From positions 124,001-188,000 of the forward strand of contig JANSYS010000005.1 in NCBI GenBank assembly GCA_024742275.1: a stretch of 64,000 bases of DNA, given 5' to 3'. Below are positions 1 through 64,000 of this stretch, piece after piece. Both the position numbers and the translations under genes were made by a program. Position 1 is the first letter of the stretch. Every line of letters begins with the position of its first letter. Source of the DNA: Alphaproteobacteria bacterium. Lineage in GTDB: Bacteria; Pseudomonadota; Alphaproteobacteria; Thalassobaculales; Thalassobaculaceae. The notes beneath the pieces were generated by a model, which saw only the letters and a program-made list of their open reading frames with translations, was not told the DNA's origin and made no database searches.

Positions 1-56
1 ATCCTATCCCCCGCTGCAGTCCCTCCGCCGCCGGATCCGCTCCGGGTCAACGGAGA

Positions 57-542
57 TCAGGTCTTGCGCCTTATGCCGATTCTGCGGCCGATCCCATCGA
101 GAGCCCCGGTGGCGGCGTGTGCGGCATGGAGAGCCTGCACCTTCGCCAAGGCGGTCTCCGGCATCGGCGCCGCCCGCTTGGTCGTCAGATCGATATGCAT
201 GCACATCAATTCGTTGGTCGCTGCGAGGAACCCTTCCTCGGCATGGTACATGTGATGCAGCAGATGAAACCGCTTGGCATCATGGTCGACGATCCGCGTG
301 CGAAACGCCAGAGGCGCATCTTCAACCACCTCGCGATCGTACGTGACATGCGCCTCCAGAACGAAGATCGACGCATCCGAGGCCCGGCGGTAGGCTTCGC
401 CCAAGCCGAAGTGAACGCACACCTGCTCGGTCGCGATGTCGAAGGCGACCAGATAGTAACCCACGTTCATGTGGCCATTGTAGTCGATCCAGTCCGAGCG
501 CACTGTCGCCGTCCCCGAGTTGAACCATCCCGCGTCGTTCAT
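57..542 (-). CDS. Thioesterase family protein (hotdog fold, 4HBT type)
   Basis: A 161-residue acyl-CoA thioesterase-like protein. The N-terminal motif DYNGHMN (residues 20-26), with the presumed catalytic Asp20, is the hallmark of single-domain hotdog thioesterases. The later pattern EAHVTYDREV followed by KRFHLLHHMY and TNELMCMHID resembles the betainyl-CoA thioesterase branch found beside carnitine dehydrogenase genes, though no carnitine genes are seen here. The open frame extends upstream to 620, but Met at 542 places the motif at the usual distance from the N-terminus and avoids overlap with the divergent transporter starting at 591. The acyl-CoA substrate is not known. Confidence 0.8.
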   Translation of the reverse strand: MNDAGWFNSGTATVRSDWIDYNGHMNVGYYLVAFDIATEQVCVHFGLGEAYRRASDASIFVLEAHVTYDREVVEDAPLAFRTRIVDHDAKRFHLLHHMYHAEEGFLAATNELMCMHIDLTTKRAAPMPETALAKVQALHAAHAATGALDGIGRRIGIRRKT

Positions 543-590
543 GCTGTGCTCCAATAGTCCCGTTTTTCTCCTGAACCGCTTGCGCGGATC

Positions 591-1532
591 ATGAACGCGC
601 TGGCCTGGATGGGCAAACACGCGACCGCGCTGCTCGCGGGCGGCGTTTTCGTCGGCCTGGCCCTCCCCGATCTGGCGACCCTGGCCCGGCCGCTTCTGGT
701 GCCGACCATCGTCGTGATGCTGGTGTTTTCGCTGCTACGCCTGCAGCCCACGGCAATCGCCGCCGCCGCAAGGAGCCCCGGTCGGGTCTTGCCGGTCGTC
801 GGTTTCGTGCTGCTCCTATCCCCGGCCATCGGCCAAGCGGGTGTGATGCTGCTGGGCGTAGAGCAGTGGCTCGGCATAGGCGTCGCCGTCGCTGTGGTCG
901 TATGGACGGCCTCGCCGCCTCTCGTCTCGGTGACCGCGCTGGCGACGATCCTCGGGTTGGACGGGGCCCTCGCGCTGATGGCGATGACGCTGGGCGGCCT
1001 GCTGATGCCGCTGACCCTGCCGCCGCTGGTCTTGGGCCTGATTGGCCTCGATCTGCAGATCGGCGTCGGCGAACTGATGATGCGTCTGACCGGGTTGCTC
1101 GCGCTCGCCGCCATCCTGGCCACGACGGTCCGGAAGATCGTCGGCGAGAACCGCATCCATCGGCATACGGAAGCGATCGACGGCGGTTTCGTTCTCATTA
1201 TGCTGATTTTCGCCATCGCGGTCATGGACGGAGTCACGGCAGCCGCCGTCGCCGACCCATGGAAAGTGGCGGGCATGGTCGTCCTGGTCTTCGCCGTCAG
1301 CCTCGCCCTGCAGGCGATCGGTTTCGCGCTGTTCCTGCCGTGGGGCCGACGCACGGCGACGACGGTGGCATTGATCGGCGGAAACCGGAACATGGCCATC
1401 GTCCTCGGCGCCGCACCGGCCGCTTTCCACCCTGACGCGTTTCTCTATCTTGCGATCCTGCAATTTCCGATCTACCTGCTGCCGGCCTTGCTGCGGCCGA
1501 TCTATCGGAAATACGGAGCGGACGCGCCGTAG
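591..1532 (+). CDS. BASS-like multi-pass membrane transporter
   Basis: A 313-residue, very hydrophobic protein with about nine or ten predicted membrane segments and short polar loops. Pairs of Pro/Gly-rich broken helices (around ASPPLVS near residue 107 and GGNRNMAIVLG near 263) suggest the inverted-repeat fold of the bile acid:sodium symporter superfamily, but the classic BASS signatures are not clear. It is probably an inner-membrane carrier for an organic anion. It is divergent from the thioesterase with a 48-base gap, so the two may share control. Family assignment is from general pattern only. Confidence 0.6.
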   Translation: MNALAWMGKHATALLAGGVFVGLALPDLATLARPLLVPTIVVMLVFSLLRLQPTAIAAAARSPGRVLPVVGFVLLLSPAIGQAGVMLLGVEQWLGIGVAVAVVVWTASPPLVSVTALATILGLDGALALMAMTLGGLLMPLTLPPLVLGLIGLDLQIGVGELMMRLTGLLALAAILATTVRKIVGENRIHRHTEAIDGGFVLIMLIFAIAVMDGVTAAAVADPWKVAGMVVLVFAVSLALQAIGFALFLPWGRRTATTVALIGGNRNMAIVLGAAPAAFHPDAFLYLAILQFPIYLLPALLRPIYRKYGADAP

Positions 1533-1679
1533 CCCGGTTGGAGAAAGGGCGAAAATCGGCGATACTCGAACCATGGTCCTCCGAATGCCGATGACATCGA
1601 ACGCCCCCGGTCCATAGCCGGGCCGCCATCCAGCCGCCTGCATGACCTCGCAGCGCGCAAACCGCAGGGAAAGCCTACC

Positions 1680-3437
1680 GTGAGAGCAATCGACAGCGCC
1701 CGTCGCCGCGGGAATCTGGGTGCTCTCCGACGCCGTCTCGTGTTGGTCGTTCTGACGCTCCTGGCCGCCGGGGCCAGCTATGTCTTCACCGCCGACAGTC
1801 AGATCAATTTCCAGCACATGGCCGCGGCGACCGTGATCCTCATCGGCCTCTGCGTGATCACGATCGACTGGTGGGTCGGTCGGGATATCAAGCGATCGGG
1901 TGGCGTTCAGGCCATGCGGTCCGGCGGCGTTCTGTCCACCGGCCCCGGCGCCACCGCCGGGCGGCTGTGGGCCCAGGGGGAGGGGTTCAGGATCAGCGGT
2001 CTTCCCGAGGACGCACGCAAGAACTTCGGCGAGGCCGCCGCCCTCTTCAAGGAAGCCAAGGACGAAGCCGGCGAGATCCTGGTCAAGCTCAGCCAAGGGG
2101 ATCTCGCGACCGAGACCGGCGATTTCGGGGCCGCCGAGAAGTACTACATGGACGCGGAGAGCGGTGCGAAGGAGACGAAGGAGACGAAGGACGTCCGCAG
2201 CGAGGGTCGCGCGCTGGCCGGTCTCGGTGTCATGAACCTGAGGCGCCGCAGCTACGACGCTGCGCGTCAGCAGTTCGAGGAAGCCCGGAGGGCGTTCTCC
2301 GCCGATACCGACCGTTTCGGCGAAGCCGGTGCCCTGCTCGGTCTGGGGGAGGCCTGCGTCAAGGTGTCGAAGACCGACGAAGGCGCCAACCATCTCGATC
2401 AGGCGCGGTTTCTGTTCAGCCAGGTTGGCGATCGGATCGGCGAAGCGCACGCGCTGTACGCCCGCGGGGAACTGTTCCGGCTGGAACGCAACGGGGCGGA
2501 AGCCCAGAACCGGTTCGAGCGGGCACTGACACTGTATCGGCGGACCGGCGACTATGTCGGCGAGGGCATGGTGCGGCTCTGCCTTTCCGATGCGTATCGG
2601 CGAATGCAGCGCAGCGGCGACGCGAGGGAAACCGCACTTGAAGCCTGCGCCCGGTTCAAACAGGCCGGGCGACGCCTCGGCAACAGCGAACTGATCGCCG
2701 GCCGCGGAGACATTCGCCGGGCCCGCATTCGTTTCGATTGGTCGAGAGCCAACGGCAACGCCGCCCGCAACCTGTTCGTGGAGACCGGCGAGCGAGACAA
2801 CGAGAGCCGAGTCATGATCGGCATGGGCGAACTCGAACGGATGGCCGGAAACCTCGAAGAGGCCCGCGGCCTGTTCGACCGGGTCATCGCGCAGTCGAAG
2901 AACTCGAGCGATCTCTTGATACTGGCCGATGCCCAAAAGGGCCGAGGCCATGTCGACATCGCTCGCGATCAGAAAAGGTCGGCACGCGAAGTCCTGAAGG
3001 AGGCCTATGGTCACTACCAGAATGCCGGCGGCGCGCGGGATGCCGCGCAAGCCCTGATGGACCTCGGCCAGCTCGATATGCTGATGGAGAACTTCGACCG
3101 GGCGCGGGTGAACTATGCCCAGGTGCGGGGCATGTACGCCAAGCTGCGGGATCCCCATGGCGAGGCGACCGCCGTGCGCGCCATCGGCGATCTGGAATCG
3201 GCTCAGGGTCGGCTTCAGCAAGCGCAGCAGGCCTATGCCGAAGCCCGCATTCTGTTCCAGAGCGTCGGGGACCGGCTGTCAGAGGCCGATGCCGCTCTGC
3301 AGATCGGGTTGCTGGCGGTGAACCACGACAACGCGACGGCAGCGGCCCTGCTGGTCCAGGCCGGACGGCTCTATCGAGCGGTAGGTGCGGTCGAATGGCA
3401 ACGCAAGGCGCATGGGCTGGCACGCTGTGTGAGGTAG
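1680..3437 (+). CDS. Membrane-anchored TPR-repeat protein
   Basis: A 585-residue protein with two hydrophobic segments near the N-terminus (about residues 18-38 and 47-65) followed by a soluble region built almost wholly of TPR-like helix pairs. Repeated patterns such as GEAxALxGLGE, A(R/E)xxFEEAR and YRRTGDxxGEG run from about residue 110 to the end, roughly ten to twelve repeats. It probably acts as a cytoplasmic scaffold held to the inner membrane. The start is a GTG at 1680. No enzymatic domain is seen and no partner is evident next to it. Function unknown beyond protein-protein interaction. Confidence 0.7.
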   Translation: MRAIDSARRRGNLGALRRRLVLVVLTLLAAGASYVFTADSQINFQHMAAATVILIGLCVITIDWWVGRDIKRSGGVQAMRSGGVLSTGPGATAGRLWAQGEGFRISGLPEDARKNFGEAAALFKEAKDEAGEILVKLSQGDLATETGDFGAAEKYYMDAESGAKETKETKDVRSEGRALAGLGVMNLRRRSYDAARQQFEEARRAFSADTDRFGEAGALLGLGEACVKVSKTDEGANHLDQARFLFSQVGDRIGEAHALYARGELFRLERNGAEAQNRFERALTLYRRTGDYVGEGMVRLCLSDAYRRMQRSGDARETALEACARFKQAGRRLGNSELIAGRGDIRRARIRFDWSRANGNAARNLFVETGERDNESRVMIGMGELERMAGNLEEARGLFDRVIAQSKNSSDLLILADAQKGRGHVDIARDQKRSAREVLKEAYGHYQNAGGARDAAQALMDLGQLDMLMENFDRARVNYAQVRGMYAKLRDPHGEATAVRAIGDLESAQGRLQQAQQAYAEARILFQSVGDRLSEADAALQIGLLAVNHDNATAAALLVQAGRLYRAVGAVEWQRKAHGLARCVR

Positions 3438-3655
3438 CCCACAAACGCCCGACCGAGGCGCGACATTTCTGCAACACCGCCGATGAAGGCATTGCTCAAC
3501 CGTGCCTCGGACTGGCCATCGAACGTACCTTGTGATAGTCGACTAAAAAGCAGTCTAGGACCTGTCCAGTCGTTATCGACACGGACGAGAACCATTTGCT
3601 TGGGCTGTGTATGAGCGCGGTTCTTGTCGCGCGTCTTATAGAGGAATTGGCCTCG

Positions 3656-4441
3656 ATGCGTCGGGTAGCGATCGGATCCACTTTTGCATTGTTGCTCCTG
3701 GCGGGCTGCGCGTCGCAGGGTGACTTGGAAGAAGGCGCGGTTTACGACCCGATCGAGCCCGCGAACCGCCTGGTGTTCGCGATGAACGACGCCGTCGACA
3801 CCATGGTCCTTCAGCCCACCGCGTACGTTTACAAGGAAGTCGTACCGTCGGCGATCCGCGAGGTCGTCCGCAACTTCCTGGATTGGCTGAGTTCTCCGGT
3901 ATACATCGCCAACAGCGCCCTTCAGGGAGATCTTGAAGGATTGAAGCATAACGCCTCGCGCTTCATCGCCAACGCACCGATGTTCGGTATGGTGGACAAT
4001 GCGACCGGATTGGGGCTTGAGCGGCGGCCGGAGGATTTCGGTCAGACGCTCGCCGTGTGGGGCGCGGATGAAGGTCCGTACATCGTTCTGCCGATCCTCG
4101 GTCCGTCCAACCTCCGCGATACCGTCGGTTTGGTCGCCGACAACTTCCTGGACCCGGTGAATTACATCGGCAACGAGGATGAGCGGACCCGCTACCAAAT
4201 CGCCCGTCGTGTCGTCGGCGCCGTTTCCTTCCGGGCGGACAACTTCGACCAGATCAACGATCTGAAGGCGACGTCCGTGGACTACTATGCCCGCGTTCGA
4301 ACCATCTATCAGCAGCGGCGCGAAGCGCTGGTTCGCAACAACACGCCTCCCGGTGTAGGCGGCACGTCGTCCGGTGAGTTCGAAGAGTATCGCCCGGCCA
4401 ACACTCCGATTGAGCAAAGCGGGCAACGAGCGGCCGATTGA
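3656..4441 (+). CDS. mlaA: MlaA/VacJ outer-membrane lipoprotein
   Basis: A 261-residue lipoprotein of the Mla pathway, which removes mislocalised phospholipids from the outer leaflet of the outer membrane. The signal peptide ends in a lipobox with LLAGC and Cys18 as lipidation site. The family signature DPIEPANR follows at 31-38, and later GLGLERRPEDFGQTLAVWG and GPYIVLPILGPSNLRDT are characteristic of MlaA. The start at 3656 is preferred over an in-frame ATG further upstream because it follows GAGGAA and begins a proper signal peptide. The mlaC gene follows 80 bases downstream. The C-terminal 35 residues are polar and probably disordered. Confidence 0.95.
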   Translation: MRRVAIGSTFALLLLAGCASQGDLEEGAVYDPIEPANRLVFAMNDAVDTMVLQPTAYVYKEVVPSAIREVVRNFLDWLSSPVYIANSALQGDLEGLKHNASRFIANAPMFGMVDNATGLGLERRPEDFGQTLAVWGADEGPYIVLPILGPSNLRDTVGLVADNFLDPVNYIGNEDERTRYQIARRVVGAVSFRADNFDQINDLKATSVDYYARVRTIYQQRREALVRNNTPPGVGGTSSGEFEEYRPANTPIEQSGQRAAD

Positions 4442-4521
4442 CGGTCGGGGCCGGATGAAGACCGGAATCATCTCAGAGCTGACAGCCTGAAGAAATTCGA
4501 GCGAAAAGCGAGGATCGGCCC

Positions 4522-5133
4522 ATGGGCAGTCTATTCAGGGCATTTGTGGTAATTGTTCTGGTTCTCGTGCCGCTGTCTCAGGCGCGCTCGGCCTCCGATG
4601 CCGGCCAGTTCGTGTCGGAGTTCGCCGACAAGGCAATCGCCCTGGTGTCGGATAAAAGCCTGTCCACTGCAGAACGGCGCGAGCAGTTCGGTACGTTGGT
4701 CGAGACCTATTTCGACATGCCGGGGATCGGGCGCTTCCTGCTCGGCCGCTACTGGCGAACCGCCTCCGAAAAAGAACAGGACGCCTACCTGAAAGCCTTC
4801 ACGGAAAACATCGTCTACACGTACTCGCGACGGTTCGATGACTACGACGGCCAGAAGCTCGTGGTCGACGGCACCAGAGACGATGGGCGCTTCGACATCG
4901 TTTCCAGTCGTATCGTCGACTCGAAGAGCAACCAGGAATACCGGCTGGACTGGCGGGTCATCGATGAAGGCGGATCGCAGAAGATCGTCGATGTCGTGAT
5001 CGAAGGCGTGAGCATGAGTGTGACCCAACGCCAGGAATACGCCTCGCTGATACAAAGCAACGGTGGCAGGGTGCAGGCCCTGATCGACGCGTTGAACCGT
5101 CAGATGGCCGGGGTCAGGGCCTCCGACAGCTGA
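4522..5133 (+). CDS. mlaC: MlaC-type phospholipid-binding periplasmic protein
   Basis: A 203-residue secreted protein of the MlaC/Ttg2D family, the periplasmic shuttle that carries phospholipid between MlaA and the inner-membrane MlaFEDB complex. A signal peptide covers about residues 1-24 (hydrophobic FVVIVLVLVPLS, then ARSA). The mature part has the family order FGTLVETYFDMPGIGRFLLG, YWRTASEKEQ, and a C-terminal IVDVVIEGVSMSVTQRQEY. It lies directly after mlaA and probably shares its mRNA. The mlaFED genes are not in the window. A stem-loop follows at 5156-5186. Confidence 0.93.
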   Translation: MGSLFRAFVVIVLVLVPLSQARSASDAGQFVSEFADKAIALVSDKSLSTAERREQFGTLVETYFDMPGIGRFLLGRYWRTASEKEQDAYLKAFTENIVYTYSRRFDDYDGQKLVVDGTRDDGRFDIVSSRIVDSKSNQEYRLDWRVIDEGGSQKIVDVVIEGVSMSVTQRQEYASLIQSNGGRVQALIDALNRQMAGVRASDS

Positions 5134-5155
5134 TTCCCTTTACCACGGTCTGACC

Positions 5156-5190
5156 ACGCCGATCCTGTTGGTGTCAGGGTCGGCGTTTCG
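5156..5190 (+). terminator. Stem-loop after mlaC, probable terminator
   Basis: A 12-bp stem (5156-5167 with 5175-5186, one G-U pair) and a 7-base loop follow the mlaC stop by 22 bases. The T-run after it is short (TTCGATT), so termination strength is uncertain. It lies between mlaC and the convergent ettA. Confidence 0.55.
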
Positions 5191-5310
5191 ATTCCGGCAG
5201 CAGCGTGAACGGACTTACCCAAAAGTCCGAATAAGGGAGAAAGCCGGCAGGCCGGTCAGCGCGCCGGATCGTCCCCGCCGGGGCGCAGAACGATCCGGGC
5301 CAAATGCATC

Positions 5311-6993
5311 TCAGGAGCGCACCACCGGCTTGTAGCGGATGCGATGCGGCTGGGTTGCGTCTTCGCCAAGACGCCGCTTCTTGTCGGCCTCGTAGGCCTC
5401 GAAGTTGCCTTCGAACCACTCCACATGGCTGTCGCCCTCGAAGGCGAGGATATGGGTCGCGACGCGGTCCAGGAACCAGCGATCGTGGCTGATCACTACC
5501 GCGCAGCCGGCGAAGTCCAGGAGACCCTCTTCCAGTGCCCGCAGTGTGTCGACGTCCAGATCGTTGGTCGGCTCGTCAAGCATCAAGACGTTGGCGCCCG
5601 ATTTCAGCATCTTTGCGAGATGGACCCGGTTGCGCTCGCCGCCCGAAAGCTGGCCGACCTTCTTCTGCTGGTCGCCGCCGCGGAAGTTGAACTGGCCGCA
5701 ATAGGCCCGGCTCTGCATCTTGCGCCGGCCGAGATCGATCTCGTCCAGACCGTCGGAGATTTCCTCCCAGACGGTCTTGTTGGCGTCGAGGCTGTCGCGG
5801 CTCTGATCGACATAGCCGAGCTTCACCGTGTCGCCAATTCGGATAACGCCCTGGTCCGGTGTTTCCTGCTCCGTGATCATCCGGAACAGCGTGGTCTTGC
5901 CGGCGCCGTTCGGTCCGATGACCCCGACGATGCCGCCCGGCGGCAGCTTGAAGGTCAGATCCTCGATCAACAGCCGATCGCCAAACGCCTTGGTTAGCCC
6001 TTCCGACTCTATCACCACGTCGCCGAGACGCGGACCGGCGGGGATGACGATCTGAGCGGTATCGGGAGCTTTTTCCCGGTTCTGGGCCAGCAGTTCCTCA
6101 TAAGCCTGGATACGCGCCTTGGACTTCGCCTGGCGCGCCCGTGGGCTCTGTTGAATCCACTCGAGCTCGTTGTTGAGCGTCCGCATCCGGGCCGCTTCCT
6201 GGCGTCCCTCCTGCTCCAGCCGCTTCTGCTTCTGCACGAGCCAGCCGGAATAGTTGCCCTCGTAGGGGATGCCTCGACCGCGGTCGAGTTCAAGAATCCA
6301 ACCTGCCACCTCGTCGAGGAAGTATCGATCGTGGGTGACCGTCACGACAGTTCCCGGATACTCGGCCAGCATGCGCTGCAACCAGGCCACGGACTCCGCG
6401 TCCAGATGGTTGGTCGGCTCGTCCAGCAGCAGCATGTCGGGCTGCGACAGGAGCAGGCGGGCCAGCGCCACCCGGCGGCGTTCACCGCCGGACAGGTTGG
6501 TGACGTCCGCATCGCCCGGCGGACAGCGCAATGCGTCCATAGCAATGTTGACCTTGCGCTCCAGGTCCCAGGCATCCGCGGCGTCGATCTTCTCCTGTAG
6601 CTCCGCCTGTTCGGCGAGCAGCGCGTTCATCTCGTCGTCGGTCATCTCCTCGCCGAAGCGCATGGAGACCTCGTTGAACTTGTCGACCAGATCCTTGATC
6701 GGCCCCAGTCCGCGCATGACGTTGCCCTGGACGTCCGTATCAGTATCCAGTTGGGGTTCCTGGGGCAGATAGCCGACCTTCACGCCGTCGGCCGCCCATG
6801 CCTCGCCCTGATACTCGGTGTCGACTCCCGCCATGATCTTCAGCAGGGTCGACTTACCAGCGCCATTGACGCCCAGAACGCCGATCTTGGCGCCCGGCAG
6901 GAAAGACAGGCGGATATCCTTCAGGACTTCACGGCCTCCAGGGTAGACCTTGGAGAGACCGTTCATGACGTAGATGTACTGATAGGAGGCCAT
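5311..6993 (-). CDS. ettA: Energy-dependent translational throttle ATPase EttA
   Basis: A 560-residue ABC-F protein with two nucleotide-binding domains and no membrane part. It binds the ribosomal E site and gates entry into elongation according to the ATP/ADP ratio. Domain 1 has Walker [10 protein letters not shown] at 41-49, signature LSGGE at 167-171 and Walker [12 protein letters not shown] at 188-198. A basic arm/linker spans about 245-305, and domain 2 has GPNGAGKTT at 360-368, LSGGE at 449-453 and [11 protein letters not shown] at 470-480. The N-terminus [18 protein letters not shown] is typical of EttA rather than of other ABC-F groups. It is a single gene, convergent with mlaC. Confidence 0.96.
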
Positions 6994-7163
6994 TCGGCGC
7001 GGTCCTTTGACGGAACGTGGAATTAATCAGCGCCGGTTCTAGCCCATCGGCCGGGGGCCCGGCAATGCGGGTGTCCACCAAGTGCGTATCTGCCCGGTGG
7101 CGGCGGCATCGATTCAACTGCTAGAGTTTTAGGCGAATACTCGAAGCCGCCGCGAGCGCCGCC

Positions 7164-7550
7164 ATGCCAGCCGAATTCCGCTTCATCCTGTTCACCCCGC
7201 AGGAAGCCGCCGAGGCGATTGTCAAGTTCTGTCAGAAGAGCGGGCGCAAGTTGCCGGTGGCGACGGTGATCGGGGCGGAACCGGTCGGCGGCGTGGCCGG
7301 GAAAGAACCGCCGCGCGGTCTGCTGAGGCTGTTGCCGGATAGCGGCAAGGAGGTCCAGCTCAAATTCGAACCCCAGGAGATCGTCGGCGCGCTCCTGCTG
7401 TTCGCGCTGGATCGTAAAATCCCGATGCCGAGGGACAGCGAGAAGGTTCTCGAGTCGATCAGCAACAGATTCGCGCTCAGAATCGGCTACTATCCGCTGG
7501 AAAAGGCCGATGCCGGCAAGCCGGAGACCGCCAAGACGACCGACAGATAG
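7164..7550 (+). CDS. Hypothetical protein, 128 residues
   Basis: A small soluble protein that I do not recognise. It starts with an FRFILFTPQEAAEAIVKFC segment (beta strand then helix), has a central LLPDSGKEVQLKFEPQEIVGALLLFAL stretch, and ends in a Lys/Thr-rich polar tail. Codon third-position GC matches neighbours, and the ATG at 7164 is the first in frame. Divergent from ettA with about 170 bases between. No catalytic motif, signal peptide or membrane helix is visible. The compact alpha/beta pattern suggests a small regulatory or binding domain, but this is a guess. Confidence 0.6.
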   Translation: MPAEFRFILFTPQEAAEAIVKFCQKSGRKLPVATVIGAEPVGGVAGKEPPRGLLRLLPDSGKEVQLKFEPQEIVGALLLFALDRKIPMPRDSEKVLESISNRFALRIGYYPLEKADAGKPETAKTTDR

Positions 7551-7662
7551 CGGGAGACGCGAAGACGGACCGCGGCGGCATGTGCGAAGCCCCAGCCATA
7601 CTATTGTCCGATCAGACGCGACGGTCGTGATCTTCCCGGTGGTCCGACGCCGCTCAAGCGGC

Positions 7663-8844
7663 TCACTCGGGCGTCAGGCGCACCGCGCCAAGAGCCGCCA
7701 GAAGGCCAGCGATGGCAGCCGCGAGCATCAGCATCAATAGCCTGCTCGGAGAGGGATCATCGGCCAGGGCGTAGCCGGTAACGGTCGTCATCACCGCCCC
7801 TCCGGCGAGGGTCATCGCGCCGTTGATTCCGGCCGCGCTGCCGGCCAGCCTGGGCTTGACGGAAAGGGCCCCGGCATTGCTGTTCGGCATTGTGAGCCCG
7901 TTTCCCAACCCGACGAAGATGGTGGAGCCGAAGAAGAACAACGGGTGAATCAGCCCCGAAGCCAACGCTGCAAGCCCAGCCGTGAGGCCGCCGCAGGCCA
8001 CCAGACGCCCAAGGATCATAACGATTCTCGATGCCAGATGCCTGCCGAGCCGCCCCGATAGGTAGCTTCCGGTCATGAACCCTCCGGTGATGCTGCCGAC
8101 GGCTATCCCGAGTTCGGCCGTCGTCGTTCCGAACACCGATGTCGCGACCAGCGGAGCGCCGGTGATGAAGATGAAGAACGCCCCGGTCGAGAATGTCGTA
8201 CACCCCACGTAGCACCAAAACGTGGGAGCCTGGAGGAGAGCCGTCAGGGTCTCGGGCTCCTTCCCCGAAGCGTCGTGTCGCGACGCCAGGGTTTCCCCGA
8301 GATCGCGCCACGTCAGGTACAGAAGTCCCGCTCCGGCAAGGGCGTAGAACAGGAAAATCGATCTCCAGCCGAACGCGGCATCGAGCAGGCTGCCCAGCAT
8401 CGGGCCGAGCATCGGCGCAAGCGCCATGGCCATACTGATCTTGCCGATCAGCCGGGCGACCTCGGCCCCGTCGTTCGTGTCCCGAACGATCGCAAGCGAC
8501 AGGACCGAGCCGACGACCACGCTGGCCTGAAGCATCCTGAACACCAGGAGGGTCACCACGTCCTGAGCGACGGCGGTTACGAAAGACGCCGCGGCGAAAA
8601 CCAATAGAGCGCACAGGACGACCGGCCTGCGCCCCACCCGGTCGGCCAAGGGTCCCGCCGCCAACTGAACGACCGCCGTGACAGCGAGATAGCCGCCGAC
8701 TGTCAGACTGATCACCGCGTAATCCGCCGTCAGATCCGTGGCCATATTGGCCAGCGACGGCACGATGGCGTTCAAGGAGAGCAGGGACAGTGCCGAGAGC
8801 AGGATCAGGGTCGTCAGAGACGGGGGCGAGCCGGGTTTGAGCAT
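7663..8844 (-). CDS. Bcr/CflA-type MFS multidrug exporter
   Basis: A 393-residue major facilitator of the drug:H+ antiporter (12 TM) family. The loop 2-3 signature GPLADRVGRRPV is seen, and motif C-like LGPMLGSLLDAAFGWRSIFLF lies in the region of helices 4-6, as in Bcr/CflA proteins. Met at 8844 is chosen because it begins MLKPGSPPSLTTLILLSAL, a typical cytoplasmic lead into helix 1. A longer frame to 8934 would run through a strong hairpin (8874-8894) that looks like a leader terminator. Substrate unknown. Confidence 0.85.
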   Translation of the reverse strand: MLKPGSPPSLTTLILLSALSLLSLNAIVPSLANMATDLTADYAVISLTVGGYLAVTAVVQLAAGPLADRVGRRPVVLCALLVFAAASFVTAVAQDVVTLLVFRMLQASVVVGSVLSLAIVRDTNDGAEVARLIGKISMAMALAPMLGPMLGSLLDAAFGWRSIFLFYALAGAGLLYLTWRDLGETLASRHDASGKEPETLTALLQAPTFWCYVGCTTFSTGAFFIFITGAPLVATSVFGTTTAELGIAVGSITGGFMTGSYLSGRLGRHLASRIVMILGRLVACGGLTAGLAALASGLIHPLFFFGSTIFVGLGNGLTMPNSNAGALSVKPRLAGSAAGINGAMTLAGGAVMTTVTGYALADDPSPSRLLMLMLAAAIAGLLAALGAVRLTPE

Positions 8845-9184
8845 GTCGGTACCGAGCTTCCGGAAAATCAAAACCCCCGAACGGGGTTCGGGGGCGCATC
8901 TCAGAGTGGGTCGGTTTCCGCTACCGAACGACACCCCAGGTGGCGCCTACGACGGTGGTTGCGCATACACTAACAGGGTAGGTCATTCGGGCTCTCCTCG
9001 GACCAAGCGTAGCCGCAGTCGCACGGCGCGACAACGAACGATAAAGCCCGGCGCAGGGCACAGCCCTCCAATCCTCTTTGCCGACCCGCGCTTCGGTACT
9101 ATCTATCGCTTCGGGTTCAGCTGTTTCGGAGGGTCGCGCAACCAAGGCACGGAGAACGTGTCGTCAGGTTCCGTCGCTCACATC
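8845..9184. other. Intergenic region between MFS exporter and TPR-methyltransferase
   Basis: 340 bases between two divergent genes. Apart from the hairpin at 8874-8894 no further gene is supported. An open frame runs through it in the frame of the downstream methyltransferase (from 8738), but its composition is Arg/Ser-rich and it overlaps the MFS coding region, so I treat it as non-coding. It should hold the promoters of both genes, but I could not fix them. Confidence 0.5.
8865..8894 (-). promoter_or_regulatory. Attenuator-like hairpin in the leader of the MFS gene
   Basis: A perfect 9-bp inverted repeat CCCCCGAAC / GTTCGGGGG (8874-8882 and 8886-8894, loop GGG). On the minus strand it is followed by TTTTGATTTT. 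This has the form of an intrinsic terminator, yet it sits only about 30 bases before the start codon of the exporter, so it may act as an attenuator in the 5' leader. Confidence 0.55.
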
Positions 9185-10153
9185 ATGACAACCAGAGATA
9201 TCAGAGCCGACCGCCGCGTCGGATACGCGCGTATGCTCATTGCCGAAGGCGATCTGCCGGGCGCGCTGTCGCTTCTTGAGCAAACGCTGGAGTTGGCGCC
9301 GGACTGGCCAGATCTGCTGATGCTGCTCGGCGAGACCCAGGCGAAGCTCGGGCAGCGGGACGACGCCATCGAGAGCTTCCGCCGATACCTCTCCGTCAGC
9401 CACGACGACCGGCACGGTGCGATCCTGCATCTCGCCCTGCTGGGCGCCGCGCCGATTCCCGACGAACCTCTTGCACCGTACATCGAAGCTCTGTTCGACG
9501 ATTTCTCGGATCGGTTCGAGCGGTCCCTGCTTCAGTTGTTGGACTACCGCGGGCCGGCGTTGATAGCCGACGCCATTGACCATGAGACAGGCGGGCTTGG
9601 CGCGGTTCTGGACCTCGGCTGCGGAACAGGTCTGTCCGGCGAGCCGCTGCGCCGACACTGCAACTGGCTGGAGGGCGTGGACCTCTCCTCCGGCATGCTC
9701 GAGAAGGCCCGTGCCAAAGGCATCTACGACGCGCTGCATCAGGCCGATATCGTCGACTTTCTGGCGAAGCCGGTGCGGCGCTACGACCGGATCGTGGCTG
9801 GAGACGTTTTGAACTACATGGGAGCGTTGGACTCGGTCATGTCCGGCATCGCCGGAGCGCTGAAACCGACCGGCCGGGCGGTGATCACGGTCGAGGCACT
9901 TGAGGCCCATGGCGGCGGCGGCTGCGATGGGATGCGTCTGCTGCCGACCCTGCGCTTCGCTCACTCGGCCGAGTACGTGCGTGCCGCTGCGGCGGCGGCC
10001 GGCCTGTCCACCGCGGCACAACGCACGGAAGCGCTCCGCCGCGAGGCCGGACAACCGCTTTCCTGCCACGTCTTTACTCTGCTGCCAGGCGCTATCCCGG
10101 CCGAACCCAATCTCGGTCCCGCTATCGACCCGAAGGCCCGGCCGAGCGCTTGA
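9185..10153 (+). CDS. TPR-repeat SAM-dependent methyltransferase
   Basis: A 322-residue fusion. Residues about 10-70 form two TPR-like repeats (YARMLIAEGDLPGALSLLEQ, then LGETQAKLGQRDDAIESFRR). Residues 135-300 form a class I methyltransferase with SAM motif I VLDLGCGTGLSG at 141-152, the acidic post-I region EGVDLSSGMLEKAR and motif IV-like RIVAGDVLNYMG. This arrangement is seen in a family of TPR methyltransferases in alphaproteobacteria whose substrates are not defined. Start at 9185 chosen because it begins the TPR region; a much longer open frame upstream is not credible. The 3' end overlaps the convergent lyase gene by 32 bases. Confidence 0.82.
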   Translation: MTTRDIRADRRVGYARMLIAEGDLPGALSLLEQTLELAPDWPDLLMLLGETQAKLGQRDDAIESFRRYLSVSHDDRHGAILHLALLGAAPIPDEPLAPYIEALFDDFSDRFERSLLQLLDYRGPALIADAIDHETGGLGAVLDLGCGTGLSGEPLRRHCNWLEGVDLSSGMLEKARAKGIYDALHQADIVDFLAKPVRRYDRIVAGDVLNYMGALDSVMSGIAGALKPTGRAVITVEALEAHGGGGCDGMRLLPTLRFAHSAEYVRAAAAAAGLSTAAQRTEALRREAGQPLSCHVFTLLPGAIPAEPNLGPAIDPKARPSA

Positions 10154-11042
10154 GCCGCTCGGCCACTCCCACGATGCGTTCGGCCCGGTCGACGATGGGT
10201 TTGTCGATCATCTTGCCCTTATAGGCGACCGCCCCTTTGCCCTCGGCCAAGGCCTCGCGGAAGACGGCGAGCAGCCCCTCCGCATGGGCAATCTCCTGCT
10301 CCGACGGTGTGAAGGCGGCGTTCAGGACCGGGATCTGCGCCGGGTGGATTCCCATCCCGCCCTCCGAGCCGTTGCGCCGTCCCTGCTCCGCGCCACGCCG
10401 GAACGCGTCGAGATCGGTGAATTCGGCGATCGAGCCGGGATAGCCGAGCGGGATCACCCCCGCCTCGCGCGCCGCCAGCCGCACCATCGCGTCATAGGGA
10501 TCGAGAACGGCGGGATCGGGCTCCGGCAGACCGAGATCGGCCGCCATATCCTCGCCGCCGAGGGTGATTGCCGCCACACGCGGGCTCGCCTTGGCGATCG
10601 CCCGGGCTTCATGCACGCCCTTGGCCGTCTCGACCAGCACGGCATAGCGCACATGGCCGGCGGGCAGGCCGCGCTCGGCTTCCAGCTCGCCGACCACCTC
10701 GTCGATCGCCAGGATATGATCCGCGCCGTCCACTTTCGGCAGGCAAAGCGCGTCGAGGCCGGGGATCACGGCGGCCTCCAGATCGGCGATGGCCAGACGC
10801 CAGGGTCGGTTGATGCGGACCATCACCTCCACGGTTCCCGCCCCGGCGACGGTAGCGATGGCGCCGGCGAGCGCGGCCCGGCCATCGGCTTTGCGGTCCG
10901 GCGGGATCGAATCCTCGACGTCGAGGATGACCGCGTCGGCACCACGCTCTGCCGCTTTGGCGACGAAACGCTCCGCGTTCGCCGGCACATAGAGCAGAGA
11001 GCGCCACAACGGGGCGGGCCGGGAGTACGCGGCGGTCATCAT
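10122..11042 (-). CDS. HpcH/HpaI aldolase / citrate lyase beta-like CoA lyase
   Basis: A 306-residue CitE-like protein of the HpcH/HpaI TIM-barrel superfamily (malyl-CoA, citramalyl-CoA and related lyases). Motifs are RSLLYVPANAERFV near the N-terminus, DVEDSIPPDRK at 41-51, RINRP at 76-80, VETAKGVHEARAIA with metal-ligand Glu138, and LGGEDMAADLG with Asp165 as second ligand. It begins inside the stop of the CoA-transferase gene (ATGA overlap at 11039-11042), so the two are translationally coupled. A thioester formed by the transferase may be cleaved here. The start could be either of two adjacent ATGs. Confidence 0.88.
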   Translation of the reverse strand: MMTAAYSRPAPLWRSLLYVPANAERFVAKAAERGADAVILDVEDSIPPDRKADGRAALAGAIATVAGAGTVEVMVRINRPWRLAIADLEAAVIPGLDALCLPKVDGADHILAIDEVVGELEAERGLPAGHVRYAVLVETAKGVHEARAIAKASPRVAAITLGGEDMAADLGLPEPDPAVLDPYDAMVRLAAREAGVIPLGYPGSIAEFTDLDAFRRGAEQGRRNGSEGGMGIHPAQIPVLNAAFTPSEQEIAHAEGLLAVFREALAEGKGAVAYKGKMIDKPIVDRAERIVGVAERLKRSAGPSGR

Positions 11043-12247
11043 ATCAGTCCTTTCGCGCGCAACGCCTCGGGGTCTTGACCAAGGGCGGTCCAGATCTCCG
11101 CGTTGTGCTCTCCAAGCTCGGGGGCGGGCCTGCGAAGTTGCGCCGGACTGCCCGACATGCGCGGGATCACGTTGTGCATGGCGATCCGGCCGATATCGGC
11201 ATCCGGCATGGAGACGATGGCCTCGCGATCCCGCGGGTAGGGATGCTGAGCCAGTTCCCCGACATCGGGCACGGCGCCCACGGTAACGCCAGCCTTCTCG
11301 AAGATCTCCAGATTCTCCGCCTGTGTCCGCTCGGCCATGAAGGCTCCGACGATGGGATCCAGTTCGTGCCTGTTGGCGACCCTGTCCGTGTTGGTTCGGA
11401 ACTTGGGATCGTCGATCAGATCCTCGCGGCCGATCGCGCGCAGCAGCCGCTCCGCCATCGACTGCATCGACGCGCTGAGAGCGACGTACTTGCCGTCCTT
11501 ACACCGGTAGACGTTGCGCGGCGCCGACTGGTTGGACAGCGACCCGGTTCGTGGCGGGACCGTGCCGGTCAGATCGTAGTTCGCGACGATCGGTCCGAGC
11601 ATCGAATGGATCGGTTCGAACAGGGTCAGATCGATCACCTGCCCCGGCGCCTTCTTCACTTCGATCTCGCGGATCGCCACCATGGCGGAGAAAGCGCCGT
11701 AGAGGCCGGCGATCATGTCCGCGAGCGCCAAAGGCGGCAGCACGGGAGGACGGTCCGCGAAGCCGTTCATGGCGGCGAAACCGCTCATCGCCTCGACCAG
11801 GCTGCCGAATCCCGGGCGATGGGACCACATGCCGTCCTGACCCCAGCCAGAGATCCGGATGATGATAAGGTTCGGATTCCGCTCGAGCAGCACCTCCGGA
11901 CCGATACCCATCTTCTCCAGCGTGCCCGGCTTGAAGTTTTCCACCAGCACCCGCGCGGTAGCGGCCAGCTCGAGCATGAGGGCGACCGCGCCCTCCTGAC
12001 GGAAATTCAGCGTCACGCTCTTTTTGTTGCGGCAGAGCACCTTCCAGTGGGTCGTCACCCCGGCGGTGTTCCAGGCCCGAAGATCGTCGCCGCTTCCGGG
12101 CTTCTCGATCTTGATGACCTCGGCCCCGTGATCGGCCAGCAAATGGGTCACCGCATTGCCGGCGATCAGCCTGGACATGTCGAGCACGCGCACCCCGTCC
12201 AAGGCGCCGGGAACGTCGCCGACCCATTCCTTCTCGACGCCACTCAT
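11039..12247 (-). CDS. Class III (CaiB/BaiF) acyl-CoA transferase
   Basis: A 402-residue family III CoA-transferase that moves CoA between carboxylic acids through an aspartyl-CoA anhydride. The N-terminal LDGVRVLDMSRLIAG and the segment GAEVIKIEKPGSGDDLR are typical. The catalytic Asp is most likely Asp177 in LADMIAGLYGAF. The start at 12247 (MSGVEKEW) follows GGAGGAAACG. The longer frame to 12355 would overlap the enolase gene. It overlaps the CoA lyase by 4 bases. CoA donor and acceptor cannot be read from sequence; mesaconate, itaconate or citramalate-type acids are possible because of the lyase partner. Confidence 0.9.
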   Translation of the reverse strand: MSGVEKEWVGDVPGALDGVRVLDMSRLIAGNAVTHLLADHGAEVIKIEKPGSGDDLRAWNTAGVTTHWKVLCRNKKSVTLNFRQEGAVALMLELAATARVLVENFKPGTLEKMGIGPEVLLERNPNLIIIRISGWGQDGMWSHRPGFGSLVEAMSGFAAMNGFADRPPVLPPLALADMIAGLYGAFSAMVAIREIEVKKAPGQVIDLTLFEPIHSMLGPIVANYDLTGTVPPRTGSLSNQSAPRNVYRCKDGKYVALSASMQSMAERLLRAIGREDLIDDPKFRTNTDRVANRHELDPIVGAFMAERTQAENLEIFEKAGVTVGAVPDVGELAQHPYPRDREAIVSMPDADIGRIAMHNVIPRMSGSPAQLRRPAPELGEHNAEIWTALGQDPEALRAKGLI

Positions 12248-12326
12248 GCGTCCGTTTCCTCCAGATGCCGACCACGTCACCGACGGAGAACCCGCCAGCC
12301 TCGGTCGTTTTGTTGGCCTATGTTTT

Positions 12327-13427
12327 TCATCCCCGGCCCCGACGGTCCAGTGCATACCTTTCGACCGCGCCCGGATCGAAGCGGAAGCCCATGCCCGGAA
12401 CGTCGGGGATCAGCAGATCGCCATCCACCATCTCGACCTGCTCGGCGAAGAGCGGGCGGAACCAGGGCATGTGCTCGGCGTAGCTGACATTGGAGACCGC
12501 CCCGCAGAGCTGCAGACAGTGCTCGGTGAACAGATGCGGGCTGACCGGCACGTCGTAGGAGGCGGCCATATTGGCAACCCGGATCCACTCGGTGACCCCG
12601 CCGACCCGTTCCAGATCGGGCATCAGCACATCGGCCGACTTGCGCTCCAGCATGTCGCGGAACCCGTAGCGGCCGTACTCGGTCTCGCCGCTGGCGATCG
12701 GTGTATCGATCTCGGCGGCGACCCGGGCCGACCCCTCCAGGTCGTAGGCCTGGACCGGCTCCTCGAACCAGACGAGACCGAAGTCCTCGAGCCGCCGGCC
12801 GAGCCGGATGGCATGGGAGACGGACAGCCCCTGATTGGCGTCGGCCATCAGCCCGACATGCGGCCCTATGACGTCGCGCACGGCCGCGACCCGGTCGATA
12901 TCCTCGCCGATATCCGGCTTGCCGATGCGGATCTTCATCGCTTTGAAGCCCTGATCGAGGAAGTCTCGCGCCTGCGCCTGCAATTCGTCGATCGTCATCG
13001 ACGCCCAGAGCCCCCCGGAGGCGTAGGCCGGCACCCGGTCTCGCCGACGTCCCAGCAGCCGCGCGACCGAGGCGCCCAGAGACTGGCCGAGAATGTCCCA
13101 GCACGCCCAGTCGATGGCGGCGATGCCGAACAGCGAAACGCCCTTGTGGCCGAGGAAGTTGATCTCGCCCCACATCTCGTCGAACCGGGCGGCCGTATCG
13201 CGCGGGTCCCGGCCGATCATCCGCTCGCCCAGCATCCGGGTGATCGACTCCAGCACGGGCAGCCGATGGACGCCGATCGCCCAGAGATAGCTTTCGCCGG
13301 TGATCCCTTCGTCGGTGTCGACCCAGACCAGGAGTCCGGCAACGCCCTCGATGCGGTGGATAGCGGTACCGATGGGCTTGTCGAAAGGGATCTCGACGGC
13401 GCGGGTCCGCAGGCCCGTGATCTTCAT
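12327..13427 (-). CDS. Mandelate racemase/muconate lactonizing enzyme family protein
   Basis: A 366-residue enolase-superfamily enzyme of the mandelate racemase subgroup. Putative metal ligands are Asp196 (MADANQG), Glu222 (WFEEPV) and Glu248 (SGETEYG). The acid/base residues are Lys165 in KAMKIRIG and the His298/Asp271 dyad (SPHLF, PDLERVGG). This numbering is almost the same as in mandelate racemase. The second residue of the KxK pair is Arg167, giving KxR. Members usually dehydrate or epimerise sugar acids or racemise alpha-hydroxy acids. It lies 79 bases before the CoA-transferase and 11 bases after the SDR, so it is probably part of one catabolic operon. Confidence 0.9.
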   Translation of the reverse strand: MKITGLRTRAVEIPFDKPIGTAIHRIEGVAGLLVWVDTDEGITGESYLWAIGVHRLPVLESITRMLGERMIGRDPRDTAARFDEMWGEINFLGHKGVSLFGIAAIDWACWDILGQSLGASVARLLGRRRDRVPAYASGGLWASMTIDELQAQARDFLDQGFKAMKIRIGKPDIGEDIDRVAAVRDVIGPHVGLMADANQGLSVSHAIRLGRRLEDFGLVWFEEPVQAYDLEGSARVAAEIDTPIASGETEYGRYGFRDMLERKSADVLMPDLERVGGVTEWIRVANMAASYDVPVSPHLFTEHCLQLCGAVSNVSYAEHMPWFRPLFAEQVEMVDGDLLIPDVPGMGFRFDPGAVERYALDRRGRG

Positions 13428-13438
13428 CGCCCGTCTCC

Positions 13439-14158
13439 TCAGACGTTCTGGCTGGCGGGCAGCACCATCACCCGGGGAATCAGAACGGAGCGGGGCTGCT
13501 CGACCGCGAAGACCACGGCTCGGGCGACATCGGCCGGCGTCAACGGTTGCGGTACATTCTGGCTCACCTCCGGGCGCACGGCGTAGTCCCGGTGCAGGTC
13601 GGTGCGGACCAACCCCGGCTCGACCACCGCGACCCGGACGCCAGACCCAGCCAGTTCCATGCGCAGCGACTCCGCAAGCGCCTCGACCGCGTATTTGGTC
13701 GCCGCGTAAGCGCCGGCATTGGGCCGGGTCTTGGTCCCCAGGACGGAGCCGGTGAAAAGCAGATCCCCGCTGCCTGCCGCCTTCATGTGCCGGAGGACGG
13801 TGTAGGCGAAGCGGAACGTGGCGTCGATATTGACCCGCAGCATGTCGGACATCGCGTCCAGATCGATCTCCCCAACCGGACCGCTGGCGATCAGACCGGC
13901 ATTGGCATACGCGATGTCTACCCGCCCGAACCGCTCCATGGCCAGGTCGAGCAGGGCTTCGGGCGTATCGGGATCGGCAATATCGCCGGCCAGCACGGCG
14001 CAGTGCGGGAGGCGGGCCGCATGGGCCTCCAGCAGCTCCCGACGACGGCCGTGCAGGACGAGCTTCACGCCACGCTCCGACAGCGCTTCGGCAGCGGCCA
14101 AGCCGATACCGCTGGTGGCACCGGTGACGACGGCGACCTTGCCCTCAAGATCGTTCAT
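13439..14158 (-). CDS. SDR family oxidoreductase
   Basis: A 239-residue classical short-chain dehydrogenase. The cofactor loop TGATSGIG is at residues 12-19, NAG is at 86-88, and the catalytic set Ser138, Tyr151 and Lys155 (YAATK) is intact. His36-Gly-Arg-Arg-Arg after beta 2 suggests NADP preference. It could oxidise or reduce a hydroxyl group of the same acid handled by the enolase-type enzyme downstream. Its start overlaps the end of the Cys-rich gene by 14 bases. Confidence 0.9.
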   Translation of the reverse strand: MNDLEGKVAVVTGATSGIGLAAAEALSERGVKLVLHGRRRELLEAHAARLPHCAVLAGDIADPDTPEALLDLAMERFGRVDIAYANAGLIASGPVGEIDLDAMSDMLRVNIDATFRFAYTVLRHMKAAGSGDLLFTGSVLGTKTRPNAGAYAATKYAVEALAESLRMELAGSGVRVAVVEPGLVRTDLHRDYAVRPEVSQNVPQPLTPADVARAVVFAVEQPRSVLIPRVMVLPASQNV

Positions 14159-14708
14159 GGCGCTCCTCCTCGTCCAGACTTCCAGCCGTATCGGCTTCCT
14201 CGAGCGGGGTCAGGATGGCTGAGATCAGAGCCTCGTGCCAACGCATGAACTGCGCCGTGTCGGCATCGATCTCCACCCGCCCCGTCCGGCGAAAAGCCTC
14301 GGCGGCGGGCTCGAGGCGGTCGGCGACCGCGTGGGCATCGTCGGAGCCCTCCCGGCGCAGGGCGACGATCAGCATGCGCAGCCGGGCGAGATCGCGGAAA
14401 CCGTCCAGATGGTGGTGCGCGGTCGCGACCATCGCCGGGGTCCAGGGTGCCCATTCCGCACGCATCCGGTCCGCCACCACGGGGCCCGCCCCGAAGCAGT
14501 CATAGGGTCGGCAGACGGTGAAGCCCGACGCCTCGAGCCGGTCGAAGACGGTGCAGCGGAAATCGGCGTCCAGGTGACGGCAGGCGGTGTCGCGCGGCTT
14601 GACCGCCGGAAAACCGGCGGACGGCTGATGCGCCAGCGCGATGCAGCACAGGCCGAAGCACCGCGTGCAGTCGGTCGGCCACTCGGGCGTGTCCGTGTCG
14701 CTCCCCAT
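14145..14708 (-). CDS. Cys-rich putative metal-binding protein
   Basis: A 187-residue protein with a cluster of Cys in the first 75 residues: DCTRCFGLCCIAL, then DTACRHL, FRCTVF and CRPYDCFGAG. The same Cys pattern heads some pentapeptide-repeat proteins of actinobacteria, but here no pentapeptide repeats follow. The rest is helical, with an HHHLDGF segment. It probably binds zinc or an iron-sulphur cluster. It sits between the dienelactone hydrolase and the SDR and overlaps the SDR start by 14 bases, so it is likely cotranscribed. Function unknown. Confidence 0.7.
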   Translation of the reverse strand: MGSDTDTPEWPTDCTRCFGLCCIALAHQPSAGFPAVKPRDTACRHLDADFRCTVFDRLEASGFTVCRPYDCFGAGPVVADRMRAEWAPWTPAMVATAHHHLDGFRDLARLRMLIVALRREGSDDAHAVADRLEPAAEAFRRTGRVEIDADTAQFMRWHEALISAILTPLEEADTAGSLDEEERHERS

Positions 14709-14770
14709 CCCGTGACTCTACGGCCGCGGAGCTGGGCAACGAACCGTTTTCCAGAGGTCGAGCGGCCCAA

Positions 14771-15439
14771 TCAGCCGATATGCTGCTTGAAGAACTCCAG
14801 AGTGCGCTCGCGGGCGATTTCGGCACTCTTCGGCTCGAAGCTGCCGCGGGCGTCACAGTTGAAACCGTGTCCCGCCGGATAGACATGCACCGGCAGGTCC
14901 AGATGTGCCTTGCGCAGCTTCTCGACCTCATCCATCGGGATGGCGTGGTCCTGCTCGCCGAAATGGAAGATCACCGGACATTTCGGCTGCAGATCGACCA
15001 AGCCACCGATACCGCCGCCATAGTAGCTGGACGCCACCGTGAAACCGTCGAGCTTGGTGGCGGACAGCCAAGTCATAGTGCCGCCCCAGCAGTAGCCGAC
15101 AACGCCGACCTTTCCGGCCGAACGCACGGCGTCGGCGGCGGCGGCGATGTCGAGCAGCGGATCGTCGTTGCCGACCTTGGCCCGGATCTCGCGGCCTTCG
15201 GTCACGTCGTCCTCGTCGTAGCCGAGTTCGATACCCGGCTTGTAGCGGTCGTACAGCGCCGGGCAGATCGCCAGATAACCGTCCTCGGCGAAACCGTCTG
15301 CAACACTCTTCATGTGGCTGTTGACGCCGAAAATCTCCTGGATCACCACCAGGCCACCCTTCGGTTTTCCGGACGGCTGGGCGAGGTAGGCGTCGAACGC
15401 GTGCCCGTCGGATGCCTTCAGCTTGAGCGTGTCGGCCAT
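14771..15439 (-). CDS. Dienelactone hydrolase family protein
   Basis: A 222-residue alpha/beta hydrolase. The triad fits dienelactone hydrolase: Cys117 in GYCWGG, Asp164 in GEQDHAIP and His191 in AGHGFNC, with Glu35 in VIQEIFG as the residue that controls the Cys. Family members hydrolyse lactones or small esters in the cytoplasm. The gene lies 23 bases after ychF and 62 bases before the Cys-rich gene on the same strand, so it can belong to either unit. Confidence 0.92.
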   Translation of the reverse strand: MADTLKLKASDGHAFDAYLAQPSGKPKGGLVVIQEIFGVNSHMKSVADGFAEDGYLAICPALYDRYKPGIELGYDEDDVTEGREIRAKVGNDDPLLDIAAAADAVRSAGKVGVVGYCWGGTMTWLSATKLDGFTVASSYYGGGIGGLVDLQPKCPVIFHFGEQDHAIPMDEVEKLRKAHLDLPVHVYPAGHGFNCDARGSFEPKSAEIARERTLEFFKQHIG

Positions 15440-15462
15440 GTGTATCCCCCGGATATCAGTGA

Positions 15463-16566
15463 TCAGACGTTGAAGCGGAAATGGAAGACGTCGCCATCCT
15501 GCACGACGTACTCGGAGCCTTCCACCCGCATCTTGCCGGCATCCTTGGCCCCCTGCTCGCCGCCGGTGGCGACATAGTCGTCGTAGGAGATCGTCTCCGC
15601 CCGGATGAAGCCGCGCTGGAAGTCGGTGTGGATCTCGCCCGCGGCCTCCGGCGCCTTGGCGCCGCGCCGCACCGTCCAGGCACGAGCCTCCTTCGGGCCG
15701 ACCGTGAAGAAGGTCAGCAGGTCGAGCAGTCTGTATCCGGCCCGTATCAACTTGGTAAGGCCAGGCTCGTCCAGCCCGAGGCTGTCGAGAAACTCGCGCT
15801 TCTCTTCGGGATCGGTAAGCTGGGCGATCTCGGCCTCGATGGCGGCCGAGATCACGACCGACTCAGCCCCCTCGGCTGCTGCCTTTTCCGCAACCTTGGC
15901 GGAGAGGGCGTTCCCGGACCCGGCGTTCTCCTCCTCGACGTTGCAGACGTAGAGGATCGGCTTCGCGGTCAGAAGCTGCATCTGCTTGAACAGGCGCGTC
16001 TCCTCCGCATCCAGGTCGGGCAGCATGGCCCGGGCCGGCTTCCCGTCGCGCAGCAGCTCGGCGACTTTCTGGGCGAGCGGCATCAGCGCCTTGGCTTCCT
16101 TGTCCTGCCCGCGCACACGTTTTTCCAGCGCCGGAATGCGCTTCTCGACGCTGTCCAAGTCGGCCAGCATCAGCTCGGTCTCCACGGTCTCGGCATCGCG
16201 GATCGGGTCGACTGACCCGTCGACATGCGTCACCTCGCCCTCAAAGCACCGAAGCACATGGATGATCGCGTGGGTCTCGCGGATGTTGGCGAGGAACTGG
16301 TTCCCGAGGCCCTCCCCCTTGCTGGCCCCCTTCACCAGTCCGGCGATATCCACGAACTCGATCTGGGTCGGCAGGATCTTCGCTGACTTGGCGATCTTGG
16401 CCAGGTCGTCAAGCCGCGGGTCCGGCACCGCAACCCGGCCGGTATTGGGCTCGATCGTGCAGAAGGGATAGTTCGCCGCCTCTGCCGCCGCGGTGGCGGT
16501 CAGCGCGTTGAAGAGCGTCGACTTGCCGACGTTCGGCAGGCCGACGATGCCGCAGTTGAAGCCCAT
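15463..16566 (-). CDS. ychF: Redox-regulated ATPase/GTPase YchF
   Basis: A 367-residue Obg-family NTPase (OLA1/YchF) that binds ribosomes and prefers ATP. It starts [17 protein letters not shown], with the P-loop at residues 9-17. NPVGR-like switch sequence [10 protein letters not shown] and [20 protein letters not shown] (G3) follow, and the C-terminal TGS domain ends with [15 protein letters not shown]. The start at 16566 matches the family; the frame continues to 16665 but that part overlaps pth. It follows pth by 4 bases, a common pairing. Confidence 0.97.
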
Positions 16567-16570
16567 GGGC

Positions 16571-17221
16571 TCACGCTCCGTCGCTGGCTGGAGGGTCTTT
16601 CGATACGTCGCTCGAACCGTCCGCGGCGGGTTTAGCCGGTTTCGGCGGCGGGGGGAACACGGCATGAGCCACCCGGCTCATGAACCGCGCCTCGTCGCCG
16701 CACACCAACTCCTCGACCTCCCGGGCGAGCGCGTCGATCAAGGTTTCGAGCCAAGCGTTCTTCTCCGCCTTCGCGAAGTCGGACAGCACGTAGCTGTGAA
16801 CCTTGCTCTTGTCGCCCGGATGGCCGATCCCGAGCCTTACCCGGCGGTAGTCCTTGTCGATGTGCCGATCGATGTCGCGGATGCCGTTGTGACCGCCGGC
16901 GCCGCCGCCGCGCTTCAGCCGGATCTTACCGGGAGTCAGGTCGAGCTCGTCGTAGAACACGGTGACAGCGTCGACCGGCAGTTTGAAGAATCGCACCGCC
17001 TCGCCGACCGAGCGGCCACTTTCGTTCATGTAGGTCATCGGTTTCAGCACCATGACCTTCTCCCCGGCGATCACGCCCTCGCTGGCCAATCCCTGGAAAC
17101 GCGCACGCCACGGCCCGAAAGCATGGCGGCGGGCGATCTCCTCCACCGCCATGAAGCCGATATTGTGGCGGTTGCCCTCGTATTTCGGACCGGGGTTACC
17201 GAGGCCGACGAACAGCAGCAT
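16571..17221 (-). CDS. pth: Peptidyl-tRNA hydrolase
   Basis: A 216-residue enzyme that releases peptides from peptidyl-tRNA dropped by the ribosome. N-terminal [21 protein letters not shown] contains the catalytic His19-type residue. The segments [24 protein letters not shown] and [13 protein letters not shown] are all present. The last 25 residues are Pro/Ser-rich and not conserved in the family. It lies between rplY and ychF on the same strand. Confidence 0.97.
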
Positions 17222-17283
17222 GGGGAACCCTCGCGCTTATCCGGTATCGGGTTGGGAATGCCATCCAGGCGCCTGAAAGACCA

Positions 17284-17316
17284 GCGCCCGCGATCCGGGG
17301 TCTGGATCGCGGGCGC
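17284..17316 (-). terminator. Strong hairpin after rplY
   Basis: A perfect 13-bp stem, GCGCCCGCGATCC paired with its complement (17284-17296 and 17304-17316), and a 7-base loop lie 27 bases past the rplY stop. The T-run after it on the minus strand is weak (TGGTCTTT). It may end rplY messages or protect the 3' end. Confidence 0.65.
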
Positions 17317-17342
17317 CGAAGATGGTGGGAAGGGCGTGGAGA

Positions 17343-17996
17343 TCAGCTCTCCTCGCTCTCCTCCTCGCCTTCGGCCTCGGCTGCTGTATCCTCGGCGACC
17401 GGAGCCTCTTCGGCATCGGTTTCGGAGACAACGGTCGGCGCGGCGATCGTCGCGATGGTGAAATCGCGGTCGTCGATGACCGGCGTCGCCCCTTCCGGCA
17501 AAGCGATGGCGGAAATGTGGATCGAGTCGCCGATCTCAAGGCCGGTCAGGTCGATGACCAGCTTCTCCGGGATGTTATCGGCGCGGCAGTTCATCTCGAC
17601 CGTGTGACGCACAACGTTCAGCACACCGCCGCGCTTCAGGCCCGGAGCGGCACCCTCGTTCGTGAACTCGACCGGGACGTCGACGGTCAGCGCGCTGGTG
17701 GCCGACACCCGAAGGAAGTCGACATGCCAGGCGAAATCGGTGACCGGATGCTGCTGCAGGTCGCGGGGCAGCACGCGATGGCTGTCCTTGCCGACCTTCA
17801 GGTCGATCAGGTGCGAAAAGAATCCCGGCTTGTTCAGCAGCTTGTCGAGTTCGCGCTTCTCGATCTGGATGGGAAGCGGATCTTTCTTGTCGCCGTAGAT
17901 GACGGCGGGAACGAACCCCTCGCGACGCGCAGCCCGGGCGGACCCCTTACCGACCCGATCGCGCACGCTGGCGTTCAACGTGGCAACGTCAGCCAT
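17343..17996 (-). CDS. rplY: 50S ribosomal protein L25/general stress protein Ctc
   Basis: A 217-residue long-form L25 (Ctc/TL5 type) that binds 5S rRNA. The N-terminal L25 domain (GKGSARAARREGFVPAVIYG, about 15-34) is followed by the beta-rich C-terminal domain. The protein ends in an acidic, low-complexity Glu/Ala tail of about 40 residues. Start at 17996 is chosen because AGGAG lies six bases upstream; the in-frame ATG at 18002 abuts that AGGAG and is too close. The pairing with prs and pth is common in alphaproteobacteria. Confidence 0.96.
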   Translation of the reverse strand: MADVATLNASVRDRVGKGSARAARREGFVPAVIYGDKKDPLPIQIEKRELDKLLNKPGFFSHLIDLKVGKDSHRVLPRDLQQHPVTDFAWHVDFLRVSATSALTVDVPVEFTNEGAAPGLKRGGVLNVVRHTVEMNCRADNIPEKLVIDLTGLEIGDSIHISAIALPEGATPVIDDRDFTIATIAAPTVVSETDAEEAPVAEDTAAEAEGEEESEES

Positions 17997-18010
17997 GCTC
18001 ATCTCCTGTG

Positions 18011-18038
18011 AAAAGCCCGGCCTCCAGGGGTGCCGGGC
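18011..18038 (-). terminator. Terminator-like hairpin between prs and rplY
   Basis: A 7-bp stem GCCCGGC / GCCGGGC (18015-18021 and 18032-18038) followed on the minus strand by TTTT. It ends 15 to 18 bases before the rplY start codon and just before its AGGAG. It may stop prs transcripts or attenuate rplY. Confidence 0.6.
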
Positions 18039-18111
18039 GGATAGGGCGCGGCGTATAGCGCGAATCCCCGAGAAACGCCACCCCAAACGGCACAGGGCGG
18101 CCGAATACGGT

Positions 18112-19059
18112 TCAGTTAAACAGGCTGGAAACCGAACGCTCTTCGCTGATGCGCTGAATCGCCTCGCCCAGCAGAGGGGCGACGGTGAGCTTGCGAATAT
18201 TGTGCGCCACCCTCACAGCCTCGGTCGCCTGGATCGAGTCGGTGGTTACCAGGGACGTCAGCGGCGACGATGTAACCCGGGCGACCGCGCCGCCCGACAG
18301 CACCCCGTGGGTGATGTAGGCATCGGCGGAAATCGCGCCGGCCTCGATCAGCGCCTCGGCTGCGTTGCACAGCGTTCCGCCGCTGTCGACGATGTCGTCG
18401 ACCAGGATGCAGCGCCGGCCATCCACGTCGCCGATGATGTTCATCACTTCGGACACACCGGCCCGCTCGCGCCGCTTGTCGATGATGGCAAGATCCGCAT
18501 GAATGCGGCTGGCGACCGCGCGGGCACGGACCACGCCACCCACATCGGGCGAAACCACCACCAAAGGCTCGTCGCCGTAGCGCGCCTTGATGTCGTCAAT
18601 GAACACCGGAGCGGCGAAAAGGTTGTCCGTCGGAATATCGAAGAAGCCCTGGATTTGGCCCGCGTGCAGGTCGATCGTCAGCACCCGGTCGGCACCCGCC
18701 TTGGTGATCAGGTTGGCCACCAATTTCGCCGAAATCGGCGTGCGCGGCCCCGACTTCCGGTCCTGACGGGCATATCCGTAATAGGGAATGACCGCCGTGA
18801 TTCGCCGTGCCGATCCGCGACGCAGCGCGTCGAGCGTCACCAGCAGTTCCATGAGGTTGTCGTTCGCCGGATAGCTCGTCGACTGAACCACGAACACGTC
18901 CTCGCCGCGGACGTTCTCCTGGATCTCGACGAACACCTCCATATCGGAGAAGCGTCTAATGTCCGCCTTGGTCAGCGGCAGATTCAGATAGGCGGAAATG
19001 GCCTCGGCCAGGGGCCTGTTAGAATTGCAGGCCAGAATCTTCGGGGCACGTGTCGACAT
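18112..19059 (-). CDS. prs: Ribose-phosphate pyrophosphokinase
   Basis: A 315-residue class I PRPP synthase, which makes PRPP from ribose 5-phosphate and ATP for nucleotide, histidine and NAD synthesis. It shows [20 protein letters not shown] near the N-terminus, GYARQDRK in the flexible loop, [14 protein letters not shown], and the PRPP-binding loop [14 protein letters not shown]. Length is the usual one. Upp and other PRPP users (hisI pathway, pyrimidine genes) are elsewhere in the window. Confidence 0.97.
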
Positions 19060-19162
19060 GGTGAGACCGACCTGGTGGCGGGCGGGGCGGCAGCGCCCCC
19101 TGGGCGAAGCGGCGCGACCTTACCCAGCGTCATCGATGCCCGCAAGGTAGAAGTCGGTTCGG

Positions 19163-19807
19163 TTACACCGTTTCGTCGGCCGCTCCGGACCCGTTGACCA
19201 TTCGCGCGCCCGGCAGAAAGGTATTTGCCATCTCCTCGGCCCGCGCGAGATATCCGTCCAACGCCTTCATTGTAGCGGCCATATCGGCGCTCTCGTCCTG
19301 TTTCCAGGCCCGCAATGTCGCCAACCACACCAACGACAGACCCTTCACCTTCAGCGGGCCGAACGGCAGCCGAACGCTCTCCCCGACCGCCTCCAGCGTT
19401 CGCGCCATGGAGCGTCCCAGGCTCGGCAGGGCGGCGAGCGCGCCGCCGGGATCGCGAGGCAGCGTATCCAGAATCGAAACATAGGCGTCCCGATCTGCGG
19501 CAAGACCGTCGAGCCGCGCCATCAGCGCTTCGAACAATCGGTCGCGCACCGGTATCGCCGGATCGGTCGCGTCCTCGTCCAGGCTTTGGGTCATGCGGCG
19601 ATCGACCCGATCGGCGATGGCGGCGAGAAGCCCGGCCTTGCAGCGCACGGTCCGCCGCGCGGTTGCCGGGTCTATTCCCGCCCGTTCGGCCGCCGCGCCC
19701 ACGGTGACCGCGCGCCATCCGTCGCCGCCCGCGATCTCCAGAGCAGCCGCCGCGAGCATGTCGACAGCGGTTTCAGGTGTTTCAGCCATCGTCGATTCGT
19801 CCGTCAT
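19163..19807 (-). CDS. TetR-fold protein with COQ9-like C-terminal part
   Basis: A 214-residue protein. Residues about 15-60 (AAALEIAGGDGWRAVTVGAAAERAGI with a following recognition-type helix) form a TetR-like helix-turn-helix. The C-terminal half, with RLFEALMARLDGL, then LVWLATLRAWKQDESADMAATMKALD, resembles the lipid-binding region of COQ9 proteins, which share the TetR fold. It may be a regulator, or a COQ9 relative with a role in ubiquinone synthesis. The start at 19807 avoids overlap with proC; the frame runs on to 19921. The gene follows proC by 64 bases. Confidence 0.7.
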   Translation of the reverse strand: MTDESTMAETPETAVDMLAAAALEIAGGDGWRAVTVGAAAERAGIDPATARRTVRCKAGLLAAIADRVDRRMTQSLDEDATDPAIPVRDRLFEALMARLDGLAADRDAYVSILDTLPRDPGGALAALPSLGRSMARTLEAVGESVRLPFGPLKVKGLSLVWLATLRAWKQDESADMAATMKALDGYLARAEEMANTFLPGARMVNGSGAADETV

Positions 19808-19871
19808 GGTTCTCAATATGTCGCCGTTTCGGCGGCCATCAAGACGCCGGTCCACGCGCCGCGGTCGACCG

Positions 19872-20690
19872 TCAGCCGGCCAACTCCTTGGAGCGCGCCG
19901 TGGCCGCCGCGATGGCGGCATCGAAAATCGGCTGGATTCCGTTCTCTGCGTCCATCAGCACCTTCAATGCCTCGGCCGTCGTCCCGCCCGGGCTTGTGAC
20001 GTTGATGCGCAACTGGGCGGCCGCCTCCTTCGACTGGCGGGCCAGTTCTCCGGACCCCGACACCGTCGACCGCGCCAAACGCATCGCCATGTCTTCGGGC
20101 AGCCCGGCCTTCGCCCCGGCGGCGGCGAGCGTCTCGATCAGCAGGAACACATAGGCGGGCCCGCCGCCGGAGAGCGCCGTGACCGCATCGATCTGGTCCT
20201 CCGTCTCGGCTTCCAACGCCTCGCCGACGGCTTCGAGCAGGCGGTGCGCCTGAGCCTTCTGGCTTTCGTTCACATGGACGTTGGCGACATAGGCCGTGAT
20301 GCCCCGACCGACTGCCGCGGGCGTGTTCGGCATGGCGCGCACGATCGGGACCGAGGCACCCAGCCGGTCCTCGAAATAGCCGATGGTCTTGCCGGCGGCG
20401 ATCGACAGGAAGTACGCGCCCGATCCCGCAAGCGCCGAGAGGGTCGCCAGCGCATCGTCCATCGCCTGAGGCTTGACCGCCAGAACGACCACGCCCGGTT
20501 TCAGGTCGCCCGGTAGGCCGTCCGCCGCCGAATGGACGGTCACCCGATCGTGTGCGGCGAGATCGCCCATGGCCTCCCTGTTGGGCTCAACCACATGAAC
20601 GCCGCCATCGGCCTCGCCGCTTTCGAGCCAGCCAGCCAACATTGCTCCGCCCATCTTGCCGCAGCCGATGAGCACCAGAGGATTGGACAT
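19872..20690 (-). CDS. proC: Pyrroline-5-carboxylate reductase
   Basis: A 272-residue enzyme for the last step of proline synthesis, reducing pyrroline-5-carboxylate with NAD(P)H. The Rossmann start is VLIGCGKMGGAMLAGW, VRAMPNTPAAVGRGI is typical, and the C-terminal signature region runs ALSGGGPAYVFLLIETLA to TVSGSGELARQS and VTSPGGTTAEALKVL. The start at 20690 (MSNPLVLIG) is chosen to begin just before the cofactor loop. It lies 43 bases after ybjN on the same strand. Confidence 0.96.
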   Translation of the reverse strand: MSNPLVLIGCGKMGGAMLAGWLESGEADGGVHVVEPNREAMGDLAAHDRVTVHSAADGLPGDLKPGVVVLAVKPQAMDDALATLSALAGSGAYFLSIAAGKTIGYFEDRLGASVPIVRAMPNTPAAVGRGITAYVANVHVNESQKAQAHRLLEAVGEALEAETEDQIDAVTALSGGGPAYVFLLIETLAAAGAKAGLPEDMAMRLARSTVSGSGELARQSKEAAAQLRINVTSPGGTTAEALKVLMDAENGIQPIFDAAIAAATARSKELAG

Positions 20691-20733
20691 TTCTCTCAGC
20701 CTTCTTCCCGTCAATTCCCGAAGGGACAGGCTG

Positions 20734-21237
20734 TCAGGCTTCCCCCGCCACGTCGAGCATGGAGGCGGCAACCGCCTCGTCCGCCGTCTTTCCGCCCCAG
20801 ATGACGAACTGGAAGGCGGGGAAGAACCGTTCCGCTTCGTTCAAGGCGACCTCGACAAGGTCCTCCATCTGCTCGACCGACACGCCGCCGGTGCCCCTGA
20901 CCAGAAGCGTGTGGCGGTACATCGGCACTCCGTCATCGGATCCCAGGTCGAAATGTCCGAGCCAGAGCTTCTCGTTCAAAAGGGCCAGCAGGACGCAGAC
21001 CTCGCGGCGTCGTTCAGCCGGGACCTTGCTTTCCAGAAGACAGGAGAAATGCAGTGCGCCCAGATCCTCCTGCCATAGGAAATAGAGACGGTAGTCGCAC
21101 CAGCGACCGGCGATCTCGACGGCCATCTCGTCGGAGCCGGCCCGATCGAAGGCCCATTCATTGGCCCCGACCAACTCCTCGAGCAAATCGAGCGGATTCT
21201 GGTGGACGACGGTGGAGTCGACGTACGTGACCGACAT
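20734..21237 (-). CDS. YbjN domain-containing protein
   Basis: A 167-residue protein of the YbjN family, which has a fold like type III secretion chaperones and unknown molecular role. Typical parts are NPLDLLEELVGANEWAFDR, LHFSCLLESKVPAERRREV, NEKLWLGHFDLGSDDG and a C-terminal DEAVAASMLDVAGEA. The start at 21237 follows GGGGGAA. The frame to 21426 is not conserved in look. It probably forms an operon with proC, as in many alphaproteobacteria. Confidence 0.88.
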   Translation of the reverse strand: MSVTYVDSTVVHQNPLDLLEELVGANEWAFDRAGSDEMAVEIAGRWCDYRLYFLWQEDLGALHFSCLLESKVPAERRREVCVLLALLNEKLWLGHFDLGSDDGVPMYRHTLLVRGTGGVSVEQMEDLVEVALNEAERFFPAFQFVIWGGKTADEAVAASMLDVAGEA

Positions 21238-21564
21238 ATCGGTAAGTTCCCCCTTGGGCGCGCTGGCCGGCGCGTCGGGGCGGCCCGGGATCGGGAAAGA
21301 CTGGCCGACAGTCCGTTCAGGTCGGCCACATCTTGTGGTGTGGGCCGCCGAATCACCACGAAGATTAGACTCACAAACTGGAGTCGGCCGTTCAACACAA
21401 GATTTTGCGGCAAATTGGACGTTCACACTCGATATCCAGTGTGAACTGGAAGGTATTGATATCGGTAGAAAACCCGCGACACGAAAATCGACGCGTTTTG
21501 TGCAGCGCAGAGACGGACCGCATTCAAGCCGGTCGAAAGTCGGCGCGAATCACCCCTGGAAGGC
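21238..21564. other. Intergenic region with perfect inverted repeat
   Basis: 327 bases between ubiK and ybjN. The only clear structure is GTTCACACT / AGTGTGAAC (21421-21429 and 21438-21446) with an 8-base spacer CGATATCC, 184 bases before ybjN. There is no T-run, so it is more like an operator than a terminator. No gene is supported in this stretch. Confidence 0.5.
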
Positions 21565-21981
21565 TCAATCGTCCTTCGCGCCGTTGTCGTTCGACCCGTC
21601 ATCCTTCAGCACGTCTTCGCGGGATGTCGTGTCCTCTGCCTTCGCCTTTCCGCGCGCCGACGTACGCCGGGTGGCGGCAGTGGCCCGCCGCCGGTCGGCG
21701 GTCGCCGCCTTCCGCTTCGGCGCGGGTTTCTTGGCGATGTCGAGTTTCGCCTCGAGTTCGGCAATCCGGTCCGCAAGCGCCGCCTGCTCCGACCGCGCTT
21801 TGACGGCCATGGCCTCGACGGCTTCGAACTCCTCGCGGGTCACCAGATCGCGATCCGCAAGGAAGCGTTCGAACTGCTGGTGAACAAGCTGCTCGATTTC
21901 CGCGCGAACGCCCGCGGCGGCACTCATCGCCCCGTTGGCAACGCGCGCAATATCGTCGAAAAACCGGCTACGGGTCTGCAT
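21565..21981 (-). CDS. ubiK: Ubiquinone biosynthesis accessory factor UbiK family protein
   Basis: A 138-residue protein with the BMFP domain: SRFFDDIARVANGAMSAA, then a helix and a coiled coil (REEFEAVEAMAVKARSEQAALADRIAELEAKL, about 48-80). UbiK helps the Ubi complex in aerobic ubiquinone synthesis through trimeric coiled coils. The last 55 residues are a basic Lys/Arg/Ala-rich tail with SRRR-type repeats and then Asp residues, which is not part of the E. coli protein. Divergent from hldD. Confidence 0.85.
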   Translation of the reverse strand: MQTRSRFFDDIARVANGAMSAAAGVRAEIEQLVHQQFERFLADRDLVTREEFEAVEAMAVKARSEQAALADRIAELEAKLDIAKKPAPKRKAATADRRRATAATRRTSARGKAKAEDTTSREDVLKDDGSNDNGAKDD

Positions 21982-22141
21982 GGCTCACCTCCTGCTGTTT
22001 CTGGATATGTCACCGCCACCGTGCGGGATCAAGGACGCCGATGCCGCAGCGCGGGTTCGCCGCTAACCGTTGGGCGAATTCGACGCTTCGTGTAGCGTGT
22101 CGCCGCACTCGGAATTCAGCCCAGCAGGAGCGCGTCAGTCC

Positions 22142-23125
22142 ATGATCATCGTCACCGGTGGCGCCGGTTTCATCGGCTCCAATCTCGTCGCCGGCCTGGA
22201 ACAGGCCGTGGGCGGCGACATCGTCGTCGTCGACCGGCTCGGTACCGACGAGAAGTGGCGCAACATCGCCAAGCGCGAGCTGGCGGCGATCGTCCCGCCG
22301 GAGGACTTCTTCGAGTTTCTGGAACGCCATCGGGGGGACGTGGAGACGGTCTTCCATCTCGGGGCCATTTCCGCCACGACCGAGCGGGACGCGGACCTGA
22401 TCGTGCGGGAGAACATCACACTGCCGTTGCGCCTCTGGCACTGGTGCGCCGAAAACCGCACCCGTCTGATCTATGCCTCTTCGGCCGCGACCTACGGCGA
22501 CGGCAGCGCCGGCTTCGACGACGACGACAGCCCCGAGGGCCTCGCCGCGCTGCGCCCCATGAACGCCTATGGCTGGTCCAAGCATGCCTTCGACCGACGG
22601 GCGATCCGACTCGCCGCCTCGGGCGTGCATCCGCCGCAATGGGTGGGGCTCAAGTTTTTCAATGTCTACGGTCCGAACGAGTACCATAAAGGATCGATGA
22701 AGAGCGTCGTTGCGCAGATCACGCCGAAGATCATGGCCGGCGAGAGCGCGAAACTCTTCACGTCGCATCACCCGGACTATCCGGACGGCGGCCAGCTGCG
22801 CGACTTCGTCTATGTGGACGATTGCGTTCGCGTGATGCTCTGGCTGCTGGATGCTGGGGAAGTCAACGGGGTCTTCAACCTCGGCACCGGGGCGGCCCGC
22901 AGCTTCGCCGACCTGGCCCGTTCGGTGTTCGCCGCCCTAGACCAGGAGGAGCGTATCGAGTTCATCGAGATGCCGGAGGCGATCCGCGACCGCTACCAGT
23001 ACTTCACCCAAGCGCGCATGGACCGTCTGCGAGGCGCCGGCTACCCGGACCAGTTCACCACCCTGGAGGAAGGGGTGCGACGCTACGTAAAGGGGTTCCT
23101 GACGTCCGACGATCCCTATCGCTAG
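22142..23125 (+). CDS. hldD: ADP-glyceromanno-heptose 6-epimerase
   Basis: A 327-residue extended SDR that epimerises ADP-D-glycero-D-manno-heptose to the L-glycero form for the lipopolysaccharide core. The N-terminal MIIVTGGAGFIGSN is the NADP loop, and YASSAATYGDG and MNAYGWSKHAFD carry the Ser, Tyr and Lys. VGLKFFNVYGPNEYHKGSM is the family marker. The start at 22142 is chosen from the cofactor loop; the frame opens at 22070. Its presence implies a heptose-containing LPS core. The phosphoesterase starts 15 bases downstream. Confidence 0.95.
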   Translation: MIIVTGGAGFIGSNLVAGLEQAVGGDIVVVDRLGTDEKWRNIAKRELAAIVPPEDFFEFLERHRGDVETVFHLGAISATTERDADLIVRENITLPLRLWHWCAENRTRLIYASSAATYGDGSAGFDDDDSPEGLAALRPMNAYGWSKHAFDRRAIRLAASGVHPPQWVGLKFFNVYGPNEYHKGSMKSVVAQITPKIMAGESAKLFTSHHPDYPDGGQLRDFVYVDDCVRVMLWLLDAGEVNGVFNLGTGAARSFADLARSVFAALDQEERIEFIEMPEAIRDRYQYFTQARMDRLRGAGYPDQFTTLEEGVRRYVKGFLTSDDPYR

Positions 23126-23140
23126 GGGCGAGGCCACACG

Positions 23141-23965
23141 GTGCGCCTGCTCGCGATCTCTGACCTGCACCTGGCAAGCTCAATCAACCGCGCCGCGCTG
23201 GACGCCCTGCCGACGCACCCCGAGGACTGGCTGATCGTCGCGGGCGACGTGGCGGAGCGGCTGGAGACCGTATCCGAGGCGCTCGACTTCCTCGCCCAGC
23301 GCTTCGCCAAGGTGATCTGGGTGCCGGGCAACCACGAGCTCTGGGCGCGTCCCAGCCTGGACGAGCCCGCCGGGGTCGCGCGCTACGGGGCGCTGGTCGA
23401 CCGGATTCGCACACTCGGCGTTGTCACGCCGGAAGACCCCTTTCCCGTTTGGCCGGGACCGCTGCCGGAGGGCGTCGCGCGGCTGGTCATCGCCCCGCTG
23501 TTTCTGCTCTACGACTACAGCTTCCGTCCCGACGACGTCCCGATCGACAGGGTCGTCGAATGGGCCGAGGAGACCCACAACGTCTGCAGCGACGAACTCC
23601 TGCTCTCACCGGCTCCCTACGGAAGCCGGATCGAATGGTGTCATGCCCGCCTGGCGGAGGCCGAGCGGCGGCTGACCGATGAGATCCCCTCCGGCAGCCA
23701 TACGGTGCTGGTGAACCACTGGCCGTTGCGCCGGGATGTCGTGCGCATTCCCCGCGTGCCGAGGTTCACCCCCTGGTGCGGCACCGTGCTGACCGAAGAC
23801 TGGCACATACGCTTCTCTGCCTATGCCGCCGTGAGCGGACATCTGCACACGCGGCGAACCGACATGCGCGGCGCGACTCGGTTCGAGGAAGTCTCTCTCG
23901 GCTACCCCCGGCAATGGGAGCACGGCCGCGGTATCGTCGGATATCTCCGGGAGATCGTCGGCTGA
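23141..23965 (+). CDS. Calcineurin-like metallophosphoesterase
   Basis: A 274-residue metallophosphoesterase with the metal-binding series SDLHLAS (7-13), GDVAERLE, GNHELW, VNHWP and SGHLHTRR. The start is a GTG at 23141, 15 bases after hldD and preceded by GGGGCGAGG, so the two are probably cotranscribed. It lacks a signal peptide. The substrate cannot be told; phosphodiesters or an LPS precursor are possible given the neighbour. Confidence 0.88.
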   Translation: MRLLAISDLHLASSINRAALDALPTHPEDWLIVAGDVAERLETVSEALDFLAQRFAKVIWVPGNHELWARPSLDEPAGVARYGALVDRIRTLGVVTPEDPFPVWPGPLPEGVARLVIAPLFLLYDYSFRPDDVPIDRVVEWAEETHNVCSDELLLSPAPYGSRIEWCHARLAEAERRLTDEIPSGSHTVLVNHWPLRRDVVRIPRVPRFTPWCGTVLTEDWHIRFSAYAAVSGHLHTRRTDMRGATRFEEVSLGYPRQWEHGRGIVGYLREIVG

Positions 23966-24098
23966 TCCGTCCGCCGGTAGCGCCGCGCGCCGCCATCTGG
24001 CACAGCTTGGGCTGCCGCGATAGGCTGGCCGCCAAACAATCCGGGATTCGCCCCAGCTAGAAGCGGCGGCGCATTCGACGCCGGGAGGAAGGATCGAT

Positions 24099-25235
24099 AT
24101 GAAGATGCGTGCCTGCGTTCTGCGCGAGATCGGGGCGGAGATGCCCTATGCCAAAAGCGTTCCCCTGGCGGTCGAAGAGATCGAGTTGGATCCGCCGGGT
24201 CCGGGCGAGCTGCTGGTCAGGATCGTCGGCGCCGGCCTCTGTCATTCCGACCTGTCGGTGATCAACGGATCGCGCCCGCGCCCGCTGCCCGTGGTGCTCG
24301 GGCACGAAGGCGCCGGCGAGGTGGTCGAGGTCGGTCCGGGGATCCGCGACATCGCGGTCGGCGACCCGGTGGTTTTCCAGTTCTCGGCGAGTTGCGGACG
24401 CTGCGTCCGCTGCCTCGAAGGCCGGCCGCAGATCTGCGAGACGCATGCGATCGCCCGGGCCAAGGGTGAGCTCATGGGCGGCGGCAAACGTCTGAGGGAT
24501 GCGAAGGGCGACGCGGTGAACCATCAGACCGGAGTATCCTGCTTTGCCGAATACGCCGTGGTCGACCGGGGGTCTGTGGTGAAGATCGACAGCGACATAC
24601 CGCTCGAAACGGCCGCCATCTTCGGCTGCGCGGTGATGACGGGCGTCGGAGCAGCCTTGAATGCCGCTCGGGTCGCACCGGGCGACAAGGTAGCCGTCAT
24701 CGGTCTCGGAGGGGTCGGTTTCTCAGCCATGCTTGGGGCTATTCTGGGCGGCGCCGCCCAGGTCATCGCGGTCGATATCAATCCGGCCAAGCTTGGTCTT
24801 GCCCGCCAGCTCGGGGCCCACCACACCGTCGACGCCCGCGAGGCGGATCACGTGCAGCAGATCAGGGACCTGACCGGCGGCGGCGTCGATGTCTCCCTGG
24901 AAGGGGCCGGCGTCATCCCGGCCCTCAAAACCGGTTACGACATCCTCAGAGCGGGCGGCCAACTGGTGACGGTAGGGCTATCGCCGCAGGGGGCGGATTT
25001 TCCGATCCCCGCGGCGGATCTGGTCAGCCGCGAGATCGCCGTCCGGGGCAGCTACATGGGATCCTGCGTGCCGGTGCGCGACATTCCGAAGTATCTGGAG
25101 GCGTTTCGCCAAGGACGGCTGCCGGTCGACCAACTCATCGGCGAACATATAGGCTTCGACAAGGTGAACGAGGGTTTCGACAAACTGGCTTCAGGCGAGG
25201 CCGTCCGTCAGATCCTCACGCCCCATGCCGGTTGA
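24099..25235 (+). CDS. Zinc-dependent alcohol dehydrogenase
   Basis: A 378-residue medium-chain dehydrogenase with intact zinc sites. The catalytic site includes CHSDLSV near residue 48 and GHEGAGEVVEVG near 68. The structural zinc loop is CGRCVRCLEGRPQIC, and the NAD loop is GLGGVGFSAMLGAILGGA. It resembles the group of class III/aryl-alcohol type dehydrogenases. The ATG at 24099 follows GGAGGAAGG. It appears monocistronic, with the PAS gene convergent 8 bases after it. Confidence 0.92.
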   Translation: MKMRACVLREIGAEMPYAKSVPLAVEEIELDPPGPGELLVRIVGAGLCHSDLSVINGSRPRPLPVVLGHEGAGEVVEVGPGIRDIAVGDPVVFQFSASCGRCVRCLEGRPQICETHAIARAKGELMGGGKRLRDAKGDAVNHQTGVSCFAEYAVVDRGSVVKIDSDIPLETAAIFGCAVMTGVGAALNAARVAPGDKVAVIGLGGVGFSAMLGAILGGAAQVIAVDINPAKLGLARQLGAHHTVDAREADHVQQIRDLTGGGVDVSLEGAGVIPALKTGYDILRAGGQLVTVGLSPQGADFPIPAADLVSREIAVRGSYMGSCVPVRDIPKYLEAFRQGRLPVDQLIGEHIGFDKVNEGFDKLASGEAVRQILTPHAG

Positions 25236-25243
25236 GAGCGACG

Positions 25244-25888
25244 TCAGCGTCGGACGCGGGGCACGGTGCCCACGAGAAGCCGGCTGACCGCGCCTTCGTC
25301 GTCGACGAAGGGCAGAATCAGGCGGTCCCACTCGGCATGACACTGGTCAAGGCGGCAGCGGTGAAAGGCGCGCAAGGGTTGTCTGCGGATCGAAACCGCC
25401 CGGTAGATGGCGAAGAAGAACGCCGCAAGATATGCCGACGGAATGTCCCAGACGCATCTCCCGGTCATATCGATCTTCGAGTACAGGGTGATCCGCGCAC
25501 CATAGAGCCGAAACCGGAAATCGCCTCCTCCCGCGCACGGCTCCAGCAGCGCCATGGAACCGAGAGCCGGCTTCAGGTCCAAAGGGTCGATCGTGCGGGA
25601 GGATGGCGGCCCCGCTCTCCACCTGCGTTCCAGCCAGAACTCGTGCAGGAAATCCAAGACGTCGCATCCGAACCTCCCGGCCTCCGGATGCCACGCGAGC
25701 CTCGGTCGCTCGCTTTCCATGGTCTCAAAGAACCGATCAATCAGCCGGCGGCCACCCACGGCGAGTTCGTCGGCGGCCAATTCGGCGTCCCGGCGCAGAT
25801 CGGAACTCGGTTTCCGTCCGCTGGAGATGTCGGACCAAAACGCTCCGAGAGCTTTGGCTGCACGCATGTCTTGAGCGAGCGGCTTCAT
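25244..25888 (-). CDS. PAS domain-containing protein
   Basis: A 214-residue protein of the PAS_5 type abundant in Rhodospirillales. The pattern FLHEFWLERR, DIDPLDLKPALGSMALLEP-like, FRFRLYGARI, MTGRCVWDIPSAYL and CRLDQCHAEWDRLILPFVDD matches this family. No output domain is present, so it may act as a stand-alone sensor or binding module. A sigma70-like promoter lies upstream at 25968-25996. Confidence 0.85.
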   Translation of the reverse strand: MKPLAQDMRAAKALGAFWSDISSGRKPSSDLRRDAELAADELAVGGRRLIDRFFETMESERPRLAWHPEAGRFGCDVLDFLHEFWLERRWRAGPPSSRTIDPLDLKPALGSMALLEPCAGGGDFRFRLYGARITLYSKIDMTGRCVWDIPSAYLAAFFFAIYRAVSIRRQPLRAFHRCRLDQCHAEWDRLILPFVDDEGAVSRLLVGTVPRVRR

Positions 25889-25967
25889 AGAGCTTCAACC
25901 TTGTGACCGCTTACGAACCGGCTACGCCCGACTCGGCGCCGGCCAGTCGCCGAAAACGAATACAAAC

Positions 25968-25996
25968 ATATGAAAAGTTCTATCATCAACTGTCAA
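25968..25996 (-). promoter_or_regulatory. Possible sigma70 promoter of the PAS gene
   Basis: On the minus strand a perfect TTGACA (25991-25996) lies 17 bases before TCATAT (25968-25973), in an AT-rich patch about 80 bases upstream of the PAS start at 25888. The -35 overlaps a small inverted repeat ATCAA/TTGAT. Confidence 0.45.
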
Positions 25997-26043
25997 TTGA
26001 TGGACGCAGCCCAACCGCACGCGTCCACGGACCGCCTCGGTGA

Positions 26044-26076
26044 GGTAAAAAAATTGCCGGGAACCACGGTTCCCGG
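26044..26076 (-). terminator. Strong intrinsic terminator
   Basis: A perfect 11-bp stem TTGCCGGGAAC / GTTCCCGGCAA with the 4-base loop CACG, followed on the minus strand by a run of seven T. It ends transcripts that come from lysR or from a start within 26076-26270. Confidence 0.85.
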
Positions 26077-26270
26077 CAAGTTGAACAGGGAGGCTTCACG
26101 TCTGGGAGACGTAGGATCCCGAAGGACCCTGCTCCGAGCGGGGGGGCTCGGAGGTGATGCTGCAACGCAACATCGCGATGACTATGAAATAGGCACTCGC
26201 CGCTCTGCAGACCACACCTATTTGTTCAGTTCGGCCATGCGGTTTTTGCATAGCTTGGTTTGCGATTTAT

Positions 26271-27161
26271 TCAGAATTGCGAGTTCGCCACTTCCTGGAT
26301 AAGGAAATCCCGCAGCACCATGATCCGCTTGGAATGGCGAAGTTCCTCGGGATAAACGAAATACGTCGGTACTTGCGGCCCTTCGAGGTCCGGGATCACG
26401 CGGATCAGGCTGACGTCCTCCCTGGCCATGTAATCCGGCAGCGCCGCAATGCCCAGGCCGGTCTGCACCGCCCGATAGATCGCGAAGTAGTTGTTCAGCC
26501 GGACCACGTTGACGTGGCGGCCACGGTGTCCGGCCGCGGTGTCCAGGAGCCAATTCACGTTCGGAAACGGCGGGTGGGCTGTTTCCCCGTAGATTACCAG
26601 ACGGTGGCTGGCCAGATCGGCAGGCGACTTGGGCAACCCGTACTTCGTCAGATACTCGGGCGCGGCATACAGGTGGAACTTGATGGTTTTGAGGTGGCGC
26701 TGGATCAGATCCGGCTGCCGCGGCGGCGTGAGCCGGATCGCAACATCGGCCTGCCGCATGGCGAGATCGAGTTCGCTGTCGTTCAGGATGACCGTCAGCC
26801 CGATCTCCGGGTAAAGCTCGAGAAACGCGGCCAGCCTGGGAGCCAGCCAATTGGACCCGAGCGCCACGGTCGTGGTCAGCCGCAGGGGGCCCTTTGGACT
26901 GTCCTTTCCCTCGGACAGAAGCGCCTCGGTCGTGGCCAGTTTGGCGAACACGTCCCGCGCGGTCTGATAGAGCACTTCGCCCTGCTCGGTCAGAATCAGC
27001 CCACGGGCATGGCGGTGAAAAAGCGGTAGCTTCAGGCTTTCCTCGAGCGCGCTGATCTGGCGGCTGACCGCCGACTGGCTGAGGTTTAGGGTCTCGCCGG
27101 CATGGGTGAAGCTGCCCGCTTCGGCGACGGCATGAAAAATCCTGAGCTTGTCCCAGTCCAT
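26271..27161 (-). CDS. LysR family transcriptional regulator
   Basis: A 296-residue LysR-type regulator. The winged helix-turn-helix covers residues 1-60 (AVAEAGSFTHAGETLNLSQSAVSRQISALEE). The substrate-binding part runs from about 90 to the end, with LRLTTTVALGSNWLAPRL and AIRLTPPRQPDLIQR. The ligand and target are unknown. It lies 73 bases downstream of trxB on the same strand, not divergent from a target gene, and is followed by a long structured 3' region. Confidence 0.93.
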   Translation of the reverse strand: MDWDKLRIFHAVAEAGSFTHAGETLNLSQSAVSRQISALEESLKLPLFHRHARGLILTEQGEVLYQTARDVFAKLATTEALLSEGKDSPKGPLRLTTTVALGSNWLAPRLAAFLELYPEIGLTVILNDSELDLAMRQADVAIRLTPPRQPDLIQRHLKTIKFHLYAAPEYLTKYGLPKSPADLASHRLVIYGETAHPPFPNVNWLLDTAAGHRGRHVNVVRLNNYFAIYRAVQTGLGIAALPDYMAREDVSLIRVIPDLEGPQVPTYFVYPEELRHSKRIMVLRDFLIQEVANSQF

Positions 27162-27234
27162 CGCCCGACCGTCACTCGACCCGTTTCTCGTTCCTGTCTA
27201 CACGATCCGGCGGGAAGAAGGAACGTGGCGGGAT

Positions 27235-28206
27235 TTACTCGGCCGCCGCCACCTGGGCCGCATCCTCGAGTTCCGCCACATATTTCTCGGCTTCCAGCGC
27301 TGCCATGCAGCCCATGCCTGCCGCCGTCACCGCTTGGCGGTAGATTTTGTCGACGCAATCGCCGGCGGCGAACACACCGGGAATCGACGTGCGCGTCGCC
27401 CCCGCCTCCGTGATCAGATAGCCCTCATCGTCGAGCGGTACCTGGCCCCGGAAGGGTGCCGTCGCCGGGTCGTGACCGATGGCGACGAACAGGCCCTCAG
27501 CCGGCAGATCCGTCGTCGCCCCGTTCTTCACGTTCCTCACCCGCACGGCCTCGACACCGTCCATGGGACCGCTGCCGCCCAGAACTTCGTCAACGACGCT
27601 GTCCCAGACAACCGAGACCTTCGGATGGCGGAACAGGCGGTCCTGCATGATTTTCTCCGCCCGCAGACTGTCCCGACGATGCACCAGGGTGACCGTCTTG
27701 CAGATGTTCGCGAGGTAGAGCGTCTCCTCCACAGCGGTGTTGCCGCCGCCAACCACGACCACGTCCTTCTCGCGATAGAAAAAGCCGTCGCAGGTGGCGC
27801 AGGCGGAGACCCCGCGGCCGTTGAAATGCTGCTCGCTCGGAAGCCCCAGCCAACGAGCCTGCGCGCCGGTGGCGAGGATCACGCTGTCGGCGATATAGGT
27901 ATCGCCCTGATCGGTCGTACAACGCAGCGGACGGGCGGTGAAATCGACGGCGGTAACGATGTCGTAGACGATCTTCGTGCCGACATGCTCGGCCTGCTTC
28001 TGCATCTGCTCCATCAGCCAGGGGCCCTGGATGACGTCGGCGAAACCCGGATAATTCTCCACGTCGGACGTGATGGTCATCTGACCGCCCGGTTGCAGAC
28101 CGGCGAGCAGCACCGGCGAGAGATTGGCACGCGCTGTGTAGATTCCCGCGGTCAGGCCCGCCGCCCCCGCTCCCACGATCAGAACCTTCACCCGATGCTC
28201 GGCCAT
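27235..28206 (-). CDS. trxB: Thioredoxin-disulfide reductase
   Basis: A 323-residue low-molecular-weight thioredoxin reductase that passes electrons from NADPH via FAD to thioredoxin. FAD loop VLIVGAGAAGLTAGIYTARA at about 8-27, redox motif CATCDG with both Cys, NADP loop VVGGGNTAVEE and the C-terminal GVFAAGDCVDKIYRQAVTA are all intact. The start at 28206 (MAEHRVKV) fits the family length. It supplies reducing power that Prx and ScsB-type proteins elsewhere in the window could use. Confidence 0.97.
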   Translation of the reverse strand: MAEHRVKVLIVGAGAAGLTAGIYTARANLSPVLLAGLQPGGQMTITSDVENYPGFADVIQGPWLMEQMQKQAEHVGTKIVYDIVTAVDFTARPLRCTTDQGDTYIADSVILATGAQARWLGLPSEQHFNGRGVSACATCDGFFYREKDVVVVGGGNTAVEETLYLANICKTVTLVHRRDSLRAEKIMQDRLFRHPKVSVVWDSVVDEVLGGSGPMDGVEAVRVRNVKNGATTDLPAEGLFVAIGHDPATAPFRGQVPLDDEGYLITEAGATRTSIPGVFAAGDCVDKIYRQAVTAAGMGCMAALEAEKYVAELEDAAQVAAAE

Positions 28207-28385
28207 GCCACCCTCCTTGTCTCGATGGATGCAACATAGGCGGCACCGGGCCCGGCCTCAACCGGGGCGGTCCACCGCCGACACGAAGCGCACCTGGTCA
28301 AGCAGTTCGGCGCCCCGATATCGCGCGCTCGGCGCCAGAGCGAAGACACGTCGATGCGCGACTCCGGCCAGCGGCCAGTCCGATT

Positions 28386-30311
28386 TCAGAATCCGAACAT
28401 GTGGTCGAGGGAGAACGACACCCCGTCGCGGATCAAGCCATGATAGCCGAAGAGCCGGCAGGTCGTGTCGCGAATCAGGACATACCCCCCATCGCCCGCC
28501 GCCTGAATGTCCTCGGCGGAAAACACTTCGCCGGCCCTCCACAGACGCGATCCGCCGCAGGGGATCGCCAGCGATGCGCTCGCGATTTCTGACCCGTCGG
28601 CTCCGGTCAGGATGAGTTCCGTCTGGGATGTCGCATGCCAGGGCTTCGAGGCGGCGTAGATCAGGTGGCACATCGACTCAACACCACCGCCCTTCATGCA
28701 GTTGCCGAGCCGCAGGAACAGCCGGGTCGACAGGCCCGGCGGCGGGCCGCCATAGCTCTGCGGCTCGTTCTTGTAGGTCATCACGGTATTGAAGACATGA
28801 GCGCCGAAGCTGGTATCGGCCGCATGCCCGCTCTCGGTGTCCTCGTACCGGAAAAGCCCGTGCAGCCAGCCGTCGGCGGCATCCTCCCCGCCCTGGGAGA
28901 AGTCGTAGATGAATTCCAGGTGGCCGTAGCCGGACGGCAGGGTGGAGCCGTTCATCAGCTCGGCCGCCTCCAGCGCCACGCTGTCCGAGCGCTTCAGGAC
29001 CCCAAGCGGGCGCCGGGCGATCTCGGTACCGTCGGCGTCGATCAGCAACGCGGCGATCGGCTGCTTCTCCTGACCGCGGGTCATCGGCGTCGGCAGGGCG
29101 AAGGTGCGGTAGCGGTCCATAGGCAGCACCGGGGCAGGCAGAACGTACGCCTTGCCCAGATGCTTCATCGCATCGGGAATGTTCGGATCGCCCTTCAGAT
29201 CCGTGCGCTCGACATTGACATGGGCGATGCGGTTCCGCCGGTTACCGGCGACCACCTCGTACCGCGGCCGGACCACATGCTTACCCGCCCACAGCTCGAA
29301 CTGAGCGGGCCAAGCCGCGTCTGGGAACAGCTCGGCCGGATCGACCGAGATCGTTCCGAAGCCCGGCACCGATCGGTCGATGGGGCGGACATCGTCGCTG
29401 CCCATCAGGTTCAGGGCCATAGACCCGGCGGGAGCCGCATTCGGATGGGCGTTCTGCAGCCAAAGAACGATCCGCTCGCCCGGATTGGCCGCCGGCAGCC
29501 CCGCGTAGTAGTCGGCGGGCCACGCGTTGGCGTCATGGGTGCAGGACAGCTCCTCCGGCGCATCGCCGTAGGTGTCGACCGCGTACTTGACCACATCATG
29601 CCCCCGCGCGCCGAGCGCGTGGATGAACAGAGTGCCCGCGAACTCGCCCAGACCGAAGCGGGCGCGGATCTCGGCGCTGTCCAGGATGATGCCGGCCGGA
29701 CCGTCGGGCAGGTCCTGCTCCCAGGTGGCCAGCACTTTGCCTTCGGAGTCGAACAGGCGCAGCCACAGCCGCATGTCCCTGGCGCCGTAGCCGCTCCAAT
29801 AGTTCGCGGTCACCAAACGGGTGTGCCGACCGCCGCCGTCCCTCAGAAAACCATGGTTGGTGGCGAAGTTCAGGGGATCGAGATACTTGCGCGGGTTCGA
29901 CAGCATGGCATCCGGCAGCCGCGCGTCGTCCAGCGTCACCACTCGCATCCCGTCGGGCAGGAGGTGGCGAATATGGGCGACCAGACGCGTTGTATCGAAC
30001 GCCGGGATCAGCAGCGCGGAAGCCTTGCTCGCACCGATTTCCGCGATCGGCATGGCCGTTCGATCAAGGACGTCCTTCCCCACCCGCTCGACCGCCTGCA
30101 CGAAGACGGTCTCCACGGCGAGTTCGGAGACGTCATGCAGTTCGGCGAAGGTTTCCAGATGACCCAGCGGATCGTAGAGCGCGACCGTACCTCCGGCCGA
30201 AAGATCGGAGAGCAACGTCCCGATCTTGTCCGCGGTCAGCGGATGGCCGACCGCTTTGAAGAAGCTGAAACCGCCGACCTGGTTGGAGTAGGTGTCGATC
30301 TTGAGCGCCAT
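28386..30311 (-). CDS. Large hypothetical protein, 641 residues
   Basis: I do not recognise a named family. The first 120 residues (ALKIDTYSNQVGGFSFFKAVGHPLT, GTVALYDPLGHLETFAEL) look like a small alpha/beta domain. The rest is rich in beta strands, with several segments of the type RLWLRLFDSEGKVLATWEQDLPDG, as in beta-sandwich domains, and contains few Cys, mostly near the C-terminus. No signal peptide, membrane helix or catalytic motif is visible. Codon use is like its neighbours, and the reading frame is intact over 1.9 kb, so it is a real gene. It sits between trxB and the ELM1 gene on the same strand. Confidence 0.75.
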   Translation of the reverse strand: MALKIDTYSNQVGGFSFFKAVGHPLTADKIGTLLSDLSAGGTVALYDPLGHLETFAELHDVSELAVETVFVQAVERVGKDVLDRTAMPIAEIGASKASALLIPAFDTTRLVAHIRHLLPDGMRVVTLDDARLPDAMLSNPRKYLDPLNFATNHGFLRDGGGRHTRLVTANYWSGYGARDMRLWLRLFDSEGKVLATWEQDLPDGPAGIILDSAEIRARFGLGEFAGTLFIHALGARGHDVVKYAVDTYGDAPEELSCTHDANAWPADYYAGLPAANPGERIVLWLQNAHPNAAPAGSMALNLMGSDDVRPIDRSVPGFGTISVDPAELFPDAAWPAQFELWAGKHVVRPRYEVVAGNRRNRIAHVNVERTDLKGDPNIPDAMKHLGKAYVLPAPVLPMDRYRTFALPTPMTRGQEKQPIAALLIDADGTEIARRPLGVLKRSDSVALEAAELMNGSTLPSGYGHLEFIYDFSQGGEDAADGWLHGLFRYEDTESGHAADTSFGAHVFNTVMTYKNEPQSYGGPPPGLSTRLFLRLGNCMKGGGVESMCHLIYAASKPWHATSQTELILTGADGSEIASASLAIPCGGSRLWRAGEVFSAEDIQAAGDGGYVLIRDTTCRLFGYHGLIRDGVSFSLDHMFGF

Positions 30312-30395
30312 CGCTCCACGCCGTCGCTGTTTGCAGGGTCTCCCGATAGCCGCACCAAATAGCCGAACCGCCTGGAATCGGCAATGCGAGGCTCT

Positions 30396-31415
30396 CTATC
30401 GCTGCGATCGAAGCATGCGATCGCCAACCGAAAAACCGCCATGGACCGCCAGCCTATCCGCCAAAAGCGCACCGACCCGAGCCGTCTCCAACAGCGGATC
30501 GTAGCGCCACGTCTCAAGGCGTCCCTCGAAGGGTCTCGTATAGCCCAGTTCCCGCAGGCGGGCGTGGAACGCGGCAAGACGCCCACTTTCCGGTTCCACG
30601 GTGGCGATATGCACAGGCTTGCCGGTCGCCAGCGCCTCGGACGCCATGTTCACCGAATCCGAAGTAACGACAAGAGCATCGCAGAGATGCAGAAAGGCCA
30701 GATAAGGGTTCTCGCCCTCGCCCGTCCAGACGGTTCCAGGGATATCTGCCAGCCTTGCGGCCAGGGCGGCCCGCGTCGCGTCGTCCGTGCGCCGAGAGCA
30801 GGCAACCAGCAGCGACCCGCCACTGGTCGTCGCCAGACGCCGAAGGTCCTCGACGAAGTGTGCGACCGCCCCGGGCGAAAAATCGTAGCGCTTGTTCGAG
30901 CCGCCGACATTAACCGCGACGAGCGGACGCGGCAGGTCGGCGACCTCGGTCATCCACGGCTTTGCCGCCTCCAGGAGCTTGTCCGGCGCCTGGGGGTTGA
31001 GGGCCCCGAGCGTGGTGACCACGTTCGGGCCGCGCGCCGGGTCGTGCTCGGGCACGATCAGCATGTCGAAGTAGCGCGGATCGATTCGGGGGTCCTGGAT
31101 ATGCGCCAGGAACGGAGCAGTCCCGGCGCGCGCCGCCAATCGCCGAAGCGCCAACGCGGCCCCGGCCGTTCTCCGCCCGCAGGAGATCACGACATCCGGC
31201 CAGGGGTCGACGATTGGATCGCCTCCCGCCGTCGCCGGTACACCAGGCCAGGTTCCCGCCTGCGGCACGGCGCGCAACAGCCAACTCGGATGGATTCGCT
31301 TGATCAGCGGTGTCAGCCCGGCCGCGTCGGCCAATCCGAGGCACTGGATGCGCATACCGACCGTTCCGTCCGTCAGCACCCAACAGAGTATCTGTGTATC
31401 AGAAGAAACACTCAT
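30396..31415 (-). CDS. Mitochondrial fission ELM1 family protein
   Basis: A 339-residue protein of the ELM1 (DUF1022) family, related in fold to GT-B glycosyltransferases. Typical parts are WVLTDGTVGMRIQCLGLADA at the start, PDVVISCGRRTAGAAL, AHIQDPRIDPRYFDMLIVPEHD, VNVGGSNKRYDF and VTSDSVNMASEALATGKPV. The bacterial role is unclear; ELM1 in plants acts in mitochondrial fission. Divergent from an Lrp gene with 129 bases between the starts. Confidence 0.88.
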   Translation of the reverse strand: MSVSSDTQILCWVLTDGTVGMRIQCLGLADAAGLTPLIKRIHPSWLLRAVPQAGTWPGVPATAGGDPIVDPWPDVVISCGRRTAGAALALRRLAARAGTAPFLAHIQDPRIDPRYFDMLIVPEHDPARGPNVVTTLGALNPQAPDKLLEAAKPWMTEVADLPRPLVAVNVGGSNKRYDFSPGAVAHFVEDLRRLATTSGGSLLVACSRRTDDATRAALAARLADIPGTVWTGEGENPYLAFLHLCDALVVTSDSVNMASEALATGKPVHIATVEPESGRLAAFHARLRELGYTRPFEGRLETWRYDPLLETARVGALLADRLAVHGGFSVGDRMLRSQR

Positions 31416-31544
31416 TGCGTCAGTTATCGAAAGAAAATGTCACAATCACGCAACGATCTTGCTCGCGATACTGGAATCGGCTATAGGCACACCAACGTTC
31501 CAACGCTAACCGCCACACATTTCAATCGTTCCCCCGGAGCCCAA

Positions 31545-32057
31545 ATGCGACGTGTAAAACTTGATCGCATCGACCGCCGAATTTTGCGCGACCTTCAGGA
31601 CAACGGTCGCATGACCAACGTCGAGCTGGCCAACCGTGCCGGCATCTCAGCGCCGCCCTGCCTACGCCGTGTCCGCGCCCTCGAAGAAGCCGGATTTATC
31701 CGGGGATACCATGCGGAGGTGGCGCCTGAACACCTCGGTTTCACCGTGACCATCTACGCCCATGTCGGTCTCACAAGCCAGGCGGAGGGCGATCTCGCCC
31801 GCTTCGAGGAGATGGTCGGCCAATGGCCCGAGGTGCGCGAGTGCCACATGCTGATGGGCGAGGCGGATTTCCTGTTGAAGATCGTCGCTAAGGACTGGGA
31901 CGCCTTCCAGCGCTTCCTGACGTCCAAGCTGACGCCGGCGCCGCTGGTTTCCAACGTCAAGACGGCCCTCGTCATCCGCACCAAGAAGCGAATGCCGGGC
32001 GTTCCGATCGAGGACATGCCGGAGGAGGAGGACGAGGACGGGATCGAGGAGAGCTAG
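31545..32057 (+). CDS. Lrp/AsnC family transcriptional regulator
   Basis: A 170-residue regulator. The helix-turn-helix is at about 8-55 (LDRIDRRILRDLQDNGRMTNVELANRAGIS) and the RAM ligand-binding domain at about 65-150 (YAHVGLTSQAEGDLARFEE, HMLMGEADFLLKIVAKD). The start at 31545 is the ATG before the HTH; upstream in-frame sequence overlaps the divergent ELM1 gene. The last 15 residues are strongly acidic (Glu/Asp run), an unusual tail for this family. It probably autoregulates and may control ELM1. Confidence 0.92.
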   Translation: MRRVKLDRIDRRILRDLQDNGRMTNVELANRAGISAPPCLRRVRALEEAGFIRGYHAEVAPEHLGFTVTIYAHVGLTSQAEGDLARFEEMVGQWPEVRECHMLMGEADFLLKIVAKDWDAFQRFLTSKLTPAPLVSNVKTALVIRTKKRMPGVPIEDMPEEEDEDGIEES

Positions 32058-32177
32058 CCCTCCTTCGGCTCGCCGCTCCGTGCTTCGGCGATCCGGAGAA
32101 ACACGGATCGCCGCACACACCGAACCCGGTCCGTCCTGAACGCGGGCCGGGAGCGACTCTCGGTCCGGCGGCCCGGC

Positions 32178-32651
32178 CTACTGAATCGCGATCGAGAGTA
32201 TTTCGAAGCTCTTCGAGCCTTTCGGCGTGGTGACCTCGACGGAATCGCCGACACGCTTGCCGATCAGGGCACGGGCGATCGGCGAGGACGTCGAGATGAA
32301 GCCGCGCGCGATATCCGCCTCGTAGGGGCCGACGATGGTGTAGGCCGTCTCCTCGTCGGTCTCCTCATCCGCGACCTCCACGGTCACGCCGAAGGTGACT
32401 GTCTCGCCCTTGAGCTTCTTCGGATCGATCACCTCGCAGCGGCTGATCACATCCTCCAGCTCGGCGACACGGCCCTCGATGAAGCTCTGGCGTTCGCGCG
32501 CAGCATGATACTCGGCGTTCTCGGAGAGATCGCCATGCTCACGCGCTTCGGCTATGGCCTTGATCACGGCCGGCCGTTCCACGGACTTCAGAGTCTTCAG
32601 TTCATCCGTCAGACGGGCATGCCCCTCTGCGGTCATCGGCACCTTTTCCAT
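32178..32651 (-). CDS. greA: Transcription elongation factor GreA
   Basis: A 157-residue GreA, which rescues backtracked RNA polymerase by stimulating transcript cleavage. The N-terminal coiled coil MEKVPMTAEGHARLTDELK to about residue 75 carries the acidic tip (REHGDLSENAEYHAARERQ). The C-terminal FKBP-like domain has VTFGVTVEVAD and IARALIGKRVGDSVEV. Length and start match the family. It is 109 bases after carB on the same strand, a usual neighbour in alphaproteobacteria. Confidence 0.97.
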   Translation of the reverse strand: MEKVPMTAEGHARLTDELKTLKSVERPAVIKAIAEAREHGDLSENAEYHAARERQSFIEGRVAELEDVISRCEVIDPKKLKGETVTFGVTVEVADEETDEETAYTIVGPYEADIARGFISTSSPIARALIGKRVGDSVEVTTPKGSKSFEILSIAIQ

Positions 32652-32760
32652 CGGCTCTTCGCCTGCTCAAACCTATCCCATCATCCGTTCCGGACGCCGC
32701 ATTGGGCTCAGTCTGGATCGGCAACGACGACCGGTTTCCCGACCGCGCCCCCCGCAATCG

Positions 32761-36017
<3,257 letters not shown>

Positions 36018-36018
<1 letters not shown>

Positions 36019-37199
36019 TAGTCGAGGAGCTCCCGGAACCGGGCGAAGAGGTAGTGGCTGTCCATCGGGCCCGGCGAGGCTTCCGGATGGTACTGCACGC
36101 TGAAGATCGGCTTACCCTCGACCTTGAGGCCCTCCACCGAGCCGTCGAACAGGGAGCGGTGGGTGACGGTCACGCCGTCGGGCAGGCTGGCCTCCTGGAC
36201 GACGAAGCCGTGGTTCTGGCTGGTGATCTCGACCTTGCCGGTCTCCAGGTCCTTGACCGGATGGTTCGCGCCCCGGTGGCCCATGTGCATCTTCTCGGTC
36301 TTGGCCCCCAGCGCCAGCGCCAGCATCTGGTGGCCGAGGCAGATGCCGAAGATCGGCTTGCCCGAGTCGATCAGCTTCTTTAGTTCCGGCACCGCGTAGA
36401 CGCCGGTGGCCGCCGGATCGCCGGGGCCGTTGGCGAGGAAGATGCCGTCCGGGGCGTGGCCGAGGATCTCGTCCGCCGTCGTGGTCGCCGGCACCACCGT
36501 CACCTTGCAGCCCTGGGCCGCCAGATTCCGCAGGATGTTGCGCTTCGCCCCATAGTCGACCGCGACCACGTGCTTGGTCGGGCCGTCCCCAACAAGATCG
36601 GCGAGCGTGCCGTAGCCGTCGCTGTCGCCGTCGTCGGCGAAGCTCCACAGCGTTGTGTCCCACGTATAGGTCTGGGTGCAGGAGACCTGTTTGGCGAGGT
36701 CCATACCCTCCAGCCCCGGCCACTCCGCCGCCAGTTTCTTCAGGGCGTCGAGGTCGAACGTGCCGTCGGGGGAGACGCAGAGCGCGCCGTGCGGGGCGCC
36801 GATGTCGCGGATCCGTCGTGTCAGCCTCCGCGTGTCCACGCCGGCGATGCCCGGCAGGTCATGCGACTTCAGCCAGTCGTCGAGGGTCCGCTCGGAGCGG
36901 TAGTTCGACGGGTCCGTGATATCGGCGCGCAGAACGCAGCCGAGCGCGACCGGGGTGCCGGTCTCGTGGTCGTTGACGTTGGCGCCGACATTGCCCACAT
37001 GCGGGAACGTGAAGGTGATGATCTGGCCGGCGTAGGACGGATCGGTGAGGATCTCCTGATACCCGGTCATGGAGGTGTTGAAGACCACCTCGCCGACCTT
37101 GGCGACCGCGGCCCCGAAGCCGCGCCCGAAGATCGCCGTCCCATCCGCCAAAACCAGAACCGCCGTTGCGTCTTGAGGGATGGCGGCAGGATCGGTCAT
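36018..37199 (-). CDS. carA: Carbamoyl-phosphate synthase small subunit
   Basis: A 393-residue glutamine amidotransferase subunit that feeds ammonia to CarB. The N-terminal half has [18 protein letters not shown] and [22 protein letters not shown]. The class I GATase half has the nucleophile in [14 protein letters not shown] and the His-Glu of [12 protein letters not shown]. Length is typical. A good minus-strand promoter candidate lies at 37258-37286. Confidence 0.98.
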
Positions 37200-37577
37200 G
37201 CGGTGTCTCCGGATCAGGCGGTTACCGAGCGGCGGTCGTCAGCCGTCGCGCCGTGGGACTATACCGCCTTGTGCGGAGGGTCCCAACTCGGCGGGCGGGC
37301 GGAGGCGACGGGTCGGTAAATTGGTCGGGTGATACGCGAGGAAACGATCGACGTCAAGCCGGAAGGTGCCAAAAAATCCTTTTTAATTCAATCACTTAGA
37401 AAATCATCTCGGCATTGCAACATGAAACCGGATCGTATATTGTCCCGTCTTTCGTACCTGATCGGTTGACGTTGATCGTCGCCCGCTCGGCGGCGAATGG
37501 GCGACGACGGCCGGCACGGCCAACGCCGAACTCATGGCCAATGTGCCGGACTCACTCGGTTTCTGGGGAGAAACTGA
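37200..37577. other. Intergenic region between carA and yqeY
   Basis: 378 bases separate these divergent genes. It holds two carA promoter candidates and, for yqeY, TTGCAA (37415-37420) with TATATT (37436-37441), spacer 15. The stretch 37370-37440 is clearly richer in AT than its surroundings. A short plus-strand frame from 37415 is not coding-like. No RNA gene was seen. Confidence 0.5.
37258..37286 (-). promoter_or_regulatory. Possible carAB promoter
   Basis: On the minus strand TTGGGA (37281-37286), a 17-base spacer and TATAGT (37258-37263) lie about 60 bases before the carA start. A second candidate, TTGACG then 17 bases then TATCAC, lies further upstream near 37332-37361. No PyrR-type or arginine operator was identified. 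Confidence 0.45.
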
Positions 37578-38033
37578 ATGTTGCGCGAACAGCTTAAGAC
37601 CGCCTTGAAGGATGCCATGCTCGCGAAGGATCAGCGGGCGGTTGGCACCGTGCGCCTTATCAACGCGGCCTTGAAGGACCGCGATATCGCCGCGCGGGAG
37701 AAAGGCAACCTCGACGGTATCAACGAGGAAGAGATTCTGTCGATGCTTTCCACAATGGTGAAGCAGCGGCAGGAATCGATCCGGCTCTACGAGGAGGGCG
37801 GGCGTTGCGAGCTCGCCACCCAGGAGCAGGAGGAAATTGACATTATTCGTCGGTTCATGCCGTCCCAGCTCGAAGGTCAGGAGCTGGAATCGACGATCGA
37901 CAGCACCATCAAGGAGATCGGCGCGTCCGATCTCAAGGACATGGGCAGAATCATGTCGACGCTTAAGCAGCGCTATCCGGGCCGCATGGACTTCTCCAAA
38001 GCCTCGGGCCTGGTGCGTCAGCAACTGGTGTAG
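37578..38033 (+). CDS. yqeY: GatB/YqeY domain-containing protein
   Basis: A 151-residue protein like the C-terminal tail domain of GatB (YqeY). It has LREQLKTALKDAMLAKDQRAVGTVRLINAALKDRDI at the start, EEEILSMLSTMVKQRQESIRLYEEGGR in the middle and QRYPGRMDFSKASGLVRQQL at the end. It may bind tRNA. In alphaproteobacteria this gene usually follows carA divergently, and is followed by dnaG and rpoD; here cdd converges on it instead. Confidence 0.95.
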   Translation: MLREQLKTALKDAMLAKDQRAVGTVRLINAALKDRDIAAREKGNLDGINEEEILSMLSTMVKQRQESIRLYEEGGRCELATQEQEEIDIIRRFMPSQLEGQELESTIDSTIKEIGASDLKDMGRIMSTLKQRYPGRMDFSKASGLVRQQLV

Positions 38034-38145
38034 CGGGCGGCGGGGCGCCGGCCCTGCCGTCCACCGCCATCCCGACGGAAGCCGGGGTCAATCCGCAGCA
38101 CGCGGGCGGAGACCCCGACTCGAATTCAGGGTGACGGGAGAACTG

Positions 38146-38697
38146 TCAGATGGGCAAATCGAACCCGTAGGGCAACAGCCGGTCGAGGTCGAAGACGTCT
38201 CCCAGCGCGCCCTCTCCGCCGCCGTCGACGATGACCAGGGTCTCCGGCTCCCGCGAGCCGAACTCATGGATAACCTGCCGGCAGATGCCGCAGGGCGACC
38301 GGTCGGCCACCGGAGCCTCCAGGGCCGCGACGCAGCTCACCACCAGCACTTCCAGCTTCCGGAAGCCGAGCGTGGCCGCTTGGGTCAGGGCCGTCCGTTC
38401 GGCGCAGATCGTGCCGCCGTAGCTCGCATTCTCCACATTGGCGCCGGAAATCACCCGGCGCTCCTGGTCGTCGGCCATGATCAGCGCCGCGCCGACCCGA
38501 AAGCGGGAATAGGGCGCATGCGCCCGTGCTGCGGCGTCCCGCGCGGCGTCGCGCAGCCGTCCGATCTCCGTCGGGTCCACCGACACGGTCTTCTCGGGGA
38601 TCGCCCGCCCCGGTACGGTCAGCCGGCCGAGCGGAGTCGCGGTAGCCGCGTCGGGGCGGGCGACCGCCGGAAGCACCAGCGTGACACGCCCGGTCAT
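38146..38697 (-). CDS. cdd: Cytidine deaminase
   Basis: A 183-residue protein whose residues about 40-180 form a homotetrameric-type cytidine deaminase for pyrimidine salvage. The catalytic and zinc motifs are NVENASYGGTICAERTAL (Cys, Glu) and SPCGICRQVI (two Cys). APYSRFRVGAAL precedes them. About 40 N-terminal residues before the usual start (VTLVLPAVARPDAATATPLG) are extra. The ATG at 38697 overlaps the hisI stop in TGATG. A start at an internal codon nearer DPTEIGRL is possible. Confidence 0.92.
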   Translation of the reverse strand: MTGRVTLVLPAVARPDAATATPLGRLTVPGRAIPEKTVSVDPTEIGRLRDAARDAAARAHAPYSRFRVGAALIMADDQERRVISGANVENASYGGTICAERTALTQAATLGFRKLEVLVVSCVAALEAPVADRSPCGICRQVIHEFGSREPETLVIVDGGGEGALGDVFDLDRLLPYGFDLPI

Positions 38698-39140
38698 CAA
38701 GGCTCCCCGTAGACCGCGTGCGGGTCATAGGCTTTGTCGCCCGTGACCTCCAGCGCGACCCCGTCGTCGACGCGCACAACCTTGCGGTAGAAGCACGTCT
38801 GGTAGCCGACGTGACAGGCGCCGGGACCGACCTGCTCTACCAGCAGCAGCACGGTGTCCTGATCGCAGTCGAGCCGGATCTCCCTCACCCGCTGCACATG
38901 GCCGCTGCTCTCGCCCTTGCGCCACATGGCCTTGCGGGAGCGGGAATAGTAGTGCGCCTCGCCGGTCTCGATGGTGGCGGCAAGCGCCGGTGCGTCCATC
39001 CAGGCCATCATCAGTACCGTGCCGCTCTCCGCATCGGCGGCGACGGCGGGAATCAGGCCGTCCGGTCCGAATTTCGGCGCCAGGGTCTTTCCTTCCTCCA
39101 CATCGCGGGCATCGCCCTGGGCGGCAAACTCGATCGTCAT
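38697..39140 (-). CDS. hisI: Phosphoribosyl-AMP cyclohydrolase
   Basis: A 147-residue enzyme that opens the purine ring of PR-AMP in histidine synthesis. It has LIPAVAADAESGTVLMMAWMD, the metal-binding series LDCDQDTVLL, then CHVGYQTCFYRKV, and RSRKAMWRKGESSGHVQ. It is the stand-alone HisI form without HisE. The start overlaps the M20 peptidase stop by 4 bases (ATGA, 39137-39140) and its stop overlaps the cdd start, so all three are coupled. The rest of the his operon is not here. Confidence 0.96.
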   Translation of the reverse strand: MTIEFAAQGDARDVEEGKTLAPKFGPDGLIPAVAADAESGTVLMMAWMDAPALAATIETGEAHYYSRSRKAMWRKGESSGHVQRVREIRLDCDQDTVLLLVEQVGPGACHVGYQTCFYRKVVRVDDGVALEVTGDKAYDPHAVYGEP

Positions 39141-40294
39141 GTCAGTCCTTCCAGAAGCCGGACCCACATCTTCGCCCGCGGAACCAGCGAGGAGATGTAG
39201 ATCTGTTCGTGGAGAGTATGCGCACCCTCGCCGTCGGCACCCAGGCCGTCCAGCGTCGGCACGCCGACCGAGGAGGTGAAGTTTCCGTCGGAGCCGCCGC
39301 CGGTGAGTTCCGTGCTCTCCAGCACAAGTCCGGTCTCCGCCACCAGGTCCTTCGCCAGCTCGAAAAGGCCCCAGTTCGCGTCGTTCAATTCATAGGGCGG
39401 ACGGTTCATGCCGCCGGTGATCTCGATGGTGACGTCCGGATCGCGCGGCTTGCGGTCGAGGATCTTGGCCGTGAACTCCTCGCCGTCGGCGGCGGAGACG
39501 ACCCGCAGGTCGATCTCGGCCTTGGCCACCCGCGGCACCACGTTGACGCCGGTGCCGGCGGTCACGAGGCCGACATTGGTGGTGACGCCGCGGCCGTAGT
39601 CGGTGAAGCCCTCGATCTCCAGAATGTGGTGCGCCAGCTCCTTCACGGCACTGCGGCCGTCCTCATGCTTAGCGCCCGAATGGGCCGGGCGGCCGGTGAT
39701 GATCATCTCGAACCGACCCACGCCCTTACGTGCGGTGACCAGCTTGCCGCCGTCGCGGGCCGGCTCGGTGACCAGTACGTACTTCGCTTTCTTCGCCTCG
39801 GCCTCGATGACAGCGCGGCTGGTCGGGCTGCCGACCTCCTCCTCGGAGACGAACAGGAACGTGACAGGCAGCGCCGTACCCGCCCCCAGGCGGCGCAGGT
39901 GGCGGTAGGCGTAGTAGGGCAGATAGGCGCCGGCCTTCATGTCGTAGATGCCAGGTCCGTAGAGGCTGTCCCCTTCCCGGCGGATCCTGTTGCTGTCGTC
40001 CTTGGTGCCGACCGGATGGACCGTGTCCATGTGGCTGAGAACGAGGATGCTCGAGCCCTCCTCGGTCCAGTCCGGGGTTCGCACGATCAGGTGGTCGCCG
40101 AAACCCTCGGTGCCCGCGATCCTGTCGACCGAGCAGCCGGTCTCCTCCCACTGGGTTTGGATCCTGTCCGCCAGCTTGTTCACGCGCACCGCGTCGTAGG
40201 TCGGCGTCTCCATCTCGACCCACTCAAGAAGGCCGTCGACGATTTCCTCCTGGTCGATGGCGGGTTCGTTCTCACGGGTGGCGGCGGTGCTCAT
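39137..40294 (-). CDS. M20 family metallopeptidase (carboxypeptidase G2/ArgE-like)
   Basis: A 385-residue zinc peptidase. Metal ligands sit in VLSHMDTVHP, the bridging Asp in YGPGIYDMKAG, the catalytic Glu pair in LFVSEEEVGS, and His in GRPAHSGAKHEDGRSA; the dimerisation domain is inserted at about 185-300. The pattern is nearest to glutamate carboxypeptidase/CPG2-like members. The start at 40294 (MSTAATRENE) is chosen over 40324. No signal peptide, so it acts in the cytoplasm. First gene of the peptidase-hisI-cdd unit. Confidence 0.92.
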   Translation of the reverse strand: MSTAATRENEPAIDQEEIVDGLLEWVEMETPTYDAVRVNKLADRIQTQWEETGCSVDRIAGTEGFGDHLIVRTPDWTEEGSSILVLSHMDTVHPVGTKDDSNRIRREGDSLYGPGIYDMKAGAYLPYYAYRHLRRLGAGTALPVTFLFVSEEEVGSPTSRAVIEAEAKKAKYVLVTEPARDGGKLVTARKGVGRFEMIITGRPAHSGAKHEDGRSAVKELAHHILEIEGFTDYGRGVTTNVGLVTAGTGVNVVPRVAKAEIDLRVVSAADGEEFTAKILDRKPRDPDVTIEITGGMNRPPYELNDANWGLFELAKDLVAETGLVLESTELTGGGSDGNFTSSVGVPTLDGLGADGEGAHTLHEQIYISSLVPRAKMWVRLLEGLT

Positions 40295-40447
40295 GACGTC
40301 TCCGGATCGCAATGGCAGGGGCATACTTGCAGAGGCGCCAAGGTTTGCCGTCCCCCAGGCGCAAAGGCAATGCGCAAAAGGTCCGCGTCGGCACCAAGTC
40401 TATACCTTGGCCCGAGGATGCCGCTAATCTGCGCCGGGGTATTCTAG

Positions 40448-41560
40448 ATGACATCGACACGGGGCAGGATCGACATGCCAGTCTTCGCGACCGCCGGGGA
40501 GATCCACGCAGGCTACAAGAGGCTCAATCCACCGTCCGATGCCAGGATCGACGCCCTTGTCGACATGCACGAAGCGCTTTTGGATGAAGCGGCCGCACAT
40601 CACCATTTGGGCTGGAGACCGGCGGGCGGCGAGAACAATAAATACCATTTCACACTTGATCGGGACCGACTGCGCCGCTTCGCGGACTTCGCCTACGGAG
40701 GCATTGGCTTCGAAGTATCGAACGATTTTCTGCAGACGGCGCCGACGCTCGACGATCTGGCTCCGGAAATCGAAAAAGACCCCGAGATTGTACGGGAAGC
40801 TCAGCGCTCCATCCTCGACTGGATCAAGGTCGAGACTGTGAATGCCCGCATGAATTTCGCGGACAAGGAAATCGAGTGGGCTGCTTTGTTGAACGAACCC
40901 GCCCGGATCGGCGGTGTCTATCTCGACATCCTCTCCGCGACGCCGCCAATCCGGGTCTCCAATCAGTCTGCCCGTGTCAGTTGGCGCGCTCCGAGGCTGG
41001 CGACGGCGCTTGGTCGTGCCCCGACATCGCTTCTGGAAATCGGCGGCGGGCACGGAAAATTTGTTCGCGACTGCGCTCTATTCATGCCGGAAACGCGACT
41101 GTTTCTGACCGACCTGCCGTTCAATCTGATCATCCAGGCCCGCTATCTCGAGGAGTATTTCGGCGATTCGGTGAACCTGTGCCTATTGGCCGACCAGGAC
41201 GTGAACCCGCAAGCCAGGATCAACCTGGTCGCGCCCTGGCGTCTCGACCGTATTCCGGGCCCGATCGATGTAGCTGCGAATTTTCTATCATTCCAGCACA
41301 TGGATGCCGATAACCTCGCCTGGTACGGGGCCGCGATCGAAGCTCTCGGAATTGGTAGTATTTTTCATCTGAACCGATTGACGACCCGAGATCCTCACGA
41401 TCTTGCCGCCGACGATTATCCCTTTCGGGGTCGCTTCCACTCCTCTCTCCGCGTCGTCTCCCCATTGGGGAAGCTCAAGAGGCCGGACGGAGCCCAAGCG
41501 GACATCGAAGGCGTTCTAGAACTTCTGACCTGCGCGACCGCACCCGCCGAGGATGAATAG
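40448..41560 (+). CDS. Putative sugar O-methyltransferase
   Basis: A 370-residue protein with a SAM-binding motif LLEIGGGHGKFV at about 195-206, and a C-terminal pattern (FLSFQHMDADNLAWYGAAIEAL, FHLNRLTTRD) like the family annotated as putative sugar O-methyltransferase, found in LPS, capsule and flagellin-glycan loci. The N-terminal 190 residues are helical and family-specific. Start uncertain: ATG 40448 or ATG 40475, the latter with AGGA seven bases upstream. GC content looks somewhat lower than in neighbours. The FAD oxidoreductase begins 2 bases after it, so they may be cotranscribed. Confidence 0.72.
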   Translation: MTSTRGRIDMPVFATAGEIHAGYKRLNPPSDARIDALVDMHEALLDEAAAHHHLGWRPAGGENNKYHFTLDRDRLRRFADFAYGGIGFEVSNDFLQTAPTLDDLAPEIEKDPEIVREAQRSILDWIKVETVNARMNFADKEIEWAALLNEPARIGGVYLDILSATPPIRVSNQSARVSWRAPRLATALGRAPTSLLEIGGGHGKFVRDCALFMPETRLFLTDLPFNLIIQARYLEEYFGDSVNLCLLADQDVNPQARINLVAPWRLDRIPGPIDVAANFLSFQHMDADNLAWYGAAIEALGIGSIFHLNRLTTRDPHDLAADDYPFRGRFHSSLRVVSPLGKLKRPDGAQADIEGVLELLTCATAPAEDE

Positions 41561-41562
41561 CG

Positions 41563-42726
41563 ATGCGCGCGGACATCGCCATTCTCGGCGGCGGCATCAT
41601 CGGGTCCAGCATCGCCTGGCACCTGGCGGAAAGCGGCCGGGCTGGACGGGTTGCGGTAATCGAACGCGACCCGACCTACGAGTTCGCCGCGACACCCCGG
41701 GCGAACGGCGGCATCCGCCTGCTCTTCAGTCTGCCCGAGAACATCGCGATGGCGCGCTACGGGCGCGACTTCTATGCGGGGTTCGCCGAGCGCATGGCGA
41801 TCGATGGGACTGCGGCCGATATCGCCTTCCGTCGCCAGGGCTACCTGTTCCTCTCCGACAACGGCGGGGCGAAGCAGATGGAGGCGAACCACGCGGTCCA
41901 GGTCGCCAATGGTGTCGAGGCGGAGCTGCTCGACCCGGCCGGGGTGCAGGCGCTGTTCCCGTCGATCGCCGTCGACGATGTCGACCTCGCCGTCTACTCG
42001 CCGAACGATGCCTGGATCGATCCGTACTCCGCCCTGATGGGGTTCCGGGCGAAGGCACGGGCGCTCGGCGTCGACTACGTGAAGGGCGAGGTATCCGGCT
42101 GGGACTCCACCGGTCGCAAGGCGGGCGCGGTGAGGCTGTCGGGCGGCGAGACGGTCGAGGCGGAGACCTACGTGCTGGCCTGTGGGGCCTGGTCCCGCGA
42201 CGTAGCGGCCCTGATCGGCCTCGACCTACCGGTCGAGCCGATGTCGCGCGAGAGCTATGTCTTCAAGGCGGACGCGGCCATCGAGCCCCTGCCGTTCCTC
42301 AAGAGCGAGACCGACCTCGCCATCCGGCCCGAGGGCGACGGCTTCGTCGGCGGTATCCCGGACTGGTCGCAACCGGCGGGATGGAACTTCGAGCTGGACC
42401 CCGACCGGTTCGAGAGCGTCGTCTGGCCGGCGCTGGCCAAACGGGTGCCGAAGATGGAGCGGCTGAGGCTGATACGCTCCTGGCGCGGGCACTACGCGCG
42501 CAGCATCCTGGACTATTCGCCGATCATCGGTCCGTGGTCGGACGGTTTGGCCAACGTGATCATCGCGACCGGGTTTTCCGGCCACGGCATCATGCACGCT
42601 CCGGCTACCGGTCGGGCCGTCCGTGAGCTGATCCTCGGCGGCCGGTTCGAGAGCCTCGACCTCTCCTGCTTCGCCTGGGATCGCATTCCGGCCAACCGGC
42701 CATATCGCGAGAAAGGCATCGTCTGA
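41563..42726 (+). CDS. FAD-dependent oxidoreductase (DAO family)
   Basis: A 387-residue amine/amino acid oxidase-like flavoprotein. The dinucleotide loop is ADIAILGGGIIGSSIAWHLA at the N-terminus. The C-terminal IIGPWSDGLANVIIATGFSGHGIMHAPATGRAV resembles sarcosine/dimethylglycine-type oxidases. FEFAATPRANGGIRLLFS is usual near the covalent or flavin-contact region of this family. The substrate (amino acid, sarcosine or amine) is not certain. It is followed by a GC-rich hairpin and then the convergent peroxiredoxin. Confidence 0.9.
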   Translation: MRADIAILGGGIIGSSIAWHLAESGRAGRVAVIERDPTYEFAATPRANGGIRLLFSLPENIAMARYGRDFYAGFAERMAIDGTAADIAFRRQGYLFLSDNGGAKQMEANHAVQVANGVEAELLDPAGVQALFPSIAVDDVDLAVYSPNDAWIDPYSALMGFRAKARALGVDYVKGEVSGWDSTGRKAGAVRLSGGETVEAETYVLACGAWSRDVAALIGLDLPVEPMSRESYVFKADAAIEPLPFLKSETDLAIRPEGDGFVGGIPDWSQPAGWNFELDPDRFESVVWPALAKRVPKMERLRLIRSWRGHYARSILDYSPIIGPWSDGLANVIIATGFSGHGIMHAPATGRAVRELILGGRFESLDLSCFAWDRIPANRPYREKGIV

Positions 42727-42734
42727 ACGCGAAA

Positions 42735-42754
42735 GGGCGGCCCGAAGGCCGCCC
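42735..42754. terminator. GC-rich hairpin between convergent genes
   Basis: GGGCGGCC-CGAA-GGCCGCCC, a perfect 8-bp stem with a tetraloop, lies in the 54-base gap between the FAD oxidoreductase and the peroxiredoxin. No T-run on either side, but position suits a two-way terminator. Confidence 0.5.
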
Positions 42755-42780
42755 CGCATCGGTGTCGACAGACCGACGGA

Positions 42781-43266
42781 TCAGAGATGGGCCAGCACGT
42801 GCTCGGCGCTGGACACCTCGAAGGCGCCCGGCTCCTCGACGAAGAGCTGGGTGACCGTCCCGTCCTCCACAACCATGGCGTAGCGCTGCGAACGCACGCC
42901 GAGACCGCGCTCGGTCAGATCGAGCTCGAGGCCGACAGCCTTGGTGAACTTGGCCGAGCCGTCGGCCAGCATCATCACCTTGCCATCCGACGCCTGATCC
43001 TTGCCCCAGACCCCCATCACGAACGGATCGTTCACGGAAACGCAAGCGACCGTATCCACGCCCTTAGCCTCGAGAGCCTCGGCGTTTTTCACGAAGCTCG
43101 GGACATGCTGGGCCGAACAGGTCGGCGTGAAGGCGCCTGGCACCGCGAACAGCACCACCTTCTTGCCGGCGAACAGCGCCGCGTTGTCGAGGGTGTCAAT
43201 TCCGTCGGCTGTCTTATGCTGCAACCCGACATCCGGAAGCTTGTCGCCAACCTTGATGGTCATCAC
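42781..43266 (-). CDS. Peroxiredoxin (Prx5 type)
   Basis: A 161-residue thiol peroxidase of the atypical Prx5 group. The peroxidatic Cys50 lies in PGAFTPTCSAQHVP, and a second Cys lies in DTVACVSVND as in glutaredoxin- or glutathione-linked Prx5. The last segment is AFEVSSAEHVLAHL. It reduces H2O2 or alkyl hydroperoxides in the cytoplasm. It lies 76 bases downstream of the ScsB-type thiol reductase on the same strand, which suggests linked redox roles. Confidence 0.94.
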   Translation of the reverse strand: MMTIKVGDKLPDVGLQHKTADGIDTLDNAALFAGKKVVLFAVPGAFTPTCSAQHVPSFVKNAEALEAKGVDTVACVSVNDPFVMGVWGKDQASDGKVMMLADGSAKFTKAVGLELDLTERGLGVRSQRYAMVVEDGTVTQLFVEEPGAFEVSSAEHVLAHL

Positions 43267-43342
43267 CGTCTCTCCCTGTGAGGAACCCGGACCGGTAGAT
43301 CCCGATCCGTTCAGAACTGTTCGACCCCTAAATAGGCCGGTT

Positions 43343-45499
43343 CTAGCGCGAGTCCAAGCCAGCCGTTTGCTCGGCGCCCCTCGCGCGCGCTATCGCCTCC
43401 ATTACCGCGTCGGCGGACAGCAGCTCCGGCAGCGGGATCCCTTCCGGCGCCGACGGGCCGTATACCGCGTTGAAGGGGATCCCGTAGCGCCCAAAGGAAG
43501 CGAGATAATTCGAAATCGCAGGGTCGGGATTGGTCCAGTCGGCCTTCATCGCCGTCACGTCGCCATCCGAAAGAACGCCCGCGACAGGGTCCGCCTCCAG
43601 AACGATGCGCTTGTTCACTTTACAGGTGATGCACCAGTCGGCGGTCACATCGACCAGGACCACCGATCCGTCCGCCACCATGCGGTCGATCACCGACCGG
43701 TCGAAACTCCGCCACGGGACCGTGTCGGTCAGGACCGGACCGCTCAAGTCGGTCCGCGTCTGCACCGTCGGAAGCACGGCGGCAAGCGCAAGCGCCGACG
43801 CAAACAGCGCAGCCGCCGCCACCCCGGCACCGGGCCGTCGGCGACGGTGAAGCAAGGCGAGCACCACGGCTCCCACGGTGAAAAGGGCGGCAAGCGCAAG
43901 CGCGACCGTCACGCCGATCTGTGCCGCCAGCACCGTGAGCAGCCAGACGCCGGTTCCCAGAAGGGCCAAAGCCAGCACCCGCTTGAAGGTCACCATCCAT
44001 CGTCCCGGACGCGGCAGGGCCTGGGCAATGGTCGGCATCGCCGCGACGGCGAGGTATGGCAGGGCCAGTCCGATGCCCATGACCGCGAACACGACGAAGA
44101 TCTGCTCCCACCCTCGCGACAAGGCGAAGCCGACGGCCGTGCCGAGGAACGGCGCCGAGCAGGGGGTCGCCAGCAGGGTCGCGAAGGCGCCGGTAAGAAA
44201 ATGGCCGGCCAGCCCCTCGTCTCCGGCCCGACCCGGTCCCCTGCGCTGACCGTCGCCCAAAGGCAGCCTGCTTCCGAGATCGGCAAGAGCGCGTGGCAGG
44301 CCAACCTCGAACCACCCCCAGAGATTCGCGGCGAACAGAAGAACCACCGTCGCCATGGCGGCCAGGAAGAGCGGCTGCTGAAACTGAATGCCCCAACCGA
44401 CCGCCACGCCGGCGGACTTGAGCCCGGCGAGGGCCCCGGCAAGAACAAGAAACGAGGCGACGATGCCGGCCGCGGTCGCCAGGAAGCCGCGCCGGACCGC
44501 GCCGCGCTCGGCGCCACCGTACTCCAGGACCGAGACCAGCTTGATCGACAAAACCGGCAGGACGCAGGGCATGAGGTTCAGGATCAATCCGCCGAGCAGA
44601 GCGAACCCGAGCACCACCCAGAGACTACCGGCTGCGACCGGGGCAGCACCGGCGCCGGCGGCGACCGAAACCGGGCGCTCTACGAACCTTTCGCCGTCGA
44701 CCAGGGTTAACCGCAGATCGGCGCCGTCAAGCCGAGCGTCCCCCCGCGTACCGACCGGCAACCGCACGGTGGCGGCAGTCGCTCCGTCTGACAGCGTGAT
44801 CTCCGGCTTGCCGAAGGACAGCCCATTCGGGCCTTCCGGAAAGACGTCGAGTTCGCCGAGCGGCGTCGCGGAGGCGACCGTCAGAACCAATGTCGGGCTG
44901 GCCGGATCGCCTTCGGCCCGCACGGTCGCCAGATCCAGACCGACTCCCGGCAGATCGCGCGGCACCTGTGCCGTCCAACGGCTCAGAAGCTGAGCGTAAG
45001 GGGTCGGTTCCGACGCGGACGAGGGCAATTCAAGAGAAAGGGACGCTTCCAGCGGGACGCAGATTTCGCTGCAGGCCAGCGCGTTCACGGCAGCATCCAC
45101 CTTCAGCGCGCCGCCCGCCTCTTCCAGGCGCGCGGTGATGGGATAGACGACATGATCGTCGTACCCGAACGACTCCAGCCCAAAGAGCGAGAAACGGTGC
45201 GGGACCGGATACAGGGTCTCCGTTGCCGCCAAATTGCGCGACCCCGTCCAGTCGACCTGTGGGGGATATCCGGCGTCCCCGGCCGACCGCCAGTAAACCT
45301 TCCAGCCTTCGGCCAGACGGAACTCCAGGCCGAGCGGCACGGCGTCTCGGCCCTCGGTCCCAGCGACCGCCGAGATCAGGCGTACGTCGGCGAACTCGGT
45401 GCTTACCCAGTCCGTGGCCGGCTTGGCCGCGGCCGATCCGCCAGCGAGCGCATAGACGAAAGCGCCTGACAGGAGGATGAGGGCAGCGTGAAGCTTCAT
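43343..45499 (-). CDS. ScsB/DsbD-type protein-disulfide reductase
   Basis: A 718-residue membrane thiol transporter. A signal peptide (1-25) precedes a periplasmic beta domain (about 30-275, like the ScsB N-terminal domain). A DsbD-like membrane core with about eight helices follows, starting at LGFALLGGLILNLMPCVLPVLSIKL, which carries a conserved Cys; the second membrane Cys is in LATPCSAPFLGTAVGF. A periplasmic thioredoxin domain carries Cys623-Ile-Thr-Cys626 (TADWCITCKVN). It passes electrons from cytoplasmic thioredoxin to periplasmic partners, in ScsB also linked to copper tolerance. trxB is at 27235-28206. Confidence 0.9.
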   Translation of the reverse strand: MKLHAALILLSGAFVYALAGGSAAAKPATDWVSTEFADVRLISAVAGTEGRDAVPLGLEFRLAEGWKVYWRSAGDAGYPPQVDWTGSRNLAATETLYPVPHRFSLFGLESFGYDDHVVYPITARLEEAGGALKVDAAVNALACSEICVPLEASLSLELPSSASEPTPYAQLLSRWTAQVPRDLPGVGLDLATVRAEGDPASPTLVLTVASATPLGELDVFPEGPNGLSFGKPEITLSDGATAATVRLPVGTRGDARLDGADLRLTLVDGERFVERPVSVAAGAGAAPVAAGSLWVVLGFALLGGLILNLMPCVLPVLSIKLVSVLEYGGAERGAVRRGFLATAAGIVASFLVLAGALAGLKSAGVAVGWGIQFQQPLFLAAMATVVLLFAANLWGWFEVGLPRALADLGSRLPLGDGQRRGPGRAGDEGLAGHFLTGAFATLLATPCSAPFLGTAVGFALSRGWEQIFVVFAVMGIGLALPYLAVAAMPTIAQALPRPGRWMVTFKRVLALALLGTGVWLLTVLAAQIGVTVALALAALFTVGAVVLALLHRRRRPGAGVAAAALFASALALAAVLPTVQTRTDLSGPVLTDTVPWRSFDRSVIDRMVADGSVVLVDVTADWCITCKVNKRIVLEADPVAGVLSDGDVTAMKADWTNPDPAISNYLASFGRYGIPFNAVYGPSAPEGIPLPELLSADAVMEAIARARGAEQTAGLDSR

Positions 45500-45631
45500 C
45501 GGGTCGGCGTCCTACTCACGTTTGTGTCCCGTCCACTTTTGAAGTGTTCGGGTCACCCCAATATAGTAAGGGCGAGCGGCGGGGAACGTCACAACCGCGG
45601 GACCAATGGTCGCGCGGCGTGGAGGAAGAGA

Positions 45632-46255
45632 ATGAACCCGGACGACCTCGCCCGCGACGACGCGGGACGGAATGAAGGAATGGACGAAAATTCAGAGGGT
45701 TATCTGACCGGCCAGTTGCTGATTGCCATGCCGTCGATGCGCGACCCCCGTTTCACGCGAAGCGTTATATATTTGTGCGCCCACAACGACGAGGGCGCGA
45801 TGGGCCTCGTCATCAACCGCCTGGTCGGATCGGTGAAGTTCACGGATCTGCTGGAGGAACTGGAACTCGAAGGGACGCCCGTGGAGTCCTCTCGCTTTCC
45901 GTCGATCCATTTCGGCGGCCCGGTGGAGACCGGCCGAGGGTTCGTGCTGCATAGTGCAGACTACCTGAGCGACGACAGTATGCCCCTCGGCGAGAATCTC
46001 GCGCTGACCGCCACCGTAGATATCTTGCGGGATATCGCGCTCGGCGCCGGTCCCGAGCGGGCGATGCTCGCGCTCGGATACGCCGGGTGGGGGCCCGGGC
46101 AGCTCGACGGCGAGCTGCAAGAGAACGCCTGGCTATCCGTCGACTGCGATACCGACCTGCTGTTCGGACAGTCGATGGACGACAAGTGGGAGCAGGCGTT
46201 GGCGAAGCTGGGAATCAGCGCGTCCCTGCTTTCGACGGAAGCCGGTCACGCCTGA
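45632..46255 (+). CDS. YqgE/AlgH family protein
   Basis: A 207-residue protein of the UPF0301 family. After a polar lead of about 18 residues it has YLTGQLLIAMPSMRDPRFTRSVIYLCAHNDEGAMGLVIN and later GGPVETGRGFVLHS, ALGYAGWGPGQLDGELQENAWL, all characteristic. Molecular role unknown; AlgH was first linked to alginate gene control. The start at 45632 follows GGAGGAAGAGA. A Met further in (MDENSEG) is possible. Divergent from ScsB, a common neighbour arrangement. Confidence 0.94.
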   Translation: MNPDDLARDDAGRNEGMDENSEGYLTGQLLIAMPSMRDPRFTRSVIYLCAHNDEGAMGLVINRLVGSVKFTDLLEELELEGTPVESSRFPSIHFGGPVETGRGFVLHSADYLSDDSMPLGENLALTATVDILRDIALGAGPERAMLALGYAGWGPGQLDGELQENAWLSVDCDTDLLFGQSMDDKWEQALAKLGISASLLSTEAGHA

Positions 46256-46277
46256 TTCTGTGCGGAGCGAGCGCGGA

Positions 46278-47189
46278 CTACCCGACACCGATCCGCCAGG
46301 GCGGGGTCCGCCAGATCTCCGCGAGATAGTCGATGAAGACTCGGATTTTGGCCGAGACATGACGGCTCTGATGGTGGACGGCATGCACCGCCAACTCGGG
46401 CGACTGCCAGTCAGGCAGCAGACGGACCAAGCTTCCGTTCGCAAAATACGGACCGAGGACGAAGTCGGGCTGCTGAACGATGCCGGCGCCCGCGATCGCC
46501 GCTTCGGTAAGAATATCGCCATTATTGGCAGACATCGGGCCGCGCGGGCGGGCGACCACCACCGCCCCCGACGCGTCGGTAAAGCGCCAGGCTATTCCCT
46601 CGCTCGAATAGGCGTAGGTGAGACAGGCGTGGTCGACGAGTTCGGCCGGATGCCGGGGAACGCCCCGGAGCGCCAGATAGCCCGGCGACGCCGCCAGATG
46701 GATCGCCACCGGCGCAAGCCGGCGGGCGACGAGCGACGAATCGCTGAGCCGGCCGATCCGGACGGCGACGTCGTATCCCTCCTCAAGCAGGTCGACCACC
46801 CGGTCGTTCACTGTCAAGTCGACCGAAAGCTCGGGATATCGGCTTAGAAACGGCGCGATCGCCGCCCCCAGATGGGTGCGGGAAAAGGAGACGGGTCCGT
46901 TGACGCGGAGCAGTCCGCCCGGCGCCAGACGCTCACCGCGCGCCTCGGTATCCGCCACCTCCAAGTCCTGCAGTAGACGCCGGGCGCGTTCCAGGTACCG
47001 CCGCCCCGCATCCGTAAGCCTGACCCGCCGTGTGGTCCGCTCCAGCAGCTTGACCCCGAGCCGGTCCTCGAGCGCCTGGATATGCTTGCTGGCCATGGCG
47101 CGCGACAGGTCCAATCTGTCTGCGGCCGCGGAGAAACTCTGCGCATCGGCGACGGCGACAAAGGTCGCGAGATGGGAGAGGCGGTCCAT
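46278..47189 (-). CDS. LysR family transcriptional regulator
   Basis: A 303-residue LysR regulator of the DhcR/CrgA-like branch. HTH at about residues 1-60 (FVAVADAQSFSAAADRLDLSRAMASKHIQALED). The effector domain from about 88 has LRVNGPVSFSRTHLGAAIAPFL and VAVRIGRLSDSSLVARRLAP. The start is ATG 47189 rather than an upstream TTG. It is divergent from doxX and a dioxygenase and SDR behind it, and these are its likely targets. The intergenic region has a palindrome and direct repeats. Confidence 0.93.
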   Translation of the reverse strand: MDRLSHLATFVAVADAQSFSAAADRLDLSRAMASKHIQALEDRLGVKLLERTTRRVRLTDAGRRYLERARRLLQDLEVADTEARGERLAPGGLLRVNGPVSFSRTHLGAAIAPFLSRYPELSVDLTVNDRVVDLLEEGYDVAVRIGRLSDSSLVARRLAPVAIHLAASPGYLALRGVPRHPAELVDHACLTYAYSSEGIAWRFTDASGAVVVARPRGPMSANNGDILTEAAIAGAGIVQQPDFVLGPYFANGSLVRLLPDWQSPELAVHAVHHQSRHVSAKIRVFIDYLAEIWRTPPWRIGVG

Positions 47190-47240
47190 TATCAATTCTC
47201 ATGAGACAATTATTTTCTTTATGCACCAATTATTTCCCTA
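47190..47240. promoter_or_regulatory. Candidate LysR operator between lysR and doxX
   Basis: In an AT-rich gap, TCTCATGAGA (47197-47206) is a perfect palindrome inside a larger imperfect one (CAATT...AATT). A direct repeat CAATTATTT occurs at 47207-47215 and 47227-47235, 20 bases apart. This layout suits LysR recognition and activation sites. Confidence 0.5.
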
Positions 47241-47321
47241 ACTGAAGAACGTATTTCTCCCGTCAAGACCCCAGCGGCGCCCCGAGAGATATCGGGGGCC
47301 GGATCAGAATTGGAGAACACC

Positions 47322-47759
47322 ATGACGGACACAAACGCTATCGAGGCCCGCACCGCTCCCTACGCCGCACTGCTTCTGCGCGTGACCCTCGGCGTCGCCT
47401 TCCTCGCCCACGGCTTCCTGAAAGTCTTCGTCTTCAGCATTCCCGGAACCGTCGGCTTCTTCGAGAGCATCGGCTATCCCGGTTTCTTCGCCTATCTGGT
47501 CATCCTGGCAGAGATCGGCGGCGGCGCGGCCCTCATCCTCGGCGTGTACACGCGGCTGATCGCCCTGCTGCTCGTCCCGGTGATGATCGGTGCCTTGATC
47601 CAGCATGCCGGAAACGGTTGGCTGTTCAGCAGCCAGGGCGGCGGCTGGGAATTCCCGGCCATGTGGACGGCGCTCCTTTTCGTGCAGGCCGGCCTCGGCA
47701 ACGGCGCCTATGCCCTTAAGCTTCCGGTTCCCGCGGCGCTGCGCGCCAGAGCGGCCTGA
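47322..47759 (+). CDS. DoxX family membrane protein
   Basis: A 145-residue protein with four membrane helices and the DoxX pattern RVTLGVAFLAHGFLKVFVF at about residues 20-38, followed by GYPGFFAYLVILAEIGGGAALILG and WEFPAMWTALLFVQAGLG. DoxX-type proteins often go with redox or aromatic compound genes. Start at 47322 follows GGAGAACACC. First gene downstream of the LysR, likely controlled by it. A terminator-like hairpin follows. Confidence 0.92.
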   Translation: MTDTNAIEARTAPYAALLLRVTLGVAFLAHGFLKVFVFSIPGTVGFFESIGYPGFFAYLVILAEIGGGAALILGVYTRLIALLLVPVMIGALIQHAGNGWLFSSQGGGWEFPAMWTALLFVQAGLGNGAYALKLPVPAALRARAA

Positions 47760-47791
47760 TTTCGGTTCGGGCCTGAAAGCCCGCACGATCC

Positions 47792-47828
47792 GGGGCTCGG
47801 CCGCTCGACGGTCGGGCCCCTTTTCTTT
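47792..47828 (+). terminator. Intrinsic terminator or attenuator between doxX and dioxygenase
   Basis: A 12-bp stem (47792-47803 with 47809-47820, G-U pairs included) with loop CTCGA, followed by TTTTCTTT. It ends just before the AGGAG of the dioxygenase gene, so it can end doxX mRNA or limit read-through into the next gene. Confidence 0.75.
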
Positions 47829-47843
47829 AGGAGTGATAGACTC

Positions 47844-48626
47844 ATGACGTCGCTTCCCGCGATCTTCGTCAGCCACGGCTCCCCGATGCTCGTCCTGGAC
47901 GACGTGCCGGCCCGCGACTTCCTTGCCAGCCTCGGCGCCACCCTGCCCCGACCGCGCGCCATCGTGGTCGTCAGTGCGCACTACGAGACCGAGGGCGTGC
48001 GGGTCGTCACCGACGCCCGGCCCCGCGTGATTCACGACTTCCACGGGTTTCCAAAGGCGCTGTACGAGATGCGCTACGATGCGCCGGGCGATCCGGAACT
48101 TGCCGCCCACATCATAGCCCGCCTGACCGATGCCGGCCTGGAGGCGCAGGGCGACGACAGATGGGGATTCGACCATGGAGTCTGGGTGCCACTGATGCTG
48201 ATGTATCCGGAGGCAGACATCCCGGTCGTCGCCGTCTCCATCGACACGGCGGCCGGTCCGGAGCACCATCGTCGTCTCGGCGCGGCACTGGCGCCCCTAC
48301 GGGAGGACGACGTCCTGATCCTTGGCTCGGGTTCCCTTACTCATAATCTTGGAGAGTTGCAGCGCGACGGAAGCGAAGCGCTCGGCGCCGCCGATTGGGT
48401 AACCCGCTTCGTCGACTGGACCGCGGACGCGATCCGGGAAGGCCGGACCGACGATCTCCTGCAGTACCGCAGACGGGCGCCCGACGCAGCGCGCAATCAT
48501 CCGACCGAAGAGCACTTCCTTCCGATTTTCGCCGCGCTCGGCGCAGGCGGAGAGGGCAAGGGTCGACGGCTGCACGCCAGTACGACCTTCTCCGTGCTCG
48601 CCATGGACGCCTATGCTTTCGGCTGA
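47844..48626 (+). CDS. Extradiol dioxygenase (DODA-type/LigB family)
   Basis: A 260-residue LigB-like class III extradiol dioxygenase of the 4,5-DOPA dioxygenase group. Metal-type His appear in FVSHGSPMLV, VSAHYET, WGFDHGVWVPL and in SLTHNLGEL. HDFHGFPKALYEMRYDAPGDP is typical of the group. It cleaves a catechol ring, substrate unknown. Start ATG 47844 follows AGGAG. DoxX upstream and the SDR 15 bases downstream likely form one unit controlled by the divergent LysR. Confidence 0.92.
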   Translation: MTSLPAIFVSHGSPMLVLDDVPARDFLASLGATLPRPRAIVVVSAHYETEGVRVVTDARPRVIHDFHGFPKALYEMRYDAPGDPELAAHIIARLTDAGLEAQGDDRWGFDHGVWVPLMLMYPEADIPVVAVSIDTAAGPEHHRRLGAALAPLREDDVLILGSGSLTHNLGELQRDGSEALGAADWVTRFVDWTADAIREGRTDDLLQYRRRAPDAARNHPTEEHFLPIFAALGAGGEGKGRRLHASTTFSVLAMDAYAFG

Positions 48627-48641
48627 GAGAAGGACCGCCCG

Positions 48642-49397
48642 ATGACCGAGACCATCCGTCGCGTACTGATCACCGGTGCCGCCTCCGGCATCGGTGCCGC
48701 CACGGCGCGGCGTCTGGCCGGTCCATCGACGGCGTTGCTGCTGCACACCCGCGGCAACGTCGACAAGCTCGAAGCGGTCGCCGAGGAGTCCCGGACCGCA
48801 GGATCGACCGTGGAGACAATGGTCGGCGACCTGGTCGACCCGGCCCTGCCGGGAGCCCTCGTCGGCAAGGCCGCGTCGGCGTTCGGCGGCTTGGACGCGC
48901 TGGTCGCCAACGCGGGATGGGCGCGCAAAGTGCCTCTACTGGACTCGTCGCTGGAGGAACTGGAAGCGCCGGTCGACGCGATCGCCCGCGGCTTCGCGCT
49001 GATGGCTCAGGCCGCCGCGCCGCATCTGAAGGCGAGCCCATGCGGCAGAGTGGTCGCGGTGTCCGCCTTCGGGCCGCATGTCTATCGGCCGGGGGTGATG
49101 ACGTTTCCGGCCACGGCCGCGGCCAAGGCGGCCCTGGAGACCCACGTCCGGTCGCTCGCCTTCGAACTGGCGGCGGACGGGGTGACCGCGAACGCCGTCG
49201 TTCCCGGCTTCATCCAGAAGGATGCAGGGACCAGTCGCGCCGTCACCCCAGAAGCGGCGGCGCAGGTCACGGCCCAGATCCCGATGGGTCGCCTAGGGTC
49301 GTCGGACGAGGTGGCGGCGGTAATCGTTTTTCTGCTGTCGCCCGAGGCCGGCTATGTCACCGGCCAACTGATCCACGTGAACGGTGGCCTGACTTGA
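48642..49397 (+). CDS. SDR family protein lacking the catalytic Tyr
   Basis: A 251-residue short-chain dehydrogenase fold. The cofactor loop TGAASGIG (11-18), NAG and the C-terminal SSDEVAAVIVFLLSPEAGYVTGQLIHVNGGL are present. At the active site Ser141 is kept, but the YxxxK motif is replaced by TAAAK (Thr158, Lys162), and no Tyr stands in the usual place. Activity as a normal oxidoreductase is therefore doubtful. It starts 15 bases after the dioxygenase and is probably in the same unit. Confidence 0.88.
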   Translation: MTETIRRVLITGAASGIGAATARRLAGPSTALLLHTRGNVDKLEAVAEESRTAGSTVETMVGDLVDPALPGALVGKAASAFGGLDALVANAGWARKVPLLDSSLEELEAPVDAIARGFALMAQAAAPHLKASPCGRVVAVSAFGPHVYRPGVMTFPATAAAKAALETHVRSLAFELAADGVTANAVVPGFIQKDAGTSRAVTPEAAAQVTAQIPMGRLGSSDEVAAVIVFLLSPEAGYVTGQLIHVNGGLT

Positions 49398-49413
49398 TCG
49401 GCGGCAGCGGGAC

Positions 49414-50067
49414 TCACTGCGTGGTACCGAACAGCCTGTCTCCGGCGTCGCCCAGGCCCGGAACGATATAAGCTTTCTCGTTCAGCTTCTCGTCCAACGC
49501 CGCGACATAGATCGGGACGTCGGGATGGTCCTGGTGGAAACGGCGCACACCCTCGGGAGCGGCAACCAGCGCCATGAAGCGGATGCGGCTGTCGGGCACG
49601 CCGTGCTTGTTCAAAACGTCCGCCGCGTGGCTGGCCGAATTGCCGGTCGCCAGCATCGGATCGACCAGCACGAAGACCCGCTCCTCGGCCGCCGGCAGTT
49701 TGACCAGATACTCGACCGGCTCATGGGTCTTCGGATCCCTGTACAGACCAACATGCCCCTCGTAGGCGGTCGGCAGCAGTTCGCGCAGCCCATCCACCAT
49801 GCCGAGGCCGGCTCGGAGTACGCCGACCATGACCACTCTCGGCTCCGCCAGGGTCGGCGCCGACATCGTCGCCACCGGCGTTTCGATCTCCCGGCTCGCC
49901 GTCTCAAGGGTACGGGTGACTTCATAGCCCAGGAACAGCGCGATCTCCTTCAGGAGAACACGAAACTTCGAAGTCGACGTATCCTTTTCCCGCATGATGG
50001 TGAGCTTGTGCTGGACCAGCGGATGGTCGACGACGAATAGGTTCGGAAAGGCGGGATCGGTCTTCAT
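49414..50067 (-). CDS. upp: Uracil phosphoribosyltransferase
   Basis: A 217-residue salvage enzyme that forms UMP from uracil and PRPP. N-terminal [23 protein letters not shown], then [19 protein letters not shown], the PRPP loop [20 protein letters not shown] and the uracil-binding C-terminal [16 protein letters not shown] are all present. Together with cdd it covers pyrimidine salvage. It lies downstream of rpmB on the same strand after a terminator. Confidence 0.97.
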
Positions 50068-50178
50068 CGTTGGACTCTCGACTCGGCGGACAGACGGATC
50101 ATCGGGCGGGCCAACCTGCGATCGACAACATCACGAAAGCCAGCATAGCGCCAACGCCATGTCTAGGCGACCGCACAC

Positions 50179-50205
50179 GAAAACGCCCGCCTTTTCAGGC
50201 GGGCG
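50179..50205 (-). terminator. Intrinsic terminator of rpmB
   Basis: CGCCCGCCT-TTTC-AGGCGGGCG (50184-50205), a perfect 9-bp stem, followed by TTTT on the minus strand, 26 bases after the rpmB stop. Confidence 0.8.
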
Positions 50206-50230
50206 CGGTATACGGTCGATTGACCTTGGA

Positions 50231-50524
50231 TCAAGCGGCAGCCTTCGCCTCGGCAGCGAGGATGCGCTTCTTCAGACGGCGCGCCTCCGGCGACAGCTCG
50301 GAAGCTCGCGCCTTCTTCAGAAAAGCGTCGAGACCGCCACGATGCTCGACGGTGCGCAGCGCGCCCGTCGACAGCTTCAGGCGGATCATCTCGCCCAGCG
50401 CGTCGGACAGGAGAGAGGTTTCCTGGATGTTCGGCAGGAACCGGCGGCGGGTGCGGTTGTTCGCGTGGCTGACGTTGTTGCCGGTCAGCACACCCTTGCC
50501 AGTAAGATCGCAGCGACGGGCCAT
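50231..50524 (-). CDS. rpmB: 50S ribosomal protein L28
   Basis: A 97-residue L28 with [32 protein letters not shown] at the start, and later [16 protein letters not shown] and a Lys/Ala-rich end. The CxxC zinc form is not present (only one Cys in the N-terminal part). Start at 50524 matches the family. Single gene with its own terminator. Confidence 0.97.
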
Positions 50525-50685
50525 GACACGTTCCTCGATTTCTTTCCTGGCCCCGCCTCGGGCATCTCCCGGTGGCGATCGGCCGACGTAAAACAGCAGC
50601 GTCGCCCCCTTAAGGCGACGCAAGGCGCGGGATATACGTTAGGCCGCGCGATGCGTCAAGCGCTCTGGGGCCGCCCCAACGGGAT

Positions 50686-51198
50686 TCAGCCGGTTTGCTC
50701 GTACGCCATCGGCGGCAGCATCGGTCCCGTCCGCACACTCGGCCCGGCCAGTACCATCTTCGACTTCACCGGAGAGGAGAGGACGATGGACGTCGTGGTC
50801 TCGCCATAGGTCCGGAGCTGAGCGATCACGTGCTCAAGATGCGTCATCGAAGAGACGATCACCTTGATCATGTAACTGTCCTGCCCCGTGATGTGGTGGC
50901 ACTCCTGCACTTCGGAGAGGGTGTGCGCGACCGTCGCGATCCGCCCGTGGTTCTCGCCGATCGTCTTCAGGTGAACGAAGGCGGTCGTCGGATAGCCGAG
51001 CTTCGAGGGATCCACCATGGCACGGTAGCCGGTGATGACGCCGGTATCTTCCATCCGGCGGACACGCTCGGCAATCGCGGGCGAGGATAGGCCAACCCGA
51101 CGGCCGAGTTCGCTGTAGGACAGACGCGCGTCCTCCTGCAGGACGCGGAGAAGCTGCCATCCCACTTTGTCCAATTGTGCCTCGACGTCACCGGCCAT
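50686..51198 (-). CDS. Lrp/AsnC family transcriptional regulator
   Basis: A 170-residue Lrp-type regulator. The HTH is at about 10-55 (LDKVGWQLLRVLQEDARLSYSELGRRVGLSSPAIAERVRRMED) and the RAM domain follows (FVHLKTIGENHGRIATVAHTL, HHITGQDSYMIKVIVSSMTHLEHVI). TTSIVLSSPVKSK near the end is usual in this family. The start at 51198 is the ATG just before the HTH; the frame to 51408 is Arg-rich and not conserved in look. Divergent from the RHH gene with 390 bases between. Confidence 0.94.
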   Translation of the reverse strand: MAGDVEAQLDKVGWQLLRVLQEDARLSYSELGRRVGLSSPAIAERVRRMEDTGVITGYRAMVDPSKLGYPTTAFVHLKTIGENHGRIATVAHTLSEVQECHHITGQDSYMIKVIVSSMTHLEHVIAQLRTYGETTTSIVLSSPVKSKMVLAGPSVRTGPMLPPMAYEQTG

Positions 51199-51588
51199 TG
51201 GCGTTTCCCACTGTTCTGTCGCGCCGCTTCGCCGTCGGGCGGATTGGCAAGTATTATGAAATTCAAGAGTTTGAGAAGATACGCCAGTCCCATTCGATCG
51301 GCAAGCACGGCCCCAACGTCCCTGAAACCGGTTGAGGAGCCGCCCGACGGTCCGGCCGGCGACACCATTGCGCGACAGGGCCCAACAACAAGGCAAAAAA
51401 ACCCTCATCGCGCGTAATTCAAAATACAGATTGCACCCTTAATGGTGCCATGCAATCGTGTGCTTCTTGCATGTTCGCGTGTGCGGCACCGTATGCAGAA
51501 GGCGATAGAGAGAGACTGGAAAGGCCGATTTGCTGACGGATCTCTTTGCCGACGATCTTTTTCACATCACCAGAAAGAGAAAGAGCAC
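51199..51588. other. Long intergenic region between lrp and RHH gene
   Basis: 390 bases between divergent regulators. It has several AT-rich patches (51250-51285, 51400-51435), which is unusual in this GC-rich window. An inverted repeat ATTGCA / TGCAAT spans 51430-51456. Part of the stretch is open in frame with the RHH gene, but its composition does not suggest coding. It likely holds Lrp-type binding sites and both promoters. Confidence 0.5.
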
Positions 51589-51948
51589 GTGACGAGGGAG
51601 TTGAGCCGAAATCGGCAACGCAGAAACGTTACGCTTGGCTCCCGCAGGACCAGCGTCAGCCTGGAGGAACAGGTTTGGGACGGACTGACCGAAGTCTGCC
51701 GGCGTGAGGAAGTCGGCCTGGACGAGTTGTGCACGGCCGTGGAGCAGCGACGGGTCGAGTCCTCTATGTCTTCGGCCCTGCGGGTGTTCCTACTGACCTA
51801 CTATCGTCACGCGGCGGAACAGTTCGAGGCGTCGCCTGGCGGACAGCCGGGATTCGGGCAAGGCCCACAGGCGGCCTTCCCAGGGTCGCTCGACAGCACC
51901 CTGGATCGCTTCCACGCCGAACAGAAGCGGGCCGCAGGCAAGGACTGA
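51589..51948 (+). CDS. Ribbon-helix-helix domain protein
   Basis: A 119-residue protein with an RHH_4 type fold: RRNVTLGSRRTSVSLEEQVWDGLTEVCRREEVGLDELCTAV (about 11-51), then a helix SSALRVFLLTYYRHAAEQFE and a Gly/Gln-rich tail. Such proteins are common in alphaproteobacteria and are probably DNA-binding, with target unknown. The GTG start at 51589 is preferred, preceded by AGAGAAAGAG. The frame is open further back to 51442 with an internal ATG at 51493, so the N-terminus is uncertain. Confidence 0.75.
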   Translation: MTRELSRNRQRRNVTLGSRRTSVSLEEQVWDGLTEVCRREEVGLDELCTAVEQRRVESSMSSALRVFLLTYYRHAAEQFEASPGGQPGFGQGPQAAFPGSLDSTLDRFHAEQKRAAGKD

Positions 51949-52068
51949 TCGGCCGGCGCCAATTGAGTGCCCGGGGTGAACTGTTCAGGACGGATCGTGC
52001 TGGGCGGATTGGGATCGGCGGATCACTCTAGCGGACTCGCGCCGGTTGGCACGGAAACCGTTGCGCCG

Positions 52069-52956
52069 TCACCAGGAAAGCCGCGCCGCGACATGCGTCG
52101 GCACCGCCCCCGGTTCCGCCAGGAAGCTCTCCAAAGCCGAGATATCGAGGTCGGTGCCCTTCAATAGACGCTCGTGATGGATGCCGTCGGCGAGCAGCAG
52201 CGAGGCCATCCCTGCCGCTTCTGCTCCCGCTATGTCGGTGTCCCGGTTGTCCCCGACCATGATCAGACGCTCCAACGGGAGTTGCAGAAGCTCGGCGGCC
52301 CGTACAAAGACCGGAACGTGCGGCTTGCCGTGGTAGCGGACACTGCCGCCCAGGGCCTCGTAGCGCGCTGCAAGCGCCCCGGCATGGATCTTGCGCCTCC
52401 CCTGGTCGTAGACAGCGAGATCAGGGTTGGCGCAGACCATCGGCAAGTCCCGCGCGGCAGCGGCCGCCAGCCGATCCTCGTAGACGTCCACCTGATCGAA
52501 ATCGCCGGCCGGGCCGGCATTCAGAATCCAGTCCGCGTCGGATAGATCGTCGACCAGGGCGAAGCGTGTGCCGGGGAGGATGTCGCCGAACCTGTCTGGC
52601 GCAAACGTGTGGACCCTGTCACCAAGCCCGGCGTGGAACGCGTCGAGGCCGTCAATCAGATGGCGCCGGGTCTCGCCGCCCGAGGTGATGACGACCGAAT
52701 ACAGGTCCGCCGACAACCCGAGACCGCTCAGCCGCTCCTCGACGACCATGGCCTGGCGGGGCGAATTCGACATGATAGCCACCGGTATTCCGCGCGCCAC
52801 CAAGGCCTCCAGCACCGAGCGCGCGCCCTCGAAGACCGCGCCACCGTCGTAGATCGTTCCCCAGACGTCGAGGATCCAACCGTCGTATCGCCCGGCCAGC
52901 CCGGCGACGCCTTCGTTCAGCACCTCGGCGTGCGACCCGGTCCCTGTGACGGACAT
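52069..52956 (-). CDS. HAD-type hydrolase (TIGR01459 family)
   Basis: A 295-residue class IIA HAD phosphatase. Motif I is WILDVWGTIYDGG, in which the second Asp of DxD is replaced, as it often is in this subgroup (DVWGT). Motif II is AIMSNSPRQ, and motif III/IV is GKPHVPVF followed by MVGDNRDTDIAGAEAAGMASLLL. It resembles a family of alphaproteobacterial sugar-phosphatase-like proteins (NagD relatives). It lies 25 bases before the EAL gene on the same strand downstream. Substrate unknown. Confidence 0.9.
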   Translation of the reverse strand: MSVTGTGSHAEVLNEGVAGLAGRYDGWILDVWGTIYDGGAVFEGARSVLEALVARGIPVAIMSNSPRQAMVVEERLSGLGLSADLYSVVITSGGETRRHLIDGLDAFHAGLGDRVHTFAPDRFGDILPGTRFALVDDLSDADWILNAGPAGDFDQVDVYEDRLAAAAARDLPMVCANPDLAVYDQGRRKIHAGALAARYEALGGSVRYHGKPHVPVFVRAAELLQLPLERLIMVGDNRDTDIAGAEAAGMASLLLADGIHHERLLKGTDLDISALESFLAEPGAVPTHVAARLSW

Positions 52957-52981
52957 ATCTGACTCTCTCGGTTGTAGCGGC

Positions 52982-54076
52982 CTACTGCTTGTCGACCAGC
53001 GGGCGGGGCTCGCCGAAAAGGTACCCCTGGCCGAAATCGACCTTCAACTCCAGCAGATCCAAGAGCATGTCCTCGCTCTCGATCTTTTCCACAATCAGAT
53101 CCATGGCATTGCGGTCGAGCGCGCCCTTGAACGAGCGCATGTCGAGCACCGGATCCTCGCCGCGGGCCATCTCGTGTAGCAGATGGGCGTTGACCTTCAC
53201 GTAGCGGAAACCCTGGCGCGCCAGGTCTTCTAGGTCGAGGTTCAAGTCGTGAACCTGATCGAGCGAGAACCGGTAGCCGACGCCGCGCAACCGTTGCAGG
53301 TTCATTCGAGTGATGTAGTCCTCCGCGGCGATGCTCGAATAATCGAACTCGAAGACCAGCGTTTCGGCGAGTTGCCGGTTCTCGGCCATGAAGGTGATGA
53401 AATCCTGGAAGAAATCGACGTCGGTCAGCGATGCGTTGGAAATATTGCAGAAGAACCCGACGTCGAGATGGTCCCGCCGCGCGCGACGCACCAGTTGAAC
53501 GCAGCGGACCAGAAGAAGGTTGTCGATCGCCGCCACAAGCCCGGCCCGCTCGGCGACCGGAATGTACTGCTCAGGGGTGATGACCGAACCGTTCGGCAGA
53601 ACGATGCGGGAGAAGCACTCGTAGAAGCGGCGCTTGCGCTGCGGCAGGCTGACGACCGGCTGCAGGTACAGCTCGACCGTCTCCTCGCGCAGCGCCTCCT
53701 CGATGGCCGCCAGCAGTGCCTCGCCGTCCATGGTGACGACGGCGGCGCCTCGCCGGCCGGTCGCCACGTCGCCGGGTTTGTCCGGGGCTGCGATCGCGGC
53801 CGTCGCTCCCCCGGCCTGCTCCTTGCGTTCGGCAAGTTGCTTGAGCAGTCCCTGCAGGACCTTCAATTCGCCGGACAAACGCTCCGCGTCCGGCAGATCG
53901 TCCATGCGGGCCCGCAGGGCCTCGACCTCCGAGCGGGCGATCTCGGTTTCCTCCTGGATCAAGGCGACCCGCCGCACCACCTCCCGCAGGCGGCGTTCCG
54001 TCAACCCGGCCTTGAGCCGACTCGCGACGGCGACCTGCAGCGAGAGCGCGATCCCAGCCAGCAGCACGAAGACCAC
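52982..54076 (-). CDS. Degenerate EAL-domain membrane protein
   Basis: A 364-residue protein (counted from GTG 54076). A hydrophobic N-terminus, a coiled coil at about 25-85 and an EAL-type domain from about 120 to 360 are seen. The catalytic signature is degenerate: YECFSR (152-157) in place of EALLR, FEFDYSS (242-248) in place of the TE motif, and SLDQVHD (271-277) in place of DDFGTG, so cyclic-di-GMP cleavage is unlikely. It may act as a c-di-GMP binding or partner protein. The frame stays open upstream to a TAG at 54185-54187 and encodes a further membrane helix, but there is no ATG, GTG or TTG in that part; see findings. Confidence 0.82.
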   Translation of the reverse strand: MVFVLLAGIALSLQVAVASRLKAGLTERRLREVVRRVALIQEETEIARSEVEALRARMDDLPDAERLSGELKVLQGLLKQLAERKEQAGGATAAIAAPDKPGDVATGRRGAAVVTMDGEALLAAIEEALREETVELYLQPVVSLPQRKRRFYECFSRIVLPNGSVITPEQYIPVAERAGLVAAIDNLLLVRCVQLVRRARRDHLDVGFFCNISNASLTDVDFFQDFITFMAENRQLAETLVFEFDYSSIAAEDYITRMNLQRLRGVGYRFSLDQVHDLNLDLEDLARQGFRYVKVNAHLLHEMARGEDPVLDMRSFKGALDRNAMDLIVEKIESEDMLLDLLELKVDFGQGYLFGEPRPLVDKQ

Positions 54077-54246
54077 GGGGCCCGACGCGAGCGCATAGGT
54101 CTCCGCCGCCCAGGCGGCAGCGCCGGCGGCACCGAGGCAGATCAGGGCGACCAGGGTGTGACCGATTATGATCCGCTCCCTCGGCTAACCATCTGTCCGC
54201 GCCATTCCGTCGCCATTGATCCCTACCGGGCTCACTCCCGCCGCGC

Positions 54247-55335
54247 TCATTTCTGCAGTCCTCTACCGTCGGCCAACTCCGCCGCATCGACCCCGATCGC
54301 GTCGCCGATGGTCTCGTGTCCGTCGGCTCTGAGACGGGAGGCCAGATCGTCGCGGATGCGGCGGAACAGTCCCGGACCATTATACACCAGGGCGGAGTAT
54401 AGCTGCACGAGAGAGGCGCCGGCGCGGATCTTCGCGTAGGCGGCGTCGCCGCTCTCAACGCCGCCGACACCGACAAGAACCAGCCGGTCGCCGGCCAGAA
54501 GCCGGGCCCGCGCGAGAAGTCGCGTGGAGGGCGCGAACAGCGGCCTGCCGGACAGTCCGCCGGCCTCCGAGCGCGCCGCCGAGCGTAGCGACTCGGGACG
54601 GGCGACCGTCGTGTTGGAGATGATCAGCCCGGCCACACCCGAGCGCACCGCGGTCTCCACGATCGCCTCGAGTTGACCCTCTGCGAGGTCGGGCGCGATC
54701 TTGAGCAGAACCGGTGGGCCTGCCTCGCCGCAGGCGGACTGCCTGGCCAGCATGACGGTCTCCAGCAACCGCCCAAGCGCGCCTTCGCCTTGCAGATCGC
54801 GCAGCCCGGGTGTGTTCGGCGACGAGACGTTGACCGTCAAGTAGTCGGCGAGCGGCGCCAGCATCCGCACGGCGTAGTCGTAGTCGTTCACCGGATCGGG
54901 CGTGTCCTTGTTCGCGCCGACATTCACGCCGAGCACGCCGGTATGCCGCACATGGCCGGCCAGTCGCGCCGCAGCGGCGTCGAGGCCATCGTTGTTGAAC
55001 CCGTTTCTATTGATCACCGCGGCGTCCTGCGGCAACCGGAACAGCCGCGGGCGCGGGTTGCCGGCCTGGGGACGCGGGGTGATCGTGCCAACCTCGACGG
55101 CGCCGACACCGAGCCGCAGCAGCGCCTGCCAGCACTCGGCGCTCTTGTCGAAACCGGCGGCCAGACAGATCGGGTGCGGAAAGCGCAAACCCAGCAGGGT
55201 CTGGGCCAGTTCGGGCGGCGACGGCGACCGGTCGACGGGCCCGAGCCCGGCGGCGAGCGCCCGCACGGTGGCACGGTGGGCGGTTTCCGGGTCAAGGCCG
55301 CGCAACAGCGGCATCGCGAGATCGAAGACGGACAT
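54247..55335 (-). CDS. pyrD: Dihydroorotate dehydrogenase (quinone)
   Basis: A 362-residue class 2 dihydroorotate dehydrogenase, which oxidises dihydroorotate with ubiquinone at the membrane in pyrimidine synthesis. It has an N-terminal amphipathic helix region ([24 protein letters not shown]), [42 protein letters not shown] with the catalytic Ser, and [30 protein letters not shown] for FMN phosphate. The start at 55335 fits the family; a much longer open frame overlaps opposite genes and is spurious. Confidence 0.96.
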
Positions 55336-55488
55336 GGCGCGAGACCGTAGTCGGTGCTCCGTCCGCTCACAAGCGTCAGTATCGGCGATCGTATCCATCG
55401 GCGACGGGAGCGTCCTGGCGCGTTGGCAAGCCCGCGCCGCGCGGGCTAATGTCGGAGCAATCAAGGACATCATCGACGGAGCTTTCCG

Positions 55489-56346
55489 ATGGCCACGCCC
55501 CCAAAGGCCTTTACCTACGTGGACCAGGATCAGTCCTGGCACGAGGGAAATCCCCTGGTAATGGGCCCGCTGACCCAGTCGACCTGGCTCGGCAGCCTGA
55601 TCTTCGACGGCGCGCGTTTTTTCGAGGGAACGATGCCCGACGTAGACCGGCACTGCGCCCGCGCCTGTACCAGCGCGCGGAACATGCTGCTGGAGCCGAA
55701 GATCCGGCCGGAGGAGATGGTCGAGCTGGTCAAGGAGGGGGTGTCGAAGTTCTCCGGCGATACCGCGCTCTACATCAAGCCGATGTTCTGGGCCGACGGG
55801 GGGTGGATCTATCCCGACCCGGATACAACGCGCTTCATGCTGACGATCTACGAGAGCCCTTTGCCGGAAGACACCGGTTTCAGCGTCAACATCTCCGACA
55901 AGATCCGACCGATGCCGTCGGCCGCGCCGGTCGACGCCAAGGCCGCCGCGCTCTACGCCAACGCGGGACGGGCGCTCAAGGCGGCGCACGAAGCGGGCTA
56001 CGACAACTGCGTCGTGCTCGACCCGATCGGGAACGTCGCCGAACTGGCCACCGCCAACCTGTTCTACGCCAAGGACGGAGAGGTCCACACGCCGATCCCG
56101 AACGGCACGTTCCTCAACGGCATCACCCGTCAGCGCGTGATCAAGTTGCTGAGCAAGGCCGGCTACACCGTCCACGAGCGCGTGATCACAACGCGCGAGT
56201 TGATGGAGGCGGACGAGATCTTCTCCTGCGGCAATCACGGCAAGGTGATGTCGATCACCCGGATCGTCGACCGCGACCTGCAGCCCGGACCGATCAGCGC
56301 CAAGGCTCGCGAACTCTACTGGGCCTTCGCCCATGGCGACGCCTGA
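55489..56346 (+). CDS. Class IV aminotransferase, branched-chain type
   Basis: A 285-residue fold-type IV PLP enzyme. [13 protein letters not shown] is near 35-47, the PLP-binding Lys151 is in [15 protein letters not shown], and [12 protein letters not shown] and [14 protein letters not shown] bind the phosphate. It is close to branched-chain or D-amino acid transaminases, but the Lys environment (KAAALYAN) is typical of a separate subgroup found in alphaproteobacteria. Substrate not certain. The DUF1028 gene follows 15 bases later. Confidence 0.88.
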
Positions 56347-56361
56347 GGGGACGGCCCGGCC

Positions 56362-57042
56362 ATGACCTTCACCGTAGGCGGGGTATGCCGACGCACCGGC
56401 CAGTTCGGCACCGCGCTCTCCACCTCCTCGATCGGCGCCGGCGGGCGGTGTCCGCATGTCGCGCCGGGCCTCGGCCTGGTCGTGACCCAGGCCCGGACCG
56501 ATCCGCGGCTCGGCCCTATCGGACTGGACCTGTTGCGGGCCGGCCGCAGTGCGGCGGAGACCGTGTCCGGCATCGTCGCCTCGACGCCGCACGGCGCCTG
56601 GCGGCAGATTGGCGCCCTGACCGCCGACGGCGACTCTGCCGTGTTCACCGGCGGCAGTTGCGCCCAACCGGCGGACGGCCTGGTGCTGGGAGACGGCTTC
56701 GTGATCGGCAACTGGGTGAAGAGCGAGGCGGTGCTCGCCGCCATCGCCGCCGGCTTCGAGACCGACCCGATGGGCGAACTCGCCGACAGGCTGCTCCAGG
56801 GGATCGAGGACGGCGAAGCCGCCGGGGGTGAACTCGACCCGCTGCAATCGGCCGCTCTCGTCGTCTGCGACCCCGCCTATACCTTCCCGACCGTCGACCT
56901 GCGGATCGACAATTCACCGACCCCGATCGCCGATCTGCGGCGCACCTGGAACCGCTGGCGCGAGATCATGGACGGTTACCTGCTGCGCGCCGTCGATCCG
57001 GCCGCCGCCCCCGACACCCGAAGCCTGGAAGGTCACGCATGA
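56362..57042 (+). CDS. DUF1028 domain-containing protein
   Basis: A 226-residue protein of the DUF1028 family, thought to be Ntn-hydrolase-like. It shows [38 protein letters not shown] and [22 protein letters not shown]. The C-terminal [25 protein letters not shown] is also usual. Often next to amino acid or peptide metabolism genes. It overlaps the lipoprotein start by 4 bases (ATGA at 57039-57042), so the aminotransferase, DUF1028 protein and lipoprotein form one operon. Confidence 0.9.
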
Positions 57043-57371
57043 GAACCGCCCGCCGCGCCGCACCTCGAGCCTGCGTCTTGGCCCTCGCCCTGCCGCTCGC
57101 GCTCGCCGCCTGCAGCGGATTGAACACGGCCCGCCAGATGCCTCAGGAGGAAATCGCGGCGCTGTCAGACGAGGAGATCTGCGGCTATCTGGCCACTTTC
57201 GCCTACAAGCGCCGCATCCCGGACACCTGGGAGGACGAGGCCGTACGGCGCGGCCTCACCCGCTGTATCGACGAGGGCATCAAGAAGCGGGCCGAGGACA
57301 CGAAGCTCGACCGCGAAAAGCCGATCCTCTGTCCCCAGGGCAACGCCACCCAGGACTCCCGCTGCTGGTGA
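57039..57371 (+). CDS. Small lipoprotein of unknown function
   Basis: A 110-residue protein with a lipoprotein-type signal peptide (VLALALPLALAACSG, Cys near residue 25). The mature part has EEIAALSDEEICGYLATFAYKRRIPDTWEDEAVRRGLT and a Cys pair near the end (LCPQG, SRCW), which may form a disulphide. It is translationally coupled to the DUF1028 gene. I know no named family. Confidence 0.72.
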   Translation: MRTARRAAPRACVLALALPLALAACSGLNTARQMPQEEIAALSDEEICGYLATFAYKRRIPDTWEDEAVRRGLTRCIDEGIKKRAEDTKLDREKPILCPQGNATQDSRCW

Positions 57372-57410
57372 GCGTCGGGAGACGGGCGGCGCGGCTGAAC
57401 CGCGAAGGCC

Positions 57411-59006
57411 CTACGCCGCGAGCGTCTCGCCCTTCAGCGCCTTGTCGAGCAGGGTCACCGTCTCCTCCACCCCGTAGAGGGCGATGAAGGAGCCGAAGCG
57501 CGGTCCCTGCGACTGGCCGAGCAGGATCTCGTACAGCGCCTTGAACCAGTCGCGCAGGTTCTCGAACGCGTGGCGCTTTCCGACCTCGTAGACCTGGGTC
57601 TGCAGATCTTCGGCCGAGCTGTCCGCCGCCATGCCTTCAAGCACGCCCTTCAGATCCTCAAGCGCCGCCCGCTCCATATCGGTGGGTGCTCGGTACTCCT
57701 TCGCCGGGCGCACGAAGTCCTGGTAGTAGCGCACCGCATAGCCGATCAGCGTGTCGAGCAGCGGGTTCGCTTCCGGACTGGCGTCCGGGGCGTAGCGGCT
57801 GACATAACCCCAGACCACGCTCTTCTCCTCGGCATGGCAGACGCTGGCCAGATTCAGCAGCAGCGAGAAGGACAGACCGGACGTCTCCGGCGCCGGCGGC
57901 TGGCCGTGGTGGATGTGCCAGACCGGGTTCTCGATCCGCTTCTCCGTCTCCTCGTCCGGGAATTTGGCGAGGAAGGTCAGGTACTCGTCGACGGTCTTGG
58001 GAATCACGTCGAAATAGAGACGCTTGGCCCGGCGCGGCTGCTGGTACATGAACAGCGACAGGCTCTCGGGCGGGCCATAGGTCAGCCACTCCTCCACCGA
58101 CAGGCCGTTGCCCTTCGACTTTGAGATCTTCTGCCCGTCGGCGTCGAGAAACAGCTCGTAGTTGAAGCCCTCCGGCGCCGGACGGCCGAGGATCTTGGTG
58201 ATCTGGGACGACAGCTTGACGGAGTCGATCAGGTCCTTGCCGGCCATCTCATAGTCGACGCCGAGGGCGTACCAGCGCATGGCCCAGTCGCACTTCCACT
58301 GCAGCTTGCAGCTCCCGCCGGTGACCGGGACGGTCATGCGCTCGCCGGTCTCCGGATCGTCGTAGGAGACGGTGCCGGCCTCCACGTCGCGATCGACGAT
58401 CGGCACCTGCAGCACGTGGCCGGTGCGCGGGCAGACCGGCAGGAACGGCGAATAGGTGGCGCGCCGTTCCGGGCCGAGGGTCGGCAGCACGACGTTCGTC
58501 ACCTTGTCGTAGTTCCGCAGCACCTGCAGCAGGGCGGCGTCGAACCGGCCGGACGTGTAGCACTCGGTCGCCGAGTAGAAATCGTACTCGAAGCCGAAGC
58601 TGTCGAGGAACCCGCGCAGTCGGGCGTTGTTGTGGTGGCCGAAACTCTCGTGGGTGCCGAACGGATCGGGGACACGGGTCAGCGGCTTGTGCAGGTGCGC
58701 CGCCATCGCCTCCTGGTTCGGAATGTTGGTCGGCACCTTGCGCAGCCCGTCCATGTCGTCGGAGAAGGCGACGAGCTTGGTCGGGATATCGCTCATCATC
58801 TCGAAGGCGCGGCGCACCATGGTGGTCCGGGCGACCTCGCCGAACGTGCCGATATGCGGCAGGCCGGACGGGCCGTAGCCGGTCTCGAACAGCACGAAGC
58901 CTTTCTCCGGCGGGGCGTCCTTGTACCGCTCGACCAGTTTGCGCGCCTCCTCGAACGGCCAGGCGCGGGCGTTCGTGGCGAGGGCGTTCAACGGATCGGC
59001 GGACAT
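57411..59006 (-). CDS. lysS: Lysine--tRNA ligase, class I
   Basis: A 531-residue class I lysyl-tRNA synthetase (LysRS1/LysK), the archaeal-type enzyme used by most alphaproteobacteria in place of class II LysS. The HIGH-like motif is [15 protein letters not shown] (47-61) and the KMSKS-like motif is [15 protein letters not shown]. The C-terminal part is the helical anticodon-binding domain. The start at 59006 matches family length. Confidence 0.96.
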
Positions 59007-59042
59007 CGGATCGGCTCCTTTCGAGCGGCGGGGCAATGGATG

Positions 59043-59077
59043 CAAAAAAGCGCGCGGAAGCTAGTGCTCCCGCGCGC
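59043..59077 (-). terminator. Intrinsic terminator after the ricin/glycine-rich gene
   Basis: A 12-bp stem (59050-59061 with 59066-59077, one G-U pair) and loop of four bases, followed on the minus strand by six T. It ends transcription of the secreted protein gene 50 bases after its stop and 37 bases before the lysS start. Confidence 0.85.
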
Positions 59078-59128
59078 CCGCGTCAATGTGAGTGCGGTGC
59101 GGTCAGTGCGATACGGACCTGCCGGGCG

Positions 59129-60349
59129 TCAGTCCCACTCGACGATCAGCCAGCCGCCAACGCCATTGGTGCCCTGTCTTTCGCCACCGGTCCCCTTTCC
59201 GCCGGCACCGCCGGCACCGTAGCCGACGCCGCCATGGGCGGTTCCGGGCTTGTTGGAGGCCGCCCTGATGCTGGTGTCGCCGCCGATCACGATGCCGCCG
59301 CCACCGCCACCGCCGGATGCGTTCGCCGAGTTCGCGGCGCCCCCCGCCCCGGCGGAGATCGCAACTGACGTGAACTTCGCGAAGTCCTCATTAAACGACG
59401 TCCCCTCGCCGGCTCCGCCCGCCGGAAAAGGATTATGCCCGCCGGTCTCGCCATCGCTTCCATTGCTGCCGCCTGAGGCGGCGTCGCCACCGCCACCGGA
59501 TCCCCCGTCCCCTCCCGCCTTATTGTTGCCGAGACCCCCCAGCCCGCCAAGAGCGTTTACCAGCGGCCCGAAGCCCGTCACGCCTCCGGACGTGCCCGTA
59601 GTGCCGGCCACGCCGCCGCCTCCGACGGTCACAGAAATCAGTTGACCCGCCGTCAGAGTGAGTTCGGAGTAGGCCACGTTGCCGGATCCTCCAGCCCCGC
59701 CTTCGTCATTCGAGCCACCGCCCCCTCCGCCGATCGCCAGAACCCGGTAGGTGCCATTCTTCGGCACGGTGAAGTTACCGTCAGCCGTGAAGATCTGGTT
59801 CTTGGCAACTATTACGGCGGATGCGATCATCGTCCAGGATTGCGTGGCCGTATTGCAGCCAACCACATAGACCTGCGCACCCTCATCGGCTGGCGCCACG
59901 CAGGTTTGCGGGCTGGAAGAGGTAAGATTGATCGCCCCCTTAGGCATCGACTGACCGGAAGGTGTCGGCCAGGAGAACTCCTGGTTCGCACCGGTGCTGT
60001 TTGCGCAAAACCAAAGCCCCACCTTCTCGCCATCGGTCGGATGCGCGGTATCCACGTCCATGCAGTAGGTGTCGTCCACCCCGGCGCCGAAGGAGATGCG
60101 GGATCGGGTCGCCCCCTGGTTCAGAAGGGTCCAGGTCGGCGCCGTGTCGCACTGCACGGTTGTCAGCTCCGTGTCGGCGGACGGGGCCCCATCGAGACCG
60201 AGACAAAGTTGCGCGCCGCCGAACTGGATGGAGATTCGCCCGGACACACTATCGGCTGCTGCCGGCAGCGTGTACGCCGCCATCATAGCCACGGCAATCG
60301 CGGCGAGCCGGCGCAGACGCGAGAGGTCAAAAGAGAGGTTTTGCTTCAC
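59129..60349 (-). CDS. Secreted protein with ricin-like and glycine-rich domains
   Basis: A 406-residue exported protein (signal peptide to about residue 32, ending ALPAAA-like). Residues about 36-175 resemble a ricin-type beta-trefoil carbohydrate-binding domain, with repeats of the type CLGLDGAP...WTLLNQG and CMDVDTA...QEFSW. Residues about 180-406 begin TADGNFTVPKNGTYRVLAIGGGGGG and continue as a long Gly/Ser/Asn-rich region, like the glycine-rich domain of phage tail and adhesin proteins. It probably lies at the cell surface or is released. Start GTG 60349 follows GGAGCAACC; the upstream ATG at 60463 would lose the signal peptide. Confidence 0.72.
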   Translation of the reverse strand: MKQNLSFDLSRLRRLAAIAVAMMAAYTLPAAADSVSGRISIQFGGAQLCLGLDGAPSADTELTTVQCDTAPTWTLLNQGATRSRISFGAGVDDTYCMDVDTAHPTDGEKVGLWFCANSTGANQEFSWPTPSGQSMPKGAINLTSSSPQTCVAPADEGAQVYVVGCNTATQSWTMIASAVIVAKNQIFTADGNFTVPKNGTYRVLAIGGGGGGSNDEGGAGGSGNVAYSELTLTAGQLISVTVGGGGVAGTTGTSGGVTGFGPLVNALGGLGGLGNNKAGGDGGSGGGGDAASGGSNGSDGETGGHNPFPAGGAGEGTSFNEDFAKFTSVAISAGAGGAANSANASGGGGGGGIVIGGDTSIRAASNKPGTAHGGVGYGAGGAGGKGTGGERQGTNGVGGWLIVEWD

Positions 60350-60605
60350 CGGTTGCTCCCATTCGTTGATCGCCCGAACGGTTTTGGTCGGACGCTTGTG
60401 TGGAAAAACCGTCCGTCGCCGATCCGCAGGGCTCCGGTTCCCACAAGATGTGGAGGGCAACACGGCCTGCGGGATCGCAAAGAGCAGTCGTGCCGCCCCT
60501 CAATCAAGCACGGGTCTACGAAAGCTCCTCCTCCGAGAGAGCCTTCACGACAAATGGTGGAAAGTCAACTTCAGGCACTTCTAGCCCGAACGCTCGACAC
60601 CCAGG

Positions 60606-61028
60606 TCAGACCAGGCGCTTCAGCATCTCCAGGAAGCGTTTGCGCTCTCCGGCATCCAGCGGCTCCAGCGTCCGTTCGGTCACCCGCGCTCCAAGCTCGG
60701 TGGCATCGCGCACCAGCGTCTTGCCATCGTCCGACAGGCACAACTTCGTGCGCCGCTTGTCGTCCGGGTCCGGCTCGCGGGTGATCAGGCCGCGTTCCTC
60801 CAGGCGGCGGATCACGCCCTGGATCGTCGCCGGATCCATCGCCGTCATCCGACCGAGGGCGTTCTGACTGGCCGACCCCTCTTCCGCCAGCATCGCCAGC
60901 GCCGCCCATTGGGTCGGCGTCAGCCCGGCATCCTCGAACGTCTCCAGAAAGATCTGGGTGGCGCGCTGGTGGGCCCGGCGCAGCAGGTGGCCGATCTGCT
61001 CCTGCAGAACGTAGTCGCGGCCGGCCAC
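60606..61028 (-). CDS. MarR family transcriptional regulator
   Basis: A 140-residue MarR-type winged-helix regulator. It has LRRAHQRATQIFLETFEDAGLTPTQWAALAML, then the HTH NALGRMTAMDPATIQGVIRRLEERGLITREPDPDDKRRTKL with the wing Asp-Lys-Arg-Arg. Ligand unknown. It lies 7 bases after aspS on the same strand, so aspS and marR may be cotranscribed. Confidence 0.94.
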   Translation of the reverse strand: MAGRDYVLQEQIGHLLRRAHQRATQIFLETFEDAGLTPTQWAALAMLAEEGSASQNALGRMTAMDPATIQGVIRRLEERGLITREPDPDDKRRTKLCLSDDGKTLVRDATELGARVTERTLEPLDAGERKRFLEMLKRLV

Positions 61029-61035
61029 CGCCCCG

Positions 61036-62820
61036 TTACCCCTCCGCCTTCGGCGCGACCTTCGGCGGCAGGGCGAGCTTGATGTGCAGATCGCGGAGCT
61101 GCTCCGGACGCACCTCGCTCGGCGCGTTCATCATCAGGTCCTCGGCCCGCTGGTTCATCGGGAACAGGATCACCTCGCGCAGGTTCTGCTCGCCGGCCAG
61201 CAGCATGACGATGCGGTCGATGCCCGGCGCGATGCCGCCGTGGGGCGGGGCGCCGAACTTGAAGGCGTTGATCATGCCCGCGAACTTGTCGTCGACCACC
61301 TCGGGGCCGTAACCGGCGATCTCGAACGCCCTATACATGATGTCCGGGCGATGGTTCCGGATCGCGCCGGACGAGAGTTCCACGCCGTTGCAGACCACGT
61401 CGTACTGGTAGGCGAGGATGTCCAGCGGATCCATGGTCTCCAGCGCCTCGAGCCCGCCCTGGGGCATCGAGAACGGGTTGTGGGAGAAGTCGATCTCGCC
61501 GGTCTTCTCGTCCGCCTCGTACATCGGGAAGTCGACGATCCAGCACAGCTTGAAGACGTTCTGCTCGACGATGTCGAGATCGGCGCCGAGTTTCAGGCGG
61601 GCCTGGCCGGCCAGCTTGGCGGCCTCCAGTTCCTTGCCGGCGGCGAAGAAGATGGCGTCGCCGTCGCCCATCCCGGTGAGCTGCTTCAGCTCCTCGATCT
61701 TCTCGGGCGGCAGGCGGTTGGCGATCGGGCCGCGGGCCTCGCCGTCGCCGAGGATCATATAGCCCATGCCCGGCGCGCCCTGCTCCTGGGCCCAGGAGTT
61801 CATCCGGTCGCAGATCGCACGGCTGCCGCATTTCGGCCCCGGCACGGCGCGGACCACGCCGCCGCCCTCGACCAGCTTGGCGAAGATCGCGAAGTCGGAG
61901 CCGCGGAAGATCTCGCTGACGTCGCTGATCTCGATCGGGATGCGCAGGTCCGGCTTGTCCGACCCGTATTTCAGCATCGCCTCGCGATAGGGGATGCGCG
62001 GGAAAGGATCCGGCACCGTCCAGTCGGAGAACTCGTTGAACACGCCGGCCAGCACCGGCTCGACGGCGGCGAACACGTCCTCCTGCTCGACGAAGCTCAT
62101 CTCCAGGTCGAGCTGGTAGAACTCGCCCGGCGAGCGGTCGGCGCGGCTATCCTCGTCGCGGAAGCAGGGGGCGATCTGGAAATAGCGGTCGAAGCCGGAC
62201 ACCATGATCAGCTGCTTGAACTGCTGCGGCGCCTGGGGCAACGCGTAGAACTTGCCCGGATGCAGGCGCGACGGCACCAGGAAGTCGCGCGCACCTTCCG
62301 GCGAGGACGCGGTCAGGATCGGCGTTTGGAACTCGGTGAAGCCCTGTTCGATCATCCGGCGGCGGATAGACGCGATGATTTTCGATCGCAGGATGATGTT
62401 GTTGTGAACCCGCTCGCGGCGCAGGTCGAGATAGCGATACCGCAGACGGGTCTCTTCCCCGGCGTCCTCGTCCGAGTTGACCTGCAGCGGAACCTGGTCG
62501 GCAGAGGACAGCACCTCGAAGTCGTCGATCCGAACCTCGATCTGGCCGGTCGGAAGCTTGCTGTTCACCGTTTCGTCGCTGCGCTTGACCACGCGGCCGG
62601 TGATACAGACCACGCTCTCGAGCCGATACTTCTCGACCTCCTGGAACGCCGGGTCCTCGACATCGGTCACGCACTGGGTGATGCCGTAGTGGTCCCGCAG
62701 GTCCAGGAACACCAGCTGGCCATGGTCGCGGCGACGGTGGATCCAGCCGGACAGGCGGACGGTCTCGCCGACATGGGTGTCGCGAAGGTCGGAACAGGTG
62801 TGGGTGCGATAGCGGTGCAT
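61036..62820 (-). CDS. aspS: Aspartate--tRNA ligase
   Basis: A 594-residue bacterial-type AspRS. The N-terminal anticodon domain ([26 protein letters not shown]), motif 2 [24 protein letters not shown], the GAD insertion (about 300-400) and motif 3 [27 protein letters not shown] are present. As in many alphaproteobacteria without AsnRS it may be the non-discriminating form, but that cannot be read with confidence. Start at 62820 matches the family. Confidence 0.97.
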
Positions 62821-63169
62821 GGCTTCAACAGTGCGTAGCGGGAAACGGCCGCCACGTTGCACGCAGCGCCAGGAAGGTCAAGAGGAACGCCGTCGGCTGG
62901 CCGTGCCCCATCCGGTGTCCAGCCGCCCTGCCGGGGACGATATCGACGCCGCCGCTCTTGGGATCGGACACCACCGAACTTCTTTTCGCAGGTGCGGTGC
63001 CGCCTCTCTCGTCCAGCGGCGTCGGGCCGCCGTAAACCACACCCCAGTATTCCGGTGCGGGCTTTCTTCCACGATCCGCGTGGATGGCCCAACTGCCGGT
63101 CGCACCTGGGTCGCGTTCATGGTAAAGACGGTCAAAATGAGAAGTCGCCGAACCGGGGGACGCGGTTCG

Positions 63170-63183
63170 CGTGAACGTTCACG
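63170..63183. promoter_or_regulatory. Palindromic operator upstream of TRAP gene
   Basis: CGTGAACGTTCACG is a perfect 14-bp palindrome with central CG, like LacI-family operators. It lies about 30 bases upstream of the -35 of the TRAP promoter. The regulator is not in the window. Confidence 0.5.
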
Positions 63184-63213
63184 AGTGTCATTGCGCAGCG
63201 CACACACACAGGC

Positions 63214-63241
63214 TTTACCTGCCAGTAGCGCTGAGTATGAT
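63214..63241 (+). promoter_or_regulatory. Possible promoter of the TRAP gene
   Basis: TTTACC (63214-63219), 16-base spacer, TATGAT (63236-63241) on the plus strand, giving a 5' leader of about 75 bases. Confidence 0.45.
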
Positions 63242-63323
63242 CGCCCCCCAGAAAGCTTAAGTGGGGCAAACGCTTTCAATCCGATCAACCGTCCCGATAC
63301 GACCTTAAGCAGGGAGTAGAAAC

Positions 63324-64000
63324 ATGAAACGTCGTGAATTTATCAAGAGCGCGGGTATCGCCGCCGTCGGCGGCGCCGCCGCTTCGGCGACGCTTGCTGC
63401 GCCGGCCATCGCCCAGGAGCGCATCGAGATGGTCATCGTCTCGACCTGGCCGCGCGACTTCCCGGGCCTCGGCACCGGTGCGCAGCGCCTCGCGCAGCGC
63501 ATCCAGAACGTTTCCGACGGCCGCATCCAGGTTCAGTACTTCGCCGCCGGTGAGCGTGTCGGCGCCTTCGACGTGTTCGACGAAGTGGCGTCGGGCAACG
63601 CTCAGGCCTACCACGCCGCCGACTACTACTGGAAAGGCAAGCATCCGGGTTGGGCCTACTTCACGTCCGTTCCGTTCGGTCTGACCGAGAACGAGATGGG
63701 CGCCTGGATCCATCACATGGGCGGCCAGGAGCTGTGGGACGAGCTGGCGGGTGAATTCGGCCTCAAGTGCCTCGCCTCCGGCAATACCGGCGTGCAGATG
63801 GGCGGCTGGTTCAACGTCGAGATCAATTCGGCCGAGGACCTCAAGGGCCTCAAGATGCGTATTCCGGGCCTCGGCGGCGACGTCATGGCCAAGCTCGGCG
63901 CGTCGCCGGTCTCCCTGCCGGGCGGCCAGATCTACGAAAACCTTGTCTCCGGCGCCATCGACGCCACCGAGTGGGTCGGTCCGTGGAACGACTACTTCCT
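63324..64000 (+). CDS. TRAP transporter substrate-binding protein (partial)
   Basis: The first 225 residues of a DctP/TakP-type periplasmic binding protein; the window ends inside the gene. A twin-arginine signal (KRREFIKSAGIAAVGGAAAS, Arg3-Arg4) and a cleavage site after APAIAQ start it. The mature part has WPRDFPGLGTGAQRLAQRI, EDLKGLKMRIPGLGG and AIDATEWVGPWNDYF. These match the subgroup that binds alpha-keto acids or other organic acids (TakP-like). The membrane subunits DctQ and DctM are expected downstream. ATG 63324 follows AGGGAG. Confidence 0.9.
   Translation, partial: MKRREFIKSAGIAAVGGAAASATLAAPAIAQERIEMVIVSTWPRDFPGLGTGAQRLAQRIQNVSDGRIQVQYFAAGERVGAFDVFDEVASGNAQAYHAADYYWKGKHPGWAYFTSVPFGLTENEMGAWIHHMGGQELWDELAGEFGLKCLASGNTGVQMGGWFNVEINSAEDLKGLKMRIPGLGGDVMAKLGASPVSLPGGQIYENLVSGAIDATEWVGPWNDYF

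Follow-up and report, generated by a model that had tools for sequence, protein, structure and literature searches.

A six-gene region of Thalassobaculum as a genus-level assembly of modules around a putative CoA-transferase–lyase pair

Do six closely spaced genes of different enzyme families, found in an alphaproteobacterium of the family Thalassobaculaceae, make up one dedicated pathway, or are they separate units that have come to lie side by side? The host is a marine bacterium. A sequence-only reading of the window (the whole stretch of 64,000 nucleotides analysed) had described the genes as a compact minus-strand cluster, and an ORF check of the window found all six frames open, intact and at the positions that it had given (Table 1). 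The families that it had named were also borne out, five of the six proteins matching theirs in a Pfam profile search and the sixth being confirmed as Cys-rich by its eight Cys. The six genes probably serve organic-acid breakdown.

Table 1. Genes of the region and its housekeeping flank, with the evidence for their naming.
Feature	Length (aa)	Position	Strand	Evidence
CitE-like (HpcH/HpaI) acyl-CoA lyase	306	10122..11042	-	HpcH_HpaI PF03328, 121 bits
Class III (CaiB/BaiF) CoA-transferase	402	11039..12247	-	CoA_transf_3 PF02515, 367 bits
Enolase-superfamily, mandelate-racemase-subgroup enzyme (MR)	366	12327..13427	-	MR_MLE N and C; PF13378, 220 bits
SDR oxidoreductase	239	13439..14158	-	PF00106, 158 bits; TGxxxGIG, Y151-x3-K155
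Cys-rich protein	187	14145..14708	-	8 Cys; CxxCxxxCC near N-terminus
DLH-family alpha/beta hydrolase	222	14771..15439	-	PF01738, 154 bits; C117, D164, H191
YchF-type GTPase (flank)		15463..16566	-	Named by recognition from sequence
Peptidyl-tRNA hydrolase (beyond YchF)		16571-17221		Named by recognition from sequence

By their coordinates, the ychF and hydrolase (DLH) genes are 23 bp apart and the DLH and Cys-rich genes 62 bp, the Cys-rich and SDR genes overlap by 14 bp, and 11 bp separate the SDR gene from the enolase gene. The spacing of 79 bp between the enolase and transferase genes is counted from the transferase ATG at 12247, which is preceded by GGAGGAA; the longest ORF begins at 12355. 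The ATGA coupling of transferase and lyase noted earlier was confirmed as an overlap of stop and start codons at 11042-11039. Since a scan of the locus returned no promoter-like sites, and two terminator-like sites against 2.0 expected, i.e. not above chance, one transcript for the six genes is possible.

Conservation was followed through 36 genomes of the family, tallying the best match per genome and counting two genes as linked when they lay less than 5 kb apart (on different contigs, as not linked). Of these assemblies, 20/36 reach 90% completeness with contamination of 5% or less, so gene absences are soft. All six genes occur in the same order, each pair less than 5 kb apart, in four Thalassobaculum genomes (G000, G025, G026 and G027), with protein identities of 73-95%, and this shared order is beyond chance. 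Two further loci, L039 (T. litoreum DSM 18839) and L040, carry the same order; judged by their identities they are probably the genomes G025 and G026 again. The genes just outside the six (MFS, TPR-methyltransferase) are ordered differently among L039, L040 and the window. In two 1.5-Mb assemblies labelled as the same genus (G023 and G024), no match to any of the six genes passed the search thresholds.

Across the family, the six genes fall into three modules: the hydrolase; the Cys-rich protein, SDR and enolase; and the transferase with the lyase. Transferase and lyase were linked in 27/27 family genomes having both, and enolase and SDR within 5 kb in 10/10. Homologs of the Cys-rich protein occurred in 7/36 family genomes, the gene lying within 5 kb of the enolase gene in 6/6 and of the SDR gene in 6/6 genomes having both. 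The sequence-only reading had made its cluster depend on the genes being kept together in relatives, and beyond the genus they are not: among family genomes having both genes, enolase and transferase were linked within 5 kb in 0/16 and DLH and transferase in 0/19, and none of the 36 genomes other than the four of the one genus showed linkage across modules at this distance. Furthermore, seven family genomes have a transferase with no close enolase homolog (five of g9, G021 and G032) and four an enolase with no close transferase (G005, G011, G031 and G033), several of these assemblies being incomplete. The compactness proposed earlier thus holds as a fixed order within Thalassobaculum but not outside it. 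This linkage table rules out a single conserved six-gene cluster; the modules stand together at the level of the genus, an assembly that, within the searched family, is seen in one genus only.

The transferase is assigned to class III (CaiB/BaiF) by a PF02515 score above the cut-off and a conserved Asp, D177, which is present in 52/52 homologs and is the putative nucleophile by analogy with the Frc family. Its best NCBIfam match was succinate-glutarate CoA-transferase (231 bits vs a cut-off of 750), and no malate/citramalate CoA-transferase model was among its seven NCBIfam matches. The lyase scored 165 bits of 443 for citE and 130 of 375 for RipC, and neither enzyme reached an NCBIfam equivalog model. 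Lyase residues D41, E43, R76, E138, D165 and D280 were invariant in 45/45 homologs and D44 was present in 41/45. When aligned to RsMCL (PDB 4l9y), R76, E43, D44, E138, D165 and D280 fill the positions of the catalytic and Mg residues that an excerpt of PMC3832036 names as Arg76, Glu44/Asp45, Glu141/Asp168 and Asp299. As far as that excerpt describes the malyl-CoA lyase/CitE-like superfamily, our lyase shares its catalytic and Mg-ligand residues, with weak overall similarity; the excerpt also gives Asp at position 299 as the mark of lyases and Glu as that of the thioesterase group (PMC3832036). A malyl-CoA thioesterase was rejected on the Asp that our lyase has at this position. The pair most likely loads a hydroxy acid with CoA and cleaves the product.

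Outside Thalassobaculum the pair recurs across Alphaproteobacteria. A close transferase was found in 30/387 sampled genomes of the class. The lyase adjoined it in 4/4 family members among these 30, and outside the family it lay beside the transferase on the same strand in 19/26 loci, directly downstream in 18 of them and between two transferases in L239. There was no lyase match near the transferase homolog in 7/26 loci; in one of these, L227, the contig runs on for only 1.8 kb. Eight plasmid regions, hand-picked from matches carrying annotation, had both genes in 8/8, directly adjacent in 7/8, with TRAP, TTT or 2-hydroxycarboxylate (2HCT) transporters beside them in 5/8; a further plasmid region, L287, which carries no annotation, has its lyase 1.1 kb from the transferase and on the opposite strand. 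The carboxylate transporters, the conserved residues and the family linkage lend support to the earlier suggestion of a malyl/citramalyl-CoA-type route, which we retain as a putative assignment. Since the pair also adjoins varied enzymes (beta-eliminating-lyase family, D-2-hydroxyacid dehydrogenase, crotonase and zinc dehydrogenase), its substrates may differ between hosts. A PF01212 protein was considered as a common feeder of the pair and rejected; it precedes the pair in 14/20 family loci, a count that includes a mere 104-aa fragment in L191, and gave no match at E 1e-40 in Thalassobaculum, g6, g8 and g11. Neighbour lists came from a coding-frame heuristic rather than a gene finder, which misses or mis-frames genes (e.g. 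in L180, L182 and L270), and counts were therefore taken from tblastn or genome hits unless a cluster count is named.

In the enolase, K165-x-R167, D196/E222/E248, D271-H298 and E318 were invariant in 31/31 homologs of at least 45% identity, so that all 31 carry the Asp-His dyad and the three acidic metal ligands that mark the mandelate racemase subgroup. The KxK motif, the second base of racemases, is absent, K165-x-R167 standing there in every homolog. The enolase shares its family, metal ligands and Asp-His dyad with L-talarate/galactarate dehydratase and mandelate racemase (PDB 2og9, 2pp0 and 1mdl) and differs in having K-x-R vs K-x-K in the aligned 2og9 and 2pp0. The sugar acid or hydroxy acid suggested earlier as its input is plausible by these family matches, but the nearest NCBIfam model, talarate/galactarate dehydratase, was matched at 260 bits vs a cut-off of 500. 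The Cys-rich protein had no Pfam match at E 0.01 and no NCBIfam match at E 0.001, and its predicted fold is of low confidence (pLDDT 61).

In this genus-level assembly of modules, we consider it rather probable that the pair activates and cleaves a 2-hydroxy-dicarboxylate of the malate or citramalate type. We infer that the CoA-transferase would pass CoA, most likely from succinyl-CoA, to the carboxylate of such an acid, and that the CitE-like lyase would then cleave the CoA ester in a Mg-dependent retro-Claisen reaction, releasing a 2-oxo acid, for instance pyruvate or glyoxylate, together with acetyl-CoA or another short acyl-CoA. Since there is no hydratase among the six genes, the acid would have to come already hydroxylated. 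A two-step logic of this kind, with no hydratase, belongs to the succinyl-CoA:malate/citramalate CoA-transferases and malyl-/citramalyl-CoA lyases (EC 2.8.3.20/2.8.3.22 and 4.1.3.46/4.1.3.25), here compared by their description in an excerpt of PMC8307300. The enolase-SDR-Cys module would most likely take a sugar acid or hydroxy acid through a dehydration and a redox step, and in Thalassobaculum it may supply the pair. DLH, an old neighbour of pth-ychF, would have at most an optional role.

The alternative that survives best is one dedicated pathway of six (or five) genes, in which DLH would open a lactone, the enolase dehydrate the acid and the SDR supply a redox step, yielding a 2-hydroxy-diacid for the pair to split. 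The order fixed in four Thalassobaculum genomes, though the outer genes are rearranged, is consistent with this, and so is the co-occurrence of enolase and pair elsewhere. Outside the family, 10/14 enolase genomes also had the transferase, vs 1/24 for an MFS control (a single control gene, at an E limit of 1e-70 vs 1e-90 for the enolase and 1e-110 for the transferase); the other four were three of f90 and one of f50. All ten have the lyase beside the transferase, and the enolase was found in 10/19 genomes with transferase and lyase vs 0/7 with a transferase lacking the lyase (uncorrected Fisher p 0.02), these tests ignoring phylogeny and the ten positive genomes representing four families. In addition, a DLH-transferase-lyase set occurs in 4/4 genomes of genus g67, with no YchF match nearby in three, and L271 carries a run of DLH, SDR, ADH, enolase, TRAP, transferase and lyase, with matches at corresponding distances in L270. 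These observations speak against dismissing a wider pathway altogether. The enzymes of L270 and L271 are, however, only 29-33% identical to those of our locus, hence of the same families rather than evident orthologs; the likeness was spotted after the fact, and the other g66 loci, L240 and L269, have no DLH, SDR or enolase-type matches near the pair. Together with the separation of the modules outside the genus (16/16 and 19/19 family genomes) and the seven transferase-only and four enolase-only family genomes, this makes a dedicated pathway unlikely, if still worth keeping in view. We are likewise doubtful of a hydratase-free pathway for sugar or hydroxy acids in which DLH would open a lactone, a KxR enolase dehydrate the acid and the SDR carry out a redox step, the resulting 2-hydroxy-diacid passing to an alphaproteobacterial CoA-transferase/CoA-ester lyase pair of a distinct kind. 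If it were true, sugar-acid carbon would exit by cleavage of a CoA ester rather than through a 2-keto-3-deoxy acid aldolase or dehydrogenase, and the pair, taken by itself, would be a plug-in module, so far uncharacterised, whose feeder enzymes and transporters change from host to host.

A further possibility is that functionally unconnected metabolic genes were inserted, at the level of the genus, after the housekeeping ychF-DLH genes and are neighbours by chance. The flank gives this some footing. PTH, YchF and DLH lie on one locus in 7/10 fetched family DLH loci, adjoining one another in L274, L277, L279 and L281 and with YchF and DLH separated by 1.7-2.7 kb in L272, L275 and L278; no YchF match was found in L273 (18 kb) or in L276 and L280, both short contigs. 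The pth-ychF-DLH order is thus the older synteny, and linkage across modules is confined to one genus of the family. DLH itself, which has the PF01738 match and Cys/Asp/His motif residues of its family, is possibly a lactonase or esterase, its sole NCBIfam match being YghX (81 bits vs a cut-off of 460). Chance would leave unexplained the fixed gene pairs (27/27 and 10/10), the co-occurrence of enolase and pair, and the sets of g67, and we regard it as distinctly unlikely.

Finally, the pair recalls the itaconate/methylsuccinate cluster (ict-ich-ccl plus mcd and msi) of Cupriavidus necator and Pseudomonas aeruginosa, in which, by the excerpt of PMC12290011, the genes of a CoA-transferase and a CitE-like lyase are likewise directly linked, and whose succinyl-CoA-driven activation and cleavage of a 2-hydroxy-diacyl-CoA we propose here as well. 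Unlike that cluster, the six genes include no hydratase, acyl-CoA dehydrogenase or MmgE/PrpD; Pfam found no match to MaoC, the type of itaconyl/mesaconyl-CoA hydratase, in any of the six proteins (0/6). Against methylsuccinate-layout clusters of Tistrella, Variovorax and Pseudosulfitobacter, used in place of the characterised Ict/Ccl (PA0882, C. necator), our transferase was 26-31% and our lyase 30-32% identical, vs 57-62% and 58-68% for Variovorax and Pseudosulfitobacter against Tistrella. A point in favour of an Ict-Ccl-type pair is that one homologous to ours (56%/50%) stands in L236 directly before an MmgE-MaoC-acyl-CoA dehydrogenase-MaoC-transferase-lyase run. That our pair is an Ict-Ccl of the itaconate/methylsuccinate type with its hydratase encoded elsewhere is very improbable, an Ict-Ccl-type identity being rejected on the identity of ~30% and on the two kinds standing side by side in L236. 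A second C. necator lyase homolog, left unassigned in the same excerpt, adjoins a CoA-transferase with no itaconyl-CoA hydratase (PMC12290011), a layout that our pair shares. A literature search found no report of mandelate racemase, CoA-transferase and malyl-CoA lyase together, only off-topic records for Thalassobaculum with CoA-transferase, and, in titles and abstract openings, no description of the six-gene set.

The lesson of this region is that what looks like a pathway of six genes has been put together from modules. The transferase-lyase pair is widespread in Alphaproteobacteria, where it stands beside varied carboxylate transporters and feeder enzymes without a curated functional model, and its substrate, once found, would annotate many catabolic operons together.

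All six minus-strand genes of the block are real and intact, and the coupling of the last two that the sequence-only reading had described is present, with the TGA of the class III CoA-transferase overlapping the ATG of the CitE-like lyase as ATGA. Pfam assigns five of the six proteins (DLH, SDR, MR_MLE, CoA_transf_3 and HpcH_HpaI). The sixth, a 187-aa Cys-rich protein, had no match in Pfam or NCBIfam within the limits applied; it may resemble the N-terminal portion of certain pentapeptide-repeat proteins from actinobacteria. Among the matches listed, no other protein reached its NCBIfam cut-off, the best being talarate/galactarate dehydratase for the mandelate-racemase-type enolase (MR; 260 of 500), succinate-glutarate CoA-transferase for the transferase (231 of 750) and CitE for the lyase (165 of 443), with the SDR scoring 25 of 217. 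The host genome is 4.7 Mb, and its enolase is 92% identical to that of Thalassobaculum litoreum DSM 18839, the nearest named relative by this protein. The block is constant among Thalassobaculum loci, and the TPR-methyltransferase and MFS genes downstream of it differ in order.

Coordinates of features in the window and in compared loci (L-numbers)
Feature	Position	Strand	Remark
Six ORFs	10122-15439	minus	ORF scan of the window
Cys-rich protein	14145-14708	minus	CxxCxxxCC, 8 Cys, no family model; linked with SDR and MR across several genera
Transferase start codon	12247	minus	most likely start
TPR-methyltransferase and MFS transporter	7663-10153		order compared with L039 and L040
PF01212 gene or D-2-hydroxyacid dehydrogenase	L193:9500-11900; L179:9500-11750	minus	same slot, overlapping the transferase start by ATGA
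DLH-to-lyase run	L271:7300-18200	minus	one opposite-strand gene among same-strand members
Two transferase-lyase pairs	L236:8792-17137		side by side
~280-aa protein	L045:7115-7966		no Pfam match

The idea that the six genes are kept together in relatives failed when 36 Thalassobaculaceae genomes were searched with each protein, taking as linked the best matches per genome lying on the same contig less than 5 kb apart. Linkage was complete within modules, wherever both genes were present: transferase-lyase in 27/27 genomes, MR-SDR in 10/10, and MR-Cys-rich and SDR-Cys-rich each in 6/6. Across modules it was found in four genomes of one genus only (MR-transferase 4/20, MR-DLH 4/19, transferase-DLH 4/23). 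Genes on separate contigs were counted as unlinked; on one contig, DLH and transferase lie ~87 kb (G029) and ~102 kb (G028) apart, and ~2.3 Mb apart in the single-contig genome G016. The transferase occurs with no close enolase in seven genomes (G016-G021, G032), and the enolase with no close transferase in four (G005, G011, G031, G033). The six-gene region is a genus-level composite. A genome search found none of the six genes in G023 and G024, single-contig 1.5-Mb genomes listed as 99% complete and labelled as the same genus as the 4.7-5.6-Mb Thalassobaculum; these represent either a reduced lineage or a misassignment.

Across 20 transferase loci from other genera of the family, a gene that we take to be sigma-32-like lies nearby in 17, and the transferase is preceded by a PF01212 beta-eliminating-lyase family gene in 14 (one member profiled; a fragment only in L191) or by a D-2-hydroxyacid dehydrogenase in two (one profiled). 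The PF01212 gene had no Thalassobaculum match at E 1e-40. The DLH shares a locus with the housekeeping genes pth and ychF in seven of ten loci compared.

Among 387 alphaproteobacterial genomes (E up to 1e-110 for the transferase and 1e-90 for MR), the transferase occurs in 30, MR in 17 and both in 13. Outside the family, 10 of 14 MR genomes carry the transferase against 0.96 expected, a figure that ignores kinship; for the control, the window's MFS transporter gene (27 genomes), it was 1 of 24. These ten genomes belong to four families (f56, f57, f66, f81), and the MR-only genomes to f90 (three) and f50 (one). A same-strand lyase adjoins the transferase in 19 of 26 loci outside the family, and MR was present in 10 of these 19 genomes versus none of the seven lacking that lyase. 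In genus g67, a DLH directly precedes the pair in 4/4 genomes (49-51% identical to the window's in the three compared, L237, L266 and L268), with pth and ychF also nearby in one (L237). In another family of the class, L271 has a run that draws on the enzyme families of the window's block. It consists of DLH, SDR, zinc alcohol dehydrogenase, an MR-type dehydratase, TRAP genes (DctP identified by profile, plus putative permeases), transferase and lyase. L270 has matches to these proteins at corresponding distances; the DLH, SDR and MR of both share only 29-33% identity with those of the window, and the two other loci of the genus (L240, L269) gave no such matches near the pair.

On plasmids, 188 records matched the transferase and 132 the lyase. 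Both genes were present in all eight annotated regions examined (with one intervening gene in Roseomonas); of two unannotated regions, L286 has a lyase match (37%) ~1.2 kb after the transferase and L287 one (44%) 1.1 kb off on the opposite strand. The pair adjoins TRAP transporters in Skermanella and Ancylobacter, TTT transporters in Thalassospira and Roseomonas, and a 2-hydroxycarboxylate transporter in Methylobacterium, and the last three regions have other ABC systems. Aldehyde and zinc dehydrogenases, a hydroxyacid dehydrogenase and RraA also occur alongside the pair. Methylsuccinate-layout clusters (Tistrella, Pseudosulfitobacter, Variovorax) also have adjacent transferase and lyase genes, but of another kind, 26-32% identical to the window's. 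The Cupriavidus metallidurans stretch contains a transferase of that kind, and no lyase was found within it. L236 holds one window-like pair (56%/50%) and one of the methylsuccinate type, separated by MmgE/PrpD, two MaoC proteins and an acyl-CoA dehydrogenase.

The enolase keeps its three metal ligands, Asp-His dyad and K165-x-R167 in 31/31 homologs. The talarate/galactarate dehydratases 2og9 and 2pp0 differ in having K-x-K here, and 3ugv has K-x-R. Since racemases of the mandelate racemase subgroup require the second Lys, the window enolase is more likely a one-base dehydratase or isomerase than a racemase. Of six matching plasmid records, the five examined pair enolase homologs (42-50%) with ABC transporters, some adding glyoxylate/hydroxypyruvate reductase, class II aldolase, SDRs or tautomerase; an FMN-dependent dehydrogenase lies upstream of the L066 homolog (53%), and in Azospirillum the homolog adjoins a class III transferase that is less closely related (34%). 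Such neighbourhoods are consistent with hydroxy- or sugar-acid catabolism, and to that extent the sugar or hydroxy acid input suggested earlier appears plausible. In 31 loci from alphaproteobacterial records, some of them titled SAR116, a ~280-aa protein family lies just upstream of the homolog in 11 (L043-L049, L051-L053, L063); in L043 the Cys-rich gene separates the two.

A search of open-access papers found no description of the six-gene set. Aligned with the R. sphaeroides malyl-CoA lyase chain (RsMCL), whose numbering is the paper's plus 21, an offset fitted from these matches, Asp42, Glu44, Asp45, Arg76, Glu141, Asp168 and Asp299 correspond to D41, E43, D44, R76, E138, D165 and D280 of the window lyase (roles as given in PMC3832036). 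All are invariant in 45 homologs except D44 (41/45), and transferase D177 is invariant in 52. The proposed likeness to a malyl/citramalyl-CoA pair is thus borne out at the level of residues. Since that chemistry is established and the catalytic residues are present, the transferase would convert an acyl-CoA donor and a hydroxy-diacid to a hydroxy-diacyl-CoA, which the lyase would split into an acyl-CoA and a 2-oxo acid. By analogy, we infer that the donor would be succinyl-CoA, since the itaconate enzymes of P. aeruginosa and C. necator use it according to PMC12290011. That study also describes, in C. necator, a lyase homolog adjacent to a CoA-transferase and without itaconyl-CoA hydratase, and assigns it no function. 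The window's pair may be fed by the enolase-SDR module, judging from co-occurrence and the module's Thalassobaculum position rather than from conserved linkage. It is the transferase-lyase pair that is the part worth assaying.
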